Origin: Castellaniella denitrificans
Lineage (GTDB): Bacteria > Pseudomonadota > Gammaproteobacteria > Burkholderiales > Burkholderiaceae_B
Direction of reading: 5' to 3'
NCBI RefSeq assembly: GCF_027214045.1
Contig: NZ_JAPWHE010000006.1
Location: forward strand, 62,001-126,000
DNA: 64,000 nt
Part shown: in pieces, positions 1 to 64,000 of the stretch
Layout: each line of letters opens with the position of its first letter
Numbering within the stretch: the stretch's first letter is position 1
The notes under the pieces: model-generated
What the model saw: only the letters and a program-made list of their open reading frames with translations
Told to the model about the DNA's origin: nothing
Database searches by the model: none
Program-made: the position numbers and the translations under genes

Positions 1-171
1 GATATCGGTCTGCCGCCCTTGGATCCGGCCGTCGATCGCGCCATGATCTGCGGCAGCCCGGCCATGCTGACCGACATCCGCGCCATGCTGGACGCCCGGG
101 GCTTCGTCGTTTCGCCGGGGGTCGGCGAACCGGGCGATTATGTCTACGAGCGTGCCTTCGCCGAAAAATGA
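1..171 (+). CDS. fpr: Ferredoxin--NADP reductase, C-terminal end (partial)
   Basis: The window opens inside this gene and only the last 56 codons are visible. The readable residues include MICGSPAML and end in GDYVYERAFAEK, which matches the C-terminus of bacterial ferredoxin/flavodoxin--NADP+ reductases (Fpr). The CGSP segment helps bind the nicotinamide, and the tail closes over the FAD. The enzyme exchanges electrons between NADPH and ferredoxin or flavodoxin in the cytoplasm and is often part of the oxidative-stress response, which fits the oxyR and dps genes a few kb downstream. The FAD-binding half lies outside the window, so the start and full length cannot be judged. Confidence 0.85.
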   Translation, partial: DIGLPPLDPAVDRAMICGSPAMLTDIRAMLDARGFVVSPGVGEPGDYVYERAFAEK

Positions 172-182
172 GCCTGGCGCGG

Positions 183-204
183 AGCCGCCCCGGCTTTTAT
201 TTTT
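183..204 (+). terminator. Probable intrinsic terminator after fpr
   Basis: A short hairpin (AGCCG, loop CCC, CGGCT) is followed by a T-rich run that reads TTTATTTTT. It lies 12 bases after the fpr stop and before the ridA start. The stem is only 5 bp, so it would be a modest terminator. Confidence 0.45.
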
Positions 205-257
205 CGCTATTGATCGGTACACTCTGATAGTCTTTTAACCATTACCGAGTGTCCACC

Positions 258-644
258 ATGAGCAAGGCAATCATCCATACCGATGCCGCCCCGGCCGCCG
301 TCGGCCCGTATTCCCAGGCGGTCAGCGCGCCGGCCGGCAAACTGGTCTTCCTGTCGGGCCAGATCGGGCTGGAACCCGGCACGGGCGAACTGGTGTCGGA
401 AAACTTCGAAGGCCAGGTCCGCCAGTCTTTCGCCAATATGCAGGCCGTCATCGAGGCGGCCGGCGGCACGCTGAGCGATATCGTCAAGCTGACCCTGTTC
501 CTGACGGACCTCAGCAAGTTCGCCAGCGCCAACGCCATCATGGCGGAAATCATTCCGCAACCCTACCCGGCGCGTTCGACCCTGGGGGTCGCCAGTCTGC
601 CCAAGGGCGCTCAATTCGAAGTCGAAGCCATTCTGGCGCTCTGA
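258..644 (+). CDS. ridA: RidA/YjgF family enamine/imine deaminase
   Basis: This 128-residue protein belongs to the RidA (YjgF/YER057c/UK114) family. Members hydrolyse reactive enamine and imine intermediates, such as 2-aminoacrylate made by PLP-dependent dehydratases, and so protect PLP enzymes. Visible signatures are GPYSQAV near the N-terminus, FLSGQIGL, a central VKLTLFLTDL stretch and the C-terminal FEVEAILAL; the length is normal for the family. The ATG at 258 is preferred over an in-frame GTG at 249 because it gives the usual RidA N-terminus. No strong Shine-Dalgarno is visible upstream. The gene lies between fpr and recG on the same strand, 30 bases before recG. The close recG neighbour suggests co-transcription. 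Confidence 0.92.
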   Translation: MSKAIIHTDAAPAAVGPYSQAVSAPAGKLVFLSGQIGLEPGTGELVSENFEGQVRQSFANMQAVIEAAGGTLSDIVKLTLFLTDLSKFASANAIMAEIIPQPYPARSTLGVASLPKGAQFEVEAILAL

Positions 645-674
645 CATCCGCCGCCGTCCGCCGGGACACGCACC

Positions 675-2741
675 GTGAATTCGGCTGAAAAGCCGCGCCG
701 GGCCGTGACCGGCGCCCGAAAGCCGGCAGGCGTGCCGCAAGCACGCCTGTTCGAACGCCTGGGCCTGCGCACGGCCGCCGATTTCGCGACGCACCTGCCG
801 CTGCGCTACGAGGACGAGACCCGCATCACACCCATTGGCGATGCCCGACCCGGCGTTCACGCGCTGTTCGAAGGCGAGATTGCCGACAGCGAAATCCGCT
901 TCGGTCCCCGGCGGACGCTGCAGGCCACGCTGACCGACGATTCCGGCCGCCTGGGCCTGCGCTGGCTGCACGTCTACCCGGGGCAGCAGGCCCGTCTGCA
1001 TGCCGGTCGCCGGATCCGTGCACGGGGCGAAGTCCGGGCGGGTTTTCATGGCCTGGAAATCGTGCATCCGCTGGTGACGGAGCCGGACAAGCCGCTGCCC
1101 GACACCCTGACGCCCGTCTACCCCACGACCCAGGGCCTGTCCCAGTCCGCTCTGCGCAAGGCCATCGCCCGCTCCCTGGACGAAGCCGACCTGGGCGATA
1201 CCTTGCCGTCCGCCGTGCGCGAAGCCTACGGGCTCGCCGATTTCGAGCCATCCCTGCGTCTGCTGCACAATCCGGGGCCGGATATTTCCCTGGACTCGCT
1301 GGCCCGGCACAGTCATCCCGCCTGGCGGCGCATCAAGTTCGATGAGTTGCTGGCGCAGCAACTGGCCCTGGCCGATGCCCGGGCCGCACGCCGCGCTCAG
1401 TCCGCGCGCAGTCTGCGGGGGGATGGCGGCCTGACGGGCCGCCTGCTGGCCGGCCTGCCGTTCGCGCCCACCGGCGCCCAGTCCCGCGCCGCGGCGCAGA
1501 TCGGCGAGGACCTGGCGCGCACGCACCCCATGCATCGTCTGTTGCAGGGCGATGTGGGCAGCGGCAAGACGCTGGTGGCGGCGCTCGCGGCCGCCCAGGC
1601 CATCGAGGCCGGCGCCCAGGTCGCCGTGATGGCGCCCACGGAAATCCTGGCGGAGCAGCTCTGGCGCAAGCTGTCCGATTGGCTGGGGCCGCTGGGTGTG
1701 GCGCCGGTCTGGCTGGCTGGCGGCCTGCCGGCCGCCGAGCGTCGCCAGGCCCTGCGGGCCATGGCGTCCGGCGAGGCCCGGCTGGCGGTCGGTACCCAGG
1801 CCCTGATCCAGGACAAGGTGGAATTCGAATCGCTGGGACTGGTGATCAGCGACGAGCAACACCGTTTCGGCGTCGGGCAGCGCCTGGCACTGAATCTCAA
1901 GGGCGACCGGGCCCGGTTCCGCCCGCACCAGCTCAGCATGAGCGCCACACCCATTCCGCGCACCCTGGCGATGGCCTTTTTTGCCGACATGGACGTCTCG
2001 GTGCTGGATGAACTGCCGCCGGGCCGGGTGCCGGTGCGCACGCGCCTGTTCGACGACCGGCGTCGCGACGAGGTCCTGGCCCGCGTGGGCGAGGTTGTGC
2101 GCGCCGGGCGCCAGGCCTACTGGGTCTGCCCCCTGGTCGAGGAAAGCGAAGCCCTGCAGTTGCAGACGGCCGTCGATACCCATGAATTGCTGTGCGCGGC
2201 CTTGCCGGATCTGCGCATCGGCCTGATGCACGGCCGCCTGCCGGCACGGGAAAAATCGGCGGTCATGGACGCCTTTCGCGCTGGGGACACCGACTTGCTG
2301 GTCGCAACCACCGTCATAGAGGTCGGTGTCGACGTGCCCAACGCCGGCCTGATGGTGATCGAACACGCCGAACGCTTCGGTCTGGCGCAATTGCATCAGT
2401 TGCGTGGCCGGGTAGGGCGGGGCGGCGGCGAGGCCACCTGCGTCCTGCTGTACCAGCCGCCCTTGTCGGCCATCGCCCGGGAGCGCCTGCGGGCCATGTA
2501 CGAGACGACCGATGGGTTCGAGATCGCGCGCCGCGACCTGGCCCAGCGCGGGCCGGGCGAGCTGCTGGGTTTGCGGCAGTCTGGGCAGGCTTTGCTGCGC
2601 TTCGCCGACCTGGACTCCGATGAAGACCTGCTCGAGCAGGCCCGCGAGGCGGCCGCCTGGCTGTCGGCCGAGTTTCCCGAGCATGCCCGCGCCCACCGGC
2701 AACGCTGGATGGCGGGCGCCGACCAGTATCTGCGCAGTTGA
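675..2741 (+). CDS. recG: ATP-dependent DNA helicase RecG
   Basis: RecG is a superfamily 2 helicase that remodels stalled replication forks and Holliday junctions. The 688 residues fit the family. The N-terminal third holds the wedge/OB domain. The helicase core has Walker A GDVGSGKT near residue 290, TEILAEQ, the DEQH box (SDEQHRFGVGQR) near residue 391, SATPIPRTLA, and the C-terminal lobe with VATTVIEVGVDVPNA and QLRGRVGRGG. The carboxy-terminal RGPGELLGLRQSG stretch is the typical RecG TRG-type hairpin region. Translation most likely starts at the GTG at 675; no closer ATG gives a full N-terminus. The stop codon is 11 bases before oxyR, an arrangement consistent with a ridA-recG-oxyR transcription unit. 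Confidence 0.97.
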   Translation: MNSAEKPRRAVTGARKPAGVPQARLFERLGLRTAADFATHLPLRYEDETRITPIGDARPGVHALFEGEIADSEIRFGPRRTLQATLTDDSGRLGLRWLHVYPGQQARLHAGRRIRARGEVRAGFHGLEIVHPLVTEPDKPLPDTLTPVYPTTQGLSQSALRKAIARSLDEADLGDTLPSAVREAYGLADFEPSLRLLHNPGPDISLDSLARHSHPAWRRIKFDELLAQQLALADARAARRAQSARSLRGDGGLTGRLLAGLPFAPTGAQSRAAAQIGEDLARTHPMHRLLQGDVGSGKTLVAALAAAQAIEAGAQVAVMAPTEILAEQLWRKLSDWLGPLGVAPVWLAGGLPAAERRQALRAMASGEARLAVGTQALIQDKVEFESLGLVISDEQHRFGVGQRLALNLKGDRARFRPHQLSMSATPIPRTLAMAFFADMDVSVLDELPPGRVPVRTRLFDDRRRDEVLARVGEVVRAGRQAYWVCPLVEESEALQLQTAVDTHELLCAALPDLRIGLMHGRLPAREKSAVMDAFRAGDTDLLVATTVIEVGVDVPNAGLMVIEHAERFGLAQLHQLRGRVGRGGGEATCVLLYQPPLSAIARERLRAMYETTDGFEIARRDLAQRGPGELLGLRQSGQALLRFADLDSDEDLLEQAREAAAWLSAEFPEHARAHRQRWMAGADQYLRS

Positions 2742-2752
2742 GAGGAACCCTC

Positions 2753-3709
2753 ATGACGCTGACCGAACTGAAATACATCGTCGCCGTGGCGCGCGAGCGC
2801 CATTTCGGGCGGGCCGCGGAAGCCTGTTTCGTCAGCCAGCCCACGCTGTCCGTGGCCATTCGCAAACTCGAGGAGGAACTGGGCGTGGTGCTGTTCGAGC
2901 GCGGTGGCGCCGAGGTCGGCATCACGCCCATCGGCCTGCGCGTCGTCGCCCAGGCCCAGAAGGTTCTGGAAGAGGGTGCCAATCTGCGCGAAATCGCCCG
3001 CCAGGGGCACGACCCGCTGGAAGGTCCGCTGCGCGTCGGCGTGATCTACACCGTGGGGCCGTACCTGCTGCCTTACCTGGTACCCGAGCAGATCCGCCGC
3101 ACCCCCCAGATGCCGTTGCTGCTCCAGGAAAATTACACCGCGCGGCTGCTGGAGTTGCTGAGGCAGGGCGAGATCGACTGCGCCATCGTCGCCCTGCCGC
3201 TGCCCGACACCGGCCTGTCTCAATGCGCTCTGTACGACGAACCTTTCTACGTCGCCCTGCCGCACAGTCATCCCTGGGCACAGGAAGCGCAGATCGATTC
3301 CGCCCGCCTGAAGGAAGAGACCATGCTGTTGCTGGGTGCCGGCCATTGCTTCCGCGACCAGGTGCTGGAAGTCTGCCCGGAACTGTCCCGTTTCTCGGCC
3401 TCCAGCGAAGGCATCCAGCGCACTTTCGAGGGGTCCTCGCTGGAAACCATCCGCCATATGGTGGCCGCGGGCATCGGCATCACCGTCCTGCCGGCGAGCG
3501 CTCTGGGCATGCAGGGCGTCGAAAGCCGGCTGCTGCGTTTCGTGCCGTTCAAGCCGCCGGCCCCCGATCGGCGTGTGGTGCTGGTCTGGCGCAAGAGCTT
3601 CCCACGCCAGGCGGCCATCGAAGCCTTGATCCAGGCGGTGCGCCACTGCGGCATGCCGGGCGCGACCATGCTGGAGGATGCGGCTCCTGTGGCCACCGAA
3701 GCGGACTGA
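2753..3709 (+). CDS. oxyR: Hydrogen peroxide-sensing LysR-type regulator OxyR
   Basis: This 318-residue LysR-type regulator is identified as OxyR by its redox pair. With the ATG at 2753 the cysteines in GHCFRDQVLEVC fall at residues 199 and 208, the same numbers as in E. coli OxyR, where peroxide forms the activating disulfide. The winged helix occupies about residues 1-60 (FVSQPTLSVAIRKLEEELG), followed by the effector-binding domain. An AGAGGA ribosome site lies 7 bases before the chosen start. Upstream recG ends 11 bases before it. The next gene is dps, a classic OxyR target in many bacteria, so local control of dps is likely but inferred. Confidence 0.97.
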   Translation: MTLTELKYIVAVARERHFGRAAEACFVSQPTLSVAIRKLEEELGVVLFERGGAEVGITPIGLRVVAQAQKVLEEGANLREIARQGHDPLEGPLRVGVIYTVGPYLLPYLVPEQIRRTPQMPLLLQENYTARLLELLRQGEIDCAIVALPLPDTGLSQCALYDEPFYVALPHSHPWAQEAQIDSARLKEETMLLLGAGHCFRDQVLEVCPELSRFSASSEGIQRTFEGSSLETIRHMVAAGIGITVLPASALGMQGVESRLLRFVPFKPPAPDRRVVLVWRKSFPRQAAIEALIQAVRHCGMPGATMLEDAAPVATEAD

Positions 3710-3803
3710 CGCAAACGCCCGATATGCCGGAATCGATCAATGCAAAGGGTTTTCCCTATGTTATTCTGAAGGCGTCCGATCGATTTCTAGAAGGAGCAAC
3801 CTT

Positions 3804-4331
3804 ATGGCCAAGACCGTCAAGAAAACCAGTCCGAAGAAATCCTCCATCGCGCCGTCCAGCGGCCTGCCCATCGACATCGGCATTTCCGCCGAGGACCGCG
3901 CCGAGGTCGTCGCGGAACTGTCCAAAACGCTGGCGGACACCTACACGCTGTACCTGATGACCCACAACTTCCACTGGAACGTCACGGGGCCCATGTTCAG
4001 CACGCTGCACCAGATGTTCATGACCCAATACACGGAAATCTGGCAGGCGCTGGACGCCATCGCCGAGCGCATCCGCGCCCTGGGGCATTACGCACCTGGC
4101 ACCTATGCCGAATATGCGCGGCTCAGCTCGATCGCCGAGCCCGCGTCGGTGCCTTCGGCCGAGGACATGCTGCGCATGCTGGTCGACGGCAACGAATCGG
4201 TCGCGCGCACCGCACGCCGGGCCTTCCAGTGCGCCGACGCCGTGAACGATCAGCCCACGGCCGACTTGCTCACGCAGCGCCTGGACGTGCATGAAAAGAA
4301 CGCCTGGATGTTGCGCAGCCTGCTGGCCTGA
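3804..4331 (+). CDS. dps: Dps family ferritin-like DNA-protection protein
   Basis: This 175-residue protein is a Dps miniferritin, which oxidises Fe(II) with peroxide, stores the iron in a dodecamer and can coat DNA. The ATG at 3804 has a strong AAGGAG seven bases upstream. The lysine-rich N-terminus (MAKTVKKTSPKK) is a typical DNA-binding tail. Ferroxidase residues are visible: H57 in HNFHWN, H69 in TLHQM, D84 and E88 in QALDAIAERI. The position equivalent to E. coli Asp67 is Met73 here rather than an acid. The gene follows oxyR, and a TATTCT -10-like element at 3762-3767 lacks a good -35, as expected for an activator-dependent promoter; OxyR control is inferred. Confidence 0.95.
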   Translation: MAKTVKKTSPKKSSIAPSSGLPIDIGISAEDRAEVVAELSKTLADTYTLYLMTHNFHWNVTGPMFSTLHQMFMTQYTEIWQALDAIAERIRALGHYAPGTYAEYARLSSIAEPASVPSAEDMLRMLVDGNESVARTARRAFQCADAVNDQPTADLLTQRLDVHEKNAWMLRSLLA

Positions 4332-4335
4332 CCTC

Positions 4336-4375
4336 ATATCCACGCGTTGTTGCGCGACCCCGCGCAACGCGATAT
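4336..4375. other. GC-rich hairpin after dps
   Basis: Immediately after the dps stop there is a nested inverted repeat. Outer arms ATATC/GATAT enclose CGCGTTG/CAACGCG, with a further TTGCGCG/CGCGCAA option inside. There is no T-tract, so it is more likely a 3' mRNA-stabilising structure or the first half of a termination region than a terminator itself. Confidence 0.5.
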
Positions 4376-4380
4376 CGGGA

Positions 4381-4419
4381 AAACCCCCGTATGGCGCAAT
4401 GGCCGCTATCCGGGGGTTT
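4381..4419 (+). terminator. Putative terminator between dps and the next gene
   Basis: Arms AAACCCCCG (4381-4389) and CGGGGGTTT (4411-4419) form a 9-bp stem that ends in A-T pairs, followed by T-rich sequence (TATTCTTTT). The large 21-base loop weakens the call. It separates dps from the binding-protein gene. Confidence 0.5.
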
Positions 4420-4455
4420 CGTGTATTCTTTTCCAGGTCTTTCACAGGAGGTTTT

Positions 4456-5577
4456 ATGAACGTACGCTTTACGCCGATGGCAGCCGCACTGGGTCTGGCC
4501 GCCGGCATGATGCTTTCTTCCGTGGCGCATGCCGATACCATCCGCATCGCCATCGCGGGGCCCTTCACCGGGGCGTTGACCCAGTACGGAGACATGGTCA
4601 AGGAAGGCGTGGACACGGCGATCGAGACCATCAACGCCAATGGCGGCGTGCTGGGCAACAAGCTGGAAGCCGTTGTGATCGACGACGGCTGCGAGCCCAA
4701 ACAGGGCCCGGTCGTGGCCAACCGCGTCGTCAATGAAAAGATCCACTACGTCGTAGGCCACGTGTGCTCGGGCGCCACGATCGCCGCGACGCCCGTCTAC
4801 AACAACGAAGGCGTGGTCATGATTTCCCCGTCCGCCACCTCGCCCCTGGTGACCGACGGCAAGAACTACGACATGATCTTCCGCACCATCGGCCGTGACG
4901 ACCAGCAAGGTCCCGCCGCCGCGGAATTCATCGCTCAAAAGGTCAAGCCCAAGGCCGTGGCCGTGCTGCACGACAAGCAATCGTACGGCCAGGGCATCGC
5001 CACCGCCGTCAAGGCGGATCTCGAAAAGGCCGGCATCAAGGTCGTTCTGTTCGAAGGCATCAACGCCGGCGACAGCGACTATTCCGCCGTGATCACCAAA
5101 CTGAAGTCCTCGGGCGCCGACTTCGTCTACTACGGCGGCTACCATCCCGAAATGGGCCTGTTGCTGCGCCAAGGCGCAGAACAGGGCCTGCAGGCCAAAT
5201 TTATGGGCCCCGAAGGCGTGGGCAACCCGGACATCAATGCCATCGCCGGCCCGGCCGTTGAAGGCATGCTGGTGACCCTGCCGGCCGACTTCACCTCCGA
5301 TCCGGCCAATGCGTCCGTGGTCAAGGCCTTCAAGGACAAGAACCGCAACCCGGGCGGCGCCTTCCAGTTGACCGCCTACTCCGCCGTCGAAGCCATCGCC
5401 GCCGGCATCAAGGGCGCGGGCAAGGACGATCCGGCCAAGGTCGCCGCCTGGCTGCATGGCCACTCGGTCAAGACCCCGATTGGCGACATCGCGTGGAACA
5501 AGCAGGGCGACCTCAAGTCCTTCAAGTTCGACGTCTTCACCTGGCATGCCGACGGTTCCAAGTCCGTCTTCAAGTAA
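4456..5577 (+). CDS. Branched-chain amino-acid ABC transporter periplasmic binding protein (first paralogue)
   Basis: The 373-residue product is a Leu/Ile/Val-binding (LivJ/LivK, peripla_BP_6) protein that delivers amino acids to a membrane ABC importer. A signal peptide ending SSVAHA is cleaved before DTIRIAIAGPFTG. Diagnostic stretches include AIETINANGG, VIDDGCEPKQGP, FRTIGRDDQQGP and YYGGYHPEMG. The AGGAGG ribosome site four bases before the ATG at 4456 is very strong and suggests high expression. No permease or ATPase follows it: it is a single gene ended by a terminator at 5616. It is closely similar to the binding protein at 11060, which does sit beside livHMGF, so it probably feeds that transporter with a different ligand preference. 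Exact ligand unknown. Confidence 0.93.
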   Translation: MNVRFTPMAAALGLAAGMMLSSVAHADTIRIAIAGPFTGALTQYGDMVKEGVDTAIETINANGGVLGNKLEAVVIDDGCEPKQGPVVANRVVNEKIHYVVGHVCSGATIAATPVYNNEGVVMISPSATSPLVTDGKNYDMIFRTIGRDDQQGPAAAEFIAQKVKPKAVAVLHDKQSYGQGIATAVKADLEKAGIKVVLFEGINAGDSDYSAVITKLKSSGADFVYYGGYHPEMGLLLRQGAEQGLQAKFMGPEGVGNPDINAIAGPAVEGMLVTLPADFTSDPANASVVKAFKDKNRNPGGAFQLTAYSAVEAIAAGIKGAGKDDPAKVAAWLHGHSVKTPIGDIAWNKQGDLKSFKFDVFTWHADGSKSVFK

Positions 5578-5615
5578 TCCGTTCCGTCCCGGGGCGTCAT
5601 GACGCCCCGGCGACG

Positions 5616-5652
5616 AAAACGGCGCGACCCTTCCGGGGCCGCGCCGTTTTTT
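5616..5652. terminator. Bidirectional intrinsic terminator
   Basis: The arms AAAACGGCGCG and CGCGCCGTTTT flank a 13-base loop, and the right arm runs on into TTTTTT. Because A-runs and T-runs flank both sides, it can end both the plus-strand binding-protein gene and the minus-strand ugp operon, which converge here. Confidence 0.85.
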
Positions 5653-5677
5653 CATGGCCGCGCCATGCCGGCGCGAC

Positions 5678-6754
5678 TCAGTCCTGGATGCGCTTTCCGG
5701 TTTCGGCGTCGAACCAGTGCGCCGGGTGCTCGCCATCCGGCCCCAGCGTGATCTCGTCGCCGGGCGACAGGGCGCGGCTTCGGGTTTCGGATACGGCGCA
5801 GCGCAGGACCAGTGCCTGATCACCCCAGCGGGCATGGATCAGCTGTTCGGACCCCAGGATCTCGATCATCTCGACCCGGGCTTGCAAGCCCGGCGCGCCG
5901 AGCTTCAGGTGTTCCGGGCGCAGCCCCAGGATCAGACCGTGCGCGGCGGATCGAGGGGGCGCGGCCAGGGGCAGGGCGGCACCGTCCGGGCCGACGGCCC
6001 GGCCCTGGACATCGGTGTCCACCCGCAGCAGATTCATCGGCGGCGAGCCGATGAAGCCGGCCACGAAGAGGGTGGCGGGCCGTTCAAAGACCTCGACAGG
6101 CGTGCCGATCTGTTCGGGCACCCCTTTGTTCATGACGATCATGCGGTGGGCCAGCGTCATGGCCTCGACCTGGTCATGGGTGACGTACAAGCTGGTGGTG
6201 CCCAGGCGCTGGTGCAGCTTCTGGATTTCCAGGCGCATCTGCACACGCAGCTTGGCGTCCAGGTTGGACAGGGGTTCGTCGAACAGGAAAACAGCCGGTT
6301 CGCGCACGATGGCGCGGCCCATGGCCACGCGCTGGCGCTGGCCGCCGGATAGCTGGCGCGGGCGCCGTTCCAGCAACTGCCCCAGTTCCAGGATGCGGGC
6401 GGCGTCCTCGACGCGGCGGCGGATTTCGCCGCGCCCCAGGCGGCGGATCTTCAGGCCGTAGGCCATGTTGTCGAAGACGCTCATGTGAGGGTAGAGCGCG
6501 TAGTTCTGGAACACCATGGCAATGTCGCGTTCTGCGGGTTCCAGGTCGTTGACGACCCGGTCGCCGATCGCGATTTCTCCGCCGGTGATGGTCTCCAGTC
6601 CCGCCACCATGCGCATCAGGGTCGATTTGCCGCAGCCTGACGGCCCGACGATCACGACGAATTCACCATTGCGGACTTCCATGTCGAGGCCGTGGATGAC
6701 AGCCACGTTGCCCGGATAAATCTTGCGCACGTTGCGGAAGCTGAGGGTTGCCAT
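5678..6754 (-). CDS. ugpC: sn-glycerol-3-phosphate ABC importer ATPase UgpC
   Basis: This 358-residue ABC ATPase energises glycerol-3-phosphate import. It has Walker [10 protein letters not shown] at residues 37-45, the ABC signature LSGGQ, Walker [16 protein letters not shown] and the switch histidine in [11 protein letters not shown]-terminal TOBE/MalK-type regulatory domain follows (SPPMNLLRV). Its length and architecture match the CUT1 ATPases UgpC and MalK; the binding protein and permeases next to it settle the choice for Ugp. It is the last gene of ugpBAEC, 15 bases after ugpE, and ends at a bidirectional terminator. E. coli ugp is under phosphate (PhoB) control; I could not identify a Pho box here. 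Confidence 0.95.
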
Positions 6755-6769
6755 GGGGAATGCGTTTTC

Positions 6770-7612
6770 CTATTTTTCTGAATCGACCAGGCCCTTGACG
6801 AACCATTTCTGCATCAGGATGACGACGGCCGCGGGCGGCAGCATCGCCAGCATGGCCGTAGCCATCACCAGATTCCATTCGGTGACGCTGTCACCCCCGG
6901 CGATCATGCGGCGGATGCCGACCACGACGGGGTACATGTTTTCGTGCGTGGTGATGATCAGCGGCCACAGATACTGGTTCCAGCCGTAGATGAACTGGAT
7001 CACGAACAGGGCGGCGATGCTGGTGCGCGACAGCGGCAGCAGGATGTCCTTGAAAAATCGCATGGGGCCGGCGCCGTCGATGCGCGCGGCCTCGACCAGT
7101 TCATCGGGCACGGTCAGGAAGAACTGCCGGAACAGAAAGGTGGCCGTGGCCGAGGCGATCAGCGGCAAGGTCAGGCCGGCGTAGCTGTTGAGCATGCCCA
7201 GGTCGGCGACCACCGCATAGGTGGGCGCGATGCGGACTTCCACGGGAAGCATCAGGGTGACGAAGATCATCCAGAAACACAGCATACGAAAGGGAAAGCG
7301 GAAGTACACCACGGCGAAGGCCGACAGCATGGAAATGACGATCTTGCCGATGGCGATCGCCAGGGCCATGAAGGTGCTGATCCACAGCATCCGGCCCACG
7401 GGCGGGGTATTGATCGCTCCGCCTTTCAGCACGGCCCAGTAGTTGTCCAGGAAGTGGGCGCCAGGGACCAGGGACATCGGCGCCCGGGCGACTTCCTGGG
7501 CCGTCTGGGTGGAGGCCACGAAAGCCACGTACAGCGGAAAGGCGATGACCGCCACACCCAGGATCAGCGTGAGGTGCGAGACGAGGTCGAGCAGCGGACG
7601 GCGTTCAACCAT
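6770..7612 (-). CDS. ugpE: sn-glycerol-3-phosphate ABC importer permease UgpE
   Basis: This 280-residue inner-membrane permease has about six transmembrane segments and the binding-protein-dependent transport signature [21 protein letters not shown], which docks on the ATPase. Its length equals E. coli UgpE. The ATG at 7612 is chosen over an upstream in-frame ATG because GGAGG lies six bases before it. It is 27 bases downstream of ugpA and pairs with UgpA as the membrane channel of the importer. Confidence 0.94.
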
Positions 7613-7639
7613 GGGCGCCTCCGGAAAGAGGGGCATCCA

Positions 7640-8524
7640 TCAGTAGTTCACCTTGCGGTCGACGTAGCGGAACTGCAGCGCCGTCAGGCCGATCACGATC
7701 AGCATCAGGATCACCGACTGGGCGGCGGAGGCGCCCAGGTCCAGGCCTTTGAATCCGGCGTTGTAGACTTTGTAGACCAGGATGTCGGTGGCGTGCCCGG
7801 GCCCGCCCTGCGTGACCACGTCGATTACCGCGAAGGTATCGAAGAAAGCGTAGATGAAGTTGATCACCAGCAGAAAGAAGGTCGTGGGCGAGAGCAGCGG
7901 AAACACGATGGTGCGGAAGCGCCGGAAGGGGCCCGCGCCGTCGATGGCGGCGGCCTCGATCAGCGAACGGGGGATGGACTGCAGGCCGGCCAGGAAGAAC
8001 AGGAAGTTGTAGGACACCTGCTTCCAGATCGAGGCGAAGACGACCAGCGCCATGGCGTCGGCGCCGTCCAGGCGCGGATTCCAGTCGAGGCCAAGCTGCG
8101 CCAGGTAGACCGCCAGGATGCCGACCGAGGGCGAGAACAGGAACAGCCACAGCACTCCGGCGACCGCCGCCGCGACCGCATAGGGCCAGATCAGCAGGGT
8201 CTTGTAGATGCCCGCGCCGCGCACCACGCGGTCGGCCATCACGGCCAGCAGCAGCGAGATCGCCAGTCCGCCGCAGGCCACCAGCGCAGAGAACCAGAGC
8301 GTGGTGCGAAACGAGCCCAGGTAGTCGGCGCTGGAGAACAGGTCCGCGAAATTGTCCAGCCCCGCGAACTGCGAGGACAGGCCGAAGGGGTCCTCCAGAC
8401 GGAAGGACTGCCACATAGCCTGGCCCGCAGGCCAGAAGAAGAACACCAGCGTGATGGCCAGTTGCGGCGCCAGCAGCAGCCAGGGCAGGCTGCGGTGGCG
8501 GAAAACGACGCGTTTCTCCATCAA
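7640..8524 (-). CDS. ugpA: sn-glycerol-3-phosphate ABC importer permease UgpA
   Basis: This 294-residue CUT1-family permease starts [10 protein letters not shown] and has six predicted membrane helices. The EAA loop reads [21 protein letters not shown]. Family members of this length that sit next to UgpE and UgpB are UgpA. The start is two bases after the ugpB stop, so translation is probably coupled; the adjacent ATG at 8521 is an alternative. It forms the heterodimeric channel with UgpE. Confidence 0.94.
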
Positions 8525-8525
8525 C

Positions 8526-9836
8526 CTACTTGACGCTCTTCTGGAAGCGTTCGAGCAGGGCGTTGCCCTGGGTGTTCATTTTCTTCAGGCCTTCCTCGGG
8601 GCTGGTCTGGCCGGCGAAGATCTGTTCCATGGTGCTGTCCTCGATGTCGCGGATCTGCGGCAGATAGCCCAGCCGGATGCCGCGCGAATTCGCGGTGGTG
8701 TTGGCGTCGAGTTGCCTGACCGCGATTTCCGTGCCCGGGTTCTTGTCGTAGAAGCCGGATTCCTTGGTGGCCTGATAGCCGGCCTTGGTGACGGGAACGT
8801 AGCCGGTGCCCTGGTGCCAGGCGGCGGCCTGCGTGGGGCTGGCCAGGAACTTGAAGAACTTGATCACGCCCTTGTAGGCGGCGTCGGACTTGCCGGAGAA
8901 CACCCACAGAGAGGCGCCGCCGATGATGGAATTCTGGGGTGCGCCCTGCACGTCGGGATAATAGGGCAGGGTGCTGGTGCCGAAGGCGAAGCCGCCGGTC
9001 TTGATGATGGAGGCGCGCATGCCGCTCGAGCCGGTGTACATGCCGCACTTGCCCGAGGTGAACAGGGCGTTGCCCGCATCGCCGCGCCCGCCGTAGGTGA
9101 AGGTGCCGGCCTTGGCCATTTCGGACAGGAAGCCCAGGTGCTTCTTGAACAACGGGCTGTCGAGCCGCAGGCGGGCGTCCAGGCCGCCGAAGCCGTTGTC
9201 CTGGCTGGCGTAGGGCACGTTGTGCCAGGCGGCGAAATTTTCCAGCAGCACCCAGGACGGCCAGGCCGAAGAATAGCCGCATTCCATCCCGGCGGCGCGC
9301 AGTTTTTTCGCGGCCTCGGCGACCTCGGGCCAGGTCTTGGGAGGGTGTTCGGGATCCAGGCCGGCTTTTTTGAAGGCGTCCTTGTTGTAGTACAGCACGG
9401 GAGTGGAGCTGTTGAAGGGCATGGACACCAGCTTGCCGTCCGGGGATGAGTAGTAGCCGGCCACGGCGCCCAGGAAGGCGGACGGATCGATGGGGTCGCC
9501 GACGGATTCGGACAGCGCCTGGACGGGCTTGATGGCGCCCTTGGCGTACATCATGGTGGCGGTGCCGACCTCGAAGACCTGGAGAATGTCGGGGGCGTTG
9601 CCCGCGCGGAAAGCGGCGATTCCGGCATTCATGGATTCGCCGTAGTTGCCCTTGTAGACGGCATGCACGACGTAGTCGGACTGACTGGCGTTGAAGTCCT
9701 GGGCGAGCTTGGCGACGCGTTCGCCCAAGGGGCCTTCCATGGAATGCCAGAACGTGATGTCGGTGGCGGCCTGGGCCATGCCTGCGCTGGTCAGCAAGGC
9801 GACCAGCGCGGTCGTGCGGAACAAGGGAAAAGCCAT
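8526..9836 (-). CDS. ugpB: sn-glycerol-3-phosphate periplasmic binding protein UgpB
   Basis: This 436-residue extracellular solute-binding protein (family 1) heads the ugp operon. It has a cleavable signal peptide ([23 protein letters not shown]). The mature part begins [15 protein letters not shown], a UgpB hallmark. Other diagnostic segments are [20 protein letters not shown] and [21 protein letters not shown]. The start at 9836 is supported by AGGAG about nine bases upstream and gives the signal peptide directly; a longer in-frame reading would put a charged extension before it. Expected ligands are glycerol-3-phosphate and glycerophosphodiesters. Confidence 0.95.
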
Positions 9837-10028
9837 GGTGGTCTCCTGTGATTGTGCCCCCCTCCGGTCCCGTCGGGGCGGCGGCGGGAGGTGATTATAG
9901 GCAGCCATTGTGATGGGCTGATGACCGCTTTGGCAATCCCTGATTTCCTTGTCTCCTCACCTTGTTTTTTTGCAGACTCCCGGTCGGGGGCTTCTATGAA
10001 AAGACGCTTGTCCGTACAATGCCGGGTC

Positions 10029-10862
10029 ATGAAAACCGAACTCTCTCTCGCGCTCATTGGTGGCGGCAATATGGCCAACGCCCTGGCCAGCGGCCTGATC
10101 GGCCGTCGTTGCGCGGCCGGCAACGTGCATGTCATCGACCCCGGCGAGGCCACTCGCGGGGGCTGGGAGGCGCTGGGCACCACCACGGCCGCGGCGCCCG
10201 ACGCCCGTCTGTCCGAATGCCGCGTCTGGTTCTTCGCCGTCAAGCCCCAGGTGATGGCCGAGGTCGTGCGCCAGTGCCGGCCGTGGTTGCGTCCCGACAC
10301 CCTGGTCATCAGCATCGCCGCCGGCATCCCCGGAGAGGCGATCGCGCGCTGGCTGGGCACCGATGACCAGCCCTACACTCGGGTCGTGCGCTGCATGCCC
10401 AACACGCCTGCGCTGATCGCCAGCGGCATGACGGGCATGGCGGCCTTGTCGGGCGTGGACGAGTCCGACCGTGCGCTGGCGGAGGAATTGTTGCGCGCCG
10501 TCGGCGAGGTCATCTGGGTGAGTGACGACGCCGCCATCGACGCCGTCACGGCGGTGTCCGGCAGCGGTCCGGCCTATGTCTTCCTGTTCCTGGAATCCCT
10601 GATCGCGGCCGGGATCGAACAGGGATTGACGCCGGACCAGGCGCGCCGGCTGGCGCTGGGCACCTTCCATGGCGCCACCCAGCTGGCGACGTTGTCGCCG
10701 GATTCGCCCGCGGTCCTGCGGGAGCGGGTGACTTCGAAGGGCGGCACCACGGCGGCGGCCCTGGCGGTCTTACAGGATCGCGGCCTGCCCGACATCATGC
10801 GCCAGGCGGTCTCCGCCGCCGCCCGTCGCGCGGGCGAACTGGCGCGGGAGTTCTCGGTTTGA
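10029..10862 (+). CDS. proC: Pyrroline-5-carboxylate reductase
   Basis: ProC catalyses the last step of proline synthesis, NADPH-dependent reduction of 1-pyrroline-5-carboxylate. The 277-residue product begins MKTELSLALIGGGNMANAL, a Rossmann dinucleotide-binding motif. It carries VVRCMPNTPALIASGMT, VTAVSGSGPAYVFLFLES and the C-terminal signature region VTSKGGTTAAALAVLQ. An in-frame ATG at 9996 would add 11 residues before the Rossmann fold, so 10029 is preferred. No Shine-Dalgarno precedes it. A TACAAT sequence at 10015-10020 is placed so that transcription could start almost at the ATG. It is a single gene between divergent ugpB and a binding-protein gene. Confidence 0.96.
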   Translation: MKTELSLALIGGGNMANALASGLIGRRCAAGNVHVIDPGEATRGGWEALGTTTAAAPDARLSECRVWFFAVKPQVMAEVVRQCRPWLRPDTLVISIAAGIPGEAIARWLGTDDQPYTRVVRCMPNTPALIASGMTGMAALSGVDESDRALAEELLRAVGEVIWVSDDAAIDAVTAVSGSGPAYVFLFLESLIAAGIEQGLTPDQARRLALGTFHGATQLATLSPDSPAVLRERVTSKGGTTAAALAVLQDRGLPDIMRQAVSAAARRAGELAREFSV

Positions 10863-11059
10863 TCCGTCCCCAATAATTTGGCGCGGCGCATCGCCACGCT
10901 TCTTCATAAGGGATTAACCGTAGTGACACCCCCCGGGTGAGCCGTCAGAATACGCCTGCCGCTCAGGGCGGAAGCAAAACCAAGGCTTTCAGCGCCCCTG
11001 GCTTCGACCCTGACCGGGTTGTCGAAACCGCCAACGGCGCCTCTACCGGAGACTATCGA

Positions 11060-12178
11060 ATGAAGTTCAAACTGCGCATCACCCCCTGCATCCTCGCGTT
11101 CGGATCTCTGGCTCTGGTTGCCGGCGCCCATGCCGACACCCTCAAGATCGGCATCCCACAGCCGATGACCGGTCCCAACACCCAGTACGGCGATCAAATA
11201 CAGGCGGGCGCGCTGACGGCCATCGATGCCATGAACGAAGCCGGCGGCATCAAGGGCATGAAGATCGAACCGCTGCTGATCGACGATGGCTGCGAACCCA
11301 AGCAGGCGGTCCCGGCCGCCAATCGCGTGATCAACTCCGGCGCCAAGTTCGCCGTGGCGCATGCCTGCTCGGGCACCACCGTGCCGGCCGTGAACGTCTA
11401 CGAACAGGAAGGCATCGTCGCCATCACCCCGGGCGCCACGTCCCCGCTGGTGACCGACACGATCAAGCCGCACTTCTTCTTCCGCACCATCGGCCGCGAC
11501 GACCAGCAGGGTCCTTTCGCCGCCGATTACATCGCCAAGCAACTCAAGCCCAAGAAGGTTGCCATCCTGCACGACAAGCAGACCTATGGCAACGGGGTGG
11601 CCACCCAGGTCCAGAAAGCCCTCGAAAAGGACGGCGTGAACATCGCCATGTTCGAGGGCATCAACGTGGGCGACAGCGACTATTCCGCCGTGATCTCGAA
11701 ACTGAAGGCGCTGGGCCCCGACCTGATCTATTTCGGCGGCTATCACCCCGAATTGGGCCTGCTGCTGCGCCAGGCGCGCGAACAGGGCCTGGACACCCAG
11801 TTCATGGGTCCCGAAGGCGTGGCCAACAAGGATCTCGCCGCCATCGCCGGGCCGGCCGTCGACAAGCTGCTGGTGACGCTGCCCGCCGACTTCACCAAGC
11901 GCAAGGGCAATGAACAGATCCTCGAACAGTTCAAGAAATATCAGCGCAGTCCCGACGGCGCGTTCACCATGACCGCCTACGCGGCGATGCAGGTGCTGGC
12001 CGCCAGCATCAACGCGGTGGGCGCGGACCCGGCCAAGGTCGCCGATTACATGCACGGCCACAGCTTCGATACCGCGATCGGCAAGGTCGATTACGATGCG
12101 AAGGGCGACCTCAAGCATTTCGAATTCGCCGTCTTCCGCTGGGATGCCAATGGCAACCTGACCCAGATCCAGCCCTGA
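11060..12178 (+). CDS. livK: Branched-chain amino-acid ABC transporter periplasmic binding protein (second paralogue, operon-linked)
   Basis: This 372-residue Liv-type binding protein has a signal peptide ending GAHA before DTLKIGIPQPMTGPN. It shares long stretches with the paralogue at 4456, for example LLIDDGCEPKQA, FRTIGRDDQQGPF, SDYSAVISKLK and GGYHPELGLLLRQ. It is followed by livH, livM, livG and livF, so it is the cognate receptor of that importer. The ATG at 11060 has CCGGAGAC upstream. A hairpin pair between it and livH may terminate most transcripts, giving more binding protein than permease. The 198-base leader between proC and this gene shows no motif I can name. Confidence 0.94.
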   Translation: MKFKLRITPCILAFGSLALVAGAHADTLKIGIPQPMTGPNTQYGDQIQAGALTAIDAMNEAGGIKGMKIEPLLIDDGCEPKQAVPAANRVINSGAKFAVAHACSGTTVPAVNVYEQEGIVAITPGATSPLVTDTIKPHFFFRTIGRDDQQGPFAADYIAKQLKPKKVAILHDKQTYGNGVATQVQKALEKDGVNIAMFEGINVGDSDYSAVISKLKALGPDLIYFGGYHPELGLLLRQAREQGLDTQFMGPEGVANKDLAAIAGPAVDKLLVTLPADFTKRKGNEQILEQFKKYQRSPDGAFTMTAYAAMQVLAASINAVGADPAKVADYMHGHSFDTAIGKVDYDAKGDLKHFEFAVFRWDANGNLTQIQP

Positions 12179-12189
12179 CGGGCTCTGCC

Positions 12190-12211
12190 GGCCCCGGCGC
12201 AAGCCGGGGCC
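12190..12211 (+). other. GC-rich hairpin downstream of the livK-type gene
   Basis: GGCCCCGGC and GCCGGGGCC form a 9-bp stem with a GCAA loop, a very stable tetraloop. It precedes the terminator at 12224 and probably protects the 3' end of the binding-protein mRNA. Confidence 0.65.
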
Positions 12212-12223
12212 GCCGCGGTTCTT

Positions 12224-12251
12224 CCGGGCGCTTGTCGCCCGGCCGTTTTTT
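12224..12251 (+). terminator. Intercistronic terminator between binding protein and livH
   Basis: CCGGGCG and CGCCCGG form the stem, followed by CCG and six T residues. It lies 21 bases before livH inside an apparent operon, so it is likely a partial terminator that sets the binding protein to permease ratio. Confidence 0.7.
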
Positions 12252-12271
12252 CGTCTTATTCCCCCGACATC

Positions 12272-13201
<930 letters not shown>

Positions 13202-14437
13202 ATGAACCAGAATCTCAAGAACGCGGCGATCGCCTCGCTGCTGGCGGGTGTGATCATCGCGCCCGTGTATGGTTTGCAGATCCTGCGCAAGGGACAGGAA
13301 ACCTATCTGCAGCCCGATTGGAAAATGATCCTCGGCGGCATGCTGGCCGTCTTCGTCATCCAGCTGCTCAATGCCTGGCTGCGCCAGCGCAGGGCGGGCA
13401 AGGTCGCCTCGCCCTCGCGCTTGCGCCTGCCCGCCGTCACCGACAAATTCCGCCACCGGGCGATCCTGGTGCTGATCCTGTTCGCGCTGGCATGGCCCTT
13501 TTTCACGGGGCGGGCCCAGGTGGACATCGCCACGCTGGTGCTGATCTACGTCATGCTGGGGCTGGGCCTGAACATCGTGGTGGGCTTCGCCGGTCTGCTG
13601 GACCTGGGCTTCGTCGGTTTCTACGCCACGGGCGCCTATACCTACGCGCTGCTGTATCACTGGGCGGACTGGGGGTTCTGGCAAGCGTTGCCGTTCGCCG
13701 GACTGGTGTCGGCCTTTTTCGGCTTCATCCTTGGTTTCCCGGTGTTGCGGCTGCGCGGCGATTACCTGGCGATCGTGACGTTGGGTTTTGGCGAAATCAT
13801 CCGCCTGTTGCTCATCAACCTGAACAGCTTCACGGGCGGTCCGGACGGCATCTCGGGAATCCCCAAGCCATCCTTTTTCGGCTACCAGATGATGCGCCGT
13901 TCGGTGGACGGCATGCCGACTTTCCATGAACTGATGGGCTGGCCCTTCGACAGTCAGGACGTGGTGATCTACCTGTACCTGATGGCCTTGGTGCTGGTGC
14001 TCTTCACCCTTTACTTCACCAGCCGCCTGATCCGCATGCCGATCGGCCGCGCCTGGGAGGCCCTGCGCGAAGACGAGATCGCCTGTCGTTCCCTGGGCCT
14101 GAATCCGCGCAACATCAAGCTCTCGGCCTTCACCATGGGCGCCATGTTCGCCGGCTTCGGCGGGGCGTTCTTCGCCGCGCGCCAGGGCCTGGTCAACCCC
14201 GAGTCCTTCACCTTCATCGAGTCGGCGCTGATCCTGGCCATCGTCGTGCTGGGTGGCATGGGCTCGCAACTCGGGGTCATCCTGGCCGCCGTGCTGCTGA
14301 CCGTCATCCCCGAGATCGCCCGCGAATTCGCCGAATACCGCATGCTGATCTTCGGCCTGGTCATGGTCGTCATGATGGTCTGGCGCCCGCAGGGCCTGCT
14401 GCCGGTGAAACGTCCGCAAGTGGAATTGGAATCATGA
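13202..14437 (+). CDS. livM: Branched-chain amino-acid ABC permease LivM
   Basis: This 411-residue LivM-type permease has an N-terminal extension with its own hydrophobic segment before the conserved core [20 protein letters not shown], then [20 protein letters not shown] and [15 protein letters not shown]. The length is normal for betaproteobacterial LivM. It overlaps livG by four bases (ATGA). It forms the membrane pore with LivH. Confidence 0.95.
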
Positions 14438-15198
14438 GTGAAACATTGCTGAAGGTCAGCGGACTGACCATGCGGTTCGGAGGTCTGCTGGCCGTCGACC
14501 AGGTCGAATTCGATGTGCGTCGCGACGAGGTCTTCGCCATCATCGGCCCCAATGGCGCCGGCAAGACCACCGTCTTCAACTGCGTGGGCGGCTTTTACAA
14601 GCCCACCACGGGCGACATCCTGATGGACGGCAAGACCCTCACCGGCCTGCCCAGCCACAAGGTTGCTCGCCACGGTCTGGTGCGCACGTTCCAGAACGTG
14701 CGTCTGTTCAAGAACCTGACCGTGCTGGAAAACCTGATGGTGGCGCAGCACACCCTGATGGAAACCGGCCTGCTGCAGGGGCTGTTCAAACTGCCCTCGT
14801 TCCGGCATTCCGAGACCGAGGCCAAGAAACGCGCGGTGCAATGGCTGGATTTCATGGGCATCCGCGAGTACGCCAACCGCGAGGCCGGCAATCTGGCCTA
14901 CGGTCATCAGCGGCGCCTGGAGATCGCGCGCTGCATGATCACCCAGCCGCGCCTGCTGATGCTCGACGAGCCCGCTGCGGGCCTGAATCCTCAGGAAAAG
15001 CGCGACCTGCAATCGCTGATCGACCAGTTGCGGCGTGAATTCGGCGTGGCCGTGTTGCTGATCGAACACGACATGAGCCTGGTCATGGGCGTGTCGGATC
15101 GCATCCTGGTCATGGAGCATGGCAAACCCATCATCACCGGCCTGCCCGACGAAGTTCGCGCGGATCCCCGCGTCATCAAAGCCTATCTGGGGGAATGA
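14434..15198 (+). CDS. livG: Branched-chain amino-acid ABC ATPase LivG
   Basis: This 254-residue ABC ATPase has Walker [10 protein letters not shown], the LivG-specific [20 protein letters not shown] stretch, the signature [14 protein letters not shown] and Walker [14 protein letters not shown]. The [19 protein letters not shown] segment carries the switch histidine. LivG and LivF form the asymmetric ATPase pair of the importer. It overlaps livM at its start and livF at its end by ATGA-type junctions, so livM, livG and livF are tightly coupled. Confidence 0.95.
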
Positions 15199-15902
15199 CC
15201 GTGCTCAAGCTCGAAAACGTCAGCACGTTCTACGGGGCCATCCAGGCTCTGAACGAAGTGTCCGTAGAGGTCAACCAGGGGGAAATCGTCACCCTGATCG
15301 GTGCCAACGGCGCCGGCAAGACGACCCTGCTCATGTCGGTCTGCGGCAATCCGCGCGCCCGCTCGGGCAGGATCACTTTCCTGGACGAGGACATCACCCA
15401 GGAGTCCACGCACGTCATCATGCAGCGCGGGATCGCCATCTCGCCCGAGGGCCGACGCGTGTTCCCGGACCTGACGGTGGCGGAAAATCTGAACATGGGG
15501 GCGTTCTTCCTGAACCGCGCCCAGACCGAAGAGGGCATGGAACACGTCTTCGACCTGTTCCCGCGCCTGCGCGAGCGCGCCGGCCAGCGCGCCGGCACGA
15601 TGTCCGGCGGCGAACAGCAGATGCTGGCCATCGGCCGCGCGCTGATGACGCGTCCCAAACTGTTGCTGCTGGATGAGCCGACCCTGGGCCTGGCGCCGTT
15701 GATCATCGCGCAGATCTTCGACATCATCCGCACCATCCGCGAGGAGGGCGTAACGGTGTTCCTGGTCGAGCAGAATGCCAACAAGGCGCTGCAAGTGGCC
15801 GATCGGGGCTACGTCCTGGAAACCGGCAAGGTCGTGCTGGCCGACACCGGCGCCAACCTCCTCAGCAACGACGAAGTTCGAAAAGCGTACCTCGGCGCCT
15901 GA
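15195..15902 (+). CDS. livF: Branched-chain amino-acid ABC ATPase LivF
   Basis: This 235-residue ABC ATPase carries the Walker A motif GANGAGKTT and the LivF hallmark ISPEGRRVFPDLTVAENL. It also has MSGGEQQMLAIGRALM and LLLLDEPTLGLAPLI, ending VFLVEQNANKALQVADRGYVLETG without a switch histidine (VEQN), as is usual for LivF. It is the last gene of the operon, with a perfect terminator 27 bases after its stop codon. Confidence 0.95.
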   Translation: MTVLKLENVSTFYGAIQALNEVSVEVNQGEIVTLIGANGAGKTTLLMSVCGNPRARSGRITFLDEDITQESTHVIMQRGIAISPEGRRVFPDLTVAENLNMGAFFLNRAQTEEGMEHVFDLFPRLRERAGQRAGTMSGGEQQMLAIGRALMTRPKLLLLDEPTLGLAPLIIAQIFDIIRTIREEGVTVFLVEQNANKALQVADRGYVLETGKVVLADTGANLLSNDEVRKAYLGA

Positions 15903-15928
15903 GGCCGTCCCGGCATCGATACCAAGAC

Positions 15929-15962
15929 AAACGGCCCCACCTTCGGGTGGGGCCGTTTTTTT
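15929..15962 (+). terminator. Intrinsic terminator of the liv operon
   Basis: AACGGCCCCACC, loop TTC, then GGGTGGGGCCGTT followed by a run of T. The strong GC stem and T-tract make this a confident Rho-independent terminator. Confidence 0.92.
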
Positions 15963-15973
15963 GCGCCTGTCCA

Positions 15974-15999
15974 CAGGACAGCCCGCAGGGGCTGTCCTG
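15974..15999. repeat. Palindromic intergenic repeat, copy 1
   Basis: CAGGACAGCCC, loop GCAG, GGGCTGTCCTG: a perfect 11-bp inverted repeat. It belongs to a family with the copies at 20259 and 25845, all built on RACAGYCC/GGRCTGTY arms around a GCAG/CTGC loop. It lies between the liv terminator and the end of the convergent GST gene. Confidence 0.7.
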
Positions 16000-16001
16000 A
16001 G

Positions 16002-16613
16002 TCAGTCCAATCCTTCCGCCTTCAGCGCCGCCCGGACACCGGCGTCGGCGCGCAGGCGGGCCTGGAATTCCCGCAGCGCATCCAGGCCATCCAGCGGGAT
16101 CTTTTTCGCGTCCGCCCACAGCAGCAGCACGAACAGGTAGGCATCCGCCACGGAACGGCTACCGGCGAGCCAGTCGCGGCCACGCAGCCGGGCGTCCACG
16201 ATGGCGAACAGGCTGCGCAATTTTTCGGCCGCCTTGCCAGCCACCACCTTGCCCGCAGCCTCGTCGCCGTCCGTGTAGTAGGTCGGGCCGAAGACCAGGG
16301 AAAAGGTCTTGTGCAGATCGGAATTGCACAGGCCCAGCCAGCGGCGGGTCTCCGCGCGCTCATTGGGCGTGTCACCCAGCAGGCCGGCCTCGGGGTTCAG
16401 CTCGGCCAGATATTCCAGAATGGCGGTACCCTGGGTCAGGACGAAGTCGCCGTCCACCAGCGTGGGGACGGCGCCCATCGGATTGAGCGCCAGATAGGCG
16501 GCTTCCTTGGTCTGTTCGCGGGTCAGGCGGACGGTTTCGTAGGGCTTGCCGATCCATTCGAGCGCAATATGGGTGGCCAAGGGGCATGCGCCGGGAAAAT
16601 AATAAAGTTTCAT
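16002..16613 (-). CDS. Glutathione S-transferase family protein
   Basis: This 203-residue cytosolic protein has the two-domain GST fold. The N-terminal thioredoxin-like domain reads MKLYYFPGACPLATHIALEW, with NPMGAVPTLVDGD (the cis-proline glutathione loop) and LTQGTAILEYL. The C-terminal helical domain ends at ALKAEGLD. The ACPLATHIAL segment resembles beta-class GSTs, in which the Cys near residue 10 (PGAC) contacts glutathione. The ATG at 16613 is preferred because it starts the fold directly; an upstream in-frame start would add 26 unlikely residues. Substrate unknown. It is a single gene, divergent from the hydroxyacid dehydrogenase at 16742. Confidence 0.9.
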   Translation of the reverse strand: MKLYYFPGACPLATHIALEWIGKPYETVRLTREQTKEAAYLALNPMGAVPTLVDGDFVLTQGTAILEYLAELNPEAGLLGDTPNERAETRRWLGLCNSDLHKTFSLVFGPTYYTDGDEAAGKVVAGKAAEKLRSLFAIVDARLRGRDWLAGSRSVADAYLFVLLLWADAKKIPLDGLDALREFQARLRADAGVRAALKAEGLD

Positions 16614-16741
16614 GAGGTTCCCAGAGTGGAATAGGGGGGATCGCCCTGTGTTATACCACCGCACGAGGCCGTTGAGGATTGAAGCATTCATCCATGGGGT
16701 AGACTATCCAGTTGACGCTGTCTTACGATGAGGCCTCTTTC

Positions 16742-17722
16742 ATGGATCCCTTGCGCATTGTTTTCCTGGACCGGGATTCCCTGCCGGCGACGGAGCATTT
16801 CACCGGCCCGGAGGCGCCCCACGAACTTGTGCAGTACCCGCGCACCGCGCCGGAGCAGGTCGTCGAGCGCATCCGCGACGCCGACATCGTGATCGTCAAC
16901 AAGGTCGTGCTGGCCGCAGACGCGATCGACCAGGCGCCGCGCCTGCGCATGATCGCGGTCAGCGCGACGGGTACCGACAACATTGACCTGGACGCCTGCG
17001 ACCGGCGCGGCATCATCGTGTCCAACGTGCGCGATTATGCCGTGCATGCCGTGCCGGAGCACACCTTCGCCCTGATGCTGGCGTTGCGGCGCAACCTCCT
17101 TGCCTACCGCCAATCCGTGCGCGAAGGCCGTTGGCAGGCCAGCGGCCAGTTCTGCTATTTCGACTTTCCCGTGCGCGACCTCGCCGGATCCACGCTGGGC
17201 ATCATCGGCCGGGGCGCGCTGGGTGAAGCGGTGGCCGAGATCGCCCGTGCTTTCGACATGAAGGTCCAGTTCGCCGCGCGCCGGGACGCGAGCGAACCGA
17301 CCCACGACTACACGGATTTCAATCACGTGCTGCGCACCAGCGATGTGATCAGCCTGCATTGCCCGCTCAATCACCAGACCCGGGGCATGATCGGCGCCGC
17401 CGAATTCTCCCTGATGGAACGCAAGCCGCTGCTGGTGAACACCGCGCGCGGCGGACTCGTGGATGAATACGCGTTGGAGCACGCGCTGCGGACCGGCCAG
17501 ATCAGCGGGGCGGGCTTCGATGTCGCCTCCCAGGAGCCCCCCGCGCCCGACCACCCGCTGATGCGTCTGCTGGATCTTCCGAATTTCATCCTGACTCCGC
17601 ACATGGCCTGGGCCAGCGACGTCGCCATCCGGACGATGATCCGGCAGGTGCGTGACAATATCGATGCGTTCTTGCGGGACGATCCCCGCAATGTCGTCGC
17701 CGGCTATCGCGCCACCCGCTGA
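16742..17722 (+). CDS. D-2-hydroxyacid dehydrogenase (glycerate dehydrogenase/hydroxypyruvate reductase type)
   Basis: This 326-residue NAD(P)-dependent dehydrogenase belongs to the D-isomer 2-hydroxyacid family. Visible features are IVSNVRDYAVHAVPEHTFAL, the Rossmann motif GSTLGIIGRGALGEAV, the catalytic-loop stretch LLVNTARGGLVDE and the catalytic His in ILTPHMAWAS. Overall it reads like bacterial HprA glycerate dehydrogenases (IVNKVVLAADAI, RRNLLAYRQSVREGRW). It could instead act on another hydroxyacid. Fifteen bases after its stop codon is an Epd/GAPDH-like gene. In vitamin B6 synthesis Epd is followed by a related dehydrogenase (PdxB), so a role beyond glycerate should be kept open. Confidence 0.85.
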   Translation: MDPLRIVFLDRDSLPATEHFTGPEAPHELVQYPRTAPEQVVERIRDADIVIVNKVVLAADAIDQAPRLRMIAVSATGTDNIDLDACDRRGIIVSNVRDYAVHAVPEHTFALMLALRRNLLAYRQSVREGRWQASGQFCYFDFPVRDLAGSTLGIIGRGALGEAVAEIARAFDMKVQFAARRDASEPTHDYTDFNHVLRTSDVISLHCPLNHQTRGMIGAAEFSLMERKPLLVNTARGGLVDEYALEHALRTGQISGAGFDVASQEPPAPDHPLMRLLDLPNFILTPHMAWASDVAIRTMIRQVRDNIDAFLRDDPRNVVAGYRATR

Positions 17723-17737
17723 CCCCGAAGCCCATCC

Positions 17738-18841
17738 ATGCCAGCCGATCGTCCCGGACCCGATGTGTCCCGACCCCTGCGCATCGCCATCAATGGATAT
17801 GGCCGCATCGGCCGCTGCGTGCTGCGCGCGTTGATGGAATCCCCGCATCGCCGATCACTGGATGTGGTGGCGATCAACGAGCCGGCGGATCTCGATTCCA
17901 TGGCCTACCTGACCCGTTTCGATTCGACCCACGGCATATTCCCGGGCGAGGTCGGGGTGCTTGAAGGCGGGCTGGAGATCGCCGGGCGGGCGATCCCTGT
18001 CTTTCATGCGCGGGACCCTGCGGACGGCCCCTGGAGCCGGCTGGATTTCGATCTGTTGCTGGAATGCTCGGGTGCCTTCGCCACGCGCGAGCGTCTGCAG
18101 GCTTTCCTGGAAGCCGGCTGCCCCCGGGTCCTGGTCTCGCATCCGGGCCGCAGCGCGGCCGACGTGGATTGCACCATCGTCCACGGCATCAACGACGGCG
18201 ACTTGCGGCCGGACCAGCGCATCGTGTCGGCGGCCTCGTGCACGACCAACGCAGCCGTACCGATCCTGGATCTGCTGGAACGCCATCTTGGCGTGGACGG
18301 CGCCTTCTTGACCACGTTGCATTCGGTGATGAACGACCAGCCCATGATCGACGGCTACCATCACACCGACCTGCGCCGCACCCGCTCGGCCATGCAGTCG
18401 ATCGTGCCGGTCGCCACCGGCCTGGCCCAGGGCATCGAACGCATGCTGCCCGGCCTGGCCGGGCGCATTCAGGCCAAGGCGGTGCGGGTCCCCATCCTGA
18501 ACGTTTCGGCCATCGATCTGGCCGTCAACCTGCGCCGGAATACCTCGCCGGACGCCCTGAACGCGCTGTTCGCCGCGGCGGCGCTGGCCCGACCGGACCT
18601 GATCGCCTGTACCGACCAGCCCCACGCCTCGGTGGACTTCAACCACGATCCGCATTCGGCCGTTGTCGACCTGGGCCAGACCCGGGTCAACCAGGGCCGC
18701 TTCGCCAACCTGCTCATCTGGTTCGACAACGAATGGGGCTTCGCCAACCGGATGCTCGACGTGGCGCGGGTATGGGCCGGACTTTTTCAGGATTCCGCCG
18801 CGCCGGCGCACGCAACCTTTTCTTCTTCTCCCGGAGTTTGA
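17738..18841 (+). CDS. Erythrose-4-phosphate / glyceraldehyde-3-phosphate dehydrogenase family enzyme
   Basis: This 367-residue enzyme has the GAPDH fold. The NAD site is [19 protein letters not shown] and the catalytic Cys168 sits in [11 protein letters not shown]. The stretch [19 protein letters not shown] then [12 protein letters not shown] is characteristic of the Epd-like branch (erythrose-4-phosphate dehydrogenase, PLP biosynthesis) rather than glycolytic Gap[13 protein letters not shown] closes the catalytic domain. The substrate cannot be settled from sequence. The ATG at 17738 gives a nine-residue extension over an in-frame GTG at 17765. The gene is sandwiched between the hydroxyacid dehydrogenase and fumC (4-base gap), suggesting an operon. 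Confidence 0.82.
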
Positions 18842-18845
18842 CATC

Positions 18846-20249
18846 ATGGCCGATATTCGGACCGAAACCGATTCCATGGGCGCCATCGAGGTGCCCGCCG
18901 CGCATTACTGGGGCGCGCAAACGCAGCGCTCCATCCAGAACTTCCCGATCGGCGTGGCCCGGTTCCGCTGGCAACCCCCGGTGATCCGCGCCCTGGGCGT
19001 GCTGAAAAAGGCCGCGGCCCAGGCCAATGCCGAACTCGGTGAACTGCCCGCCGACATCGGCAACCTGATCGTGCGCGCCGCCGATGAGGTCATCGAAGGC
19101 AAGCTCGACGGGGAGTTCCCGCTCGTGGTGTTCCAGACCGGCTCGGGCACTCAGTCGAACATGAATGCCAACGAGGTCATCTCCAACCGGGCCATCGAGC
19201 TGGCCGGCGGTCAGGTCGGCTCCAAGGCTCCGGTGCACCCGAACGACCACGTCAATCGCGGCCAATCGTCCAACGACACCTTTCCCACGGCCATGCACAT
19301 CGCGGTGGCCGAAGAACTGTCGCGCCATTTCTTCCCGTCCGTCGGGCGCCTGCGCGCCACGCTGGACGCCAAGGCCAGGGCTTTCCAGGACGTCGTCAAG
19401 ACGGGGCGCACCCACTTGCAGGACGCCACGCCGATCACGCTGGGCCAGGAAATCAGTGCCTGGGTGGCGCAGATCGATTTCGCTCTGGACGCCGTGCAAT
19501 CGGCGTTGCCGGGCATCTATGACCTGGCGATCGGCGGCACGGCCGTGGGCACCGGCCTGAATGCCCATCCGCGTTTCGGCGAACTGGCCGCCGCGCGCAT
19601 CGCCGACATCACCGGCCTGCCGTTCCGCAGCGCCGAAAACAAGTTTTTCGCCCTGTCCGCGCATGACGCGCTGGTCAATCTGTCGGCCGCGCTGCGCACC
19701 CTGGCTGGCGCCCTGATGAAGATCGCCAACGACGTGCGCTGGCTGTCCAGCGGTCCGCGCTGCGGCATCGGCGAACTGCTGATCCCGGAAAACGAACCCG
19801 GCTCGTCCATCATGCCGGGCAAGGTCAACCCCACCCAGTGCGAGGCCATGACCATGGTCTGCGCCCAGGTCTACGGCAACGACGCCGCCGTGGCCTTCGC
19901 CGGTTCCCAGGGCAATTTCCAGTTGAACGTCTACAAGCCCGTCATGGTGCACAACGTCCTGGAAAGCATCGGCCTGCTGGCCGACGCCTGCCTGTCTTTC
20001 GACGAGCACTGCGCCGTCGGCATCGAGCCCAATCGGCCGCGCATCGAGGAAAATCTGAACAAGAACCTGATGCTGGTCACCGCGCTGAACCGCCACATTG
20101 GCTACGACAAGGCCGCCGCCATCGCCAAGAAGGCCCACAAGGAACACAGCACCTTGCGGGAAGCCGCGCTGGCGCTGGGCTTTTTGACCGATGCGCAGTA
20201 CGATGAATGGATCGTTCCTCTGGACATGACCCACCCCAGCAAGGCATGA
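18846..20249 (+). CDS. fumC: Class II fumarate hydratase FumC
   Basis: FumC interconverts fumarate and malate in the TCA cycle without an iron-sulfur cluster, so it resists superoxide. The 467 residues equal the E. coli length. Signatures are [58 protein letters not shown] and the superfamily motif [12 protein letters not shown] near residue 318. The ATG at 18846 starts four bases after the preceding stop codon. The previous two genes are on the same strand. Confidence 0.97.
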
Positions 20250-20258
20250 GACCGGACA

Positions 20259-20285
20259 CGGGACAGCCCTCCGCAGACTGTCCCG
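20259..20285. repeat. Palindromic intergenic repeat, copy 2
   Basis: CGGGACAG and CTGTCCCG arms flank a degenerate centre containing CCGCAG. The following bases up to GGATCCGAGCC (ending near 20304) resemble the flank of copy 3 at 25845, which reads GAATCCGAGCC. It lies just after fumC and may act as its 3' hairpin. Confidence 0.6.
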
Positions 20286-20304
20286 CGCCAGCCGGATCCG
20301 AGCC

Positions 20305-20694
20305 GTGAGCATGATGAAATCGCCTGTACGGATCAAACGCGTTTACGAAGCCCCGTCGGACACAGACGGTCTGCGCGTGTTCATCGACAGGCTTTGGCCG
20401 CGGGGTGTTTCCAAGGGTGCGTTTGAATATGATCTTTGGTGCAAGGACCTGGCGCCCAGCCCGGCGCTGCGCGCCTGGTTCGGCCACAAGCCCGAACACT
20501 GGGACGGCTTTCGCCGCGATTACGACGCCGAATTGCGGGACGAACGGGCGCAGGCCCGCATGGGAGAAGTCTTCGCCGCGGCCGAAGGCCGGCGCATCAC
20601 CCTGGTGTTCGGCGCCAAGGATCCCGAACACAATCATGCGCTGATCCTGGCCGATGCCATGAACGACTATGCCAGGCGTCACCGCCTCGCCTGA
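20305..20694 (+). CDS. DUF488 family protein
   Basis: This 129-residue protein belongs to the DUF488 family (YeaO-like), seen from VRIKRVYEAP, DGLRVFIDRLWPRGVSK, WCKDLAPSPALRAWFGH and the C-terminal ITLVFGAKDPEHNHALILADAM. The family has no firmly established biochemical activity; it is a small soluble cytoplasmic protein. The start could be the GTG at 20305 or the ATGs at 20311 and 20314; the core begins after these, so the choice barely matters. It lies between the repeat after fumC and an NfeD/slipin pair. Confidence 0.88.
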   Translation: MSMMKSPVRIKRVYEAPSDTDGLRVFIDRLWPRGVSKGAFEYDLWCKDLAPSPALRAWFGHKPEHWDGFRRDYDAELRDERAQARMGEVFAAAEGRRITLVFGAKDPEHNHALILADAMNDYARRHRLA

Positions 20695-20724
20695 ACGGGT
20701 TCCGCCCACTACTTCGGAAAGGAC

Positions 20725-21054
20725 ATGCTGCTGGTCTATTTCGGTTCGCAATCGGTCTGGGCGCTGTCGCTTCTGGGGCTGATCCTGCTGCTGGCCGTGG
20801 TCATCGCCATCCAGGCGCATCGTGGCCGGGCCCGTGGCGGGAACGAAGAATTGCCCGGCATGATCGGCGAGATCACCCAGGCCTCCGATGCGCGTGGCCG
20901 CGCGCGCGCCCTGGTGCGTGGAGAAGTCTGGCAAGTGCATGCCGACGCACCATTGCGGCCTGGCCAGGCCGTACGGGTCTTGGCCGAGCGCGGCCTGATG
21001 CTTGAAGTCGAACCCGTCCCCGATCGGGATGTTTTTCTGGGAGAGCCCTCATGA
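20725..21054 (+). CDS. Short NfeD-like membrane protein
   Basis: This 109-residue protein has an N-terminal membrane segment ([20 protein letters not shown]). A small beta-rich domain follows: [46 protein letters not shown]. This is the OB-fold typical of NfeD C-termini. NfeD proteins partner SPFH/stomatin proteins in membrane microdomains, and here the gene overlaps the slipin gene by four bases, supporting the pairing. GGAAAGGA precedes the ATG. Confidence 0.85.
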
Positions 21055-21839
21055 TGTTCCTGGAGCTGAATTCGGGCCTCGGCCTGCTGGTGCTCGTTTT
21101 TCTGGTGTTCGTGCTGTTCAAGCTGTTCCGCATCCTGCGTGAGTATGAGCGCGCCGTCATCTTCACACTGGGCCGGTACACCGGCACCAAGGGCCCGGGA
21201 CTGATCATCGTCATCCCCTTCCTGCAGCATGCGCTGCGGGTGGACATGCGCGTGGTGACGCTGGACATCCCGCCTCAGGACGTGATTTCCCGCGACAATG
21301 TGTCGGTGCAGGTGAACGCGGTGGTGTATTTCCGGGTGGTGGATCCCGGCAAGGCGATCATTCAGGTCGAACGCTACCTGGAGGCCACCAGCCAGTTGGC
21401 GCAGACGACGCTGCGGGCGGTGCTGGGCAAGCACGAATTGGACGAGATGCTGGCCGAACGCGAAAAGCTGAATCAGGATGTCCAGACCATCCTGGACGCC
21501 CAGACGGATGGCTGGGGCATCAAGGTCACCAACGTGGAGATCAAGGACATCGGCCTGAACGAGACCATGGTGCGGGCCATGGCGCGCCAGGCGGAGGCCG
21601 AGCGTGAACGCCGCGCCAAGGTCATCCACGCCGAGGGTGAACGCCAGGCGGCGCGGGCACTGGCCGATGCGGCCAATACGCTGGCGCAGGAGCCGTCCGC
21701 CATGCAGTTGCGCTACCTGGAGACCCTGGCCCAGGTAGCGGGCGACAAATCGTCCACGCTGGTTTTCCCGATTCCCATCGACCTGCTGGCCGGGTTCATG
21801 GGGCCGTCGCGTCCGCCTCGGCCAGAAGCCGACCAATGA
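21051..21839 (+). CDS. SPFH-domain slipin (stomatin/prohibitin family) protein
   Basis: This 262-residue slipin has an N-terminal membrane-inserted hairpin ([18 protein letters not shown]). The SPFH domain follows: [57 protein letters not shown]. It ends in a charged alpha-helical region ([19 protein letters not shown]) that drives oligomerisation. Such proteins scaffold membrane domains and control membrane proteases. It is translationally coupled to the NfeD-like gene. Its last 44 bases overlap, in antisense, the 3' end of the redoxin gene. Confidence 0.93.
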
Positions 21840-22287
21840 CGGCGCCGGCCTTCAGGTCATCCAAGCGGCCGAAATGATGCAGGCGGACGCCGCCCCGGGC
21901 GTCCAGGATCACCAGGGATGGCGTGCCCTGCAGTCCCCAGGCCTGCATGGTCAGGGGAATCGGATTGCCGGACGGCGCGGGGCGGTCGATGCCCACGGGG
22001 AAACGGATCCGGTATTCGTGCAGGAACGCCCGCAGCGCGACTTCGCCCATGGCGGCGTGATGCTCGAAGACCGTGTGCAGTCCGATGACCTGGACGCGCC
22101 CCGGGGGAAAGGACTCATGGATCGCCTTGGCCTGGGGCAGCCCGTGGGACACGCATCCCGGACACAGCATCTGGAAGGCGTGCACGACCACCACGGATCC
22201 GCGCAGCGACTCCAGCGAGGGCGGGTCGTCGTGGATGTTCAGCCACGTCTCGATCTCCCAGGGGGGAGGCAGCGCACCGTTGATCAT
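21796..22287 (-). CDS. Thioredoxin-fold redoxin (TlpA/AhpC-like) protein
   Basis: This 163-residue protein looks like a thioredoxin-fold oxidoreductase. It has [22 protein letters not shown], with a CPGC (CxxC) redox pair, then [14 protein letters not shown] and [16 protein letters not shown], where TP is the cis-proline loop. There is no obvious signal peptide, so it may be cytoplasmic. The ATG at 22287 is used because the fold begins directly after it. The 3' end overlaps the slipin gene by 44 bases in antisense. It is divergent from the cytochrome c gene. Its partner is unknown. Confidence 0.8.
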
Positions 22288-22513
22288 GATCAGGTTCCAC
22301 GATGAAGTCGGTCGATTCCATGATAGGACGGACGTACAATCAAAGAAAGACGCCCGGCCGGGAAAACCTACAATTCGTAGTGGTAATCGCCTGCGAATTG
22401 ACCGACCATGGTGTAATGATGCGCCTTCGACGCCCGGTGTGCCGGCGGCGAGGCGGTGCGGGGCGCTCGTGGGGCGCCCCTCGGAAACTTCCCTGTCTGA
22501 CGGAGACTCACAC

Positions 22514-22846
22514 ATGAAACTGTCCGCTCTCGCCCTGAGCCTTTCCCTGCTGGCCATGGGCCAGGCCGCCCACGCCGCGCCGGATTTCGCCCAGGTCAAG
22601 GACATCCTGACCAAGAACGCCTGTCTGGCCTGTCATTCGGTCGACAAGAAGGTCGTCGGGCCCGCGTACATCGATGTCGCGGCCAAGCACAAGGGCCAGG
22701 CGGACGCCGCCGACGTCCTCACCAAGCACATCAAGGGCGGCAGTTCCGGTGTGTACGGGCCGATTCCGATGCCGCCCAACGTCGGCATTTCCGACGCCGA
22801 CATCAAGACGGTGGTCGACTGGCTGGTGGCTGGCGCCCCGCACTGA
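22514..22846 (+). CDS. Small periplasmic cytochrome c (c551/c552 type)
   Basis: This 110-residue secreted class I cytochrome has a signal peptide ending AAHA. Mature residues begin APDFAQVKDILTKNACLACH, with the CxxCH haem site, and the axial methionine is in GPIPMPPNVG. The length and the KKVVGPAYIDVAAKHKG region match cytochrome c551/c552, soluble electron carriers to terminal oxidases or nitrite reductases. A GGAGAC ribosome site is present. It is a single gene followed by a terminator at 22868. Confidence 0.93.
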   Translation: MKLSALALSLSLLAMGQAAHAAPDFAQVKDILTKNACLACHSVDKKVVGPAYIDVAAKHKGQADAADVLTKHIKGGSSGVYGPIPMPPNVGISDADIKTVVDWLVAGAPH

Positions 22847-22867
22847 TCGCCCGACGCGCTTGCGCGG

Positions 22868-22904
22868 ACCCTGTGCGCGGCTGTCGGCCGCCACAGGGTT
22901 TTTT
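22868..22904 (+). terminator. Intrinsic terminator after cytochrome c gene
   Basis: CCCTGTG and CACAGGG arms enclose a 16-base GC-rich loop (CGCGGCTGTCGGCCGC, itself able to pair), followed by six T residues. Confidence 0.85.
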
Positions 22905-22954
22905 ACTTTCAGGGTCCGGATCCGCGGACCCGTCCTTCATCAACAGGAGCCGGC

Positions 22955-25837
22955 ATGAACCGAGTCGATGTCTTCTCGGGCCTGGAAACCCAGTCCATTT
23001 CCGTCGAAGTCCTGCGGGAAAAATACGCCAAAGGCGACGAAACCTCGATCGTCGAAATCCAGCGGCGCGTGGCGCGCGCGTTGGCCTCAGTCGAAAAACC
23101 GAAGCAGCGCGCCCGTTACCGTGCCTTGTTCCTGGATGCCCAGCAGCGCGGTTTCATCCCTGCGGGCCGGATCAATTCGGCCGCGGGCACGGACCTGGCC
23201 GCCACGCTCATCAACTGCTTCGTCCAGCCGGTCGGCGATTCGGTGTCCGATCCGGTGGACGGCCGGCCGGGCATCTACGACGCCCTGCAAAAGGCCGCCG
23301 AGACCATGCGCCGCGGCGGCGGGGTGGGTTACAACTTCAGCCACATCCGTCCGGCGGGCGCCATCGTCAAGGGTACGGCCTCAAAGGCGTCCGGGCCCGT
23401 TTCCTACATGCGCGTGTTCGACCGCTCCTGCGAGACTGTCGAATCGGCCGGATCGCGGCGCGGCGCACAGATGGGTGTGCTCGACGTCGGCCATCCCGAC
23501 ATCGAGACGTTCATCGAGGCCAAGCAGACGGCCGGCGAACTGACCAACTTCAACGTGTCGGTCAGCGTCACCGACGAATTCATGCGCGCCGTCGAGCACG
23601 ACGCCCCGTTTCCCCTGACCCATGCGGCGGAGCCTTCGGACGACCTCAAGGCCGCCGGCGCCTATCGCCGCGAGGACGGTCTGTGGGTCTACCGCGAAAT
23701 CCGGGCGCGCGACCTGTGGGACCGGATCATGCGATCCACCTACGACTACGCCGAGCCCGGCGTGCTGTTCCATGACCGGATCAACGGCGAGAACAATCTG
23801 CATTATCTGGAAACGCTGGGTGCCACCAACCCTTGCGGCGAACAGCCGCTGCCGGGCTACGGTTGCTGCTGCCTGGGTTCCATCGACCTGACGCGCTTCG
23901 TGCGCGACCCGTTCGGCTTGCAGGGTGATCCTTCGGTGGATTGGGACGGCCTGGCCGAGGTCGTGGGGGTGGCCGTGCGCATGCTGGACAACGTGCTCGA
24001 CGCCACCGTCTGGCCGCTGCCCGAGCAGGCGGCCGAGGCCGCCCGCAAGCGCCGCGTCGGTCTGGGCGTCACAGGGCTGGGCGATGCGCTGATCATGCTG
24101 AAGCTGGCCTATGACAGCGAGCCCGCGCGCGCGATGGCCGCCCGTTTCGCTCGCGAAGTGGCCCACGCCGCTTATCGGGCCTCGGTGGATCTGGCCCGCG
24201 AGCGCGGCCCTTTCCCGGGCTTCCAGGCCGGCCCCTATCTGGACAGCGGTTTTGCCCGGCGCCTGCCCGAGGACATCCGTGCCGCCATCGCGGAGCACGG
24301 CATCCGCAACAGCCATCTCACCTCGATCGCCCCGACGGGCACGATTTCCCTGGCCTTCGCGGACAATGCCTCCAACGGCATCGAACCGCCTTTCTCCTGG
24401 ACCTATACGCGTACCAAGCGCATGGCCGATGGCGGCAGGCAGGACTATGTGGTCGAGGACCACGCCTACCGGCTCTACCGCCTGATGGGAGGCGACGTGT
24501 CCGGCGCGCTGCCGCCGTATTTCCGCACCGCCCTGGAGATCTCCGCGCGCGACCACGCGCTGATGGTCGCGGCCGTCAAGGACCACGTCGACGCCGCGAT
24601 TTCCAAGACCGTGAACGTGGCCGCGGACTACCCCTACGAGGACTTCAAGGATCTGTACATGCAGGCCTGGAAACTCGGTCTGAAGGGGATCACCACCTAT
24701 CGTCCCAGCGGCAAGCGCGGCGCCGTATTGTCCGTGTCTCCGGCGGCCGAAGCGCCCGCACAGCCGGAGGCCATCTCCCTGTCCGAGGCCGATCGCCGCC
24801 TGGTACTCAAGCGTGTCATCGAGCCTGTGCTCAACAGCCTGCGCTGGCCCAATCGTCCACGGTTGCCGCGCGGGGCCTCCTGCTGGGCATCGGACGCCAT
24901 CGAGTCTCCGGAAGGCAGTTTCGTGGTTTTCGTATCCGATCTGCAGAAGCGGCCCTTCGAAGTCTGGGTCAACGGCGCCCGCCCGCCGCGCGGCCTGGGT
25001 TCCGTGTCCAAGATGCTCAGCCTGGACATGTACACGGACGACTTCCCCTGGCTCAATCGCAAACTGGAAGTTCTGGCCGCCACCAATGGCGGCTCGGCCT
25101 TCCAGATCCTGGACCCCGAGGCCGGCGAACCGATCTGGGTGCCTTCGACGGTGGCCGCTTTGGCGCGCCTGGTCGCGTTCCGCCACCGCTCGCTGGGCAT
25201 CGACATCGACGCCGCGGCCGCGCCGAAGTCGGCAATGATGGAAGCGCTGATCGCGCCGCGTGAACCCAAGACCGGCCCCGATGGCACCATGGGGTGGATC
25301 TGCGATGTCCTCAACCCGGTGACGGGCGACGATTTCGTGCTGATGGTCAAGGAATTGCGCATGCCCGACGGCTCCACCCGTCCGTATTCAGTGTGGGGCG
25401 CCGGCAAGTTCCCTCGTGCCTTCGAGGGCCTGTTCAAGCTCCTGAGCCTGGACATGCGCATCGTCGATCCGGCCTGGATCGCCATGAAGCTGCGCAAGCT
25501 GATGAATTACGCCGAGCCCCAGGGCGATTTTCTGGCACGCGTGCCCGGCGCCGAAAAATCCAGCTCCTTCCCCTCGACCGAAGCCTACATCGCCCGCCTG
25601 TTGATCCACCGCTATGCGATGCTCGGCATTCTTGACGAACAGGGCGAGCCCGTCGAGCAGATGGGCGTCGTCCAGGCCGAGTCCGAAGCCACCGAGGCCA
25701 TGGCGGCCGCGCATCCGGCCCGCCAGGCGCCGCCCGTCCACGGAACCGAGTGCCCCGAATGCCACCTGCACAGCGTCATCAAGAAAGACGGCTGCCAGTT
25801 CTGCACCCACTGCGGATACACGGGCGCATGTGGATGA
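22955..25837 (+). CDS. nrdJ: Adenosylcobalamin-dependent (class II) ribonucleotide reductase
   Basis: This 960-residue enzyme makes deoxyribonucleotides with a B12 radical, so it works with or without oxygen. The core (about residues 1-590) has TLINCFVQPVGDSV, MRRGGGVGYNFSHIRP, the active-site motif NPCGEQPLPGYGCCCLGSID and IAPTGTISLAFADN. After a linker come two tandem related domains: one around SFVVFVSDLQKRPFEVWVNG, the other around DFVLMVKELRMPDGSTRPYS, both continuing into KLLSLDM-like segments (TSCPD-type). The C-terminus is a zinc ribbon with CPEC and CTHC. GGAG precedes the ATG. No room exists upstream for a cobalamin riboswitch (50 bases). It suggests a facultatively anaerobic, B12-using organism. 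Confidence 0.95.
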   Translation: MNRVDVFSGLETQSISVEVLREKYAKGDETSIVEIQRRVARALASVEKPKQRARYRALFLDAQQRGFIPAGRINSAAGTDLAATLINCFVQPVGDSVSDPVDGRPGIYDALQKAAETMRRGGGVGYNFSHIRPAGAIVKGTASKASGPVSYMRVFDRSCETVESAGSRRGAQMGVLDVGHPDIETFIEAKQTAGELTNFNVSVSVTDEFMRAVEHDAPFPLTHAAEPSDDLKAAGAYRREDGLWVYREIRARDLWDRIMRSTYDYAEPGVLFHDRINGENNLHYLETLGATNPCGEQPLPGYGCCCLGSIDLTRFVRDPFGLQGDPSVDWDGLAEVVGVAVRMLDNVLDATVWPLPEQAAEAARKRRVGLGVTGLGDALIMLKLAYDSEPARAMAARFAREVAHAAYRASVDLARERGPFPGFQAGPYLDSGFARRLPEDIRAAIAEHGIRNSHLTSIAPTGTISLAFADNASNGIEPPFSWTYTRTKRMADGGRQDYVVEDHAYRLYRLMGGDVSGALPPYFRTALEISARDHALMVAAVKDHVDAAISKTVNVAADYPYEDFKDLYMQAWKLGLKGITTYRPSGKRGAVLSVSPAAEAPAQPEAISLSEADRRLVLKRVIEPVLNSLRWPNRPRLPRGASCWASDAIESPEGSFVVFVSDLQKRPFEVWVNGARPPRGLGSVSKMLSLDMYTDDFPWLNRKLEVLAATNGGSAFQILDPEAGEPIWVPSTVAALARLVAFRHRSLGIDIDAAAAPKSAMMEALIAPREPKTGPDGTMGWICDVLNPVTGDDFVLMVKELRMPDGSTRPYSVWGAGKFPRAFEGLFKLLSLDMRIVDPAWIAMKLRKLMNYAEPQGDFLARVPGAEKSSSFPSTEAYIARLLIHRYAMLGILDEQGEPVEQMGVVQAESEATEAMAAAHPARQAPPVHGTECPECHLHSVIKKDGCQFCTHCGYTGACG

Positions 25838-25844
25838 GACAGGA

Positions 25845-25874
25845 CGAGGAACAGTCCCTGCGGACTGTTCCTCG
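25845..25874. repeat. Palindromic intergenic repeat, copy 3
   Basis: A perfect 13-bp inverted repeat: CGAGGAACAGTCC, loop CTGC, GGACTGTTCCTCG. GACAGG/CCTGTC extend the stem on the outside after a one-base bulge. It starts eight bases after the nrdJ stop and belongs to the family at 15974 and 20259. Its 3' flank runs into the direct repeats at 25869. Confidence 0.75.
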
Positions 25875-25912
25875 CCTGTCGAATCCGAGCCCCGCTTGCA
25901 AGCGGCGAGGTG
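25869..25912. repeat. Direct repeat with internal palindrome, unit 1
   Basis: The unit begins TCCTCGCCTGTCGAATCCGA and ends GCAAGCGGCGAGGTG. It contains the palindrome CCGCTTGCAAGCGG, and CCTCGCC/GGCGAGG outer arms can close a longer stem. It is repeated almost exactly at 25936; unit 1 carries two extra bases. Confidence 0.7.
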
Positions 25913-25935
25913 GAGAGATGCCCCGGCTCGAGGTT

Positions 25936-25977
25936 TCCTCGCCTGTCGAATCCGAGCCGCTTGCAAGCGGCGAGGTG
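25936..25977. repeat. Direct repeat with internal palindrome, unit 2
   Basis: Second copy of the unit at 25869, with the same hairpin (CCGCTTGCAAGCGG inside CCTCGCC/GGCGAGG). It lies about 70 bases before nadB. The two copies and the palindrome at 25845 fill most of the nrdJ-nadB gap. Confidence 0.7.
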
Positions 25978-26049
25978 CGGGAAACGGATATAGAATGATT
26001 CCCCCGGCCCGGGGAGACCGGGGGCTCAACCACTCACACAAGAAGTGAC

Positions 26050-27684
26050 ATGAATCATCAATACGACGTCCTGATCATCGGCAGCGGCCTGTCCGGCCTG
26101 ACGGTGGCGTTGCATCTGGCGGCCGACAAGAAAGTCGCCGTGCTGTCGAAAAAAGCCCTGCTGGACGGGGCGAGCAACTGGGCGCAGGGCGGCATCGCCG
26201 CCGTGCTGGATTCGCAGGACAGTCACGACGAGCACATCGCCGACACGCTGGTCGCGGGCGCCGGACTGTGCGATTCCGACGCCACGCGTCACATCGTCGA
26301 GCAGGGGCGGTCGGCCATCGACTGGCTGATCGAACTGGGCGTGCCCTTTACCCCCGATCAGGGCGCCGAACTGGGTTTCCACCTGACCCGCGAAGGCGGC
26401 CACAGCCAACGGCGCATCATCCATGCGGCCGACGCCACCGGCCATCTGGTCCAGTTGACCCTGGAGCAGCAGGTCCGGGCACACCGCAACATCACCCTGC
26501 TGGAATACCATTCCGGCGTCGAACTCATCACCAGCCGTATCCTGGCCGGCGGCGGTGCCCCATCCACCGGCCAGCCGGCCCGCTGCCTTGGGGCCTACGT
26601 GTACGACGAACGCGCCGACCGGGTGCACACCATCCTGGCGTCCCGCGTCGTGCTGGCGACCGGCGGCGCGGGCAAGGTCTACCTGCACACCAGCAACCCC
26701 GACACCTCCACCGGCGACGGCATCGCCATGGCTTGGCGGGCGGGTTGTCGCGTGGCCAACATGGAATTCATGCAGTTCCATCCGACTTGCATGTTCCATC
26801 CGCAAGCCAAATCCTTCCTGATCTCCGAGGCCGTGCGCGGAGAGGGCGGGGTGTTGCGCCTGCCGGCCTCGGCCGGCGCCCAGGCAGGCGAACGCTTCAT
26901 GCAATGGCACGATGATCGTCTGGAACTGGCCCCGCGCGACGTGGTGGCCCGCGCCATCGATTTCGAGATCAAGAAGCGCGGCCTGACCCATGTGGATCTG
27001 GACATCAGCCATCGGCCGGCCGAATTCATCCGCGCGCATTTTCCGACCATCCACGCCCGCTGCCTGGAGTTCGGCATCGACATGACCCGCGAACCGATTC
27101 CGGTGGTGCCGGCGATGCACTTCACCTGCGGCGGCGTGGTGGTCGACATGAATGGCCGCACCGACATTCCGGGCCTCTACGCGGTGGGGGAAACCGCTTA
27201 CACCGGCCTGCATGGCGCCAACCGTCTGGCCAGCAACTCGTTGCTGGAATGCTTGGTGATCGGCCGCAGCGCCGCGCACGACATCGATGCCCAGCCCGAT
27301 CCGGATCCCCTGCCGGGTCAGGTGCCCGACTGGGACGAGAGCCGGGCCCGGGACAGCTCCGAGGCCGTGCTGGTCACACACGCCTGGGACGAGGTCCGCC
27401 GCCTGATGTCCAACTACGTCGGCATCGTGCGCACCCAGAAGCGTCTGGGCCGCGCGCGCCAGCGCATCAGCCTGCTGGACCAGGAAATCGAATCGTATTA
27501 CCAGGAGCACCGGGTCACCAGCGATCTGCTGGAATGCCGCAACCTGATCCAGGTCGCGGCCCTGGTGGTGGCGGCGGCGCTGTCGCGCAAGGAAAGCCGC
27601 GGCCTGCACTACTGCCAGGATTTCCCCTGGACCTTGCCCCGGGCGCTGCCCACGGTGATGACGCCGGAAGAAGGCTTTCGCTGA
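26050..27684 (+). CDS. nadB: L-aspartate oxidase
   Basis: NadB is the FAD enzyme that oxidises L-aspartate to iminoaspartate, the first step of de novo NAD synthesis. It can use oxygen or fumarate as acceptor. The 544 residues are normal. The protein has the FAD motif VLIIGSGLSGLTVAL, the NWAQGGIAAVLD motif, HTLV-region equivalents, VLATGGAGKVYL, the catalytic region EFMQFHPTCMF, and FTCGGVVVDMNGRTDIPGLYA. The C-terminal helical domain carries NYVGIVRTQKRL. A TAGAAT -10-like element lies about 60 bases upstream. It converges on nadC-nadA, which supply the next two steps. Confidence 0.96.
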   Translation: MNHQYDVLIIGSGLSGLTVALHLAADKKVAVLSKKALLDGASNWAQGGIAAVLDSQDSHDEHIADTLVAGAGLCDSDATRHIVEQGRSAIDWLIELGVPFTPDQGAELGFHLTREGGHSQRRIIHAADATGHLVQLTLEQQVRAHRNITLLEYHSGVELITSRILAGGGAPSTGQPARCLGAYVYDERADRVHTILASRVVLATGGAGKVYLHTSNPDTSTGDGIAMAWRAGCRVANMEFMQFHPTCMFHPQAKSFLISEAVRGEGGVLRLPASAGAQAGERFMQWHDDRLELAPRDVVARAIDFEIKKRGLTHVDLDISHRPAEFIRAHFPTIHARCLEFGIDMTREPIPVVPAMHFTCGGVVVDMNGRTDIPGLYAVGETAYTGLHGANRLASNSLLECLVIGRSAAHDIDAQPDPDPLPGQVPDWDESRARDSSEAVLVTHAWDEVRRLMSNYVGIVRTQKRLGRARQRISLLDQEIESYYQEHRVTSDLLECRNLIQVAALVVAAALSRKESRGLHYCQDFPWTLPRALPTVMTPEEGFR

Positions 27685-27718
27685 TGGTGCGCCGGCACGC
27701 GGCCGGCGCCGGCGGGGA

Positions 27719-28600
27719 TCAGACGATCCGCAGGGAATAATCGACGGCCCGGACGTCCTTGGTCAGGCTGCCGATCGATATCCGGTCCACGCCCGTCAGG
27801 GCGATCGCGCGCACGGTTTCGTGATGAATGCCGCCTGATGCTTCGAGCAGGGCGCGGCCGGCGTTCAGGGCGACCGCCGCGGCCAGGTCTTCCAGGCTGA
27901 AGTTGTCGAGCAGCACGGAAACGGCTCCGGCGTCCAGCGCCTGACGCAATTCGTCCAGCGATTCGACCTCGATCTGGATCGGGACACCACCCGAGACGTC
28001 CCGTGCGGCCCGCAAGGCGGCGGCGATGCCGCCCGCCGCCATGATGTGGTTTTCCTTGATCAGGATGCCGTCGTACAGCGCCATGCGCTGGTTCTGGCCA
28101 CCGCCCACGCGCACGGCGTATTTCTCGGCCTGGCGCAGGCCGGGCAGCGTCTTGCGGGTATCGAGAATGGCGGCGCGCGTCCCGGCCGTCAGGTCCACAT
28201 AGCGGCGGGTCGCCGTGGCCACGCCCGACAGCAACTGCAGGAAGTTCAGCGCGGTGCGCTCCGCAGTCAGCAGGGCGCGCGCCGGGCCATGCAGGCGGCA
28301 GACCACGGAATCGGCTTCCATCAGGTCGCCCTCGGCGTAGGCCCAGTCGAGCAGAATGCGTGCGTCCACCCGGTGCATCACGGTCTCGAACCAGGGGGCG
28401 CCGCACAGCACGGCGGGTTCGCGCACGATGACGCGGGCGGCCTCGACTTGGTCCTCGGGGATCAGCAGGCCTGTGAGGTCGCCCGGACCGACGTCCTCGG
28501 CCAGCGCGCGTTCGACGCTGGCTTCGATTGAGGATTGCAGGATGGGCGGGAAGGGGGCGTGGGGATTGCGCAGTGAGGAAGAGGGCGAGGACGTGCTCAT
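27719..28600 (-). CDS. nadC: Nicotinate-nucleotide pyrophosphorylase (carboxylating)
   Basis: NadC (quinolinate phosphoribosyltransferase) converts quinolinate and PRPP into nicotinate mononucleotide. The 293-residue product has [31 protein letters not shown], the conserved [18 protein letters not shown] stretch, [29 protein letters not shown] and SIGSLTKDV. The ATG at 28600 overlaps the nadA stop (ATGA), so translation is coupled. A longer in-frame reading extends upstream across nadA, but the conserved domain begins only after this ATG. Confidence 0.96.
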
Positions 28601-29733
28601 GCCGGACCGATTCCCGAAAACAGGGCCTGTTCCTGCGCCAGGTCGGGACCGGGACGGGGATCGCGGCGGCGCGCGGCGGCGAAGTCCAGCATGCGGTCGA
28701 TGCAGACCTTGGCCTGGCGTCCCAGCGCGGGATCCAGGCGGACTTCGTTGGTGCCGAATTCCAGCGCGTCGGCCACGCCCTTGAGGGAGTTCATGGCCAT
28801 CCAGGGGCAATGGGCGCAGCTCTTGCAGGTGGCGGATTCGCCGGCTGTCGGCGCGGCAATGAAGGTCTTGCCGGGGGCGGCCAGGCGCATCTTGTGCAAC
28901 AGGCCCTGGTCGGTGGCGACGATGAAGGTCGTGGCCGGCGATTCGGTCACGGCCGCCAGCAGCCGCGAGGTCGACCCCACCACATCGGCCTGGGCCACGA
29001 CGGAGGCGGGCGATTCGGGGTGCACCAGCACCAGGGCGCCCGGATGTTCTTTGCGCATCAGGTCGAGCTCGATGCCCTTGAATTCGTCGTGAACGGTGCA
29101 GGAGCCTTGCCACAGCACCATGTCCGCGCCGGTTTCGCGCTGGATGTAGGACCCCAGGTGGCGGTCCGGCGCCCAGAGGATTTTCTGGCCCTTGCGGTGC
29201 AGTTCCGCGACGATGTCCAGCCCGATGGAGGACGTCACCATCCAGTCGGCCTGGGCCTTTACGGCGGCGCTGGTGTTGGCGTACACCACGACCGTGCGAT
29301 CGGGGTGCTGCGCCCGGAACGCGGCGAAGGCCACCGGATCGCAGCCCAGGTCCAGCGAACAGGTGGCGTCCAGATCGGGCATCAGGATGCGCTTTTCGGG
29401 GGAGAGGATCTTGGCCGTCTCGCCCATGAAGCGCACGCCCGAGACCACCAGGGTGTCGGCGGCGTGATCGCGGCCGAAACGCGCCATTTCCAGCGAATCG
29501 GAAACGCAGCCGCCGGTTTCCTCGGCCAGATCCTGGATATCGGCGTCCACGTAGTAGTGCGCGACCAGGGCGGCGTTGCGGGATTTCAGCAAATGCCGGA
29601 TGCGGTCTTTCTGGAATTCGCGTTCCTGGGGAGACAGCGGGGGATTCACCCGGGCCCAGGCTTCGGCCACCGTATGCGTGCCGACGGCCATGTCCGGGCG
29701 GTCGAATTCGACGATTCGGGTACCTGAGGGCAT
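28597..29733 (-). CDS. nadA: Quinolinate synthase A
   Basis: NadA condenses iminoaspartate with dihydroxyacetone phosphate to quinolinate using an oxygen-sensitive [4Fe-4S] cluster. The 378-residue protein has [20 protein letters not shown], the cluster cysteines in [25 protein letters not shown] and [16 protein letters not shown], and [12 protein letters not shown]. The ATG at 29733 ([10 protein letters not shown]) is chosen over longer in-frame starts because the extension is unconserved in style and crosses the manganese-riboswitch leader region. It is the first gene of nadA-nadC. A minus-strand TATGAT at 29773-29778 could be its -10, with no good -35. Confidence 0.95.
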
Positions 29734-29809
29734 GATGATATGGGATTGAAGCGGAAAAAAGTGTAGAAGGCCATCATACGCCAAAGCGGTCCGCATCGCC
29801 CGGTGCGGG

Positions 29810-29815
29810 TATAAT
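29810..29815 (+). promoter_or_regulatory. Candidate -10 element for the Mn-riboswitch transcript
   Basis: A perfect TATAAT on the plus strand lies 14 bases before the predicted riboswitch. A transcript starting near 29822 would carry the whole aptamer. No convincing -35 is seen at the normal distance. Confidence 0.6.
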
Positions 29816-29823
29816 TCGCGCCA

Positions 29824-29970
29824 CCCGTCATCGGGGAGTAGCCTGCCCGCAGCCAGGCCCGTCCGTCCAGGACGGCGCGCCGCGCGGTGCATGCGTCAAC
29901 ATACTTGGCCGTTCGGCCATGGCGCATGCGGTCCACGCATCATCCGGACCTGGCAAGACCGCTGACTGCG
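29824..29970 (+). ncRNA. yybP-ykoY manganese riboswitch (aptamer)
   Basis: The 5' leader of the UPF0016 gene carries the hallmark blocks of this aptamer. These are TCATCGGGGAGTAGCC (29828-29843), then GTCAACATACTTGGCC (29895-29910), a stem GGTCC/GGACC, and GGCAAGACC (29952-29960) followed by GCTGAC, which can close the basal helix with GTCA near 29827. The L1 (GGGGAGTA) and L3 (CAAGACC) bases are the ones that build the Mn2+ site in known examples. This family switches on Mn exporters when Mn2+ is high. A GC-rich hairpin at 29974-29995 is a candidate expression platform. Boundaries are approximate and were judged by eye. Confidence 0.85.
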
Positions 29971-29973
29971 TTT

Positions 29974-29995
29974 CCCGCCGCAAGGGGCCGGCGGG
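29974..29995 (+). promoter_or_regulatory. Candidate riboswitch expression-platform hairpin
   Basis: CCCGCC (29974-29979) and GGCGGG (29990-29995) form a stem just after the aptamer and 34 bases before the start codon. There is no T-tract, so control would more likely be at translation initiation or by Rho than by an intrinsic terminator. Confidence 0.4.
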
Positions 29996-30029
29996 GACGT
30001 AGTCGCGCCAGCCCCGGACGTTATTTTCC

Positions 30030-30599
30030 ATGGATGCCTTCCTCGTTTCCACCGGTGTGGTCGCCCTGGGCGAAATCGGCGACAAGACCCAGTTGCTGGC
30101 CATGATGCTGGCCGCCCGCTATCATCGGCCCGGCCTGATCTGTCTGGGCGTGCTGATCGCCACGCTGGCCAATCACGCCCTGGCCGGCCTGGCCGGCCAA
30201 TTGGTCGCCCGGCTGCTCGATCCCGATATCCTGCAGTGGGCAGTGGGGATTTCCTTCCTGCTCATGGCAGGCTGGCTGCTGATTCCCGACAAGCTGGAGG
30301 AAGCGCCCCGGCCAATGCGCGGCCTGGGCGTGCTGACGGCCACGATCACGTTGTTCTTCCTGGCGGAGATGGGAGACAAGACCCAGATCGCCACCGTGGC
30401 CCTGGCGGCGCGCTACGAGAATCTCGTGGCGGTCGTGGGCGGCAGCACGCTGGGCATGATGCTGGCCAATGTGCCCGCCGTGTATTTCGGCGCCCGCGCC
30501 GCCGACCGCCTGCCGGCCCGGCTGGTGCATGGCGTCGCCGCCGCGCTCTTCGCGATCATGGGCGGCGTCACGCTGGCGAACGCGGCCGGCTGGGTGTAG
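30030..30599 (+). CDS. mneA: UPF0016 (TMEM165/GDT1) family manganese exporter
   Basis: This 189-residue inner-membrane protein has two homologous halves, each of three helices. Each half carries the E-x-G-D-K-T metal motif: [17 protein letters not shown] at residues 15-31 and [17 protein letters not shown] from residue 113. This is the full prokaryotic form of the family. Bacterial relatives (MneA) export Mn2+, and the yybP-ykoY riboswitch in the leader independently indicates Mn2+ as the substrate. The ATG at 30030 begins the first helix directly. An ArsB-family permease gene starts 11 bases downstream. Confidence 0.92.
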
Positions 30600-30610
30600 G
30601 ACGGCCTTCG

Positions 30611-31888
30611 ATGCCCGCTCTGTTCCTGTTCGTCCTGACGCTGGGGCTGGTCATCTGGCAACCCCGCGGCCTGGGCATTGGCTGGAGCGCCGGCCTGGGC
30701 GCCGGGCTCGCGCTGCTGACCGGCGTCATCCGGCTGGAGGACATCCCGGTGGTCTGGGGCATCGTCTGGAACGCCACCGGCACCTTCATCGCCGTCGTCA
30801 TCATCAGCCTCCTGCTGGAGGCCGCCGGGTTTTTCGAGTGGGCCGCCCTGCACGTGGCCCGCTGGGGCGGCGGCCGGGGCGGGCGGCTGTTCGTCCTGAT
30901 GATCCTGCTGGGCGCCGGCGTCAGCGCGTTGTTCAACAATGACGGCGCGGCGCTGATCCTGACCCCGATCGTCGCCGCCATGCTGGCGGCGCTGCGCTTT
31001 TCTCCTCAGGCGACCCTGGCTTTCGTCATGGCGGCGGGCTTCATCGCCGACATCGCCAGCCTGCCGCTGGTGGTGTCCAATCTGGTGAACATCGTCACGG
31101 CGGATTATTTCGGCATCGGCTTCGCCCGCTATGCGGCCGTCATGGCGCCGGTCGATCTGGTGGCCATTCTGGCGTCCCTGGCGGTCTTGGGGCTGGTGTT
31201 CCGCCGCGCCATTCCGCGGCGTTACGATGCGCAACGGCTGCCGGCGCCGGCCTCGGTCGTGCGCGACCGGCCGACGTTCATGGCGGGGTGGGGCGTGCTG
31301 GCCTGGTTGCTGCTGGGGTTCTTCGTGCTTGAACCCCGGGGCATTCCCGTCAGCGCGACGGCGGCGGCCGGCGCCCTGGCCCTGGCCGGCGTGGCCGCCC
31401 GGGGTGGCCGCATTCCGGTCCTGCGCCGTGTGCGCGGGGCGCCCTGGCAGATCATCGTGTTCGCCCTGGGCATGTACCTGGTGGTCTACGGTCTGCGGCA
31501 CGCGGGGTTGACGACATTCTTGACGCGGTCTCTGGATTGGCTGGCCGGGCAGGGACTTTGGACCGCGACCCTGGGGACGGGGCTGTTGAGCGCGGTCCTG
31601 TCGTCCCTGATGAACAACCTGCCCACCGTCCTGATCGGCGCCCTGTCGATCGAGGCGTCCCAGGCGCAGGGTGTCGTGCGCGAGGCGATGATCTACGCGC
31701 ACGTGATCGGCTGCGACCTGGGACCCAAGATGACGCCGATCGGCAGCCTGGCCACGCTGCTGTGGCTGCACGTGCTGCGCGGCCGGGACATCCGCATCGG
31801 CTGGGGGCAATATTGCCGGATCGGGCTGACGTTGACCCTGCCGGTGCTGGCCGCAGCCTTGGCGGCGCTGGCGTGGCGGCTCGGGTGA
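30611..31888 (+). CDS. ArsB/NhaD-superfamily membrane permease
   Basis: This 425-residue protein has about eleven hydrophobic segments and the length of ArsB (arsenite efflux). Family-like stretches are [63 protein letters not shown] and [19 protein letters not shown]. No arsR, arsH or ArsA gene lies beside it; the only other arsenic-type gene is the ArsC-like protein 29 kb away. Because it follows the manganese exporter by 11 bases, it is probably co-transcribed under the Mn riboswitch. The substrate is therefore uncertain: arsenite, another oxyanion, or something related to metal stress. Confidence 0.85.
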
Positions 31889-31904
31889 CCGGGCGCGGCC
31901 GGCG

Positions 31905-32552
31905 CTATTCCAGCACCAGCCGATCCTCTACGCTCGCCACTCCGGGCGCCGCCCAGGCCGCTTGTTCGATCGACTTCCGTTCCCTCCAGCTGCGGACTTT
32001 GCCGTCCAAGGTCACCTTGCTGTCCTTGACGGACACGGTGACGCCGCTGGCCTCGACTTCGGCGCTGCGCTTGAGGGCTTCCTCGATCCGGCGCTTGACG
32101 TCGCTTGCCACGATCGCCGGCGCGACGATGATCTGATTGGTGACGCCGAGCACGCCGGAAAGCTTGCGGACCGCGTGTTCGGCGGCGGATCGCTGGAAAT
32201 ACCAATCCACTTTACCCGACAGGGTGACCCATCCCTTCTGGACCTTGACCTGGATCTTGTCGCTGGGGATCGTCACGTCCCAGGCGATGATCCTGAGGGC
32301 GCGGCTGGCGATCTCGTCGTCCGCGATGTGTTTGCCCAAACTATCGCGAACCTCGATCTCCTGCGCGATGCCCCGGACGCCGTTCACGCCTCGAACCACG
32401 CGTTCCGCCGTGAGTTTCTGCGCATAGGTGGCCACATGTCCGGTCAGCGTCACCACCCCATTGTCCACAGCGACGCCGATATTCGCCGCATCAATACTCG
32501 GCTCATAATCCAGTGCGCTTTCAACCATGTCCCGCAATGTCGTGTCTTTCAT
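31905..32552 (-). CDS. Triple BON-domain protein
   Basis: This 215-residue protein consists of three BON repeats of about 65-70 residues. Each has the pattern hydrophobic-V-G-x-V-T-L-x-G-x-V: NGVVTLTGHVATY, KGWVTLSGKVDWYF and DSKVTLDGKVRSW. No signal peptide is visible, so unlike OsmY it is probably cytoplasmic, resembling three-BON proteins found in stress clusters. Function is unproven; BON domains are thought to bind phospholipid or other ligands. CGGAG precedes the ATG at 32552. An FNR box (32639-32652) lies 87 bases upstream. An inverted repeat ACTCATCG/CGATGAGT (32566-32573, 32603-32610) sits in its leader. Confidence 0.9.
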   Translation of the reverse strand: MKDTTLRDMVESALDYEPSIDAANIGVAVDNGVVTLTGHVATYAQKLTAERVVRGVNGVRGIAQEIEVRDSLGKHIADDEIASRALRIIAWDVTIPSDKIQVKVQKGWVTLSGKVDWYFQRSAAEHAVRKLSGVLGVTNQIIVAPAIVASDVKRRIEEALKRSAEVEASGVTVSVKDSKVTLDGKVRSWRERKSIEQAAWAAPGVASVEDRLVLE

Positions 32553-32638
32553 GAGAATCTCCGAAACTCATCGAATGGATGTCGATTGATCGGTCGTCAT
32601 ACCGATGAGTCATTGTGCGGCGCCGGTCCGGCGGGATA

Positions 32639-32652
32639 TTGACGATGGTCAA
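32639..32652 (-). promoter_or_regulatory. FNR box upstream of the BON gene
   Basis: TTGACgatgGTCAA, matching the FNR/ANR consensus TTGAT-N4-ATCAA with the common C/G variant at the inner positions. It is centred 93 bases before the BON start codon. Confidence 0.75.
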
Positions 32653-32720
32653 CAATGCGCCGTCGGCGCCGGGGGGCGCGGATGTCTCGATTCAGGGGGC
32701 GACGGATCCCGGGGCGGCGG

Positions 32721-33509
32721 TCACCGGCTGGAACCCATCTGGCTCAAAGCTTTCGGATCGCGTATGCAAAGGCGCCGCCTGCTCACGTCCACGATATGCG
32801 CCGACTGCAGCCGTCCGAGCGCGCGGCTGACGGTTTCGATTTTCATGCCCAGATGGCGGGCGATGTCTTCGCGCGTCATCTTCAGTACAAATTCTTGTGG
32901 CGAATAGCCATTGGTGGCCATGCGCTCCGACATGGTGAGGATGAAATTGGCGATGCGCTCTTCACTGCTCATGTTGGCCATCACCATCAGCAAACGCCTG
33001 TAATGGCTCGTTTCATGCGCGATCGCCCGGTTCAGCTGCAATGCCGCTTCCGTATCGGTTCTGGAACAGGCCAGCACATCGGAGAAAGGCAGCACGCATA
33101 CCAGGGAATCTTCGAGGGCGACGGCATCGCACATGTGATGGCCGGTTTCGATGCCGTCCAGGCCCAGCAGGGAGCCGGCCATGGGAAACGACGCGATCTG
33201 TTCCGTGCCGGCGGAGTTCGTGATGCGCAGTTTCATGGATCCGGCATAGAGCTGGTACAGATTGACCAGAGGGTCGCCGGCGCGATAGAGGGCCTGCCCG
33301 CGCCGCACGGCACGGCGGTTGATGGCTCCTGTCGGAAAAGGCTGCTGCTCGGAGCGCCTTGCATGGCGGCATAAGTCTGGAACCGAACAAGCGCCCGCGG
33401 CCGCCATTTTGCACGTGACCGGCGCAGGAGGGCTTGGGGATGGAAAACGAATGAAAGGACCATAGTCCTGCATATCGCGGCGCTCGGCCGACAGGTAAGC
33501 GGTATCCAT
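32721..33509 (-). CDS. FNR/ANR-family oxygen-responsive transcription regulator
   Basis: This 262-residue CRP/FNR-family regulator has a cyclic-nucleotide-like sensor domain, a dimer helix and a C-terminal helix-turn-helix (MTREDIARHLGMKIETVSRALGRLQ). The ExxSR recognition residues are those of FNR, which read TTGAT half-sites. N-terminal cysteines are C33, C41 and C47, with C138 in SLVCVLP matching FNR Cys122. The C41-x5-C47 pair matches FNR Cys23/Cys29, but the expected first Cys three residues before C41 is Ala and the next lies eight residues away. An extra C127 is present. The start at 33509 has GAGG upstream; starts at 33602 or 33473 are possible. It is the probable master regulator of the surrounding FNR boxes. 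Confidence 0.9.
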   Translation of the reverse strand: MDTAYLSAERRDMQDYGPFIRFPSPSPPAPVTCKMAAAGACSVPDLCRHARRSEQQPFPTGAINRRAVRRGQALYRAGDPLVNLYQLYAGSMKLRITNSAGTEQIASFPMAGSLLGLDGIETGHHMCDAVALEDSLVCVLPFSDVLACSRTDTEAALQLNRAIAHETSHYRRLLMVMANMSSEERIANFILTMSERMATNGYSPQEFVLKMTREDIARHLGMKIETVSRALGRLQSAHIVDVSRRRLCIRDPKALSQMGSSR

Positions 33510-33566
33510 TGCGTGCCTCGCGTGATTTTTCTGGGGGGCCCGGGTTTGTATAAAGCTTGGCAAGAC

Positions 33567-33633
33567 ACATAGTGCCGGGGGCGGGCGGCTCACGCTATCC
33601 ACATAGTGCCGGGGGCGGGCGGCTCACGCTATC
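33567..33633. repeat. 34-bp tandem duplication upstream of the FNR-type gene
   Basis: Two exact 33-base copies, each starting ACATAGTGCCGGGGGCGGGC and ending CTCACGCTATC (33567-33599 and 33601-33633), are separated by one base. They lie between the regulator's start and the response-regulator gene end, within the likely promoter region of the regulator. Confidence 0.85.
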
Positions 33634-33708
33634 GGCGGATTCAGATAGTTTTTAAAGAAATGGACTACAGGCGTAGGAATCTTCCTACGAACATCGCTGG
33701 AGAATCGG

Positions 33709-34389
33709 CTAGTTGCCTGTGTTGGGCTGCGCCGGGTGCGAATCCAGCGGGCCGGGGTCATTGAGCAGGTGATGGCTGATGGCGTAGCGGACCAGGTCCG
33801 CCTGGTTGCGCATGTGCATCTTGAGGAACAAGCGGGTTTTGTAGGTGCTGACGGTCTTGACGCTGATGAACAGACGCCGGGCGATTTCCGCATTGTTCTG
33901 GCCTTCCGCAAGCAGCTGGAAAACCGTGAATTCACGATCCGACAGGAGCAGGTGAGGGGAGTCGCCCCCATCGCCGCGCCCATCGAAGGCAATGCTTTCG
34001 GCCAGCGCCTGGCTCAGGAATCGCCCGCCCATCGCCACCTTGCGCACCGCCTGGACCAGTTCCTCGGCCGCGCCGTCCTTGGTCAAGTAGCCCGATGCGC
34101 CCGCCTTGATCGCCCGTGTCGCATATTGCTGTTCTCCATGCATGGTCAGCACCAGAATGGGAACGCCGGGGTATTCCGTCTTGATCTGGCGGATCAAGTC
34201 GATGCCGTCCCGTCCGGGCATCGACATGTCGAGCACCAGCACGTTCCAGTGTCGTCGGGCCAGAAGGGCCAGCACTTCCTGGCCGTTTCCCGCCTCGCCT
34301 TCCACCAGGATGTCGCTGGTTTGATGAAGCAGGCGTTTCAGTCCTTCACGCAGCAACGTATGATCATCCGCGAGCAAAAGCGAAATCAT
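33709..34389 (-). CDS. NarL/FixJ-family response regulator
   Basis: This 226-residue response regulator has a receiver domain with the acidic pocket LLLADDH, phosphoacceptor Asp54 in [13 protein letters not shown], and Thr/Lys switch residues in ILVLTMHGE and GYLTKDG. A LuxR-type helix-turn-helix follows ([39 protein letters not shown]). It is encoded 9 bases downstream of the histidine kinase at 34399 and forms a two-component system with it. The C-terminal tail ([14 protein letters not shown]) is unstructured. Placed inside the FNR-box island, it may add a second control layer. Target genes cannot be read from the sequence. Confidence 0.93.
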
Positions 34390-34398
34390 GATTTTTTC

Positions 34399-35478
34399 CT
34401 ACGAAGGCAGCGGCGGCTGCTCCAGAGGCACGCGCACCTCCAGTCGCAATCCCCCGTTCGGGCGGGTATGAATCGACACGGTGCCGTTCAACAGGCGCAC
34501 GCGTTCGCGCATGCCCATCAGCCCCAGGCGTTTGGGCAATGCTTTGGCCAGATGCTCGGGCGTCGAGCCAATCCCGTTGTCCTGGACGACCAGGACACAA
34601 TGCGTCTCCGAACAATGCAGTTCAAGCAGAACGTGCGTCGCGCGCGCATGCTTGACAATGTTCGTGAGCGCTTCCTGGGCCACGCGGAACAGCACGGTGC
34701 CCATCACCGTGGAAAGCGCGTGTTGGCCGATGTCGATGCGCGTTTTCACATCCATGCCGTAGCGGGCAGAGAAGTCCGCCATCAACCATTCCACTGCGGC
34801 GGGCAGGCCCAGATCGTCCAGCATGATGGGCCGCAGATCGGATGCGATGCGACGCAGGGAAGTGAAGGCGCTTTTGATCAAATGACGCATTGCGTCCACG
34901 TGGCCGGATCCGGCGACGGTCAGCGGATGCATGGTTGTTTCGAGTTGGGACAGTTCCATCGAAAGGGTGGTCAGGCATTGGCCGATGTCATCGTGCAATT
35001 CCCGCGCGATGTGTCTTTTTTCCTGTTCCCGTTCCCTCAGCAAGGCATTGGACAACCGCGTGAGTTCATCGCGCGAGGCGCGCAATGCCTGCTCGATCTG
35101 TTGCTGTTCCGTCATGTCGCGCAGGAAGACCGACAGGTAGACGTCCGTTGGCGTGCCGATGCGCGAGATGGACGCCTCCATGGGAAATTCCTCGCCGTTG
35201 GCCTTCAGGCCCCAGAGCGGGGCGCCCAGCCTCGCGCCGCGTTTGGATGCCCCCGCATTCCTGAACCGCGCAATATGCCGCGCGTGGGCCTTGCGAAAGC
35301 GCGCCGGAACCAGAATGCCCAGGTCCCGCCCCGTGACTTGTTCGGCGGCATAGAGAAAGACTTTCTCGGCCGCCGGGTTGAACATGACGAGGCGGTGCGC
35401 CGCATCGACTGTAATGATCGGTTCGGTCGTGGATTGAATGATATCGATCAGCGGGGGCAGCGTGGGTGAATGCGTCAT
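34399..35478 (-). CDS. PAS-domain histidine kinase (HisKA_3 type)
   Basis: This 359-residue kinase has an N-terminal PAS domain (IIQSTTEPIITVDAAHRLVM, with the PAC segment YLSVFLRDMTEQQQ), a coiled-coil linker (ALRASRDELTRLSNALLRER) and a HisKA_3 dimerisation domain with His162 in HIARELHDDIGQCL. The HATPase_c domain has RIASDLRPIMLDDLGLPAA, ALTNIVKHARA and QDNGIGS. It lacks membrane helices, so it is a soluble sensor; PAS ligands such as haem, flavin or redox groups are possible but not identifiable here. It is the cognate kinase of the regulator at 33709. Its promoter region holds a 13-base near-palindrome TTGAAATAATCAA, one base short of an FNR box. Confidence 0.93.
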   Translation of the reverse strand: MTHSPTLPPLIDIIQSTTEPIITVDAAHRLVMFNPAAEKVFLYAAEQVTGRDLGILVPARFRKAHARHIARFRNAGASKRGARLGAPLWGLKANGEEFPMEASISRIGTPTDVYLSVFLRDMTEQQQIEQALRASRDELTRLSNALLREREQEKRHIARELHDDIGQCLTTLSMELSQLETTMHPLTVAGSGHVDAMRHLIKSAFTSLRRIASDLRPIMLDDLGLPAAVEWLMADFSARYGMDVKTRIDIGQHALSTVMGTVLFRVAQEALTNIVKHARATHVLLELHCSETHCVLVVQDNGIGSTPEHLAKALPKRLGLMGMRERVRLLNGTVSIHTRPNGGLRLEVRVPLEQPPLPS

Positions 35479-35630
35479 GGCATCATTCCGGCGGACCTCT
35501 CGATTGAAATAATCAAATCTGCGGGATCATTGTCGCAATTTAAAAAACCAAAGGAAAATTCTACGCCAACGGGCCGGTTCTGGAATAAAAATCCGGGGGT
35601 GCCGCCAAGCGGACGGGTTTTTCAATCCGT

Positions 35631-36086
35631 TCATATTTTCTGTGTAATGAGCGCGCGCAGAAAATCGCGGCGGTTGATCATGCCGACGATTTTTCCTCTG
35701 CGCGTGATGGGTACGTGTTTGATCCCGTGTCTCAGCATCACATCCACGATTTCCCGGAGGTCCGCCCGGCCATTGCGCGTAATGACCGGGCTCGTCATGA
35801 CACTCGCCGCCGTTGTCTCGCCCAACTGGAGATTATGCAGAAACTCGAGATTGATCGGCTCGTCTTCGGCCAGCAATTCAAGCCAATCGATCAGCCTTTG
35901 CTGGCAAGCGCCGCCTTTTCGTCGGATGAGATCGCCTTCGCTGACCATGCCGACCAATGAGCCGTCGCCTGCGGTCACCATGAGGGCGCCGACGTTCTTG
36001 GTCAGCATGAGGCGGATGATTTCCGACACGAGGGTTCCTGTGCCGATGCTCAGCGGAGAGGGCGTCATCAGTTCACGCGCAAGCAT
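35631..36086 (-). CDS. CBS-domain pair protein
   Basis: This 151-residue protein is made of two CBS domains, around residues 1-65 (ARELMTPSPLSIGTGTLVSE, VGMVSEGDLIRR) and 90-150 (ASVMTSPVITRNGRADLREI, IVGMINRRDFLRAL). Paired CBS domains (Bateman modules) bind adenine nucleotides and report energy charge; this stand-alone form has no attached enzyme. The ATG at 36086 has GGAG upstream, while an earlier in-frame ATG at 36161 lies within the gap to hsp20. It is 67 bases downstream of hsp20 on the same strand and has no FNR box of its own, so it is probably co-transcribed with hsp20. Confidence 0.92.
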   Translation of the reverse strand: MLARELMTPSPLSIGTGTLVSEIIRLMLTKNVGALMVTAGDGSLVGMVSEGDLIRRKGGACQQRLIDWLELLAEDEPINLEFLHNLQLGETTAASVMTSPVITRNGRADLREIVDVMLRHGIKHVPITRRGKIVGMINRRDFLRALITQKI

Positions 36087-36153
36087 GGGATTTCTCCGTA
36101 ACAACGAAATGCCCCGATCGTCCGGAACACAGGGAAGCAAAAAAGCCGGAATA

Positions 36154-36588
36154 TCATTCAATCTGGATTTTCCTGTGCTCGCGATCCGCTTTTTTCGGCA
36201 GAGTCAATGTCAGCAGGCCATTTTGATACGTGGCCCTGACTTCCGGCTCATTGATCGATTGCGACAAGGCGATCGTTCGCTCGATCTGGCCCCAGAAGCG
36301 CTCTTGGCGGATGACGCGGCCTTCGTTCTTGTCCTCTTTGTTTTGTTCCTTGTTGGCCCGGATCGTGACAATGTTGTCATCGACTTCCACCGAGATGTCC
36401 TCTTTCGGGACACCGGGGATCTCGGCCTTCAGGACGAAATCGGCATCGGATTCAGTGAGGTCGACGCCCATGCCCATGCCAACGGCCCCATCCTCCGCAC
36501 CCTGGCGGATGGGCCTGAGAAAGGCATGAAACATGTCGGGCAAAATATCCGTGGAAGCGGACAGGGAATAGGGCATGGGGTTGCGCAT
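36154..36588 (-). CDS. Small heat-shock protein Hsp20 family
   Basis: This 144-residue chaperone has a short N-terminal arm and an alpha-crystallin domain (VDLTESDADFVLKAEIPGVP, KEDISVEVDDNIVTIRA, the conserved GLLTLTLPK loop). There is a charged insert (NKEQNKEDKNEG) between strands. It holds unfolding proteins as an ATP-independent holdase. The ATG at 36588 follows CAGGAG at good spacing. An FNR box at 36663-36676 is centred about 81 bases upstream, so induction at low oxygen is expected. It heads a probable hsp20-CBS unit. Confidence 0.94.
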   Translation of the reverse strand: MRNPMPYSLSASTDILPDMFHAFLRPIRQGAEDGAVGMGMGVDLTESDADFVLKAEIPGVPKEDISVEVDDNIVTIRANKEQNKEDKNEGRVIRQERFWGQIERTIALSQSINEPEVRATYQNGLLTLTLPKKADREHRKIQIE

Positions 36589-36662
36589 GTGAATCTCCTG
36601 ATGTGTCGAAGCCGGCAATGGCTCGCCGTTTATTCATGGTGATCTTTCGGCGGAAGCCTGAT

Positions 36663-36676
36663 TTGATTTCCATCAA
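36663..36676 (-). promoter_or_regulatory. FNR box upstream of hsp20
   Basis: TTGATttccATCAA, a perfect match to the FNR consensus. On the minus strand a CACCATGAAT segment lies at the -10 distance. Confidence 0.85.
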
Positions 36677-36771
36677 CGATCCCGACCGAGGGAGCGTCCG
36701 GGCCAGGCGCGATGCGCCAACCCGCGCCGATGCCGTGCGGTTCGCCATGAGCACGCCGACGCGATTTTTTC

Positions 36772-36785
36772 TTGAGATAACTCAA
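36772..36785 (+). promoter_or_regulatory. FNR box upstream of the PHB synthase gene
   Basis: TTGAGataaCTCAA, a perfect palindrome with one change per half-site from consensus. A TAGGAT -10 (36808-36813, followed by GAAAAG) starts 29.5 bases from the box centre, the class II activation spacing (centre near -41.5). Confidence 0.8.
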
Positions 36786-36837
36786 GATGGCCGGAGGCGC
36801 TTCTCACTAGGATGAAAAGAGGCGGTTGGCCCATGTC

Positions 36838-38628
36838 ATGGGTGGCCGGCGTCGCTTTCTTTCCCTTTTGTTTCCTTTCGAGACGACGGTGAACGATGCA
36901 TCCTACGAAGCAGCGGCGCCAGCGCACTGCGCGCCGCCTCATGCGGACAGCTCCTGGGAGCGCATTGACCGGGTGGCTTTCGCAACCGTGGCCAAATTGT
37001 CCGGCGGGTTGTCGCCGTTCGGCATGGCCTTCGCGCATCTGGACTGGGCGGCCCACATGGCGTGCAGCCCGGGCAAGGCCTTGGCGCTCTGGCAATTGTT
37101 GTTGCCGGGTCAGGACCGGGACGGGACGGCCGATCCCGCCGGAACGGACCGGCGTTTCAAGCATCCTGGCTGGGAAAACCAGCCGTACAGGCAATGGCGC
37201 GATCAATTCCTGAAGGCGCAGGCATTCTGGGACCAGGCCACCCGTAACGTCGATGGCGTGCAGCCACATCACCTGCATGTCCAGCACTTCATCACGCGAC
37301 AATTGCTGGACACGGCCTCACCCAGCAATTTGTGGTGGACCAATCCCGAGGTGCTGGCCGCCGCGCGGGACTCGGCGGGCATGAATTTCGTGCATGGCGG
37401 ATTGCGCATGCTGGCCGACTGGAAGGATTTGCTGGCCGGGGATGCGCCGGGCACGTCGCCTCAGGCGCTGTCCGCCTACCGGGTAGGGAAAGAAATCGCG
37501 GCGACTCCGGGCCAGGTCGTGTTTCGCAATGAGCTGTTCGAGTTGATCCGCTACGCGCCCGCCACCGACGAAGCATGGCGTGAACCGGTGCTCATCGTGC
37601 CTTCCTGGCTGCTGAAATATTACATACTGGATCTGTCGGCGCACAATTCGCTGATCCGCCATCTCGTGTACTGTGGCCATACGGTGTTCGCGATGTCCTG
37701 GAGGAATCCCGACGCGGAGGCGCGCGATACCGGCCTGGAAGATTACCTGGAACGCGGGGTGCTGCGGGCACTGTCCGAAACCGCGCGTGGCGCAGGGTGC
37801 CGGCGGGTGCACGCGGTGGGCTATTGTCTGGGGGGCACGCTGCTGGCCCTGTGCGCCGCCGCCCTGGCTCGCGAGCCGCGCCAGGACGTGAGACTGCAGA
37901 CCATGACATTGCTGGCCGCCCAGACGGATTTCAGCGAGCCGGGCGAACTGGGCTTGTTCATGGGAACCAGCGCCGTCGCTTTCCTGGATGGCCTGATGTG
38001 GCAACAAGGATATCTGGATGGCGTGCAGCTGGCGGGGGTGTTTCAACTGCTCAACGCCCGCGACCTGATCTGGTCGCGGCTGGTGCGCGAGTATCTGCTC
38101 GGCCATGCGCAACGCGTGACCGACATGATGGCCTGGAATGCGGATACGACACGTCTACCCTACCGCCTGCACAGCGAAACGCTGCGCTACCTGTATCACG
38201 GCAATGATCTGGCCGAGGGACGATATTGCTGGCGCGGCGCGCCAGTGTCCCTGTCCGACTTGCGTGTGCCGGCCTTCGTGGTTGCGACGGAGCGCGATCA
38301 CATTTCACCCTGGAAATCCGTATACAAGCTTCATCGGCTTTGTGCCCAGGATCTTTCATTCGTCCTTGCGTCAGGCGGCCACAATGGGGGCATCGTCGCG
38401 CCGCCAGGGCAGGCGCATGCCCAGTTCCGGCTCGCTCAGCGCAAACTGGGCCAATCCTACCGTTCCCCCGAATCCTGGATGGCGCGCACGCCGATCCGCC
38501 CCGGCTCGTGGTGGCCCGCATGGGAGGCGTGGCTGACGGCGCATTCGAGCGTGCGCGTTCCGGTCCAGGCTGTGGCGCAGGCGCACACATTATGCGCCGC
38601 CCCCGGCACCTACGTTTTCAATGCCTGA
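36838..38628 (+). CDS. phaC: Poly(3-hydroxyalkanoate) synthase, class I type
   Basis: PHA synthase polymerises 3-hydroxyacyl-CoA into storage granules. The 596-residue protein fits class I PhaC. The N-terminal PhaC_N domain (QAFWDQATRNVDGVQPHHLH, FITRQLLDTASPSNLWWTNP) precedes an alpha/beta-hydrolase domain. That domain has VPSWLLKYYILDLSAHNSLI, the lipase-box-like VGYCLGGTLLA with the catalytic Cys, and the C-terminal catalytic Asp/His in ERDHISPW and SGGHNGGIV. The start is uncertain: ATG 36838 (AGAGG upstream, 18 bases after the predicted transcription start) or GTG 36889, which removes an unusual MGGRRRFLSLLFPF extension. It is driven by the FNR box at 36772 and faces a phasin-like gene. 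Confidence 0.92.
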   Translation: MGGRRRFLSLLFPFETTVNDASYEAAAPAHCAPPHADSSWERIDRVAFATVAKLSGGLSPFGMAFAHLDWAAHMACSPGKALALWQLLLPGQDRDGTADPAGTDRRFKHPGWENQPYRQWRDQFLKAQAFWDQATRNVDGVQPHHLHVQHFITRQLLDTASPSNLWWTNPEVLAAARDSAGMNFVHGGLRMLADWKDLLAGDAPGTSPQALSAYRVGKEIAATPGQVVFRNELFELIRYAPATDEAWREPVLIVPSWLLKYYILDLSAHNSLIRHLVYCGHTVFAMSWRNPDAEARDTGLEDYLERGVLRALSETARGAGCRRVHAVGYCLGGTLLALCAAALAREPRQDVRLQTMTLLAAQTDFSEPGELGLFMGTSAVAFLDGLMWQQGYLDGVQLAGVFQLLNARDLIWSRLVREYLLGHAQRVTDMMAWNADTTRLPYRLHSETLRYLYHGNDLAEGRYCWRGAPVSLSDLRVPAFVVATERDHISPWKSVYKLHRLCAQDLSFVLASGGHNGGIVAPPGQAHAQFRLAQRKLGQSYRSPESWMARTPIRPGSWWPAWEAWLTAHSSVRVPVQAVAQAHTLCAAPGTYVFNA

Positions 38629-38707
38629 GACATCCGGCCGGTGCGCGGCTCATGGACGAAGGCCGAAGCAGCGCGCGGTATCGCGCCGCAGCTTGCGCAA
38701 GACGTTC

Positions 38708-39151
38708 TCAATGCGCACTTGCGCGCTGCGAATTGTGCTTGCGGTTCGCGGGCGTCGCAAGATCGACACCGGCCAGCGGGTTGTAAGGCATGGCGGGCAG
38801 GTGCGTGGCCAGCGTCATGTAGGCCTTCTGCATGTGATCCAGGCCATTGCGGGTCGCGGTCTGCGTGACGGTCTGTCCTTCCAGCACCGCCTGGATCAGT
38901 TCCAGCACATACTGATTCCAGCGGCCGATCTGCTCTGCATAGGCCTGTTGCTGCCAGACGGAGCATTGCGCCATGTTTTCGACGTTTTCCAGTTTTCCCG
39001 CGTGGCGCGTGGTGGCATCGGCGAATTCGGCGTCCGTGCGGCGCTGCACTTCACGGATGCGCTCCATGCAAGTGAAATAAGTTTTGCAGGCGTCGAGCAT
39101 GATGCCTGCTCCGGCTTTGTAAAACGACGCCGACGTGTCATTTTGTTCCAT
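38708..39151 (-). CDS. Phasin-like granule-associated protein
   Basis: This 147-residue, mostly helical protein has no membrane segment (FYKAGAGIMLDACKTYFTCM, ELIQAVLEGQTVTQTATRNGL, AYMTLATHLP). It resembles phasin-type proteins, which coat PHA granules, in size, heptad-rich amphipathic helices and position beside phaC. I cannot point to a decisive motif, so the family call rests partly on context. AAGGAGGT precedes the ATG at 39151. Its own FNR box (39217-39230) has a minus-strand CATACTGAAAAT at -10 distance. It converges on phaC. Confidence 0.72.
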   Translation of the reverse strand: MEQNDTSASFYKAGAGIMLDACKTYFTCMERIREVQRRTDAEFADATTRHAGKLENVENMAQCSVWQQQAYAEQIGRWNQYVLELIQAVLEGQTVTQTATRNGLDHMQKAYMTLATHLPAMPYNPLAGVDLATPANRKHNSQRASAH

Positions 39152-39216
39152 GGCGACCTCCTTGCCTGATCATGGGTGCACATATTTTCAGTATGCCTTT
39201 CATGCGCGGGGGTTTC

Positions 39217-39230
39217 TTGACGTTCATCAA
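39217..39230 (-). promoter_or_regulatory. FNR box upstream of the phasin-like gene
   Basis: TTGACgttcATCAA, a strong FNR match. On the minus strand a -10-like ATACTG in CATACTGAAAAT lies 28.5-29.5 bases from its centre. Confidence 0.82.
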
Positions 39231-39273
39231 CCATCCGCCTACCCATCGGGGCAGGCCCCGGTCTGTTCGGACA

Positions 39274-39287
39274 TTGACGCGCATCAA
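39274..39287 (+). promoter_or_regulatory. FNR box upstream of the DksA/TraR-like gene
   Basis: TTGACgcgcATCAA. TAGGAT at 39309-39314 (then GAAAC) begins 28.5 bases from the centre. This box and the one at 39217 lie back to back for divergent promoters. Confidence 0.82.
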
Positions 39288-39372
39288 TGAACGATGGCCT
39301 ATTGCCGCTAGGATGAAACGATATCGCACAGGATCGCCGTGCCGTATCCGGTGCCCGAGCGGGAGAGTGAAA

Positions 39373-39750
39373 ATGAAGCCGTTGTCCGCGTCCGTTCTGA
39401 AAGCCTTGGAAAGCAAGCTGATCCGGCTGCGCGACACGGCCTTGAGCGAGGTCCGGATGGTCGAAACCCGCGATTTGCGGCCGTACGAGGAAACGGATGG
39501 AGAGGTCAGGGACCCGGCCGAGCGCGCGGAAGCCCGGCGAGAGGATGAAATCGACCAGGCTGAAATGACGCTTGACCAGGCGACGGCGCGCGCGGCCGAT
39601 GCGGCGCTGCAGCGAATCGCGAACGGCAGCTATGGCGCATGCCGGGATTGCGGCCAGGCCATTTCCCAGGCGCGCCTGTTCGCTTTGCCGATCGCGTTGC
39701 GTTGCGCGGCGTGTCAGCAGAAATACGAACAGCGGAGCGGCCGGCGATAA
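39373..39750 (+). CDS. DksA/TraR-family zinc-finger protein
   Basis: This 125-residue protein has an N-terminal helical hairpin and a C-terminal four-cysteine zinc finger: C90 and C93 in GACRDCGQ, C111 and C114 in RCAACQQKYE. DksA-type proteins insert a coiled coil into the RNA polymerase secondary channel and, often with ppGpp, retune promoters. The hairpin here (EIDQAEMTLDQATARAADAAL) lacks an obvious DxxDxA tip, so it may be a TraR/YbiI-like relative rather than DksA itself. It starts about 46 bases after an FNR-type -10 and is followed 20 bases later by an alcohol dehydrogenase gene, likely one transcript. Confidence 0.88.
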   Translation: MKPLSASVLKALESKLIRLRDTALSEVRMVETRDLRPYEETDGEVRDPAERAEARREDEIDQAEMTLDQATARAADAALQRIANGSYGACRDCGQAISQARLFALPIALRCAACQQKYEQRSGRR

Positions 39751-39770
39751 GCCGGACCGGAAAAGACCTC

Positions 39771-40775
39771 ATGCCATCGACGCCGTATCGCATGCAGGCG
39801 ATGGTCCTGCACCGGGCCGGGCAGGCGCTGCGTCATGAACAGCGGGATATTCCCTCTCCAGGCCCCGGCCAGGTGCGTGTGCGCGTCGAAGCCTGCGCCG
39901 TGTGCCGCACGGACCTGCATGTCGTCGATGGAGAGTTGCCGGATCAAAAGACGCCCGTCATCCCGGGGCACGAGATTGTCGGCCTCGTCGAGGCGGCTGG
40001 AGAGGGCGTCGCCGGTATCGCTCCAGGCGCACGGGTCGGCATCGCCTGGCTGGCGCACACGTGCGGCCGCTGCCTCTATTGCCGCAGCGGCCGCGAGAAC
40101 CTGTGCGATTCCGCCGCTTTCACGGGCCATACCCGGGATGGCGGTTTCGCCAGTCATGTGATTGCGGAGCATGCGTATACATTCCCGTTGCCCGGGGATG
40201 CGGACCCCGTGAAGCTGGCGCCCTTGATGTGCGCCGGCATGATTGGCTGGCGTTGCCTGCGCGCATTGGGCCCGGCCCGGCTCGTCGGCCTGTATGGCTT
40301 TGGCGCGGCCGCGCATCTTTTGGCGCAGGTACTGCGCTGGGAAGGCAGGACGTTTCATGCCTTCACACGCCCCGGGGACAGCCAGAGCCAGGCCTTGGCG
40401 CAATCATTGGGCGCGGCCTGGGCCGGCGCTTCGGACGCCATGCCGCCCGCCCCGCTTGACGGCGCCATCCTCTTCGCCCCCGTCGGAGCGCTCGTGCCGG
40501 CTGCGCTCAAGGCTGTGCGCAAAGGGGGGCGGGTGGTGTGCGGCGGCATCCACATGTCGGACATTCCCTCGATGCCATACAGCCTGCTTTGGGGAGAAAG
40601 AGAACTGGTCTCCGTGGCCAATCTCACGCGCCGCGATGGCCGGGAATTTCTGGGTATCGCAGGCAGGATCGGCATCGAGCCGAAAACGACCCGCTACGCT
40701 CTGAGGGAAGCCAACCGTGCCCTGGATGATCTGCGGACCGGGCGGGTCGAAGGCGCGGCCGTTCTCGTTCCTTGA
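39771..40775 (+). CDS. Zinc-dependent alcohol dehydrogenase family protein
   Basis: This 334-residue medium-chain dehydrogenase has catalytic zinc ligands C45 (CAVCRTDLH), H67 and E68 (IPGHEIVG), and structural zinc cysteines C98, C101, C104 and C112. The cofactor domain has LYGFGAAAHLLAQVL, a variant of GxGxxG. It resembles the AdhA-like zinc alcohol dehydrogenases found in bacterial hypoxia clusters. The expected reaction is reversible oxidation of an alcohol with NAD(P), useful for disposing of reductant under low oxygen. It is co-transcribed with the DksA/TraR-like gene. The true substrate is unknown. Confidence 0.9.
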   Translation: MPSTPYRMQAMVLHRAGQALRHEQRDIPSPGPGQVRVRVEACAVCRTDLHVVDGELPDQKTPVIPGHEIVGLVEAAGEGVAGIAPGARVGIAWLAHTCGRCLYCRSGRENLCDSAAFTGHTRDGGFASHVIAEHAYTFPLPGDADPVKLAPLMCAGMIGWRCLRALGPARLVGLYGFGAAAHLLAQVLRWEGRTFHAFTRPGDSQSQALAQSLGAAWAGASDAMPPAPLDGAILFAPVGALVPAALKAVRKGGRVVCGGIHMSDIPSMPYSLLWGERELVSVANLTRRDGREFLGIAGRIGIEPKTTRYALREANRALDDLRTGRVEGAAVLVP

Positions 40776-40801
40776 GCAAGATTTCCCTGCTTCGCAGACC
40801 G

Positions 40802-40815
40802 TTGACTGAAGTCAA
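40802..40815 (+). promoter_or_regulatory. FNR box upstream of the SPW-repeat gene
   Basis: TTGACtgaaGTCAA. TATCCT at 40838-40843 (then GAATG) begins 29.5 bases from the centre. Confidence 0.82.
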
Positions 40816-40927
40816 CATCATCCATGAACGCTCTTTCTATCCTGAATGAGCAGTTTCCGTGGATCTGTTTCCTGAAGATCATTTTTATGCGAAATGACGC
40901 ATGCGGTTTTTCACTGAGAGGTGGATC

Positions 40928-41281
40928 ATGTACAAAGAACGGTGGCAGCCGATATTGGCATTGGTGCTGGGCGTCTATATCATCGCCACGCCCTGGCTCA
41001 TCCCTTATCTTTTAAAGAGCCCCGCGCTGCTGGCGGGCGCCGCATGGAGTCACTATGCGGCGGGCCTGGCGATCGTCGTCGCGGCCATTTTCGCCATCAT
41101 GTCCTTCGAAGAATGGACGGCGTGGCTGGAGGCGCTGCTGGGCCTGTGGATCATCATCGCGCCCTGGGCGCTCGGATTCGCCGCCCTGTCCGTCTTTACA
41201 TGGAGTTCGGTGATCGTGGGCATCGCGCTGATCGTGAGCGCGATCGGCGCGCTGTCGTCCAGGCTGATGCAATCCTTGTGA
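40928..41281 (+). CDS. SPW-repeat membrane protein
   Basis: This 117-residue inner-membrane protein has four hydrophobic helices arranged as two SPW-type repeats, around IIATPWLIPYL and IIIAPWALGFA, where the PW pair marks each unit. The family is widespread in stress and photosynthesis contexts but has no established function. GAGGTGG lies four bases before the ATG at 40928; a 79-base leader follows the predicted FNR-dependent start site. It is a single gene between two metabolic genes. Confidence 0.87.
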   Translation: MYKERWQPILALVLGVYIIATPWLIPYLLKSPALLAGAAWSHYAAGLAIVVAAIFAIMSFEEWTAWLEALLGLWIIIAPWALGFAALSVFTWSSVIVGIALIVSAIGALSSRLMQSL

Positions 41282-41350
41282 CCGTCGGGCATGATTGACC
41301 GCCGGTCGCGCTCGCGCGGCCGGCGGCCCCTCCGGGATCCTGGCGGACAT

Positions 41351-42094
41351 TTATTGCATGTGCATGCCCCCATTGATCGCGAAGTCCGCGCCAACGATAT
41401 AGGCGGCTTCATCCGACGCCAGGAATCCGACCAGCGCGGCAACCTCTTCGGGTTTTCCGAGGCGTCCCAAGGGAATCTGAGGCAATATCTTCTCGTTGAT
41501 GATGGAAGCCGGCAACGCCGTGACCATGCGCGTGTCCATGTATCCTGGCGAGACGGTATTCACCGTGATGCCGTGACGCGCCATTTCCTGGGCCAGCGAC
41601 ATCGTGAACCCATGCACACCGGCCTTCGCCGCCGCATAGTTGGTCTGGCCGGCCTGGCCCTTTTGCCCGTTCACGGATGAAATGTTGATGATTCTTCCCC
41701 ATCCGCGCGCGATCATGTTGTCGAGGACGGGCTGGGTCATGTTGAACAAAGAATCGAGATCCGCCCGCATGACCGCCTGCCAGTCGTCCTTGCGCATCTT
41801 GCGCAGACTGGCGTCGCGGGTGACACCGGCATTGTTGACCAGCACGTCGATGCTTCCCAATGAGTCATGCACCCGCTTGACACAGTCGCGGCATGAATCG
41901 TAGTCGGTGACATCCACGGGAAATACATGAAAGTCCATGCCGCAGGCTTTCATCTGAGCCACCCAGTGTGCCGCGTGCTTGTTGGCGGGCGAGGCCGTCA
42001 CCGCCACCGCGCAGTTTCCCGAGTACAGGCGCGTGCTGATGGCCTGCCCCAGACCGCCCATGCCACCCGTCACCAGGGCAATACGCTTGTCCAT
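41351..42094 (-). CDS. phaB: Acetoacetyl-CoA reductase (PhbB/PhaB type)
   Basis: This 247-residue short-chain dehydrogenase makes (R)-3-hydroxybutyryl-CoA, the monomer for PHB. It has the NADP motif VTGGMGGLGQAISTRL, LVNNAGVTRD, the catalytic Ser in INISSVNGQKGQ and the YxxxK in TNYAAAKAG, followed by VSPGYMDT. The QAGQTNYAAAKAG and IPLGRLGKPEEVA stretches are typical of PhaB. No phaA (thiolase) gene is in the window. AAGGAG precedes the ATG at 42094. The FNR box at 42160 lies between it and the divergent LigD-type gene. It fits with phaC and the phasin-like gene as a hypoxia-induced PHB set. Confidence 0.92.
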   Translation of the reverse strand: MDKRIALVTGGMGGLGQAISTRLYSGNCAVAVTASPANKHAAHWVAQMKACGMDFHVFPVDVTDYDSCRDCVKRVHDSLGSIDVLVNNAGVTRDASLRKMRKDDWQAVMRADLDSLFNMTQPVLDNMIARGWGRIINISSVNGQKGQAGQTNYAAAKAGVHGFTMSLAQEMARHGITVNTVSPGYMDTRMVTALPASIINEKILPQIPLGRLGKPEEVAALVGFLASDEAAYIVGADFAINGGMHMQ

Positions 42095-42159
42095 GACTTG
42101 TCTCCTTGATTGTTGTGTCGGACCTGACGGCAGTGTGCGGCGCGCCGGCGTCCTTTTTG

Positions 42160-42173
42160 TTGACCACCATCAA
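42160..42173. promoter_or_regulatory. Shared FNR box between phaB and the LigD-type genes
   Basis: TTGACcaccATCAA sits midway between divergent genes. Plus-strand CATACT (42195-42200) and minus-strand CACACT (42132-42137) lie 28.5 and 29.5 bases from its centre, so one site could serve both promoters. Confidence 0.75.
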
Positions 42174-42229
42174 GAAGAAGGGTGCCCTGCCGCGCATACT
42201 TTTCGCAGCGGGCAAAGGACAACGGCCTC

Positions 42230-42769
42230 ATGCCGCAACAGGCTGATCAGGATCCGACCATGCAGACAAGACCTTTTCATGAGCGTGTTTTCGTTGTCCA
42301 GAAACATTGGGCGAGCCGGCTGCACTATGATTTCCGCCTGGAATTGGGGGATGCGCTGAAGAGCTGGGTGGTGCCCAAAGGGCCCAGCATGGACCCCGCG
42401 GTCAGGCGCATGGCGATAGAGACGGAGGATCACGCGCTTGCCTACAGCCGTTTCGAAGGCACGATTCCGCAGGACCGCTACGGCGCGGGCCGGGTGATCA
42501 TCTGGGATGAAGGGGTCTGGATCCCGGAAGGAGACCCGCTGGCAGGGTACCGGAACGGTCATCTGGCATTCACGTTGAAAGGCGGCAAAATGCGCGGTCG
42601 CTGGGCGCTGATCCGCATGCAGACACGCCGGCACGAGAAGCATCCGCCCTGGTTGCTGATCAAGATGCGCGACAGCCATGCGCATGACGAAGCGCATGAT
42701 CCGGGTACCGGCCAACGGCCCGGCATGGTCTTGTCCGGGCACAGCCCCCGGATTCAGTATGGCGGATGA
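42230..42769 (+). CDS. Stand-alone LigD-type 3'-phosphoesterase
   Basis: This 179-residue protein is the phosphoesterase (PE) module of bacterial NHEJ ligase LigD, which trims 3'-phosphate and ribonucleotide ends. All six catalytic-site residues of the Pseudomonas LigD PE domain are present with a constant offset: H26, H32, D34 and R36 in KHWASRLHYDFRLEL, plus H68 and Y72 in DHALAYSRFEG. LKSWVVPKGPS is also typical. It lacks any ligase or polymerase part, and the next gene supplies the polymerase. The ATG at 42230 follows the predicted start site by about 23 bases; ATG 42260 is an alternative. FNR control from 42160 is likely. Confidence 0.92.
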   Translation: MPQQADQDPTMQTRPFHERVFVVQKHWASRLHYDFRLELGDALKSWVVPKGPSMDPAVRRMAIETEDHALAYSRFEGTIPQDRYGAGRVIIWDEGVWIPEGDPLAGYRNGHLAFTLKGGKMRGRWALIRMQTRRHEKHPPWLLIKMRDSHAHDEAHDPGTGQRPGMVLSGHSPRIQYGG

Positions 42770-43688
42770 CGCACGCGACCGGATCCTGGTTGCGAGCCGT
42801 CTCGCCCGGCTGACTCACCCGGACCGGATCATCGATGCGCTTTCGGGCCTGCGCAAGCTGGATCTGGCCCGCTACTATGCGAAGGCGGCGCCGTTGCTGC
42901 TGAAACATCTGCGTGGCCGGCCTGTGGCCTTCGTGCGGGCGCCGACGGGCATCGCGGGTGGCACTTTCTTCCAGCGGCATCCGGGCGGTCATGCCATGCC
43001 GGGCGTCAATCCGTTGCCGCAACACCTGTATCCCGGCCATCCACCCTTGATGGAAATCGCCACGCTGGAAGGCATCATGGCCTGCGTGCAGATGAATGTG
43101 GTGGAGTTTCATACGTGGAACGTGTCCAGAACGGCCATCGGCAGGCCCGATCGGATGGTGTTCGATCTGGATCCGGGGCGGGGCGTCCAGTGGGGGCAAG
43201 TCTGTCAGGCGGCGGATATGGTCCGCGCTTTCCTGGCGGAATTCGGATTGACGTCCTGGCTGAAAACCAGTGGCGGCCGGGGACTGCACATCATTGTGCC
43301 GCTGATCGACCGGCATGGCCTGGATATCGTGAGCGTCCTGTCGCGCGGCATGGCCCAGCGCCTTGCCCGGACGGCGCCCGGGGTGTTCGCCGCGCAGAGC
43401 GGCGACAGGCACCGGGTTGGCAGGGTCTTCGCCGATTACCTGCGCAACGGCCAGGCCGCAACCACCGTGGCGGCCTGGTCGGCGAGGGCGAGGCCCGGCC
43501 TGGGGGTTTCGGTGCCGGTGGCCTGGGATGAGGTGTCCGCTCTCCGCGGTGGCGACCATTGGTCGGTCGCCACCGCGGGCACGCGCCTGAATGTGGGCGA
43601 TACTCCCTGGCGAGACTATGCGCCCCAATCGCTGGACAAGGCCTTGAAGGCCTTCGGCCCGGCCTTGCGCATGATGATGAAAGACTAG
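42759..43688 (+). CDS. Stand-alone LigD-type primase-polymerase
   Basis: This 309-residue protein matches the polymerase (POL, archaeo-eukaryotic primase fold) module of LigD, which adds ribo- or deoxynucleotides at double-strand breaks. The metal-binding pair is D136 and D138 in MVFDLDPG, and LKTSGGRGLHIIVPL carries the conserved His that contacts the nucleotide. RVFADYLRNGQAATTVAAWS and DTPWRDYAPQSLDKAL are also typical. It overlaps the phosphoesterase gene by 11 bases, so the two are coupled. No ATP-dependent ligase domain or Ku gene follows; the next gene is convergent usp, sharing CTAG at the stop codons. Confidence 0.92.
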   Translation: MADDARDRILVASRLARLTHPDRIIDALSGLRKLDLARYYAKAAPLLLKHLRGRPVAFVRAPTGIAGGTFFQRHPGGHAMPGVNPLPQHLYPGHPPLMEIATLEGIMACVQMNVVEFHTWNVSRTAIGRPDRMVFDLDPGRGVQWGQVCQAADMVRAFLAEFGLTSWLKTSGGRGLHIIVPLIDRHGLDIVSVLSRGMAQRLARTAPGVFAAQSGDRHRVGRVFADYLRNGQAATTVAAWSARARPGLGVSVPVAWDEVSALRGGDHWSVATAGTRLNVGDTPWRDYAPQSLDKALKAFGPALRMMMKD

Positions 43689-44524
43689 TGTGCGAACAGG
43701 ATCGGAACGGTCATGCTCTGAAGCAATGTCTTCGATGTACCCCCCAGGATCCACTCTCGCACGCGGCTGCGGTTGTAAAGCCCCATGACGATCATGTCGC
43801 AACCGCTGTCGGACGCCACATTCAGAATGACGTTGCCGATGCCGACCCCTTCGCTCGTCGCATGCACGGTCTTGGGCGCTGGGTAGCCATGCGCCGCGCA
43901 GTAGGCCGGCAAGTCCCCCGGCTGGATGTCCAGCGCCTGCAGCATGTCCGGCTGAGGATCGACCGTCAGGAGGGTGAGTTTCGAAGCGGTGCGCAACAAC
44001 GGGGCGGCGTCCGCCAATGCCCGGGCGGCCCGGCGGCCATAGTCCCAGCAGAGCAGCACGTGTTGTCCCAGGGGCTGGCGGGCGTCATCGACATACGGGA
44101 CCACCAGGACGGGCCGACCGGCCGTCGTGATCACGGAGTCGACCACACTGGGCGGTATGGACCAGTTCGACTGCGCCATGTCCGTCTGGCTCATGATCAG
44201 CAGATCGCAGGAACGGGCATGCACGGCCAGGGCTTCTTCGGCGGGGCCCTGTGGCATCCGGCATTCGCCCTTCACGCCTGCGCTTTCGAGTTGCTGCAGG
44301 AAATATGCCTTGATTTCGCGCTTTTCCCGCGCAAACTGTTCCTGCAGTTTGGACAGTACCTGCTGCACAATGCCGGCTTCATCATAAAGATAGCCGGGCA
44401 TGGGCGGATCGGTGCAAATGCCGATCACCTCGGCCTTGTGACGCATGGCCAGCTGGATGGCCACCTGCACACGGCCCGTCTGGGTGACGTCCTTGGTCAG
44501 ATCAAGTGCGATACGCCCGAGCAT
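43685..44524 (-). CDS. Universal stress protein (tandem UspA-like)
   Basis: This 279-residue protein belongs to the Usp superfamily and is long enough for two UspA folds. The N-terminal half starts MLGRIALDLTKDVTQTGRVQVA. The C-terminal half ends with the nucleotide-binding signature MIVMGLYNRSRVREWILGGT then SKTLLQSMTVPILFAH (G-x2-G-x9-G-S/T-like). Usp proteins help cells survive starvation and anaerobiosis. AGGAGG precedes the ATG at 44524. A minus-strand TAGACT -10 (44565-44570) lies exactly 28.5 bases from the shared FNR box at 44592. Confidence 0.9.
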   Translation of the reverse strand: MLGRIALDLTKDVTQTGRVQVAIQLAMRHKAEVIGICTDPPMPGYLYDEAGIVQQVLSKLQEQFAREKREIKAYFLQQLESAGVKGECRMPQGPAEEALAVHARSCDLLIMSQTDMAQSNWSIPPSVVDSVITTAGRPVLVVPYVDDARQPLGQHVLLCWDYGRRAARALADAAPLLRTASKLTLLTVDPQPDMLQALDIQPGDLPAYCAAHGYPAPKTVHATSEGVGIGNVILNVASDSGCDMIVMGLYNRSRVREWILGGTSKTLLQSMTVPILFAH

Positions 44525-44591
44525 GACAGCCTCCTGTTGGCCAGTGATCCCGATGTCGAACATCAGTCTATGCCCGGGATGGTTCCGCAAG

Positions 44592-44605
44592 TTGATTTAA
44601 CGCAA
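44592..44605. promoter_or_regulatory. Shared FNR box between usp and the APH-AAA gene
   Basis: TTGATttaaCGCAA: one perfect and one weaker half-site. On the plus strand TATCCT (44627-44632, then GATTTG) and on the minus strand TAGACT (44570 down to 44565, then GATG) both start exactly 28.5 bases from the centre. Confidence 0.8.
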
Positions 44606-44694
44606 GATACCGCTGCAAAGCCTCGCTATCCTGATTTGAGTCCATGAAACCGTCGGGCGCCCGTGCCGCGGAGCATGATTCGCAAGAGGCAGAC

Positions 44695-46230
44695 ATGCGC
44701 GTCGAGGATCAGACCGAGGTGCTGGAATTTCTGGGGAACCCGGCAAGCTACGGCATGCCGGATGGCACGCGTGTCGCGACGGCCGGGACTCACATCTCCA
44801 GCATATTCCTTGTCGGTCGGTGCGCATTCAAACTCAAGCGCGCCGTTCAATTGCCTTATGTGGATTTTTCCACCGCCGCGCGCAGGCTGGCCGCCTGTCG
44901 CGACGAGGTGCGTTTGAACCGCCGGACCGCGCCGATGCTTTATACGGGCGTGCGACGTATTACCCGGGAGGCGGACGGCCGTCTGGCTTTCGATGGCCAG
45001 GGCGAACTGGTCGATGCCGTGGTTGAAATGAACCGTTTCGATCAGCGCGACGTGTTCGAAGAGAGGGCTGCGCAGGGTCGGCTGGATCCCGCCATGCTGA
45101 CCGAACTGGCGCGCGTGGTGGCGCGCACCCACGACCATGCCGGCGTCGTTCATCGGCGGGGTGGCGCCGCTGGTATCGCAACCGTGCTCGATGGCAACGA
45201 ACGGGCGCTGGACGGTGCGCATTTCCTTCCGGCCGGCCTGGGCGCCGCCTTGTCCGCCGGATTGCGCGCCGCTTTTCATGGCCACGAAGCGCTGCTCGAT
45301 GCGCGAGAACGGGCCGGCAAGGTACGCTGGTGCCATGGCGATCTGCACCTGCGCAACATTTGCCTGATCGACGGCAAGCCCGTGCTTTTCGACTGCCTCG
45401 AGTTCGATGAGGCAATGGCCACGATCGATGTGCTGTATGACCTCGCTTTTCTGGTGATGGACCTGTGGCGCCATGGCCTTCGGTCCGAGGCCAATCTGGT
45501 CTTCAATCGCTATCTGGACGAACGCGATGAGGTCGAGGGCCTGCCGCTCATGCCTTTCTTCATGGCGATGCGGGCCGGCATCCGGGCCCATGTCACCGCC
45601 GAGCAGGCCGGCCGGGCGACCGGGCCGCGCCGCGCCGCGCTCGTGTCCGAGGCACAGGCATACGCCGTCCTGGCGATGCGTTTGCTCGCTCCTGTCCCGG
45701 GACGCATGGTGGCGATCGGGGGCCTGAGCGGCACGGGCAAGTCGACGGTGGCGGCGGCGATCGCGGACCAGGTCGGCCCCGCGCCGGGTGCGCGGGTGCT
45801 GGAAAGCGACCGGATCCGCAAGCGCCTCCATGGCGTGAGGGCCGAGGCTCGCCTGTCCGAGCAGGCGTATCGCCCGGCCGTGTCCGCGCGCGTCTACGCT
45901 GACCTGGCGCGGGACGCCCGGGCCGTTCTTGACAGTCGCCATGCCGTGGTGGTGGACGCGGTATTCGAAAGAATGGCCTGTCGCGAGTGTATCGAGCGCG
46001 TGGCCCGCGAGGCCTGCGTACCGTTCACGGGCATCTGGCTCCATGCCCGCGCACAAACCCTGCTGGCCCGGGTGGATGCGCGACGAGGAGATGCTTCCGA
46101 CGCGACGGCCGAGGTCGTGCGCGCCCAGATGGCGGCGCAAAGCGGCCCCGTGCCCTGGGTCCGGATCGATGCGGATGCGCCGCCCGGCGAGGTCGCCGCC
46201 AGAGTGATGCGGGCCATGGAGACGACTTGA
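44695..46230 (+). CDS. Fused aminoglycoside-phosphotransferase-like / AAA P-loop kinase protein
   Basis: This 511-residue, two-domain protein has an N-terminal part (about 1-330) resembling the APH/choline-kinase fold, with WCHGDLHLRNI and VLFDCLEFDEAMATIDVLYDLAF providing the catalytic loop and metal site. The C-terminal part carries Walker A GGLSGTGKSTVA near residue 343 and VVVDAVFERMACRECIE, like small-molecule or gluconate-type P-loop kinases. Such fusions are widespread but their substrate is unknown; antibiotic resistance should not be assumed. The ATG at 44695 is chosen because GAGGCAG precedes it; ATG 44644 would lie about 5 bases from the predicted transcription start. It is driven by the FNR box at 44592. 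Confidence 0.87.
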   Translation: MRVEDQTEVLEFLGNPASYGMPDGTRVATAGTHISSIFLVGRCAFKLKRAVQLPYVDFSTAARRLAACRDEVRLNRRTAPMLYTGVRRITREADGRLAFDGQGELVDAVVEMNRFDQRDVFEERAAQGRLDPAMLTELARVVARTHDHAGVVHRRGGAAGIATVLDGNERALDGAHFLPAGLGAALSAGLRAAFHGHEALLDARERAGKVRWCHGDLHLRNICLIDGKPVLFDCLEFDEAMATIDVLYDLAFLVMDLWRHGLRSEANLVFNRYLDERDEVEGLPLMPFFMAMRAGIRAHVTAEQAGRATGPRRAALVSEAQAYAVLAMRLLAPVPGRMVAIGGLSGTGKSTVAAAIADQVGPAPGARVLESDRIRKRLHGVRAEARLSEQAYRPAVSARVYADLARDARAVLDSRHAVVVDAVFERMACRECIERVAREACVPFTGIWLHARAQTLLARVDARRGDASDATAEVVRAQMAAQSGPVPWVRIDADAPPGEVAARVMRAMETT

Positions 46231-46255
46231 AATCGTTCCGGGACCTTGTCCATTG

Positions 46256-46269
46256 TTGACCTTTCTCAA
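46256..46269 (+). promoter_or_regulatory. FNR box upstream of the acyl-CoA synthetase/GNAT gene
   Basis: TTGACctttCTCAA. TACGCT at 46291-46296 (then GAAAG) begins 28.5 bases from the centre. Confidence 0.8.
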
Positions 46270-46348
46270 GATGGCGGCAATCTCGCCCGGTACGCTGAAA
46301 GCATGGTTTCGCAAGCCCGGAGATCCTTTCAGTGGAAAACCTAGCGGC

Positions 46349-49036
46349 ATGAGCATCCGCAATCTGCATCATCTGTTCCGGCCCCGCTCCGTCGCGGTGA
46401 TCGGCGCCACGGATCGCCCCCAGAGCGTGGGGGCGACGGTCATGCTCAACCTGATGCGCGGGGGCTTCAGAGGCACCATCATGCCCGTCAACCCCAAGCA
46501 TGCGCATGTCGCGGGCTTGCCGGCTTTCCATGACCTGTCGGCGCTGCCGACCGTCCCGGACCTGGCCGTTCTGTGCACGCCGGCGCGCACCATCCCGGAT
46601 CTGGTGGGGCAGCTCGGCCGGCTGGGCACCAAAGCCGCAGTCGTCCTGACGGCGGGGCTCGAAGCGGAGGCGGCGGGGCAGGGCATCAGCCTGCAGCAGG
46701 CCATGCTGGATGCGGCAAAACCGCATTTGCTCAGGATACTGGGGCCCAATTGCATCGGTTTGATCGTCCCCGGTCTGGGCTTGAACGCCAGTTTCGCCGA
46801 AGCGGCGGCGTTGCCCGGAAAAATCGCTTTCGTGTCGCAGTCGGGCGCGCTGGCGACGGCCATTCTGGATTGGGCGGCGGGAAGCGGCATCGGTTTCTCG
46901 ACATTCATTTCGATCGGCAACAGCGCCGACGTCGATTTCGGCGACATCCTGGACTATCTGGCCAGTGACCCGGATACGCGCGGCATTCTGCTTTATATCG
47001 AATCCATCCGGTCCGCCCGAAAATTCATGTCGGCCGCGCGTGCGGCCGCCCGCAACAAACCGGTCATCGTCGTCAAGGCGGGGCGGTCGTCGGCCGGCGC
47101 CGTGACGGCCGCGTCACATCCGGGGGCGATGGCCGGATCGGATGCTGTCTTCGACGCGGCCATCCGGCGGGCTGGCATGCTGCGGGTGGAAACGACCCAG
47201 GACCTGTTCAGCGCCATTGAAACCCTGTCGCGCGCCAGACCCCTGCGAGGAGAACAACTGATCATCCTGACCAATGGCGGGGGACCCGGCATCATGGCGG
47301 CCGATGCACTGTGCCTCGCCGGAGAAAGCCTGTCCGTCCTGACCGATGAAACCAGAAACCGGCTCGACGCCTTTCTGCCCGCCACCTGGTCCATGACCAA
47401 CCCGATCGACATCACCGGCGAGGCATCGGCCGATTGCTATGGCAAAGCGCTATCGACTGTGCTGGACGATGGCGGTGTCGATCCCGTGTTGTTGATCCAT
47501 GCGCCGACCGCCATTGTAAAAAGCGAAGCCGTGGCCCGTGAATGCGCGCCGCTGGCGGCGGCATCGTCGCGCAATCTCTTTGGCTGCTGGCTGGGTGGAC
47601 AAGGCGTATTGGCGGCCAGACAAGTCTTCGCCCGGGCGGGCATCCCCACCTACCAGACGCCCGAAGAGGCGGTCAAAGCTTTCCTGCATTTGCTCGCCTA
47701 TCGGAGGAACCAGGCGCTTCTGCTGCAGACGCCGCCTTCGGTGCCCCAGGATTTCTCCGTCGACGCGGACCGGGCCCGGCACATCATCCAGGATGCGCTC
47801 CATCATGAGCGCATCCTGGATGAGTTCCAGGCCAAAGCGGTATTGTCGGCCTATGGCATTCCTGTGGTGGAGACCCATGTCGCATCGACGGTGGAGGCCG
47901 CGGCGGCGCACGCGGAGAAAATCGGCTTTCCCGTTGCGCTGAAGATTCTCTCCCCGGACCTCACGCACAAATCCGACGCAGGCGGCGTGGCCCTTGGCCT
48001 GGAGTCCCCGGATCGCGTCAAGGCCGCGGCGCGGCACATGATCGAGCACATCGGGAAAACGCATCCGGACGCCCGGCTTCAGGGTTTCACCGTGCAGCGC
48101 ATGATCCAGCGGCCCGGCGCGCATGAACTGATGCTGGGTATGGCCGAGGATGCCACTTTCGGCCCGATCCTGCGGTTCGGTCACGGAGGCGCCGCCACGC
48201 TCGTCATCAATGACCGTGCCGTGAGCCTGCCGCCCTTGAACCTGGCGCTCGCGGAAAGCCTGGTGGCCGGCACGCGTATCTCCAGGCTGCTGCGAGGCTA
48301 TCGCGACCATCCCGCCGCCGATCTGCCCGGCCTGTATCTCACGCTGGTCAAACTGTCCCAGTTGGTCATTGATTGCCCTGAAATCGTCGAACTGGACATC
48401 AACCCTTTGTTGCTGGACGAGCATGGCGCCCTGGCGCTCGATGCGCGCATCAGGGTTTCGCCCGCCCGATTGCCCGGGTCCGGCCGTCTCGCCATTCGCC
48501 CTTATCCAAAAGAACTCGAAGAGGTTTGCCGTCTGGAAAAGGCAGGGGGCAAAACCATGTTGCTGCGTCCCATTCTTCCCTCCGACGCGCAGGCCTATCG
48601 GCTTTTCCTGCAAACCCTCAGCCCGGAAGACGTCCGGAACCGGTTTTTCTGCGCCATGCGCCAGTTGCCGCTGTCAGAACTTTCGCGGGTCGCCCAGATC
48701 GACTATGACCGTGAGATGACGCTGATCATGACGGATCGCAACGAAGCGGGCGAAGAGGAAATCCTGGGAGTGATGAGGCTGGCGACCGATCCGGACAACC
48801 AGTGCGCGGAAATGGGGATTGTCGTCGGCACGGCCTGGCAGTCCAAGGGACTGGGATCGGCGTTGCTGTCCAAGGGCATCCGTTATTGCCGGGAGCGGGG
48901 GACGGCCGGGATGGCGGGCACGGTGCTGGGCGAGAACGCCCGCATGCTTGCCCTGGCCAAAAAGTTCGGCTTTGAAGCCGCTCCGCCGCATGAGGGCATC
49001 GTCGACATTTATCTCGCCCTCGCGGCAGGCCGATAG
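46349..49036 (+). CDS. ADP-forming acyl-CoA synthetase fused to a GNAT acetyltransferase
   Basis: This 895-residue protein has the order CoA-binding domain (SVAVIGATDRPQSVGATVML), succinyl-CoA-ligase-like flavodoxin domains (GPNCIGLIVP, FVSQSGALATAILDW), an ATP-grasp domain (AKAVLSAYGIPVVETHVA, FPVALKILSPDLTHKSDAGG) and a C-terminal GNAT domain of about 160 residues (MGIVVGTAWQSKGLGSALLS). This is the architecture of protein acetyltransferase Pat (YfiQ/PatZ). The phosphohistidine residue of active ADP-forming synthetases appears intact as His257 in TAASHPGAMAGSD. It may make acetate and ATP from acetyl-CoA, acetylate proteins, or both. The start at 46349 lies about 46 bases after the predicted FNR-dependent start site. 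The P-type ATPase gene follows after 24 bases. Confidence 0.9.
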   Translation: MSIRNLHHLFRPRSVAVIGATDRPQSVGATVMLNLMRGGFRGTIMPVNPKHAHVAGLPAFHDLSALPTVPDLAVLCTPARTIPDLVGQLGRLGTKAAVVLTAGLEAEAAGQGISLQQAMLDAAKPHLLRILGPNCIGLIVPGLGLNASFAEAAALPGKIAFVSQSGALATAILDWAAGSGIGFSTFISIGNSADVDFGDILDYLASDPDTRGILLYIESIRSARKFMSAARAAARNKPVIVVKAGRSSAGAVTAASHPGAMAGSDAVFDAAIRRAGMLRVETTQDLFSAIETLSRARPLRGEQLIILTNGGGPGIMAADALCLAGESLSVLTDETRNRLDAFLPATWSMTNPIDITGEASADCYGKALSTVLDDGGVDPVLLIHAPTAIVKSEAVARECAPLAAASSRNLFGCWLGGQGVLAARQVFARAGIPTYQTPEEAVKAFLHLLAYRRNQALLLQTPPSVPQDFSVDADRARHIIQDALHHERILDEFQAKAVLSAYGIPVVETHVASTVEAAAAHAEKIGFPVALKILSPDLTHKSDAGGVALGLESPDRVKAAARHMIEHIGKTHPDARLQGFTVQRMIQRPGAHELMLGMAEDATFGPILRFGHGGAATLVINDRAVSLPPLNLALAESLVAGTRISRLLRGYRDHPAADLPGLYLTLVKLSQLVIDCPEIVELDINPLLLDEHGALALDARIRVSPARLPGSGRLAIRPYPKELEEVCRLEKAGGKTMLLRPILPSDAQAYRLFLQTLSPEDVRNRFFCAMRQLPLSELSRVAQIDYDREMTLIMTDRNEAGEEEILGVMRLATDPDNQCAEMGIVVGTAWQSKGLGSALLSKGIRYCRERGTAGMAGTVLGENARMLALAKKFGFEAAPPHEGIVDIYLALAAGR

Positions 49037-49060
49037 GCCGTCGCCGCTCGCGGGCCTCCC

Positions 49061-51673
49061 ATGCCGAATGAACGCACGCAAACGAATCCGCCCGGACCCG
49101 CAGGCCATCCGGATGCTTGCTGGTGGCGGTCGGACGCCGTGCTGTCGAGCCTGCATGCGTCTTTGGGCGGTCTGAGCAGCGCGCAGGCCCGGCGACGTCT
49201 GCGGATGTTCGGCCCCAATCGATTCGACACAGCCGGCCGTCATCGGCCATGCCTCGAAATTCTCAGCCGCTTGCGCAATCCGCTGGTCTTGCTGCTGTTG
49301 GTTGCAGGCGCTGTGTCCGCGGCGGTCGGGGAGACCCTGAGTGCGGGCATCATCGCCTTCATGGTTCTGCTGAGCGTGATTTTCGACTATCTGCAGGAAC
49401 ACAAGGCCGAGCGGGCCGCCGAGAATCTGAGACAAATGGTTGCGCTCAAAACGATGGCGCAACGCGACGGGGCGTATCGGGAAATCCCCGTGGAGAACCT
49501 GGTGCCCGGCGACATGATCCGGCTGTCGGCGGGCAGCCTGGTGCCCGCCGATGGGCTGATGATTGAAGCCACGGATCTGTTCGTCCAGCAGGCCGCATTG
49601 ACAGGGGAGTCTTTTCCTGTTGAAAAACATCCACATGCCGTGCCTGCGGACGATGCCCTGGATCACGCCGCGAATGCCGTGTTCATGGGGTCGAGCGTCA
49701 TCTCGGGAACAGGCACCATGCTCATCGTCAAGACGGGCAAAAGTACCCAGCTCGGCCTGGTGGGCGGCGTCATTGCCGGGCGCCGGCCGCCGACGGCCTT
49801 CGACATGGGACTGCGCCAGTTCGGTTATCTGATTCTGCGCGTCACATTCCTGCTGGTCTTGTTCGTGCTCCTGGCCAATGGCCTGATGAAGCGCCCCTGG
49901 CTGGAGTCGTCTCTTTTTTCTCTGGCGCTGGCGGTCGGGTTGACACCGGAGCTGCTGCCCATGATCGTCACCGTGACCTTGTCGCGCGGGGCGATCCGGC
50001 TTTCGAAGCAGGGCGCCATCGTCAAACGGCTGTCCGCCATGCAGGACCTGGGCGCCATGGACATCCTGTGCACGGACAAGACCGGCACGCTCACCGAAGC
50101 GAAGATCAGTCTGTCCAGCCATGTGGACATCGCCGGCCGCAACAATGAGCATGTGCTTGAATGGGCCTATCTCAACAGCCGTTTCGAAACCGGTGTGCAT
50201 ACGCCGCTGGAAGACGCCATCCTCGCCGAAGCGCACGTGGATATCAGTGCCTGGGTCAAAGTCGACGAGGTTCCGTTCGATTTCGAGCGCCGCCGCCTGT
50301 CCGTCCTGCTTCGCCATCGGGATGAAAGCTTTCTGATCGTCAAGGGCGCCCCCGAGGACGTGCTGGGGCACTGTAATCAGTATGAGGAGATGAACGCCCA
50401 GGCCATGCCATGGACGGCGCAATCCCGGGCGCTGGCGCGGGAAACCTTGCGCGGTCTCTGCGCGAATGGCTACCGGGTGCTGGGCATCGCCTGGAAAAAG
50501 GCGCCGGCCGGCGCCACGCACGCAAGGCTCGAAGATGAAAACGATCTGATCTTCGCCGGTTACGCCGCTTTTCTCGATCCGCCCAAAAAAGACGCCGGGG
50601 AGGCGATCGCCCATCTGACGGGCCAAGGCATTGCCGTGAAGATCCTGACCGGCGACAGCGATCTCGTCGCCCGGCACCTATGCGACGCCCTGGGCGTTCC
50701 GGTGACGGGCGTCCTGATGGGGCGTGAGATCGCCTTGCTCGACGATCACGCCTTGTCCGTGCGGGCGGAATCCGCCAATCTGTTCTGCCGCATCAGCCCC
50801 ATCCAGAAGAACCGTCTGGTCCTGGCCTTGCGCAGGCGAGGGCACGTTGTCGGGTTCGTGGGGGACGGCATCAACGACGCCCCGGCGCTGCACAGCGCGG
50901 ATGTGGGCATTTCGGTGGATACGGCGGCCGATGTCGCCAAGGATTCGGCGGACATGATCATGCTCAGACACGATCTGGGGATGCTGGAAGAGGGGGTCCG
51001 TGAAGGACGCCGGACTTTCGCGAACATCCGCAAATACATCATGGTGGGCACGAGCTCGAATTTCGGCAATATGCTCAGCATGGCCGGCGCCGTGCTGTTC
51101 CTGCCCTTTCTGCCCATGTTGCCGACCCAGGTGCTGTTGAACAATGTGCTCTACGACCTGTCCGAAACGGTCCTGCCGCTGGATGGGGTGGACGAGGCTG
51201 ACGTCCAATTGCCTCAGCACTGGGATGTCACGCTGCTGCGCAATTTCATGTTGATCCTGGGGCCGGTCAGTTCATTGTTCGATTTCGTGACTTTCTATCT
51301 GCTGCTGAGGATGCTGGAGGCGGGCGAAGCGCTTTTCCAGACCAGTTGGTTCATCGATTCCCTGGCCACGCAGATCCTCGTCATTTTCATCATCCGCACA
51401 CGTGGAAATCCGTTTTTCAGCCATCCGCACCCGGCGCTGTGGGCGGCGGCGGCCAGCCTTCTGTTGTTCGCCGTTGCACTGGTGTTTTCGCCTCTGGCGG
51501 GTCTTTTCGGCTTCGTGGCCTTGCCCTGGCCTTATTTCCTGGCCCTGGGTTTTCTGGTGGCAATGTATCTGGCCTTGGCGCAATGGGTGAAAACGCTTTT
51601 CTATCGGTCGAGGCTGGCCCGGGGACATGACCGGGCGGTGGGAAAAGGCGTAATGAGGCGGCTGAAGCCATGA
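49061..51673 (+). CDS. mgtA: P-type ATPase, magnesium-importing MgtA/MgtB type
   Basis: This 870-residue type III P-ATPase has the cation-transporter N domain (HASLGGLSSAQARRRLRMFG), TGESFPVEK in the actuator domain, and the phosphorylation site DILCTDKTGTLTEAKISLSS. The nucleotide domain follows (FERRRLSVLL, IVKGAPEDVL). The hinge reads GFVGDGINDAPALHSADVGIS, and ten or so membrane helices include VLLNNVLYDLSETVLPLD. The LTPELLPMIVTVTLSRGA helix, with PE in the ion path, is typical of MgtA. It imports Mg2+ down its gradient. It is co-transcribed with the acyl-CoA synthetase gene, hence probably induced at low oxygen. No Mg-sensing leader is visible in the 24-base gap. Confidence 0.9.
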   Translation: MPNERTQTNPPGPAGHPDACWWRSDAVLSSLHASLGGLSSAQARRRLRMFGPNRFDTAGRHRPCLEILSRLRNPLVLLLLVAGAVSAAVGETLSAGIIAFMVLLSVIFDYLQEHKAERAAENLRQMVALKTMAQRDGAYREIPVENLVPGDMIRLSAGSLVPADGLMIEATDLFVQQAALTGESFPVEKHPHAVPADDALDHAANAVFMGSSVISGTGTMLIVKTGKSTQLGLVGGVIAGRRPPTAFDMGLRQFGYLILRVTFLLVLFVLLANGLMKRPWLESSLFSLALAVGLTPELLPMIVTVTLSRGAIRLSKQGAIVKRLSAMQDLGAMDILCTDKTGTLTEAKISLSSHVDIAGRNNEHVLEWAYLNSRFETGVHTPLEDAILAEAHVDISAWVKVDEVPFDFERRRLSVLLRHRDESFLIVKGAPEDVLGHCNQYEEMNAQAMPWTAQSRALARETLRGLCANGYRVLGIAWKKAPAGATHARLEDENDLIFAGYAAFLDPPKKDAGEAIAHLTGQGIAVKILTGDSDLVARHLCDALGVPVTGVLMGREIALLDDHALSVRAESANLFCRISPIQKNRLVLALRRRGHVVGFVGDGINDAPALHSADVGISVDTAADVAKDSADMIMLRHDLGMLEEGVREGRRTFANIRKYIMVGTSSNFGNMLSMAGAVLFLPFLPMLPTQVLLNNVLYDLSETVLPLDGVDEADVQLPQHWDVTLLRNFMLILGPVSSLFDFVTFYLLLRMLEAGEALFQTSWFIDSLATQILVIFIIRTRGNPFFSHPHPALWAAAASLLLFAVALVFSPLAGLFGFVALPWPYFLALGFLVAMYLALAQWVKTLFYRSRLARGHDRAVGKGVMRRLKP

Positions 51674-51686
51674 GTCCCGTGATTGC

Positions 51687-51700
51687 TTGACCGGCGTCAA
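51687..51700 (+). promoter_or_regulatory. FNR box upstream of the second alcohol dehydrogenase
   Basis: TTGACcggcGTCAA. TATTCT at 51722-51727 (then GGAT) begins 28.5 bases from the centre. The box starts only 13 bases after the mgtA stop. Confidence 0.8.
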
Positions 51701-51779
51701 CATTGCGGGGCAGAGGCGGAATATTCTGGATCACATCGCCGCATGGGGATGCGGCCCGTCGCAAGCAATGGAGTTTCCT

Positions 51780-52856
51780 ATGGCTCGTCGATCCACCATG
51801 AAGGCACTCGTCTACCTCGGCCCGGGGCAAATCGCCTGGAAAACGGTACCGGCCCCAAGCCTGCGCCAGCCCACCGATGTGATCGTGAAAATCACGAGCA
51901 CCACGATCTGCGGCACGGATCTGCACATCCTGAAGGGCGATGTGCCCACGGTCTCCAGTGGCAGGGTGCTGGGACACGAAGGGGTCGGCATTATCGAAGA
52001 AGCGGGCAGCGCCGTCCGCGCCTTCAAAAAGCATGATCGCGTCCTGATCTCGTGCATTACATCCTGCGGGAAGTGCGAGTACTGCAAGAAACAGATGTAC
52101 GCCCATTGCGAAGATGGCGGCTGGGTGCTGGGGCACCTGATCGACGGGACCCAGGCGGAGTACGTACGCATCCCGCATGCGGACAATAGCCTGTATCACG
52201 TGCCGGAAGGGGCGGACGAAGAGGCACTGGTGATGCTCAGCGATATCTTTCCGACCGGCTTTGAAATCGGTGTGCTCTATGGTGCGGTCAAGCCGGGTGA
52301 CGTGGTCGCCATCATCGGCGCAGGACCGATCGGCATGGCGACGCTGCTGACGGCGCGGTTTTATTCTCCCGGCAAAATCATCGTGGCGGATACGGATCCG
52401 GCGCGTCTCGAACTGGCCAGGCGGTTTGGCGCGACGCACCTCGTGAACACCGGGGAGGGCGATCCCGTGGACCGGATTCTTGCCCTGACCCGGGATGGCG
52501 TCGACGTTGCAATCGAAGCCGTCGGCCTGCAGCAGACTTTTGACATCTGCCAGCGCATCGTCCGGCCCGGCGGACACATCGCGAACATTGGCGTGCATGG
52601 AAAAAGCGTCGACCTGTCGCTCCAGAGGCTCTGGAGCCAGAACATCACGCTGACCACCGGCCTGGTCAACACGAATACCACGCCCATGCTGCTCAAAACC
52701 GTCCAATCGAAAACGCTGGCCCCGGAACAACTGATCACGCACCGTTTCGACTCCAAAGAAATCATGAAGGCCTACGAGGTGTTCGGCAATGCGGCCCAGG
52801 AGCATGCGCTGAAAGTGATCATCAGCCATGCCGAGCATGACGGACGGCAGGCATGA
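51780..52856 (+). CDS. Zinc-dependent alcohol dehydrogenase (medium-chain)
   Basis: This 358-residue enzyme has catalytic zinc ligands C44 (TTICGTDLHILKGD), H66 and E67 (LGHEGVG), a structural zinc site C96, C99, C102 and C110, and NAD motif VVAIIGAGPIGMATLL. It resembles the isopropanol/formaldehyde-type zinc dehydrogenases common in hypoxia clusters (GAVKPGDVVAIIGAGPIG, FDICQRIVRPGGHIANIGVH). It probably reduces aldehydes or ketones to regenerate NAD+ when respiration is limited. GGAG precedes ATG 51780; ATG 51798 is an alternative. It is distinct from the dehydrogenase at 39771. It overlaps the downstream orphan gene by four bases. Confidence 0.92.
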   Translation: MARRSTMKALVYLGPGQIAWKTVPAPSLRQPTDVIVKITSTTICGTDLHILKGDVPTVSSGRVLGHEGVGIIEEAGSAVRAFKKHDRVLISCITSCGKCEYCKKQMYAHCEDGGWVLGHLIDGTQAEYVRIPHADNSLYHVPEGADEEALVMLSDIFPTGFEIGVLYGAVKPGDVVAIIGAGPIGMATLLTARFYSPGKIIVADTDPARLELARRFGATHLVNTGEGDPVDRILALTRDGVDVAIEAVGLQQTFDICQRIVRPGGHIANIGVHGKSVDLSLQRLWSQNITLTTGLVNTNTTPMLLKTVQSKTLAPEQLITHRFDSKEIMKAYEVFGNAAQEHALKVIISHAEHDGRQA

Positions 52857-53644
52857 ATCCGCGCACCGGTCGAGGCGTGGACGCACGGAATCCGGACGCG
52901 GCCCTCACGCATGCGGCAAAGGCCGCCGCCCCGCATCCAGACCTCGGGGAACCCGTGCGCGGATGGATGCTGGATCTGCGCGAGACAGAAGCGCTGCTGG
53001 CCTGGCAGGCCGTGGCGGGACGACTCATCGAGGCCCGTCGTCGCGCGGCAGGGCCGACCTCGTGGCTGCTGGCCGGGAGCGATGTGGGGGAGGCGGCACT
53101 GGCCGGCCCGGATCCGCACGTCCGGCATCCGGTCGAAACGCATTTGCCCATGCTGCTCTCGAGCACGCGCGAGATCGACATTTTCGGAGCCATGGTCGCC
53201 GCCTTGCCTCTTGTCGCGACAGGGCAGGGAGCGGCATCGTCCTGGCTGTGTTTCCTGACGGGGTACGCCTGCGGCTTGCGGACCAGCCCTCTGCTCGACG
53301 CCCGTCGCAGGCGGTTTCTGTGCGAATTCGACAATGCCATGATGGTCGTGAGCACGCGCGGAGGCCTGACACACGGTGTTGAAAACGCATGCACGGAGTC
53401 CGGGATCTCATGGACGCATCTCGTCCTGCAGGCGATCGGCTATGGCAACGTGACGCTGGCGGCGCTGCTCGCGCAGCGGATCATGAGCATGAACCCGTCA
53501 TCGGACGGCAATACCATGCTCGGCGCCTTGCTGGGCAGTACGCTCTGGAGAGACTGCCCCAGCGAAACCGATCTGATCGGACGACTGTGCAACGCCAACG
53601 CCTGTTTCCCTTGGTCCGAGGCGGCCATGCACGGGTCGGATTGA
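52853..53644 (+). CDS. Unrecognised protein translationally coupled to the alcohol dehydrogenase
   Basis: I do not recognise this 263-residue protein. It begins MNPRTGRGVDARN, has an alpha-helical N-terminal half (LRETEALLAWQAVAGRLIEA), a central hydrophobic stretch (IFGAMVAALPLVATGQGAAS), and a C-terminal part with SWTHLVLQAIGYGNVTLAAL and SMNPSSDGNTMLGALLG. It has eight cysteines, several in the C-terminal half. No signal peptide or clear transmembrane helix is obvious. Its start overlaps the alcohol dehydrogenase stop (ATGA), so the two are probably translated together under the FNR box at 51687. A partner or maturation role for the dehydrogenase is possible but is only inference. Confidence 0.7.
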   Translation: MNPRTGRGVDARNPDAALTHAAKAAAPHPDLGEPVRGWMLDLRETEALLAWQAVAGRLIEARRRAAGPTSWLLAGSDVGEAALAGPDPHVRHPVETHLPMLLSSTREIDIFGAMVAALPLVATGQGAASSWLCFLTGYACGLRTSPLLDARRRRFLCEFDNAMMVVSTRGGLTHGVENACTESGISWTHLVLQAIGYGNVTLAALLAQRIMSMNPSSDGNTMLGALLGSTLWRDCPSETDLIGRLCNANACFPWSEAAMHGSD

Positions 53645-53716
53645 AGCGAAGGCCTCACGCCGGCGGGGCGCCGCTTGCGCGCGCCGGCAGGCCAGCCAGC
53701 ACGCGCAAATCACGGC

Positions 53717-54031
53717 TCAGTGGCGTGATCGCGTGAGCAAGCCGATGGCATAGGCCGCCATCGTCGTGGCCGCAATCACCATCCAGGGGTTTTCATGCAC
53801 GAATTTTTGTGTGTCATGGCCCGCCGCGCGCAGGCGTCCCTGTGCCTGTTGCTCCAGATCCCGCAGGCTGCCCAGTGCCTTGCTGGCTTTTTCCTTGATG
53901 CTCACCGCCTGGTCATCCGCTGCATCGCCCAGGTGCTGCAGGATGTCTTCGAGGTCATGCGTGAGCTCGGTGAGGCTCTGGCGCATATCGATGGCCGGAT
54001 GCTTGCTGTCGGTTTGTGAGGGTGAAAGCAT
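53717..54031 (-). CDS. DUF883/ElaB-like membrane-anchored protein
   Basis: This 104-residue protein has a long amphipathic helical region (SLTELTHDLEDILQHLGDAA, ALGSLRDLEQQAQGRLRAAG). A single C-terminal transmembrane anchor follows (NPWMVIAATTMAAYAIGLLT) and ends in SRH. This is the layout of DUF883 proteins such as E. coli ElaB and YqjD, which tether ribosomes or other complexes to the inner membrane in stationary phase. The ATG at 54031 has CAGGAG upstream, in nearly the same context as hsp20. An FNR box lies at 54145. Confidence 0.88.
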   Translation of the reverse strand: MLSPSQTDSKHPAIDMRQSLTELTHDLEDILQHLGDAADDQAVSIKEKASKALGSLRDLEQQAQGRLRAAGHDTQKFVHENPWMVIAATTMAAYAIGLLTRSRH

Positions 54032-54144
54032 GTGGATCTCCTGATGCAAGGGACGGACCGGGTCCGGTGTCGATGGCGAACGGATGGCATCGACCTTCGA
54101 CCAGGCGATGCAGAACCATGGTGCCGTCCGGCGCGGGGATCATG

Positions 54145-54158
54145 TTGACGGCAGTCAA
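54145..54158 (-). promoter_or_regulatory. FNR box upstream of the DUF883 gene
   Basis: TTGACggcaGTCAA. It is centred about 120 bases before the DUF883 start. The -10 at the usual distance is weaker here than in the other units. Confidence 0.7.
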
Positions 54159-54201
54159 GAGAACGGTATGCAGTGCGATCAGACCCGCATCCTTAACTTT
54201 A

Positions 54202-54217
54202 CATAATATACATTATG
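54202..54217. promoter_or_regulatory. AT-rich palindrome upstream of the motA-like gene
   Basis: CATAAT, ATAC, ATTATG: a perfect 6-bp inverted repeat in an AT-rich island (TTTACATAATATACATTATG) that stands out from the GC-rich surroundings. It lies 109 bases before the MotA-like start and could be an operator and/or contain a -10. Confidence 0.45.
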
Positions 54218-54325
54218 CGAATTAAATGACGTCCAGCAGACATGAAACCGCCCGCTGTTCTCCGAGCGCGGCCGCCGCCGATCACGGTAAGATGCCACTG
54301 TTTTCCGTCCAACAGTCCTCCGCGC

Positions 54326-55141
54326 ATGAATCCGTCCACCCTGATCGGCATCGTCGCCAGCATCGTGATGCTGGCCATCGTCCTGTTCCTGTCGGCCGAG
54401 GATCCGGGCCTGTTCGTCGACTGGCCGGGCCTGGGCATCGTGCTGATCGGGACGGCCGCCGCGACTTTCATTGCGTATCCGCTGCGCGAAGTCATGCGCA
54501 TCTTCGGACTGATCCGCAGCGTCGTGCACCGCGAGCGTCTGGACGTCGACAAGGATCTGGAGGATCTGGTCGAGATCGCCCGCATCTGGATGCAAAGCGA
54601 CATTCATGCCGTCGAACAGGCGCTGGAACGGGTATCCAGCCCTTTTCTGCGCAACGGTGTGCAGTTCGTGATCGACAACGTGCCTGAACAGGACATCCTG
54701 GATCTGCTGCAATGGCGTGTCGCCCGCATGAAGGCAAAGGAACACGCCGAGGCCCAGTTGTTTCGCGCCATGGCGGGATTCGCGCCGGCCTTCGGCATGC
54801 TGGGGACCTTGGTCGGTCTGGTCAATCTGCTGTTTCTGCTGGGCGACGGCGACATCACGGCCATCGGACGCCAGATGGCCCTGGCGCTGATGACGACTTT
54901 TTACGGCGTGCTATTGGCCAATCTGGTGTTCAAGCCCGTGGCGGTCAAACTGGAGCGTCGCACCGAACAGCGGCTGATCCTGATGAACACGCTGATGCAG
55001 GGCATCGCGATGATGAGCCAGAAGCGCAGCCCGGCCCTCATGCGGGAAACGCTGAAGGCCTTCATCGAGGATGTCCGCGATGAAATCCGCGACCAGGAAC
55101 CCGCCGTCGCGATCAAGGACAAGGAGCCTGAGCCCTCATGA
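54326..55141 (+). CDS. MotA/PomA-type stator subunit
   Basis: This 271-residue inner-membrane protein of the MotA/TolQ/ExbB superfamily has four membrane helices. Conserved blocks are TLIGIVASIVMLAIVLFL, GLGIVLIGTAAATFIAYPL, a charged cytoplasmic loop (LLQWRVARMKAKEHAEAQLF) and FAPAFGMLGTLVGLVNLLF, with the proline and glycine-rich helix typical of MotA. It partners the MotB-like protein encoded directly after it (ATGA overlap) to make an ion-driven stator. There are no flagellar genes in the window, so whether it drives flagella, gliding or an envelope process is open. The ATG at 54326 starts the first helix. Confidence 0.85.
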   Translation: MNPSTLIGIVASIVMLAIVLFLSAEDPGLFVDWPGLGIVLIGTAAATFIAYPLREVMRIFGLIRSVVHRERLDVDKDLEDLVEIARIWMQSDIHAVEQALERVSSPFLRNGVQFVIDNVPEQDILDLLQWRVARMKAKEHAEAQLFRAMAGFAPAFGMLGTLVGLVNLLFLLGDGDITAIGRQMALALMTTFYGVLLANLVFKPVAVKLERRTEQRLILMNTLMQGIAMMSQKRSPALMRETLKAFIEDVRDEIRDQEPAVAIKDKEPEPS

Positions 55142-56286
55142 GGCCCGGATCCGCCCAACTGAACCCGGCCCAGGCCATTGCCCAGCGCATGCGGGCAATG
55201 GAAGTCGAGCTGCAGCAGGCCCGCCAGGCCTTGCGGCGGGACCGCAATCGGGCGGGCGTGACCGACCGCTGGAGCCTGGAACCGACGGCGGCGGAATCGA
55301 TCCAGGAAGAAGGCTGGTTCATGACTTACCTGGACATGATGACCCTGCTGCTGGTCGCAATGATCGTGATGCTGGCTTTTTCCGGTTCCATCGGCAAGCG
55401 CATGTCCGCGCCGGGCCACGCCTTGCACCTGGATGCGACGCCGGCCCTGTCCGTGACGCTGGCACCGATTCCGGCGCCTGACGACGAGGTGTTCCCCTAT
55501 TCCGCCGAGGATGCGGCGCGCGCGTTCGACGCGCCGCCGGCCGCGCCCGAACACTCGCCGCTGTTCGGCACCTTTCCGGATTTCGAGCCCGAGCCGCCAC
55601 CCGCCCCCGCCACGGTCGCCGCGACAAGCGCGCCGCAAGAGGCCGTCGATCCTGCGGCCTTGCCGCGGATTCCTTCGCCGGAGGACATCGCGCCCTATTC
55701 CGCCGAGGATGCCGCGCGCGCGTTCGACGCGCCGTCCGCATCCGCGCGCTCGGACGAGAAGGCGGAACCGCCCGCCACGTCCGCCGGTCCTTCGGCGCCC
55801 GCCACAAACGAGCCGTCCGAAGGCGCTGCCCTGGCGGCGTCCCTGCCGCTGGGGGAACTGGGCCACGATGTCGAAGTGATCGTCAACCAGCGTTCCATCA
55901 GTTTCCGGGTCAACAGCGAGATCCTGTTCGGCACGGGCCAGACGGATCTCAGCCGGGAAGGCCTGTCGGTGCTGCGGCGCATGGCCAAGGTGCTGTCGGA
56001 CGCCGGCTACGACATCACGGTCGAGGGCCACACGGATTCCGTGCCGGTGCGCAGCAACGCCCGGTATCCGTCCAATTGGGAACTGTCCAGCGCCCGGGCC
56101 GGCAGCGTGGTGCGTTATCTGCAGGCCAATGGCATCGCCAAGGGCCACCTGAAGGCGGTGGGCTACGCCGATTCCCGGCCGATCGCCGACAACGGTTCTT
56201 CGGATGGGCGCGCGCGCAACCGCCGGGTCGAACTGGTGGTGGAAAAACCGCATGGGGATCGCGACGGGCCCAAACCCGCCGATTGA
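55138..56286 (+). CDS. MotB/OmpA-type stator subunit with repeated linker
   Basis: This 382-residue protein has a cytoplasmic N-terminus and one membrane helix with the ion-binding Asp66 (WFMTYLDMMTLLLVAMIVML). A long Pro/Ala-rich periplasmic linker follows, then a C-terminal OmpA peptidoglycan-binding domain (SFRVNSEILFGTGQTDLS, ITVEGHTDSVPVRSN, NWELSSARAGSVVRYL, DGRARNRRVELVVE). The linker carries the 14-residue unit PYSAEDAARAFDAP twice, encoded by a 42-base DNA repeat. The linker is longer than in typical MotB. It is coupled to the MotA-like gene by ATGA overlap. Confidence 0.87.
   Translation: MRPGSAQLNPAQAIAQRMRAMEVELQQARQALRRDRNRAGVTDRWSLEPTAAESIQEEGWFMTYLDMMTLLLVAMIVMLAFSGSIGKRMSAPGHALHLDATPALSVTLAPIPAPDDEVFPYSAEDAARAFDAPPAAPEHSPLFGTFPDFEPEPPPAPATVAATSAPQEAVDPAALPRIPSPEDIAPYSAEDAARAFDAPSASARSDEKAEPPATSAGPSAPATNEPSEGAALAASLPLGELGHDVEVIVNQRSISFRVNSEILFGTGQTDLSREGLSVLRRMAKVLSDAGYDITVEGHTDSVPVRSNARYPSNWELSSARAGSVVRYLQANGIAKGHLKAVGYADSRPIADNGSSDGRARNRRVELVVEKPHGDRDGPKPAD
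55495..55536 (+). repeat. Intragenic direct repeat in motB-like linker, copy 1
   Basis: The 42-base unit encoding PYSAEDAARAFDAP differs by a single base from the copy at 55693, so the duplication is recent or kept homogeneous. Confidence 0.8.
55693..55734 (+). repeat. Intragenic direct repeat in motB-like linker, copy 2
   Basis: Second copy of the 42-base unit, 198 bases downstream of the first and in the same reading frame, so gain or loss of the segment between them by recombination would keep the frame. Confidence 0.8.
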
Positions 56287-56306
56287 CCCCCGCGCGCCCC
56301 GGCGCT

Positions 56307-56738
56307 TCAGTCGCGCGAGAACGGGCGGCCGTCGAAGTCGAGCGTGACCAGATTGCCGTCCATCGGGCCCATGCCGGGCGCATTCAGGGGCATGCCGGGC
56401 GCGGCGGCGCCGCGTATATTCCCGGAGGCCAGCAGTTTGCGCACGGCCGGGGCCGGCACGTGGCCTTCGATGATCTGACCGCTCGATTCCAGCCGCGCCG
56501 TGTGGCAGGACGCCAATTCCATGGGGACCCCCAGTCGGGTCTTGACCGCCGCCATATCGGACGAAGGCACTTCGCGCACATCGAAGCCTTCGGTGCGCAT
56601 GTGCTCGGCCCAGCCATGGCAGCAGCCACAGTTCGGGTCCTGATAGACGGTGACGGCTTCGCCCGCCTGGACGGCGGGGACGGCAAAGGAAATGCCCAGG
56701 GCGGCGGCCAGCAGGCCGAAGGCGAAGAATCGTTTCAT
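56307..56738 (-). CDS. DUF411 family secreted protein
   Basis: This 143-residue exported protein has a signal peptide ending AVQA. The mature part (GEAVTVYQDPNCGCCHGWAEHM) has the CGCC motif, then ELASCHTARLESSGQIIEGH and GVPM-type segments that define DUF411. The fold is thioredoxin-like, and family members have been linked to copper or metal handling, but the function is not established. The C-terminal tail is Met/Gly/Pro-rich (APGMPLNAPGMGPMDG). It is a single gene that converges on the stator genes. Confidence 0.88.
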   Translation of the reverse strand: MKRFFAFGLLAAALGISFAVPAVQAGEAVTVYQDPNCGCCHGWAEHMRTEGFDVREVPSSDMAAVKTRLGVPMELASCHTARLESSGQIIEGHVPAPAVRKLLASGNIRGAAAPGMPLNAPGMGPMDGNLVTLDFDGRPFSRD

Positions 56739-56825
56739 GCATACCTCGGAAAATGAACCCCGCCCGTGGAAATCGGCGGACTGTCATTGGAGCGTGAAAA
56801 GGCGGATTGGTTCAATCGCGCCGGA

Positions 56826-57122
56826 TCAGATCTGCTCGAAACGCTCGTAATGGCGTTCCGTCGGGGTTTCAGTATGGGACACGCCGGTTACCCGGGCGGC
56901 GGGCGGTCCCTGGAGCAGCCAGGACAGCATGCGGTCGACCGCGGCGCGGTCGCCCTGGAGCAAGACCTCGACCCGGCCGTCGGGCAGATTGCGTGCCCAG
57001 CCGCCGAGCTTGAGCTGGTGCGCCTGGCGGACGGTGGCGGCGCGAAAGCCGACGCCCTGCACGCGGCCTTCGACGAAGGCGGTCAGGGTCTCGAGTTCAT
57101 GGTGCTCAGGCAGGGGTTTCAT
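56826..57122 (-). CDS. acyP: Acylphosphatase
   Basis: This 98-residue enzyme hydrolyses acyl phosphates such as acetyl phosphate and carbamoyl phosphate. The signature AFVEGRVQGVGFRAATVRQA contains the catalytic Arg, and GGWARNLPDGRVEVLLQGD contains the catalytic Asn. The length is normal. The ATG at 57122 gives the standard short N-terminus; in-frame extensions upstream (for example a start near 57160) would add residues not typical of the family. No good Shine-Dalgarno is seen. It is a single gene, divergent from the CPBP protease gene. Confidence 0.93.
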   Translation of the reverse strand: MKPLPEHHELETLTAFVEGRVQGVGFRAATVRQAHQLKLGGWARNLPDGRVEVLLQGDRAAVDRMLSWLLQGPPAARVTGVSHTETPTERHYERFEQI

Positions 57123-57351
57123 ACGGTCGTGGGTCGGTAAACGATCGGTCAATTCGACCATTGAACTGTAGCCGAAACGGACCATGAACAGGAGTCCGGG
57201 CAGACTGCGGCGTCGGCTCGGTCGCCCTGCCCGCTCAGCGCGGCTGAAGGGCCGGCGCGCGAGAAGGCGCCATGACGGAGAATGGAAAGAATCGTACACT
57301 CCAGGCGCCGTCGGCCCCCCTTCGGATTCAGAGTCAATTCCTGGAGTAGAG

Positions 57352-58212
57352 ATGTCAATGTTTGCCATGCCGTGGATCGCAATTTTCCCCGCAGCGCTTA
57401 CCGTGTGGTTGTTTCCCTTGCGATGGCTGAGTCTGGGGCTGCTCGTCATCGGGTATGGTGTCGCCCTGGCGGATGGGCAGTTAGGCTTCATGGCCGCGAT
57501 TCCGATCGCGTCACTGATTTTGGCCGCCTATGCGGTGTCGCCGCGCCGCAAGCCCTATCTCCAATATATCGGACACGCGCTCTTCGTCGTGCTCGCCACG
57601 GCTCTGAGCCTGCATTGGCTACCGGGTTTTCACAATCCCCTTGTGATCGGTCCCGAGAGATTCACCGCGGATGCCGTGCCTTTTGCGATGTATCTCAATC
57701 TGGACAAGCTCCTGGTCGGCTTCTGGCTGCTGCATGTCCTGCCGTGGACCCGGCCCCCGCATGAATGGCGCGTGTCGCTGAAAGCGGGATTCGGAGCCAT
57801 GCTGATGACGATCGCGGCTTGTTTGTGGACCGCAGTGCTGCTTGGCGTCGTCAGATGGGAACCGAAATGGCCTTCCGCCAGTTGGCTGTGGCTGCTGAAC
57901 AATTTGCTGCTGGTCACTCTCACCGAAGAGGCCTTGTTCCGCGGCTATCTGCAGGGTGGCCTGAGCCGCCTGCTCAGGCGGCAGCCATACGCGGATGCGA
58001 TCGCCCTCTGTGTGGCGGCCGTGCTGTTCGGTCTTGTCCATGCCGCAGGCGGATGGCAATGGATCGTGCTCGGAAGCATCGCAGGTATCGGATATGGGCT
58101 GGCGTACCGCTTCGGCGGACTCCAGGCGGCGGTGCTGGCGCATTTCGGTTTGAACGTGACGCACTTTTTCCTGTTCACCTATCCGATGCTGCAACCGGTC
58201 GGACCCTCGTGA
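57352..58212 (+). CDS. CPBP-family intramembrane metalloprotease
   Basis: This 286-residue inner-membrane protein has about eight helices and the CPBP/Abi motifs. Motif 1 is LTEEALFRGYLQGGL (EExxxR), motif 2 FGLVHAAGGW and motif 3 HFGLNVTHFF. These glutamates and histidines form the catalytic site of Rce1-like proteases; bacterial members may process peptides or act in immunity and bacteriocin self-protection. CTGGAG lies five bases before the ATG at 57352, deciding against a longer in-frame start at 57184. No peptide or bacteriocin gene is next to it. Confidence 0.92.
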   Translation: MSMFAMPWIAIFPAALTVWLFPLRWLSLGLLVIGYGVALADGQLGFMAAIPIASLILAAYAVSPRRKPYLQYIGHALFVVLATALSLHWLPGFHNPLVIGPERFTADAVPFAMYLNLDKLLVGFWLLHVLPWTRPPHEWRVSLKAGFGAMLMTIAACLWTAVLLGVVRWEPKWPSASWLWLLNNLLLVTLTEEALFRGYLQGGLSRLLRRQPYADAIALCVAAVLFGLVHAAGGWQWIVLGSIAGIGYGLAYRFGGLQAAVLAHFGLNVTHFFLFTYPMLQPVGPS

Positions 58213-58217
58213 CCCGT

Positions 58218-58281
58218 CCTCGGCATTCATCCGCCACGCGTTGCCTCTCGCCAATCGCCGAGGCGTCGGGTTTTTCTTTTC
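58218..58281 (+). terminator. Possible terminator after the CPBP gene
   Basis: CCTCGGC (58218-58224) and GCCGAGG (58257-58263) form a 7-bp stem with a long loop. A T-rich stretch (TTTTTCTTTT) follows after seven bases. Loop size makes this uncertain. Confidence 0.4.
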
Positions 58282-58407
58282 CATCGTAACGGTCATAAAG
58301 ACATAGCCCATTGGTCGTTCTCTCCGGCAGGCCTGGCCCCTAGAATGCTTCCATCGCGCCATTGGGCACTCAGCCCCCTGGCACCATCCGATTCACTCGA
58401 GGCCCCC

Positions 58408-59667
58408 ATGAGCAACGCATCCGTTCGCAAGCACACCGTGGTGATCGTCGGCGCCGGTACCGGCGGCACCACCGTCGCCGCCCAGTTGCGGCGCCACGAA
58501 CCCGGTCTGGACATCGCCGTCATCGATCCGTCCGGCCACCATGATTACCAGCCCGCCTGGACGCTGGTGGGCGGCGGCGCCTACAAGGCCGAAGATACCC
58601 GCCGCCCTTTGCACGACTGCCTGCCCGACGGCGTGCGCCACATCGCCCAACGCGTGACCGCCCTGCTGCCCGACGAGCGGCAGGTGGAACTGGGCGACGG
58701 CAGCCGGGTGGCCTACGATTACCTGGTGGTGGCCGCCGGCATCCAGATCGACTGGAACGCCATCGAGGGCCTGTCTGATGCCTTGGGCAAGCACGGCGTG
58801 ACCAGCAACTACCGCTACGATCTGGCGCCTTACACCTGGGAACTGGTGAGCCGTTTCGAGGGCGGCACGGCGATCTTCACCCAACCGGCCGGTGCGGTGA
58901 AATGCCCGGGTGCGCCGCAAAAGGCCCTCTATCTGGCGGCCGACGAATTCCGCCGCCGGGGCGTGAAGGCGGACAGCCTGCAGTTCCGCACGGCGGGTGC
59001 CGCGGTCTTCGGCGTGCCCTTCTACGCCCAGGCGCTGGACAAGGTGATGGCATCCTATGGCGCCCAGCCACGCTTTGGCCAGAATCTGGTCCAGGTGCGG
59101 GGCGAGGAAAGGATCGCCGTCTTCGAATCGGTGGTGGATGGCGAAAAAGTGCGCGAGGAAGTCGCCTACGATCTGCTGCACGTCGTGCCGCCGCAAGGCG
59201 CCCCGGATTTCATCCGCAACAGCCCGCTGGCCGACGACGCCGGCTGGCTGGAGGTGGACAAGCACACGCTGCGTCACACGCGCTATTCCAATGTGTTCGG
59301 CCTGGGGGACTGCACTTCGACGCCCAATAGCAAGACGGCAGCGGCCATCAAGAGTCAGGCCCCGGTGCTGACGCTCAACTTGCTGAGCGTCCTGCACGGC
59401 GCCGGCAACGTCGAGAGCTACGACGGCTACGCCGCCTGCCCGCTCACGACGTCGCGCGGCAAGGTCCTGCTGGCCGAATTCACTTATGGCGGCACGATCA
59501 CGCCCAGCTTTCCTTTCGACCCGCGCGTTCCGCGCCGTTTCTACTGGTGGCTCAAGCGCAGCTTCATGCCCTGGTTCTATTGGAACATGCTGCTCAAAGG
59601 CCGCGGCCTGCCGGTCACGCACCGCACGCGCCGCTTTCCGGCCGGCGTGCCTTCGGTGCAGCCCTGA
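58408..59667 (+). CDS. Sulfide:quinone oxidoreductase type flavoprotein
   Basis: This 419-residue FAD protein of the SQR/FCC family has an FAD motif VVIVGAGTGGTTVAAQL and an acidic-end DIAVIDPSGHHDYQPAWTLV. Active-site cysteines are C166 in GAVKCPGAPQKALYLA and C344 in YAACPLTTSRG, with GLGDCTSTPNSKTAAAI near the second FAD segment. The two-cysteine pattern (about 160 and 344) fits SQR. The C-terminal amphipathic region (RFYWWLKRSFMPWFYWNMLL) would attach it to the membrane. It oxidises sulfide to polysulfide or zero-valent sulfur with quinone. The ATG at 58408 begins the FAD fold. A TAGAAT -10-like element is at 58341. Confidence 0.88.
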   Translation: MSNASVRKHTVVIVGAGTGGTTVAAQLRRHEPGLDIAVIDPSGHHDYQPAWTLVGGGAYKAEDTRRPLHDCLPDGVRHIAQRVTALLPDERQVELGDGSRVAYDYLVVAAGIQIDWNAIEGLSDALGKHGVTSNYRYDLAPYTWELVSRFEGGTAIFTQPAGAVKCPGAPQKALYLAADEFRRRGVKADSLQFRTAGAAVFGVPFYAQALDKVMASYGAQPRFGQNLVQVRGEERIAVFESVVDGEKVREEVAYDLLHVVPPQGAPDFIRNSPLADDAGWLEVDKHTLRHTRYSNVFGLGDCTSTPNSKTAAAIKSQAPVLTLNLLSVLHGAGNVESYDGYAACPLTTSRGKVLLAEFTYGGTITPSFPFDPRVPRRFYWWLKRSFMPWFYWNMLLKGRGLPVTHRTRRFPAGVPSVQP

Positions 59668-59676
59668 CCGTGGCTC

Positions 59677-60459
59677 CTAGCCCCGGACCAGCAACACCGA
59701 AAGGGACGTCGGCTCGATGATCGTGGTCCCTGTGAAGGGCCGGTCGAACGAGGCGACCAGATAAAGGGTGGCGCCGAAACCCAGCGAAAACAGCGCCAGG
59801 GACAAGGCCAGAGGCCGGCGATGGCTCATGTGCAGTTCGCTCAGCACACAGGCGGCGACGAACAGCAGCACCAGCACCGCGACCCACTTCGTCGGCATCA
59901 CACGGCCATGGGAGGCCAGCAGGCGCTGATTGCGGGCGTTCTCGATGTCCGTCGTATAGCGCCGCAGCGCCTCGGCCGCGCGTTGAAGGACAATCTGGTC
60001 TGTTCCCGTCTCGATCCGTACCGAGATGACCATCAGGGTCTCCAACTGATCCTCGGCGATCTGGCTCGACCGGCCATCGCCCATCAGGGGCCATTCGTGC
60101 TCGATGACTTCGCGGATGTAATCATCGAGCACGCCCGTCACCTGTTCGCGCAGATCGGCTGGCAGGAATTTGACGATGCGCAGGGTGTCGGCCACGGCGA
60201 TGGCTTCCTGCTCCACGGCGGTCCGGCCCTTGGCATCCTGCTGCCAGATGTCGGATGCCACGAAGGCGATCACGATGCCCGTGGGCAGGAGGATGCCAGA
60301 GAGCATGGTACTGACCATGTTGGGCCTGTGGGCACCGGGAGGCCATAGCCGGCGCAGTGCGCCCATCAGGACCAGGGCGGCCACCGACAGGCAGCCCACC
60401 AGCAGCACGCAGACAGCGAACATGGCCCATTCGGGCAAGTCATACATGAAGTCGAACAC
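59677..60459 (-). CDS. DUF4239-like membrane protein
   Basis: This 260-residue protein has two N-terminal membrane helices (WAMFAVCVLLVGCLSVAALV, MVSTMLSGILLPTGIVIAFV). A charged, mostly helical middle (about residues 75-185) follows, then two C-terminal helices (WVAVLVLLFVAACVLSEL, LALSLALFSLGFGATLYLVA). This layout is that of DUF4239 (bestrophin-like) proteins of unknown function. Translation probably starts at the GTG at 60459, which has GAGGG six bases upstream; the ATG at 60447 is an alternative. It converges on the SQR-type gene. Confidence 0.75.
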   Translation of the reverse strand: MFDFMYDLPEWAMFAVCVLLVGCLSVAALVLMGALRRLWPPGAHRPNMVSTMLSGILLPTGIVIAFVASDIWQQDAKGRTAVEQEAIAVADTLRIVKFLPADLREQVTGVLDDYIREVIEHEWPLMGDGRSSQIAEDQLETLMVISVRIETGTDQIVLQRAAEALRRYTTDIENARNQRLLASHGRVMPTKWVAVLVLLFVAACVLSELHMSHRRPLALSLALFSLGFGATLYLVASFDRPFTGTTIIEPTSLSVLLVRG

Positions 60460-60525
60460 GAAGCCCTCGCTGGATGTCGGTGGGTGCCCGGCCCTCCGGA
60501 AACGGGCCTGAACGTCAGGCGCGGA

Positions 60526-60870
60526 TCAGAGAACGTCCCGGATCTTTTCTAAGGGGCGGCACAGGCGTGCGCCCTTGTCCGTGACGACGAAGGGCCGGTT
60601 CAGCAGAATGGGATGCCGTTCAATGGCATCGAGCAACTGCTCGTCCGTCAACGCGGTGTCCGCCAGTCCCAGGGATGCGTAAACGGGTTCCTTGGGGCGC
60701 AAGGCTTCGCGCACCGTCAAGCCCGCCGCCCGGATCAGCTCGCGCAGCACCTCGCGCGGCGGCGGGTTGCGCAGGTATTCGATCACTTCGACGGGCCGCC
60801 CCGTGGCCTGGAGCGTCTCAAGCGCCTGGCGCGACGTGCCGCAGCGCGGGTTGTGGTAGATTCTGAACAT
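60526..60870 (-). CDS. arsC: ArsC/Spx-family arsenate reductase-like protein
   Basis: This 114-residue thioredoxin-fold protein has the catalytic cysteine at residue 10 in IYHNPRCGTSRQAL and the ArsC-type IERHPILLNRPFVVTDKGARL with the conserved arginines near RPLEKI. In glutaredoxin-linked ArsC this Cys attacks arsenate, but many stand-alone relatives (YffB, ArsC-like) have other or unknown roles. There is no arsR or other ars gene beside it. It is a single minus-strand gene. Confidence 0.85.
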   Translation of the reverse strand: MFRIYHNPRCGTSRQALETLQATGRPVEVIEYLRNPPPREVLRELIRAAGLTVREALRPKEPVYASLGLADTALTDEQLLDAIERHPILLNRPFVVTDKGARLCRPLEKIRDVL

Positions 60871-61019
60871 ATGGCCTTTCCAGACGGAAAGGCCTCATTA
60901 TCCACGATCCGGCCGCCTGAAATTCCCTCCCCGCCTGCGATTCCGGACACCGCGCGTCCTCCAGCCCATTGATGCCCATGCCGATGCCTCCGCCGTTCGA
61001 GACCCACCCGTCCTTTTCC

Positions 61020-61805
61020 ATGCGCACCGTCCTGCCTGCGATGGCGCTGACCCTGGCGCTGGCCGGTTGCGCCAGCGGGCCCAGGGACAATCTCAGCCTG
61101 GTGCCCGCACAGCTCGATGCGCAGACCAGCCGGGAGGGATTGTTCACGCAACCCGTGAAATGGTCCCGGGAACGGCCGGGCTGCCGGGGAGAATGTCCGA
61201 CGCTGACGGTCGATTCCCTGGCTTTTCCGGGACATCCCCGCCTGACGGCCTTGATCGATCATGCCCTGGCGGCCATGACCTGGGTCGACACGCAACGCGC
61301 CGCGCCCTATGACACGCTGGACGGTTTCGAGGCGTATTACTGGAAGACCGCCGGCGCGCGCGACGAGGTCCGGCTGACGGCGCGGACGCGCTATCGCAAC
61401 GAGCGCCTGACCGTGGTCGAGCTGGATGCCGGCCAGTACCGGACGGGCATGGCCCATGGCATGAGCGGGTCGCAGTTGCTGAACTGGGACAATGCGTCGG
61501 AAAAAGCCCTGACGATCGACAATCTGCTGGCGCCTGGCGCGCGTCCTGCCTTCGACGCGGCGCTGCGCGCCGAGCATGCCCGCTGGCTGGACCAGCATGC
61601 CGACGCCATGGACAACCGGGACAATTTCGATCGCATGTGGCCCTTTGCGTCCAGCGACAACGTGGGGCTGACCGATCTGGGCGTGCTGGTCAAATACCAG
61701 CCTTACGAGATCGCCCCCTACGCCTGGGGTCAACCTGAACTGCTGATCCCCTACGACCGCCTGCGAGGCATCCTGCGTCCGAAGTTCCTGCCGCCGAATG
61801 CTTAG
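61020..61805 (+). CDS. Lipoprotein with RsiV/DUF3298-like domain
   Basis: This 261-residue predicted outer- or inner-membrane lipoprotein has a signal peptide MRTVLPAMALTLALAGC with lipobox LAGC. The mature protein has a DUF4163/PdaC-like region (WSRERPGCRGECPTLTVDSL) and a C-terminal DUF3298/RsiV-like domain (VLVKYQPYEIAPYAWGQPEL). Relatives are periplasmic and in some cases sense or bind cell-wall material; function here is unknown. The ATG at 61020 is chosen because it starts the lipoprotein signal directly; ATGs at 60969-60978 lie upstream in frame. Confidence 0.8.
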   Translation: MRTVLPAMALTLALAGCASGPRDNLSLVPAQLDAQTSREGLFTQPVKWSRERPGCRGECPTLTVDSLAFPGHPRLTALIDHALAAMTWVDTQRAAPYDTLDGFEAYYWKTAGARDEVRLTARTRYRNERLTVVELDAGQYRTGMAHGMSGSQLLNWDNASEKALTIDNLLAPGARPAFDAALRAEHARWLDQHADAMDNRDNFDRMWPFASSDNVGLTDLGVLVKYQPYEIAPYAWGQPELLIPYDRLRGILRPKFLPPNA

Positions 61806-61941
61806 GCGTCCAGGTGCGCGGTCTGCGCCGCCCCATGTCCCGCCTCATCCTCATACGCTTATAGCGTCGCCGCATAATGCGCGGCGATCATATCCTTGGA
61901 TGAAAGGATTCGTTCTGTCCCCAAAAGGAACGCTTTAACCT

Positions 61942-61969
61942 GAGCCCTCGTCAATCACGCCGAGGGCTC
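61942..61969 (+). promoter_or_regulatory. Hairpin covering the sulfate-binding-protein ribosome site
   Basis: GAGCCCTCG (61942-61950) and CGAGGGCTC (61961-61969) form a perfect 9-bp stem with a 10-base loop. The only Shine-Dalgarno-like sequence (GAGGG, 61962-61966) lies in the right arm, ten bases before the ATG. The stem would hide it unless it is melted. The TTT after the stem is too short for a normal terminator. Confidence 0.55.
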
Positions 61970-61975
61970 TTTCCG

Positions 61976-62983
61976 ATGCCGTTCCGATTCCTGCTTTCCG
62001 CAGCCGCCGTCCTGAGCCTGGCATGCGGCGCGCATGCCGCCGACGTCACGCTGCTGAACGCGTCCTACGATCCCACGCGGGAGCTGTACCAGGCCTACAA
62101 CCAGGCTTTCGCCCGGTACTGGCGGGAGAAGACCGGCGACCATGTCACGATCCGCCAGTCTCATGGGGGCTCGGGCAAGCAGGCGCGCTCGGTGATCGAC
62201 GGCCTGAGAGCCGACGTGGTGACCCTGGCGCTGGCGCCGGACATCGACGCCATCGCCGCACGCGGTTCGATCCCCGCAGATTGGCAGGAGCGACTGCCCC
62301 TGAACAGCGCCCCCTACACCTCCACCATCGTCTTCCTGGTGCGCAAGGGCAACCCCAAGGGCATCCACGACTGGAACGATCTGGTCAGGCCGGGCGTGCA
62401 GGTCATCACACCCAATCCCAAGACGTCCGGCGGCGCCCGCTGGAACTATCTGGCGGCCTGGGGCTACGCCCTGCGCCAGCCCGGCGGCGACGAAGCCAAG
62501 GCGCGGGCATTCGTCGGCAAACTCTACCGCCAAGTGCCGGTGCTGGATTCAGGAGCCCGGGGAGCGACCACGACCTTCGTCGAGCGCGGCATCGGCGACG
62601 TGCTGCTCGCCTGGGAAAACGAGGCTTTCCTGGCCATCGAGGAACTGGGGCCGGACAAGGTGGACATCGTCGTGCCCTCGGCCAGCATTCTGGCCGAGCC
62701 CCCCGTGGCGGTGGTGGACAAGGTCGTCGATGCCCGAGGCACGCGCGACGTGGCCCGTGCCTACCTGGACTACCTGTATTCCGAGGCTGGCCAGGAGATC
62801 GCCGCGCAGAACCACTACCGGCCCACGCTGAAGGCGGTCGCCGACAAGTATGCGCATCAGTTTCCCGAACTGTCCCTGTTCACTGTCGCCGACGTGGCGT
62901 CGAACTGGACCGAGGCACAGAAGACGCATTTCGCGGACGGCGGCGTGTTCGACCAGATCTACCAGCCTGGCGCGCGGCAGTAA
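61976..62983 (+). CDS. sbp: Sulfate/thiosulfate ABC transporter periplasmic binding protein
   Basis: This 335-residue binding protein of the Sbp/CysP family has a signal peptide ending GAHA before [20 protein letters not shown]. Ligand-site stretches are [36 protein letters not shown] and [19 protein letters not shown]. It captures sulfate (or thiosulfate) for import by the permeases encoded next (cysT, cysW). The start ATG 61976 is preceded by a hairpin that may hide the ribosome site. It could equally be called cysP; sequence alone does not separate the two. Confidence 0.92.
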
Positions 62984-62987
62984 GGCC

Positions 62988-63842
62988 ATGTCCACGACGC
63001 TTGCACCGCAATGCTCCGCCACGCCCCGGGTTCTGTCCGGCCGCAATCTGACGTTGGGTCTGACGCTGACCTATCTGTGCCTGGTGGTCCTGCTCCCGCT
63101 GTCGGCCGCGTTCCTGACGGCCTCGACCCTGAGCGGGGAGGCTTTCTGGAGAACGGTCACCGCGCCCCGGGTGCTGGCCTCGTATCGCCTGAGTTTCGGC
63201 GCTGCGCTGCTGGCAGCGGCCGTGAATTCGGTCTTCGGCGGCCTCGTGGCCTGGATGCTGGCGCGCTATGACTTTCCCGGCCGGCGGCTGGTCGATGCCC
63301 TGGTGGATCTGCCTTTTGCCTTGCCCACGGCCGTGGCCGGGATCGCTCTGACCTCTTTGTACGCGCCCAGCGGCTGGCTGGGCGGGCCGCTGGCATCGTT
63401 GGGCGTCCAGGTGGCTTTCAAACCGCTGGGCGTGGTGGTGGCGCTGGTTTTCATCGGACTGCCCTTCGTGGTCCGCACCGTCCAGCCGGTGCTGGAAGAC
63501 ATGGCCTCCGAATACGAGGAAGCCGCCAGCAGCCTGGGGGCCTCGCGCGCGCAGGTCTTCATCCGTGTGGTCTTTCCCGCGATCCTGCCGGCCCTGCTGA
63601 CGGGCTTCGCCCTCGCTTTCGCGCGCGCGGCGGGCGAGTACGGCTCGGTGATCTTCATCGCCGGCAACATGCCGATGATTTCGGAAATCGCGCCCCTGCT
63701 GATCGTCACCAAACTGGAGCAATACGATTACGCTGGCGCTACGGCCATCGCCGTGGTGATGCTGGGAATCTCCTTCCTGCTGTTGCTGGTCATCAATCTG
63801 CTGCAGGCCTGGGTACGGCGCCGCTCGACCGGCCAGACCTGA
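62988..63842 (+). CDS. cysT: Sulfate ABC transporter permease CysT
   Basis: This 284-residue permease has six membrane helices with the CysT/CysU signatures DALVDLPFALPTAVAGIALT, PFVVRTVQPVLEDMASEYEE, then AASSLGASRAQVFIRVVFPA (the EAA docking loop) and FARAAGEYGSVIFIAGNMP. It starts at ATG 62988, five bases after the binding-protein stop, with TAAGG serving as both stop and ribosome site. It pairs with CysW. Confidence 0.93.
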   Translation: MSTTLAPQCSATPRVLSGRNLTLGLTLTYLCLVVLLPLSAAFLTASTLSGEAFWRTVTAPRVLASYRLSFGAALLAAAVNSVFGGLVAWMLARYDFPGRRLVDALVDLPFALPTAVAGIALTSLYAPSGWLGGPLASLGVQVAFKPLGVVVALVFIGLPFVVRTVQPVLEDMASEYEEAASSLGASRAQVFIRVVFPAILPALLTGFALAFARAAGEYGSVIFIAGNMPMISEIAPLLIVTKLEQYDYAGATAIAVVMLGISFLLLLVINLLQAWVRRRSTGQT

Positions 63843-63860
63843 CATGCGTGTGCTGCCTCC

Positions 63861-64000
63861 ATGACCTCCATTGCTTTCGATTCCCGCTCACGGACCGTCG
63901 TCGTCGCCCGGCCGGCCGCCGAAGGCCGGCTTGTCCGCCTTGCGTTGATGGGAACGGCATTCGCTTTCCTCTTCCTGTTCCTCTTCATTCCATTGGCGGC
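63861..64000 (+). CDS. cysW: Sulfate ABC transporter permease CysW, N-terminal part (partial)
   Basis: Only the first 46 codons lie in the window. They read MTSIAFDSRSRTVVVARPAA, then a hydrophobic helix (ALMGTAFAFLFLFLFIPLAA), matching the N-terminus of CysW-type permeases. It starts 18 bases after cysT on the same strand, so the call rests mostly on operon position. The ATPase gene cysA would be expected beyond the edge. Confidence 0.8.
   Translation, partial: MTSIAFDSRSRTVVVARPAAEGRLVRLALMGTAFAFLFLFLFIPLA

Follow-up and report, generated by a model that had tools for sequence, protein, structure and literature searches.

The genome of Castellaniella denitrificans encodes the 3'-phosphoesterase (PE) and primase-polymerase (POL) modules of LigD as two overlapping genes, and matches for Ku and for an ATP-dependent ligase were not found in it. 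We predict, at a probability of roughly 0.45, that the two proteins constitute a LigD-derived repair module that has departed from NHEJ, in which POL would fill gaps with rNTPs, PE would trim and LigA would seal, under the control of FNR or a relative. Slightly more tentatively, the pair may belong to a recurrent and unnamed class of Ku- and ligase-free PE-POL modules that were assembled repeatedly from LigD-type components, that mend gaps with RNA and pass the nick to a housekeeping ligase, and that in Castellaniella came under an anaerobic regulator.

The genes and predicted control elements lie in a window of 64,000 nucleotides, the whole stretch of DNA that was analysed (contig NZ_JAPWHE010000006.1, positions 62,001 to 126,000), and positions below are those of the window.

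41351-42094, reverse strand: divergent short-chain dehydrogenase (SDR) gene, with the box in common with PE (PF00106/PF13561)
42160-42173, no strand assigned: FNR-type box TTGACCACCATCAA, an exact match, between the divergent SDR and PE genes
42195-42200, forward strand: likely -10 element CATACT, read directly and invariant in three aligned loci
42214-42219, forward strand: likely ribosome-binding site AAAGGA, read directly, 10 bases 5' of the PE ATG
42230-42769, forward strand: PE gene, a stand-alone LigD 3'-phosphoesterase of 179 aa (PF13298, TIGR02777)
42759-43688, forward strand: POL gene, a stand-alone LigD-type primase-polymerase of 309 aa (PF21686, TIGR02778)
43685-44590, reverse strand: universal stress protein gene, convergent with POL (PF00582)

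PE matches PF13298 at 139.6 bits (cut-off 31.1; E 5e-41) and TIGR02777 at 190.2 bits (cut-off 144), and POL matches PF21686 at 264.2 bits (cut-off 27.4; E 1.7e-78) and TIGR02778 at 260.4 bits (cut-off 214.7). The first-pass annotation had read the locus as a phosphoesterase and a polymerase in two overlapping genes, and both the coordinates and the profile matches bear this out. The ATG at 42759 is most likely the POL start, giving an overlap of 11 bp with PE. A longer reading of PE from a GTG at 42182 is unlikely because it begins upstream of the predicted transcription start (below). A single fused gene interrupted by a frameshift was also rejected, as each of the two genes has a start, a stop and domain ends of its own, and an overlap of 11 bp is too small to hold a LIG module. 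A defence-system reading of the pair was set aside, PADLOC having matched neither protein.

Lacking from the window are the other components of a LigD-Ku system. Across its 796 frames, the best match to our own LIG profile had an E of 0.55, ruling out a hidden ligase between or beside the two genes, and the best match to our own Ku profile had an E of 1.7; the first-pass annotation, too, had reported no ligase domain between or beside the genes and no Ku in the window. A genome-wide search for ku and ligD-lig genes, which it had proposed, returned no PF02735 (Ku) and no PF01068 (DNA_ligase_A_M) match in the whole genome, where PE, POL and LigA are each encoded by a single gene. Of the two findings that had been named as fatal to the claim, neither was made: no third gene or frameshift restores a ligase frame, and the rest of the genome yielded no full LigD-Ku system. 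With an ATP-dependent ligase domain found neither in the protein nor in the genome, the pair does not fall under DNA ligase D, and with Ku not found in the genome it does not fall under bacterial NHEJ. The suggestion that the proteins work with another ligase has a candidate in LigA.

PE retains all six catalytic residues, as originally claimed (H26, H32, D34, R36, H68 and Y72, equivalent to H42, H48, D50, R52, H84 and Y88 of Pseudomonas aeruginosa (Pae)), and also Q24, S45 and E66, by comparison with the P. aeruginosa PE (3n9b and 2lj6). The metal aspartates of POL are kept (D136 and D138, the DxD that had been noted at the outset, and D226), and with S171 and H177 they complete AEP motifs I-III. 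Also kept are the triphosphate contacts (S171, H177, R243), the ribose-reading H118 and the stacking F71, which forms a retained Phe pair with F70. R60 stands at the strand-displacement wedge, where the strand-displacement Arg sits. Arg73 replaces the fidelity Lys (Mtu K66 / Pae K606), and R219 of loop 2 takes the place of Mtu R220. Positions in both proteins, whose homology to solved structures is strong, were paired by reading the alignments, with L041 (below) left out of the residue table, and residue roles are those given in the accessible parts of two papers (PMC8656161; PMC4797286).

PE in the window and in both Castellaniella relatives described below has no N-terminal arm, the part that holds R14, D15 and E21 in Pae (positions mapped on 2lj6); residue 15 is printed as Arg in PMC8656161 and is Asp in the deposited sequence. 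These three residues are described as needed for 3'-phosphatase activity and dispensable for removal of 3'-ribonucleosides (PMC8656161), and the arm is described as wanting in some species (PMC4797286). All 68 PE frames of at least 600 aa (full-length LigD) have the arm. Its motif was matched in 92 of 105 PE domains, a count that leaves out frames short of the PE N-terminus and duplicates of the same first 60 residues, and that includes one match judged spurious (L060); two PE domains without the motif, L041 and L059, are broken or cut. Six of the nine ligase-free PE-POL pairs, representing two lineages on the tree, have lost the arm (the window, G185, G562, G357, G468 and G724), and three retain it (G446, G579 and G381). 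PE-only genes occur both without it (G365, G268, G641 and Pseudidiomarina L055) and with it (G514 and G294). A tie between arm loss and LIG loss is suggestive and is not strict, because three of nine pairs and some PE-only genes keep the arm and other PE-only genes are without it. The missing arm argues for 3'-ribonucleotide trimming over 3'-phosphate cleaning as the main job of PE. Thus, of the DNA-end or ribonucleotide repair first proposed, the ribonucleotide part is favoured and 3'-phosphate cleaning as the main job is not. The absence of the arm in two separate pair lineages predicts that ribonucleotide trimming is retained and the 3'-phosphatase weakened.

Two Castellaniella MAGs, G185 (UBA6218; 78% complete) and G174 (89% complete), carry related loci. 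In G185 the island is collinear with the window, with identities of 94% for PE, 85% for POL and 81-98% for the neighbours. Both frames are intact in the window and G185, and PE is intact in all three loci. The SDR gene adjoins PE in both MAGs, and the universal stress protein gene adjoins in G185 and is absent in G174. Within the G185 stretch that matches this stress protein there is one TAG, which may precede the true start. In G174 the intact PE frame reads into the apparent last codons of POL, which otherwise appears to be gone, and the locus has also lost a kinase-like gene and the greater part of the CoA-ligase gene. POL was not found in the rest of this 89% complete MAG, and neither was LigA.

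Both genes are under purifying selection, with POL the less constrained. Between the window and G185, a single pair of sequences, dN/dS is 0.095 for PE (bootstrap 95% 0.039-0.176) and 0.244 for POL (0.169-0.367), and the values for the other genes of the island span 0.04-0.33. Among the 10 genomes of the genus searched, PE was identified in four, POL in three and Ku in one (G145, which carries a full LigD). The pair is not a core need of the genus, since it occurs in two of these 10 genomes, with PE alone in a third. A search for empty sites in the genus located stress-protein relatives next to relatives of SDR/CoA-ligase or alcohol dehydrogenase, with neither PE nor POL, in G088 and G029; these gene orders are too unlike the window to define a point of insertion or loss.

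In a draw of 200 genomes from the family, POL was identified in 84, PE in 83 and Ku in 80, and five of the 84 POL genomes lack Ku (the window's genome, G185, G030, G105 and G132). Strongly matching short PE frames were confined to the window's genus (the window's genome, G185 and G174). G003 has weaker short PE frames of 146 and 129 aa, including that of a broken second LigD (L041), in which LIG and POL share one frame and PE is a weak, divergent frame of 146 aa; this gene is probably decaying. PE was found in 40 of 369 genomes in a class draw and in 96 of 398 in a phylum draw, each counting the window's genome; all three draws are samples and have some genomes in common.

Neighbourhoods were taken for PE frames of up to 265 aa. 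PE and POL are neighbours, with LIG neither between nor next to them, in G446, G562, G357, G468, G724, G579 and a second copy in G381 (C8, with a stop in PE). With the window and G185, this makes nine ligase-free loci in six families, five besides the window's. Ku and PF01068 are both absent from the window's genome, G185, G446, G562 and G357; G468 is without Ku and has a ligase gene about 700 kb from the pair, and G381 carries Ku and LIG-POL as a set apart from the pair. Elsewhere short PE genes lie beside LIG and POL, separate or fused, in genomes with Ku (G229, G370, G447, G381 C1, G820, and G543, there as a fragment on the edge of a contig), in genomes without it (G254, G441, G478) and in G811. 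G229 (L190) has Ku next to separate genes for PE, LIG and POL, and its LIG module is divided between two frames.

In the POL tree, the pair from Castellaniella forms a group with the LigD of Bordetella genomosp. 7 and B. petrii (support 100/98, inner order unresolved) on a stem of 0.62. Both Bordetella genes (L045 and L046) are full-length, with Ku next door. The PE tree, in which L041 was kept (on a branch of 10) and the PE of G381 C8 was left out as too short, places the pair among Alcaligenaceae LigD on a stem of 0.77, with the nearest relative not resolved. Because POL groups with full-length Bordetella LigD, the pair most likely derives from a full LigD that lost its ligase module, then went through a burst of change and finally came under constraint. 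Descent from the LigD-Ku system of the same genus is unsupported, as the G145 LigD lies elsewhere in the POL tree, and the pair may have originated by transfer or by an old replacement. A single origin for all ligase-free pairs was rejected: holding the nine pair POLs together gave p-AU 5.2e-7, for a group chosen after the tree was seen and with long branches in play. The POL tree requires at least five changes of state, with rows that hold POL only not counted. The first-pass annotation had allowed for a role outside NHEJ, and pairs that are repeated, not monophyletic, and free of Ku and LIG fit that view.

We identified an exact FNR-type box 56 bp upstream of PE in the window, common to both relatives. 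The first-pass annotation had placed the pair behind a shared FNR box in an island of such sites, as holds here: exact TTGAY-N4-RTCAA sites number eight in the window, where 0.14 would be expected, a count not equalled in any of 100 shuffles, and all eight lie within 32639-54158. Both half-sites are identical in the three loci. Invariant columns across these loci make up 13 of 14 in the box, only slightly above the surroundings (119 of 146 in the whole stretch); because the stretch is likewise largely invariant, conservation of the box taken alone is weak evidence for control. The centre of the box is 31 bp from that of the likely -10 element. This spacing would put the transcription start at about 42207, some 41.5 bp from the centre of the box, with AAAGGA lying in the 22 bp between this start and the PE ATG. 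In class II geometry FNR is centred at -41.5. An FNR-family box at this distance, common to the relatives, makes the pair a putative member of the FNR regulon.

The box is not a general trait of ligase-free pairs. The 300 bp upstream of each of the seven other pair loci (start points of three approximate) yielded no FNR-type box, and oxygen control is thus not general. Among 23 full LigD loci scanned whole, none has a box in front and 22 have no site at all, the remaining one (L112) having a site just behind LigD. The box in front of the Castellaniella pair is therefore likely an addition of this lineage. Of the seven stand-alone POL loci of the family, one (L038) has a box anywhere in about 16.7 kb, located by a PHA synthase homologue.

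We propose the following route from these sequence features. At low oxygen, FNR or a relative would turn the pair on. POL would bind and fill short gaps arising from excision repair or single-strand breaks, with ribonucleotides preferred when dNTPs are scarce. PE would resect excess or mismatched 3' ribonucleotides, much as the separate PE of Methanocella paludicola does for its POL. LigA would seal the nick, and RNase HII or PolA could later replace the ribonucleotides. This route is consistent with a genome in which LigA is present and Ku and PF01068 were not found, with retention of the nucleotide-binding and ribose-selecting residues of POL (S171, H177, R243, H118, F71, R60), and with a PE that keeps its catalytic set and misses the phosphatase-linked arm. 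Also in its favour are dN/dS values well below 1, box half-sites and a -10 element unchanged in two relatives, ligase-free PE-POL neighbours in six families of the sample that are not one clade, and precedents in M. paludicola POL/PE (PMC4797286) and Prim-PolC (PMC5663958), as far as those are described in the accessible text. However, POL evolves faster than PE (85% vs 94% identity), carries Arg73 at the fidelity Lys and has no C-terminal tail of the Prim-PolC type, and G174 keeps PE without POL, so joint action is not required. Further points against it are the occurrence of the pair in only two of 10 genus genomes, the arm kept in three of nine pairs, the absence of an FNR-type box from all seven other pairs, and box conservation little above that of its surroundings.

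Compared with bacterial LigD (PE-LIG-POL) and Ku, the PE and POL modules are homologous throughout, and the nearest relatives of the pair are full Alcaligenaceae LigD, with Ku beside L045 and L046. Unlike that system, the pair is without LIG and Ku, comprises two overlapping genes, misses the arm and has an FNR-type box in front. The split AP-NHEJ set of M. paludicola (POL, LIG and PE) likewise has PE and POL as separate proteins; there, PE is reported to be operonic with POL and a ligase and to resect POL products before ligation (PMC4797286), whereas the Castellaniella pair misses the ligase. The mycobacterial Prim-PolC/LigC complex also has a stand-alone LigD-type polymerase, described as filling short gaps with RNA in excision repair (PMC5663958), and comparable rNTP gap filling outside NHEJ would be expected in Castellaniella; however, this genome is without a LigC-type ligase, and its POL has a PE partner. 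By sequence POL is LigD-type (2fao, E 6e-82 vs 5op0, E 1.7e-29). It ends five residues past the part aligned to 6sa0/5op0, chains that run 47/33 residues further. We rejected identity with Prim-PolC, which is marked by a C-terminal loop 3 and a LigC partner, on the absence of this C-terminal stretch, judged by sequence, and of PF01068 from the genome. Stand-alone PE proteins (archaeal CkoPE and MbaPE, and bacterial PE-only genes) share the single domain and six catalytic residues, but the Castellaniella PE overlaps a POL gene and sits behind an FNR-type box.

The pair could instead be the decaying remains of an NHEJ system that has been lost, and may do little or nothing. This would account for its patchy distribution in the genus, the missing POL of G174, the long stems (POL 0.62, PE 0.77) and the faster evolution of POL, and there are broken pairs elsewhere (fragmented in Saccharopolyspora L058 and Pedobacter L056, and with a stop in PE in G381 C8). 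We consider such decay unlikely, as the frames are intact in the window and G185, with PE intact in all three loci, the catalytic residues are kept, and selection weighs against it (dN/dS 0.095 and 0.244, with upper bounds of 0.176 and 0.367). Pairs with open frames are also present in G446, G562, G357, G468, G724 and G579.

Alternatively, the two proteins may have separate jobs under one promoter, with PE cleaning 3' ends by itself and POL serving as a primase for repriming or as a damage-tolerance polymerase. G174 retains PE in the absence of POL, which weighs for a PE job independent of POL, and no POL lies in the fetched neighbourhood of PE in six class and phylum genomes (G641, G626, G268, G365, G514 and G294). 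Conversely, seven POL genes of the family (L032-L038) have no PE nearby; those of G030, G105 and G132, which have no Ku match, are among them. We regard this division of labour as improbable: the genes overlap in the window and, by 4 bp, in two distant f160 pairs, and ligase-free adjacency of PE and POL recurs in six families.

About equally doubtful is Ku-independent microhomology end joining, in which POL would synapse and fill double-strand breaks, PE would trim RNA and LigA would seal. NHEJ polymerases are described as promoting synapsis directly via loops 1 and 2 (PMC4797286). POL keeps F70, F71, R219 (loop 2) and R60, but these residues are a LigD inheritance and their presence does not imply their use. 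LigA is expected to seal RNA-containing ends poorly, which counts against this reading, and with Ku and LIG lost, double-strand breaks are a less likely substrate. Very improbable is an ordinary split LigD whose Ku or ATP-dependent ligase falls in an assembly gap: the 3.10 Mb genome is in 50 contigs, and absences from G185 (78% complete) and G174 (89%, even without a LigA match) are uninformative, but the completeness score of the window's genome is 100%, and neither Ku nor PF01068 was matched in three other genomes with such a pair, G446, G562 and G357 (98-99% complete).

Returning to the gap-mending module, the repeated occurrence of mostly open-frame pairs and the selection on the one pair tested suggest that PE and POL have a job of their own. 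In the accessible portions of open-licence PMC literature, no paper was found that names or tests a ligase-free PE-POL pair, or that treats both LigD and Castellaniella. Castellaniella offers a test case without a Ku/LigD background. If our prediction is correct, it would possess an oxygen-controlled RNA-patch repair pathway outside NHEJ, and the FNR-type site may link DNA mending to oxygen supply.

The island of eight boxes (32639-54158) encodes BON-domain, Hsp20, PHA synthase, phasin, DksA-like, alcohol dehydrogenase, SPW, universal stress, CoA-ligase and P-type ATPase proteins, with some of these names given by inspection rather than by profile. Seven of the eight boxes recur in L043, and the eighth falls beyond its end. 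P-type ATPase and PHA synthase relatives are also found near the stand-alone POL of G132, where an FNR-type box fronts the PHA synthase gene. Upstream of the island, the window encodes a ribonucleotide reductase large-chain homologue of 960 aa (22955-25837).
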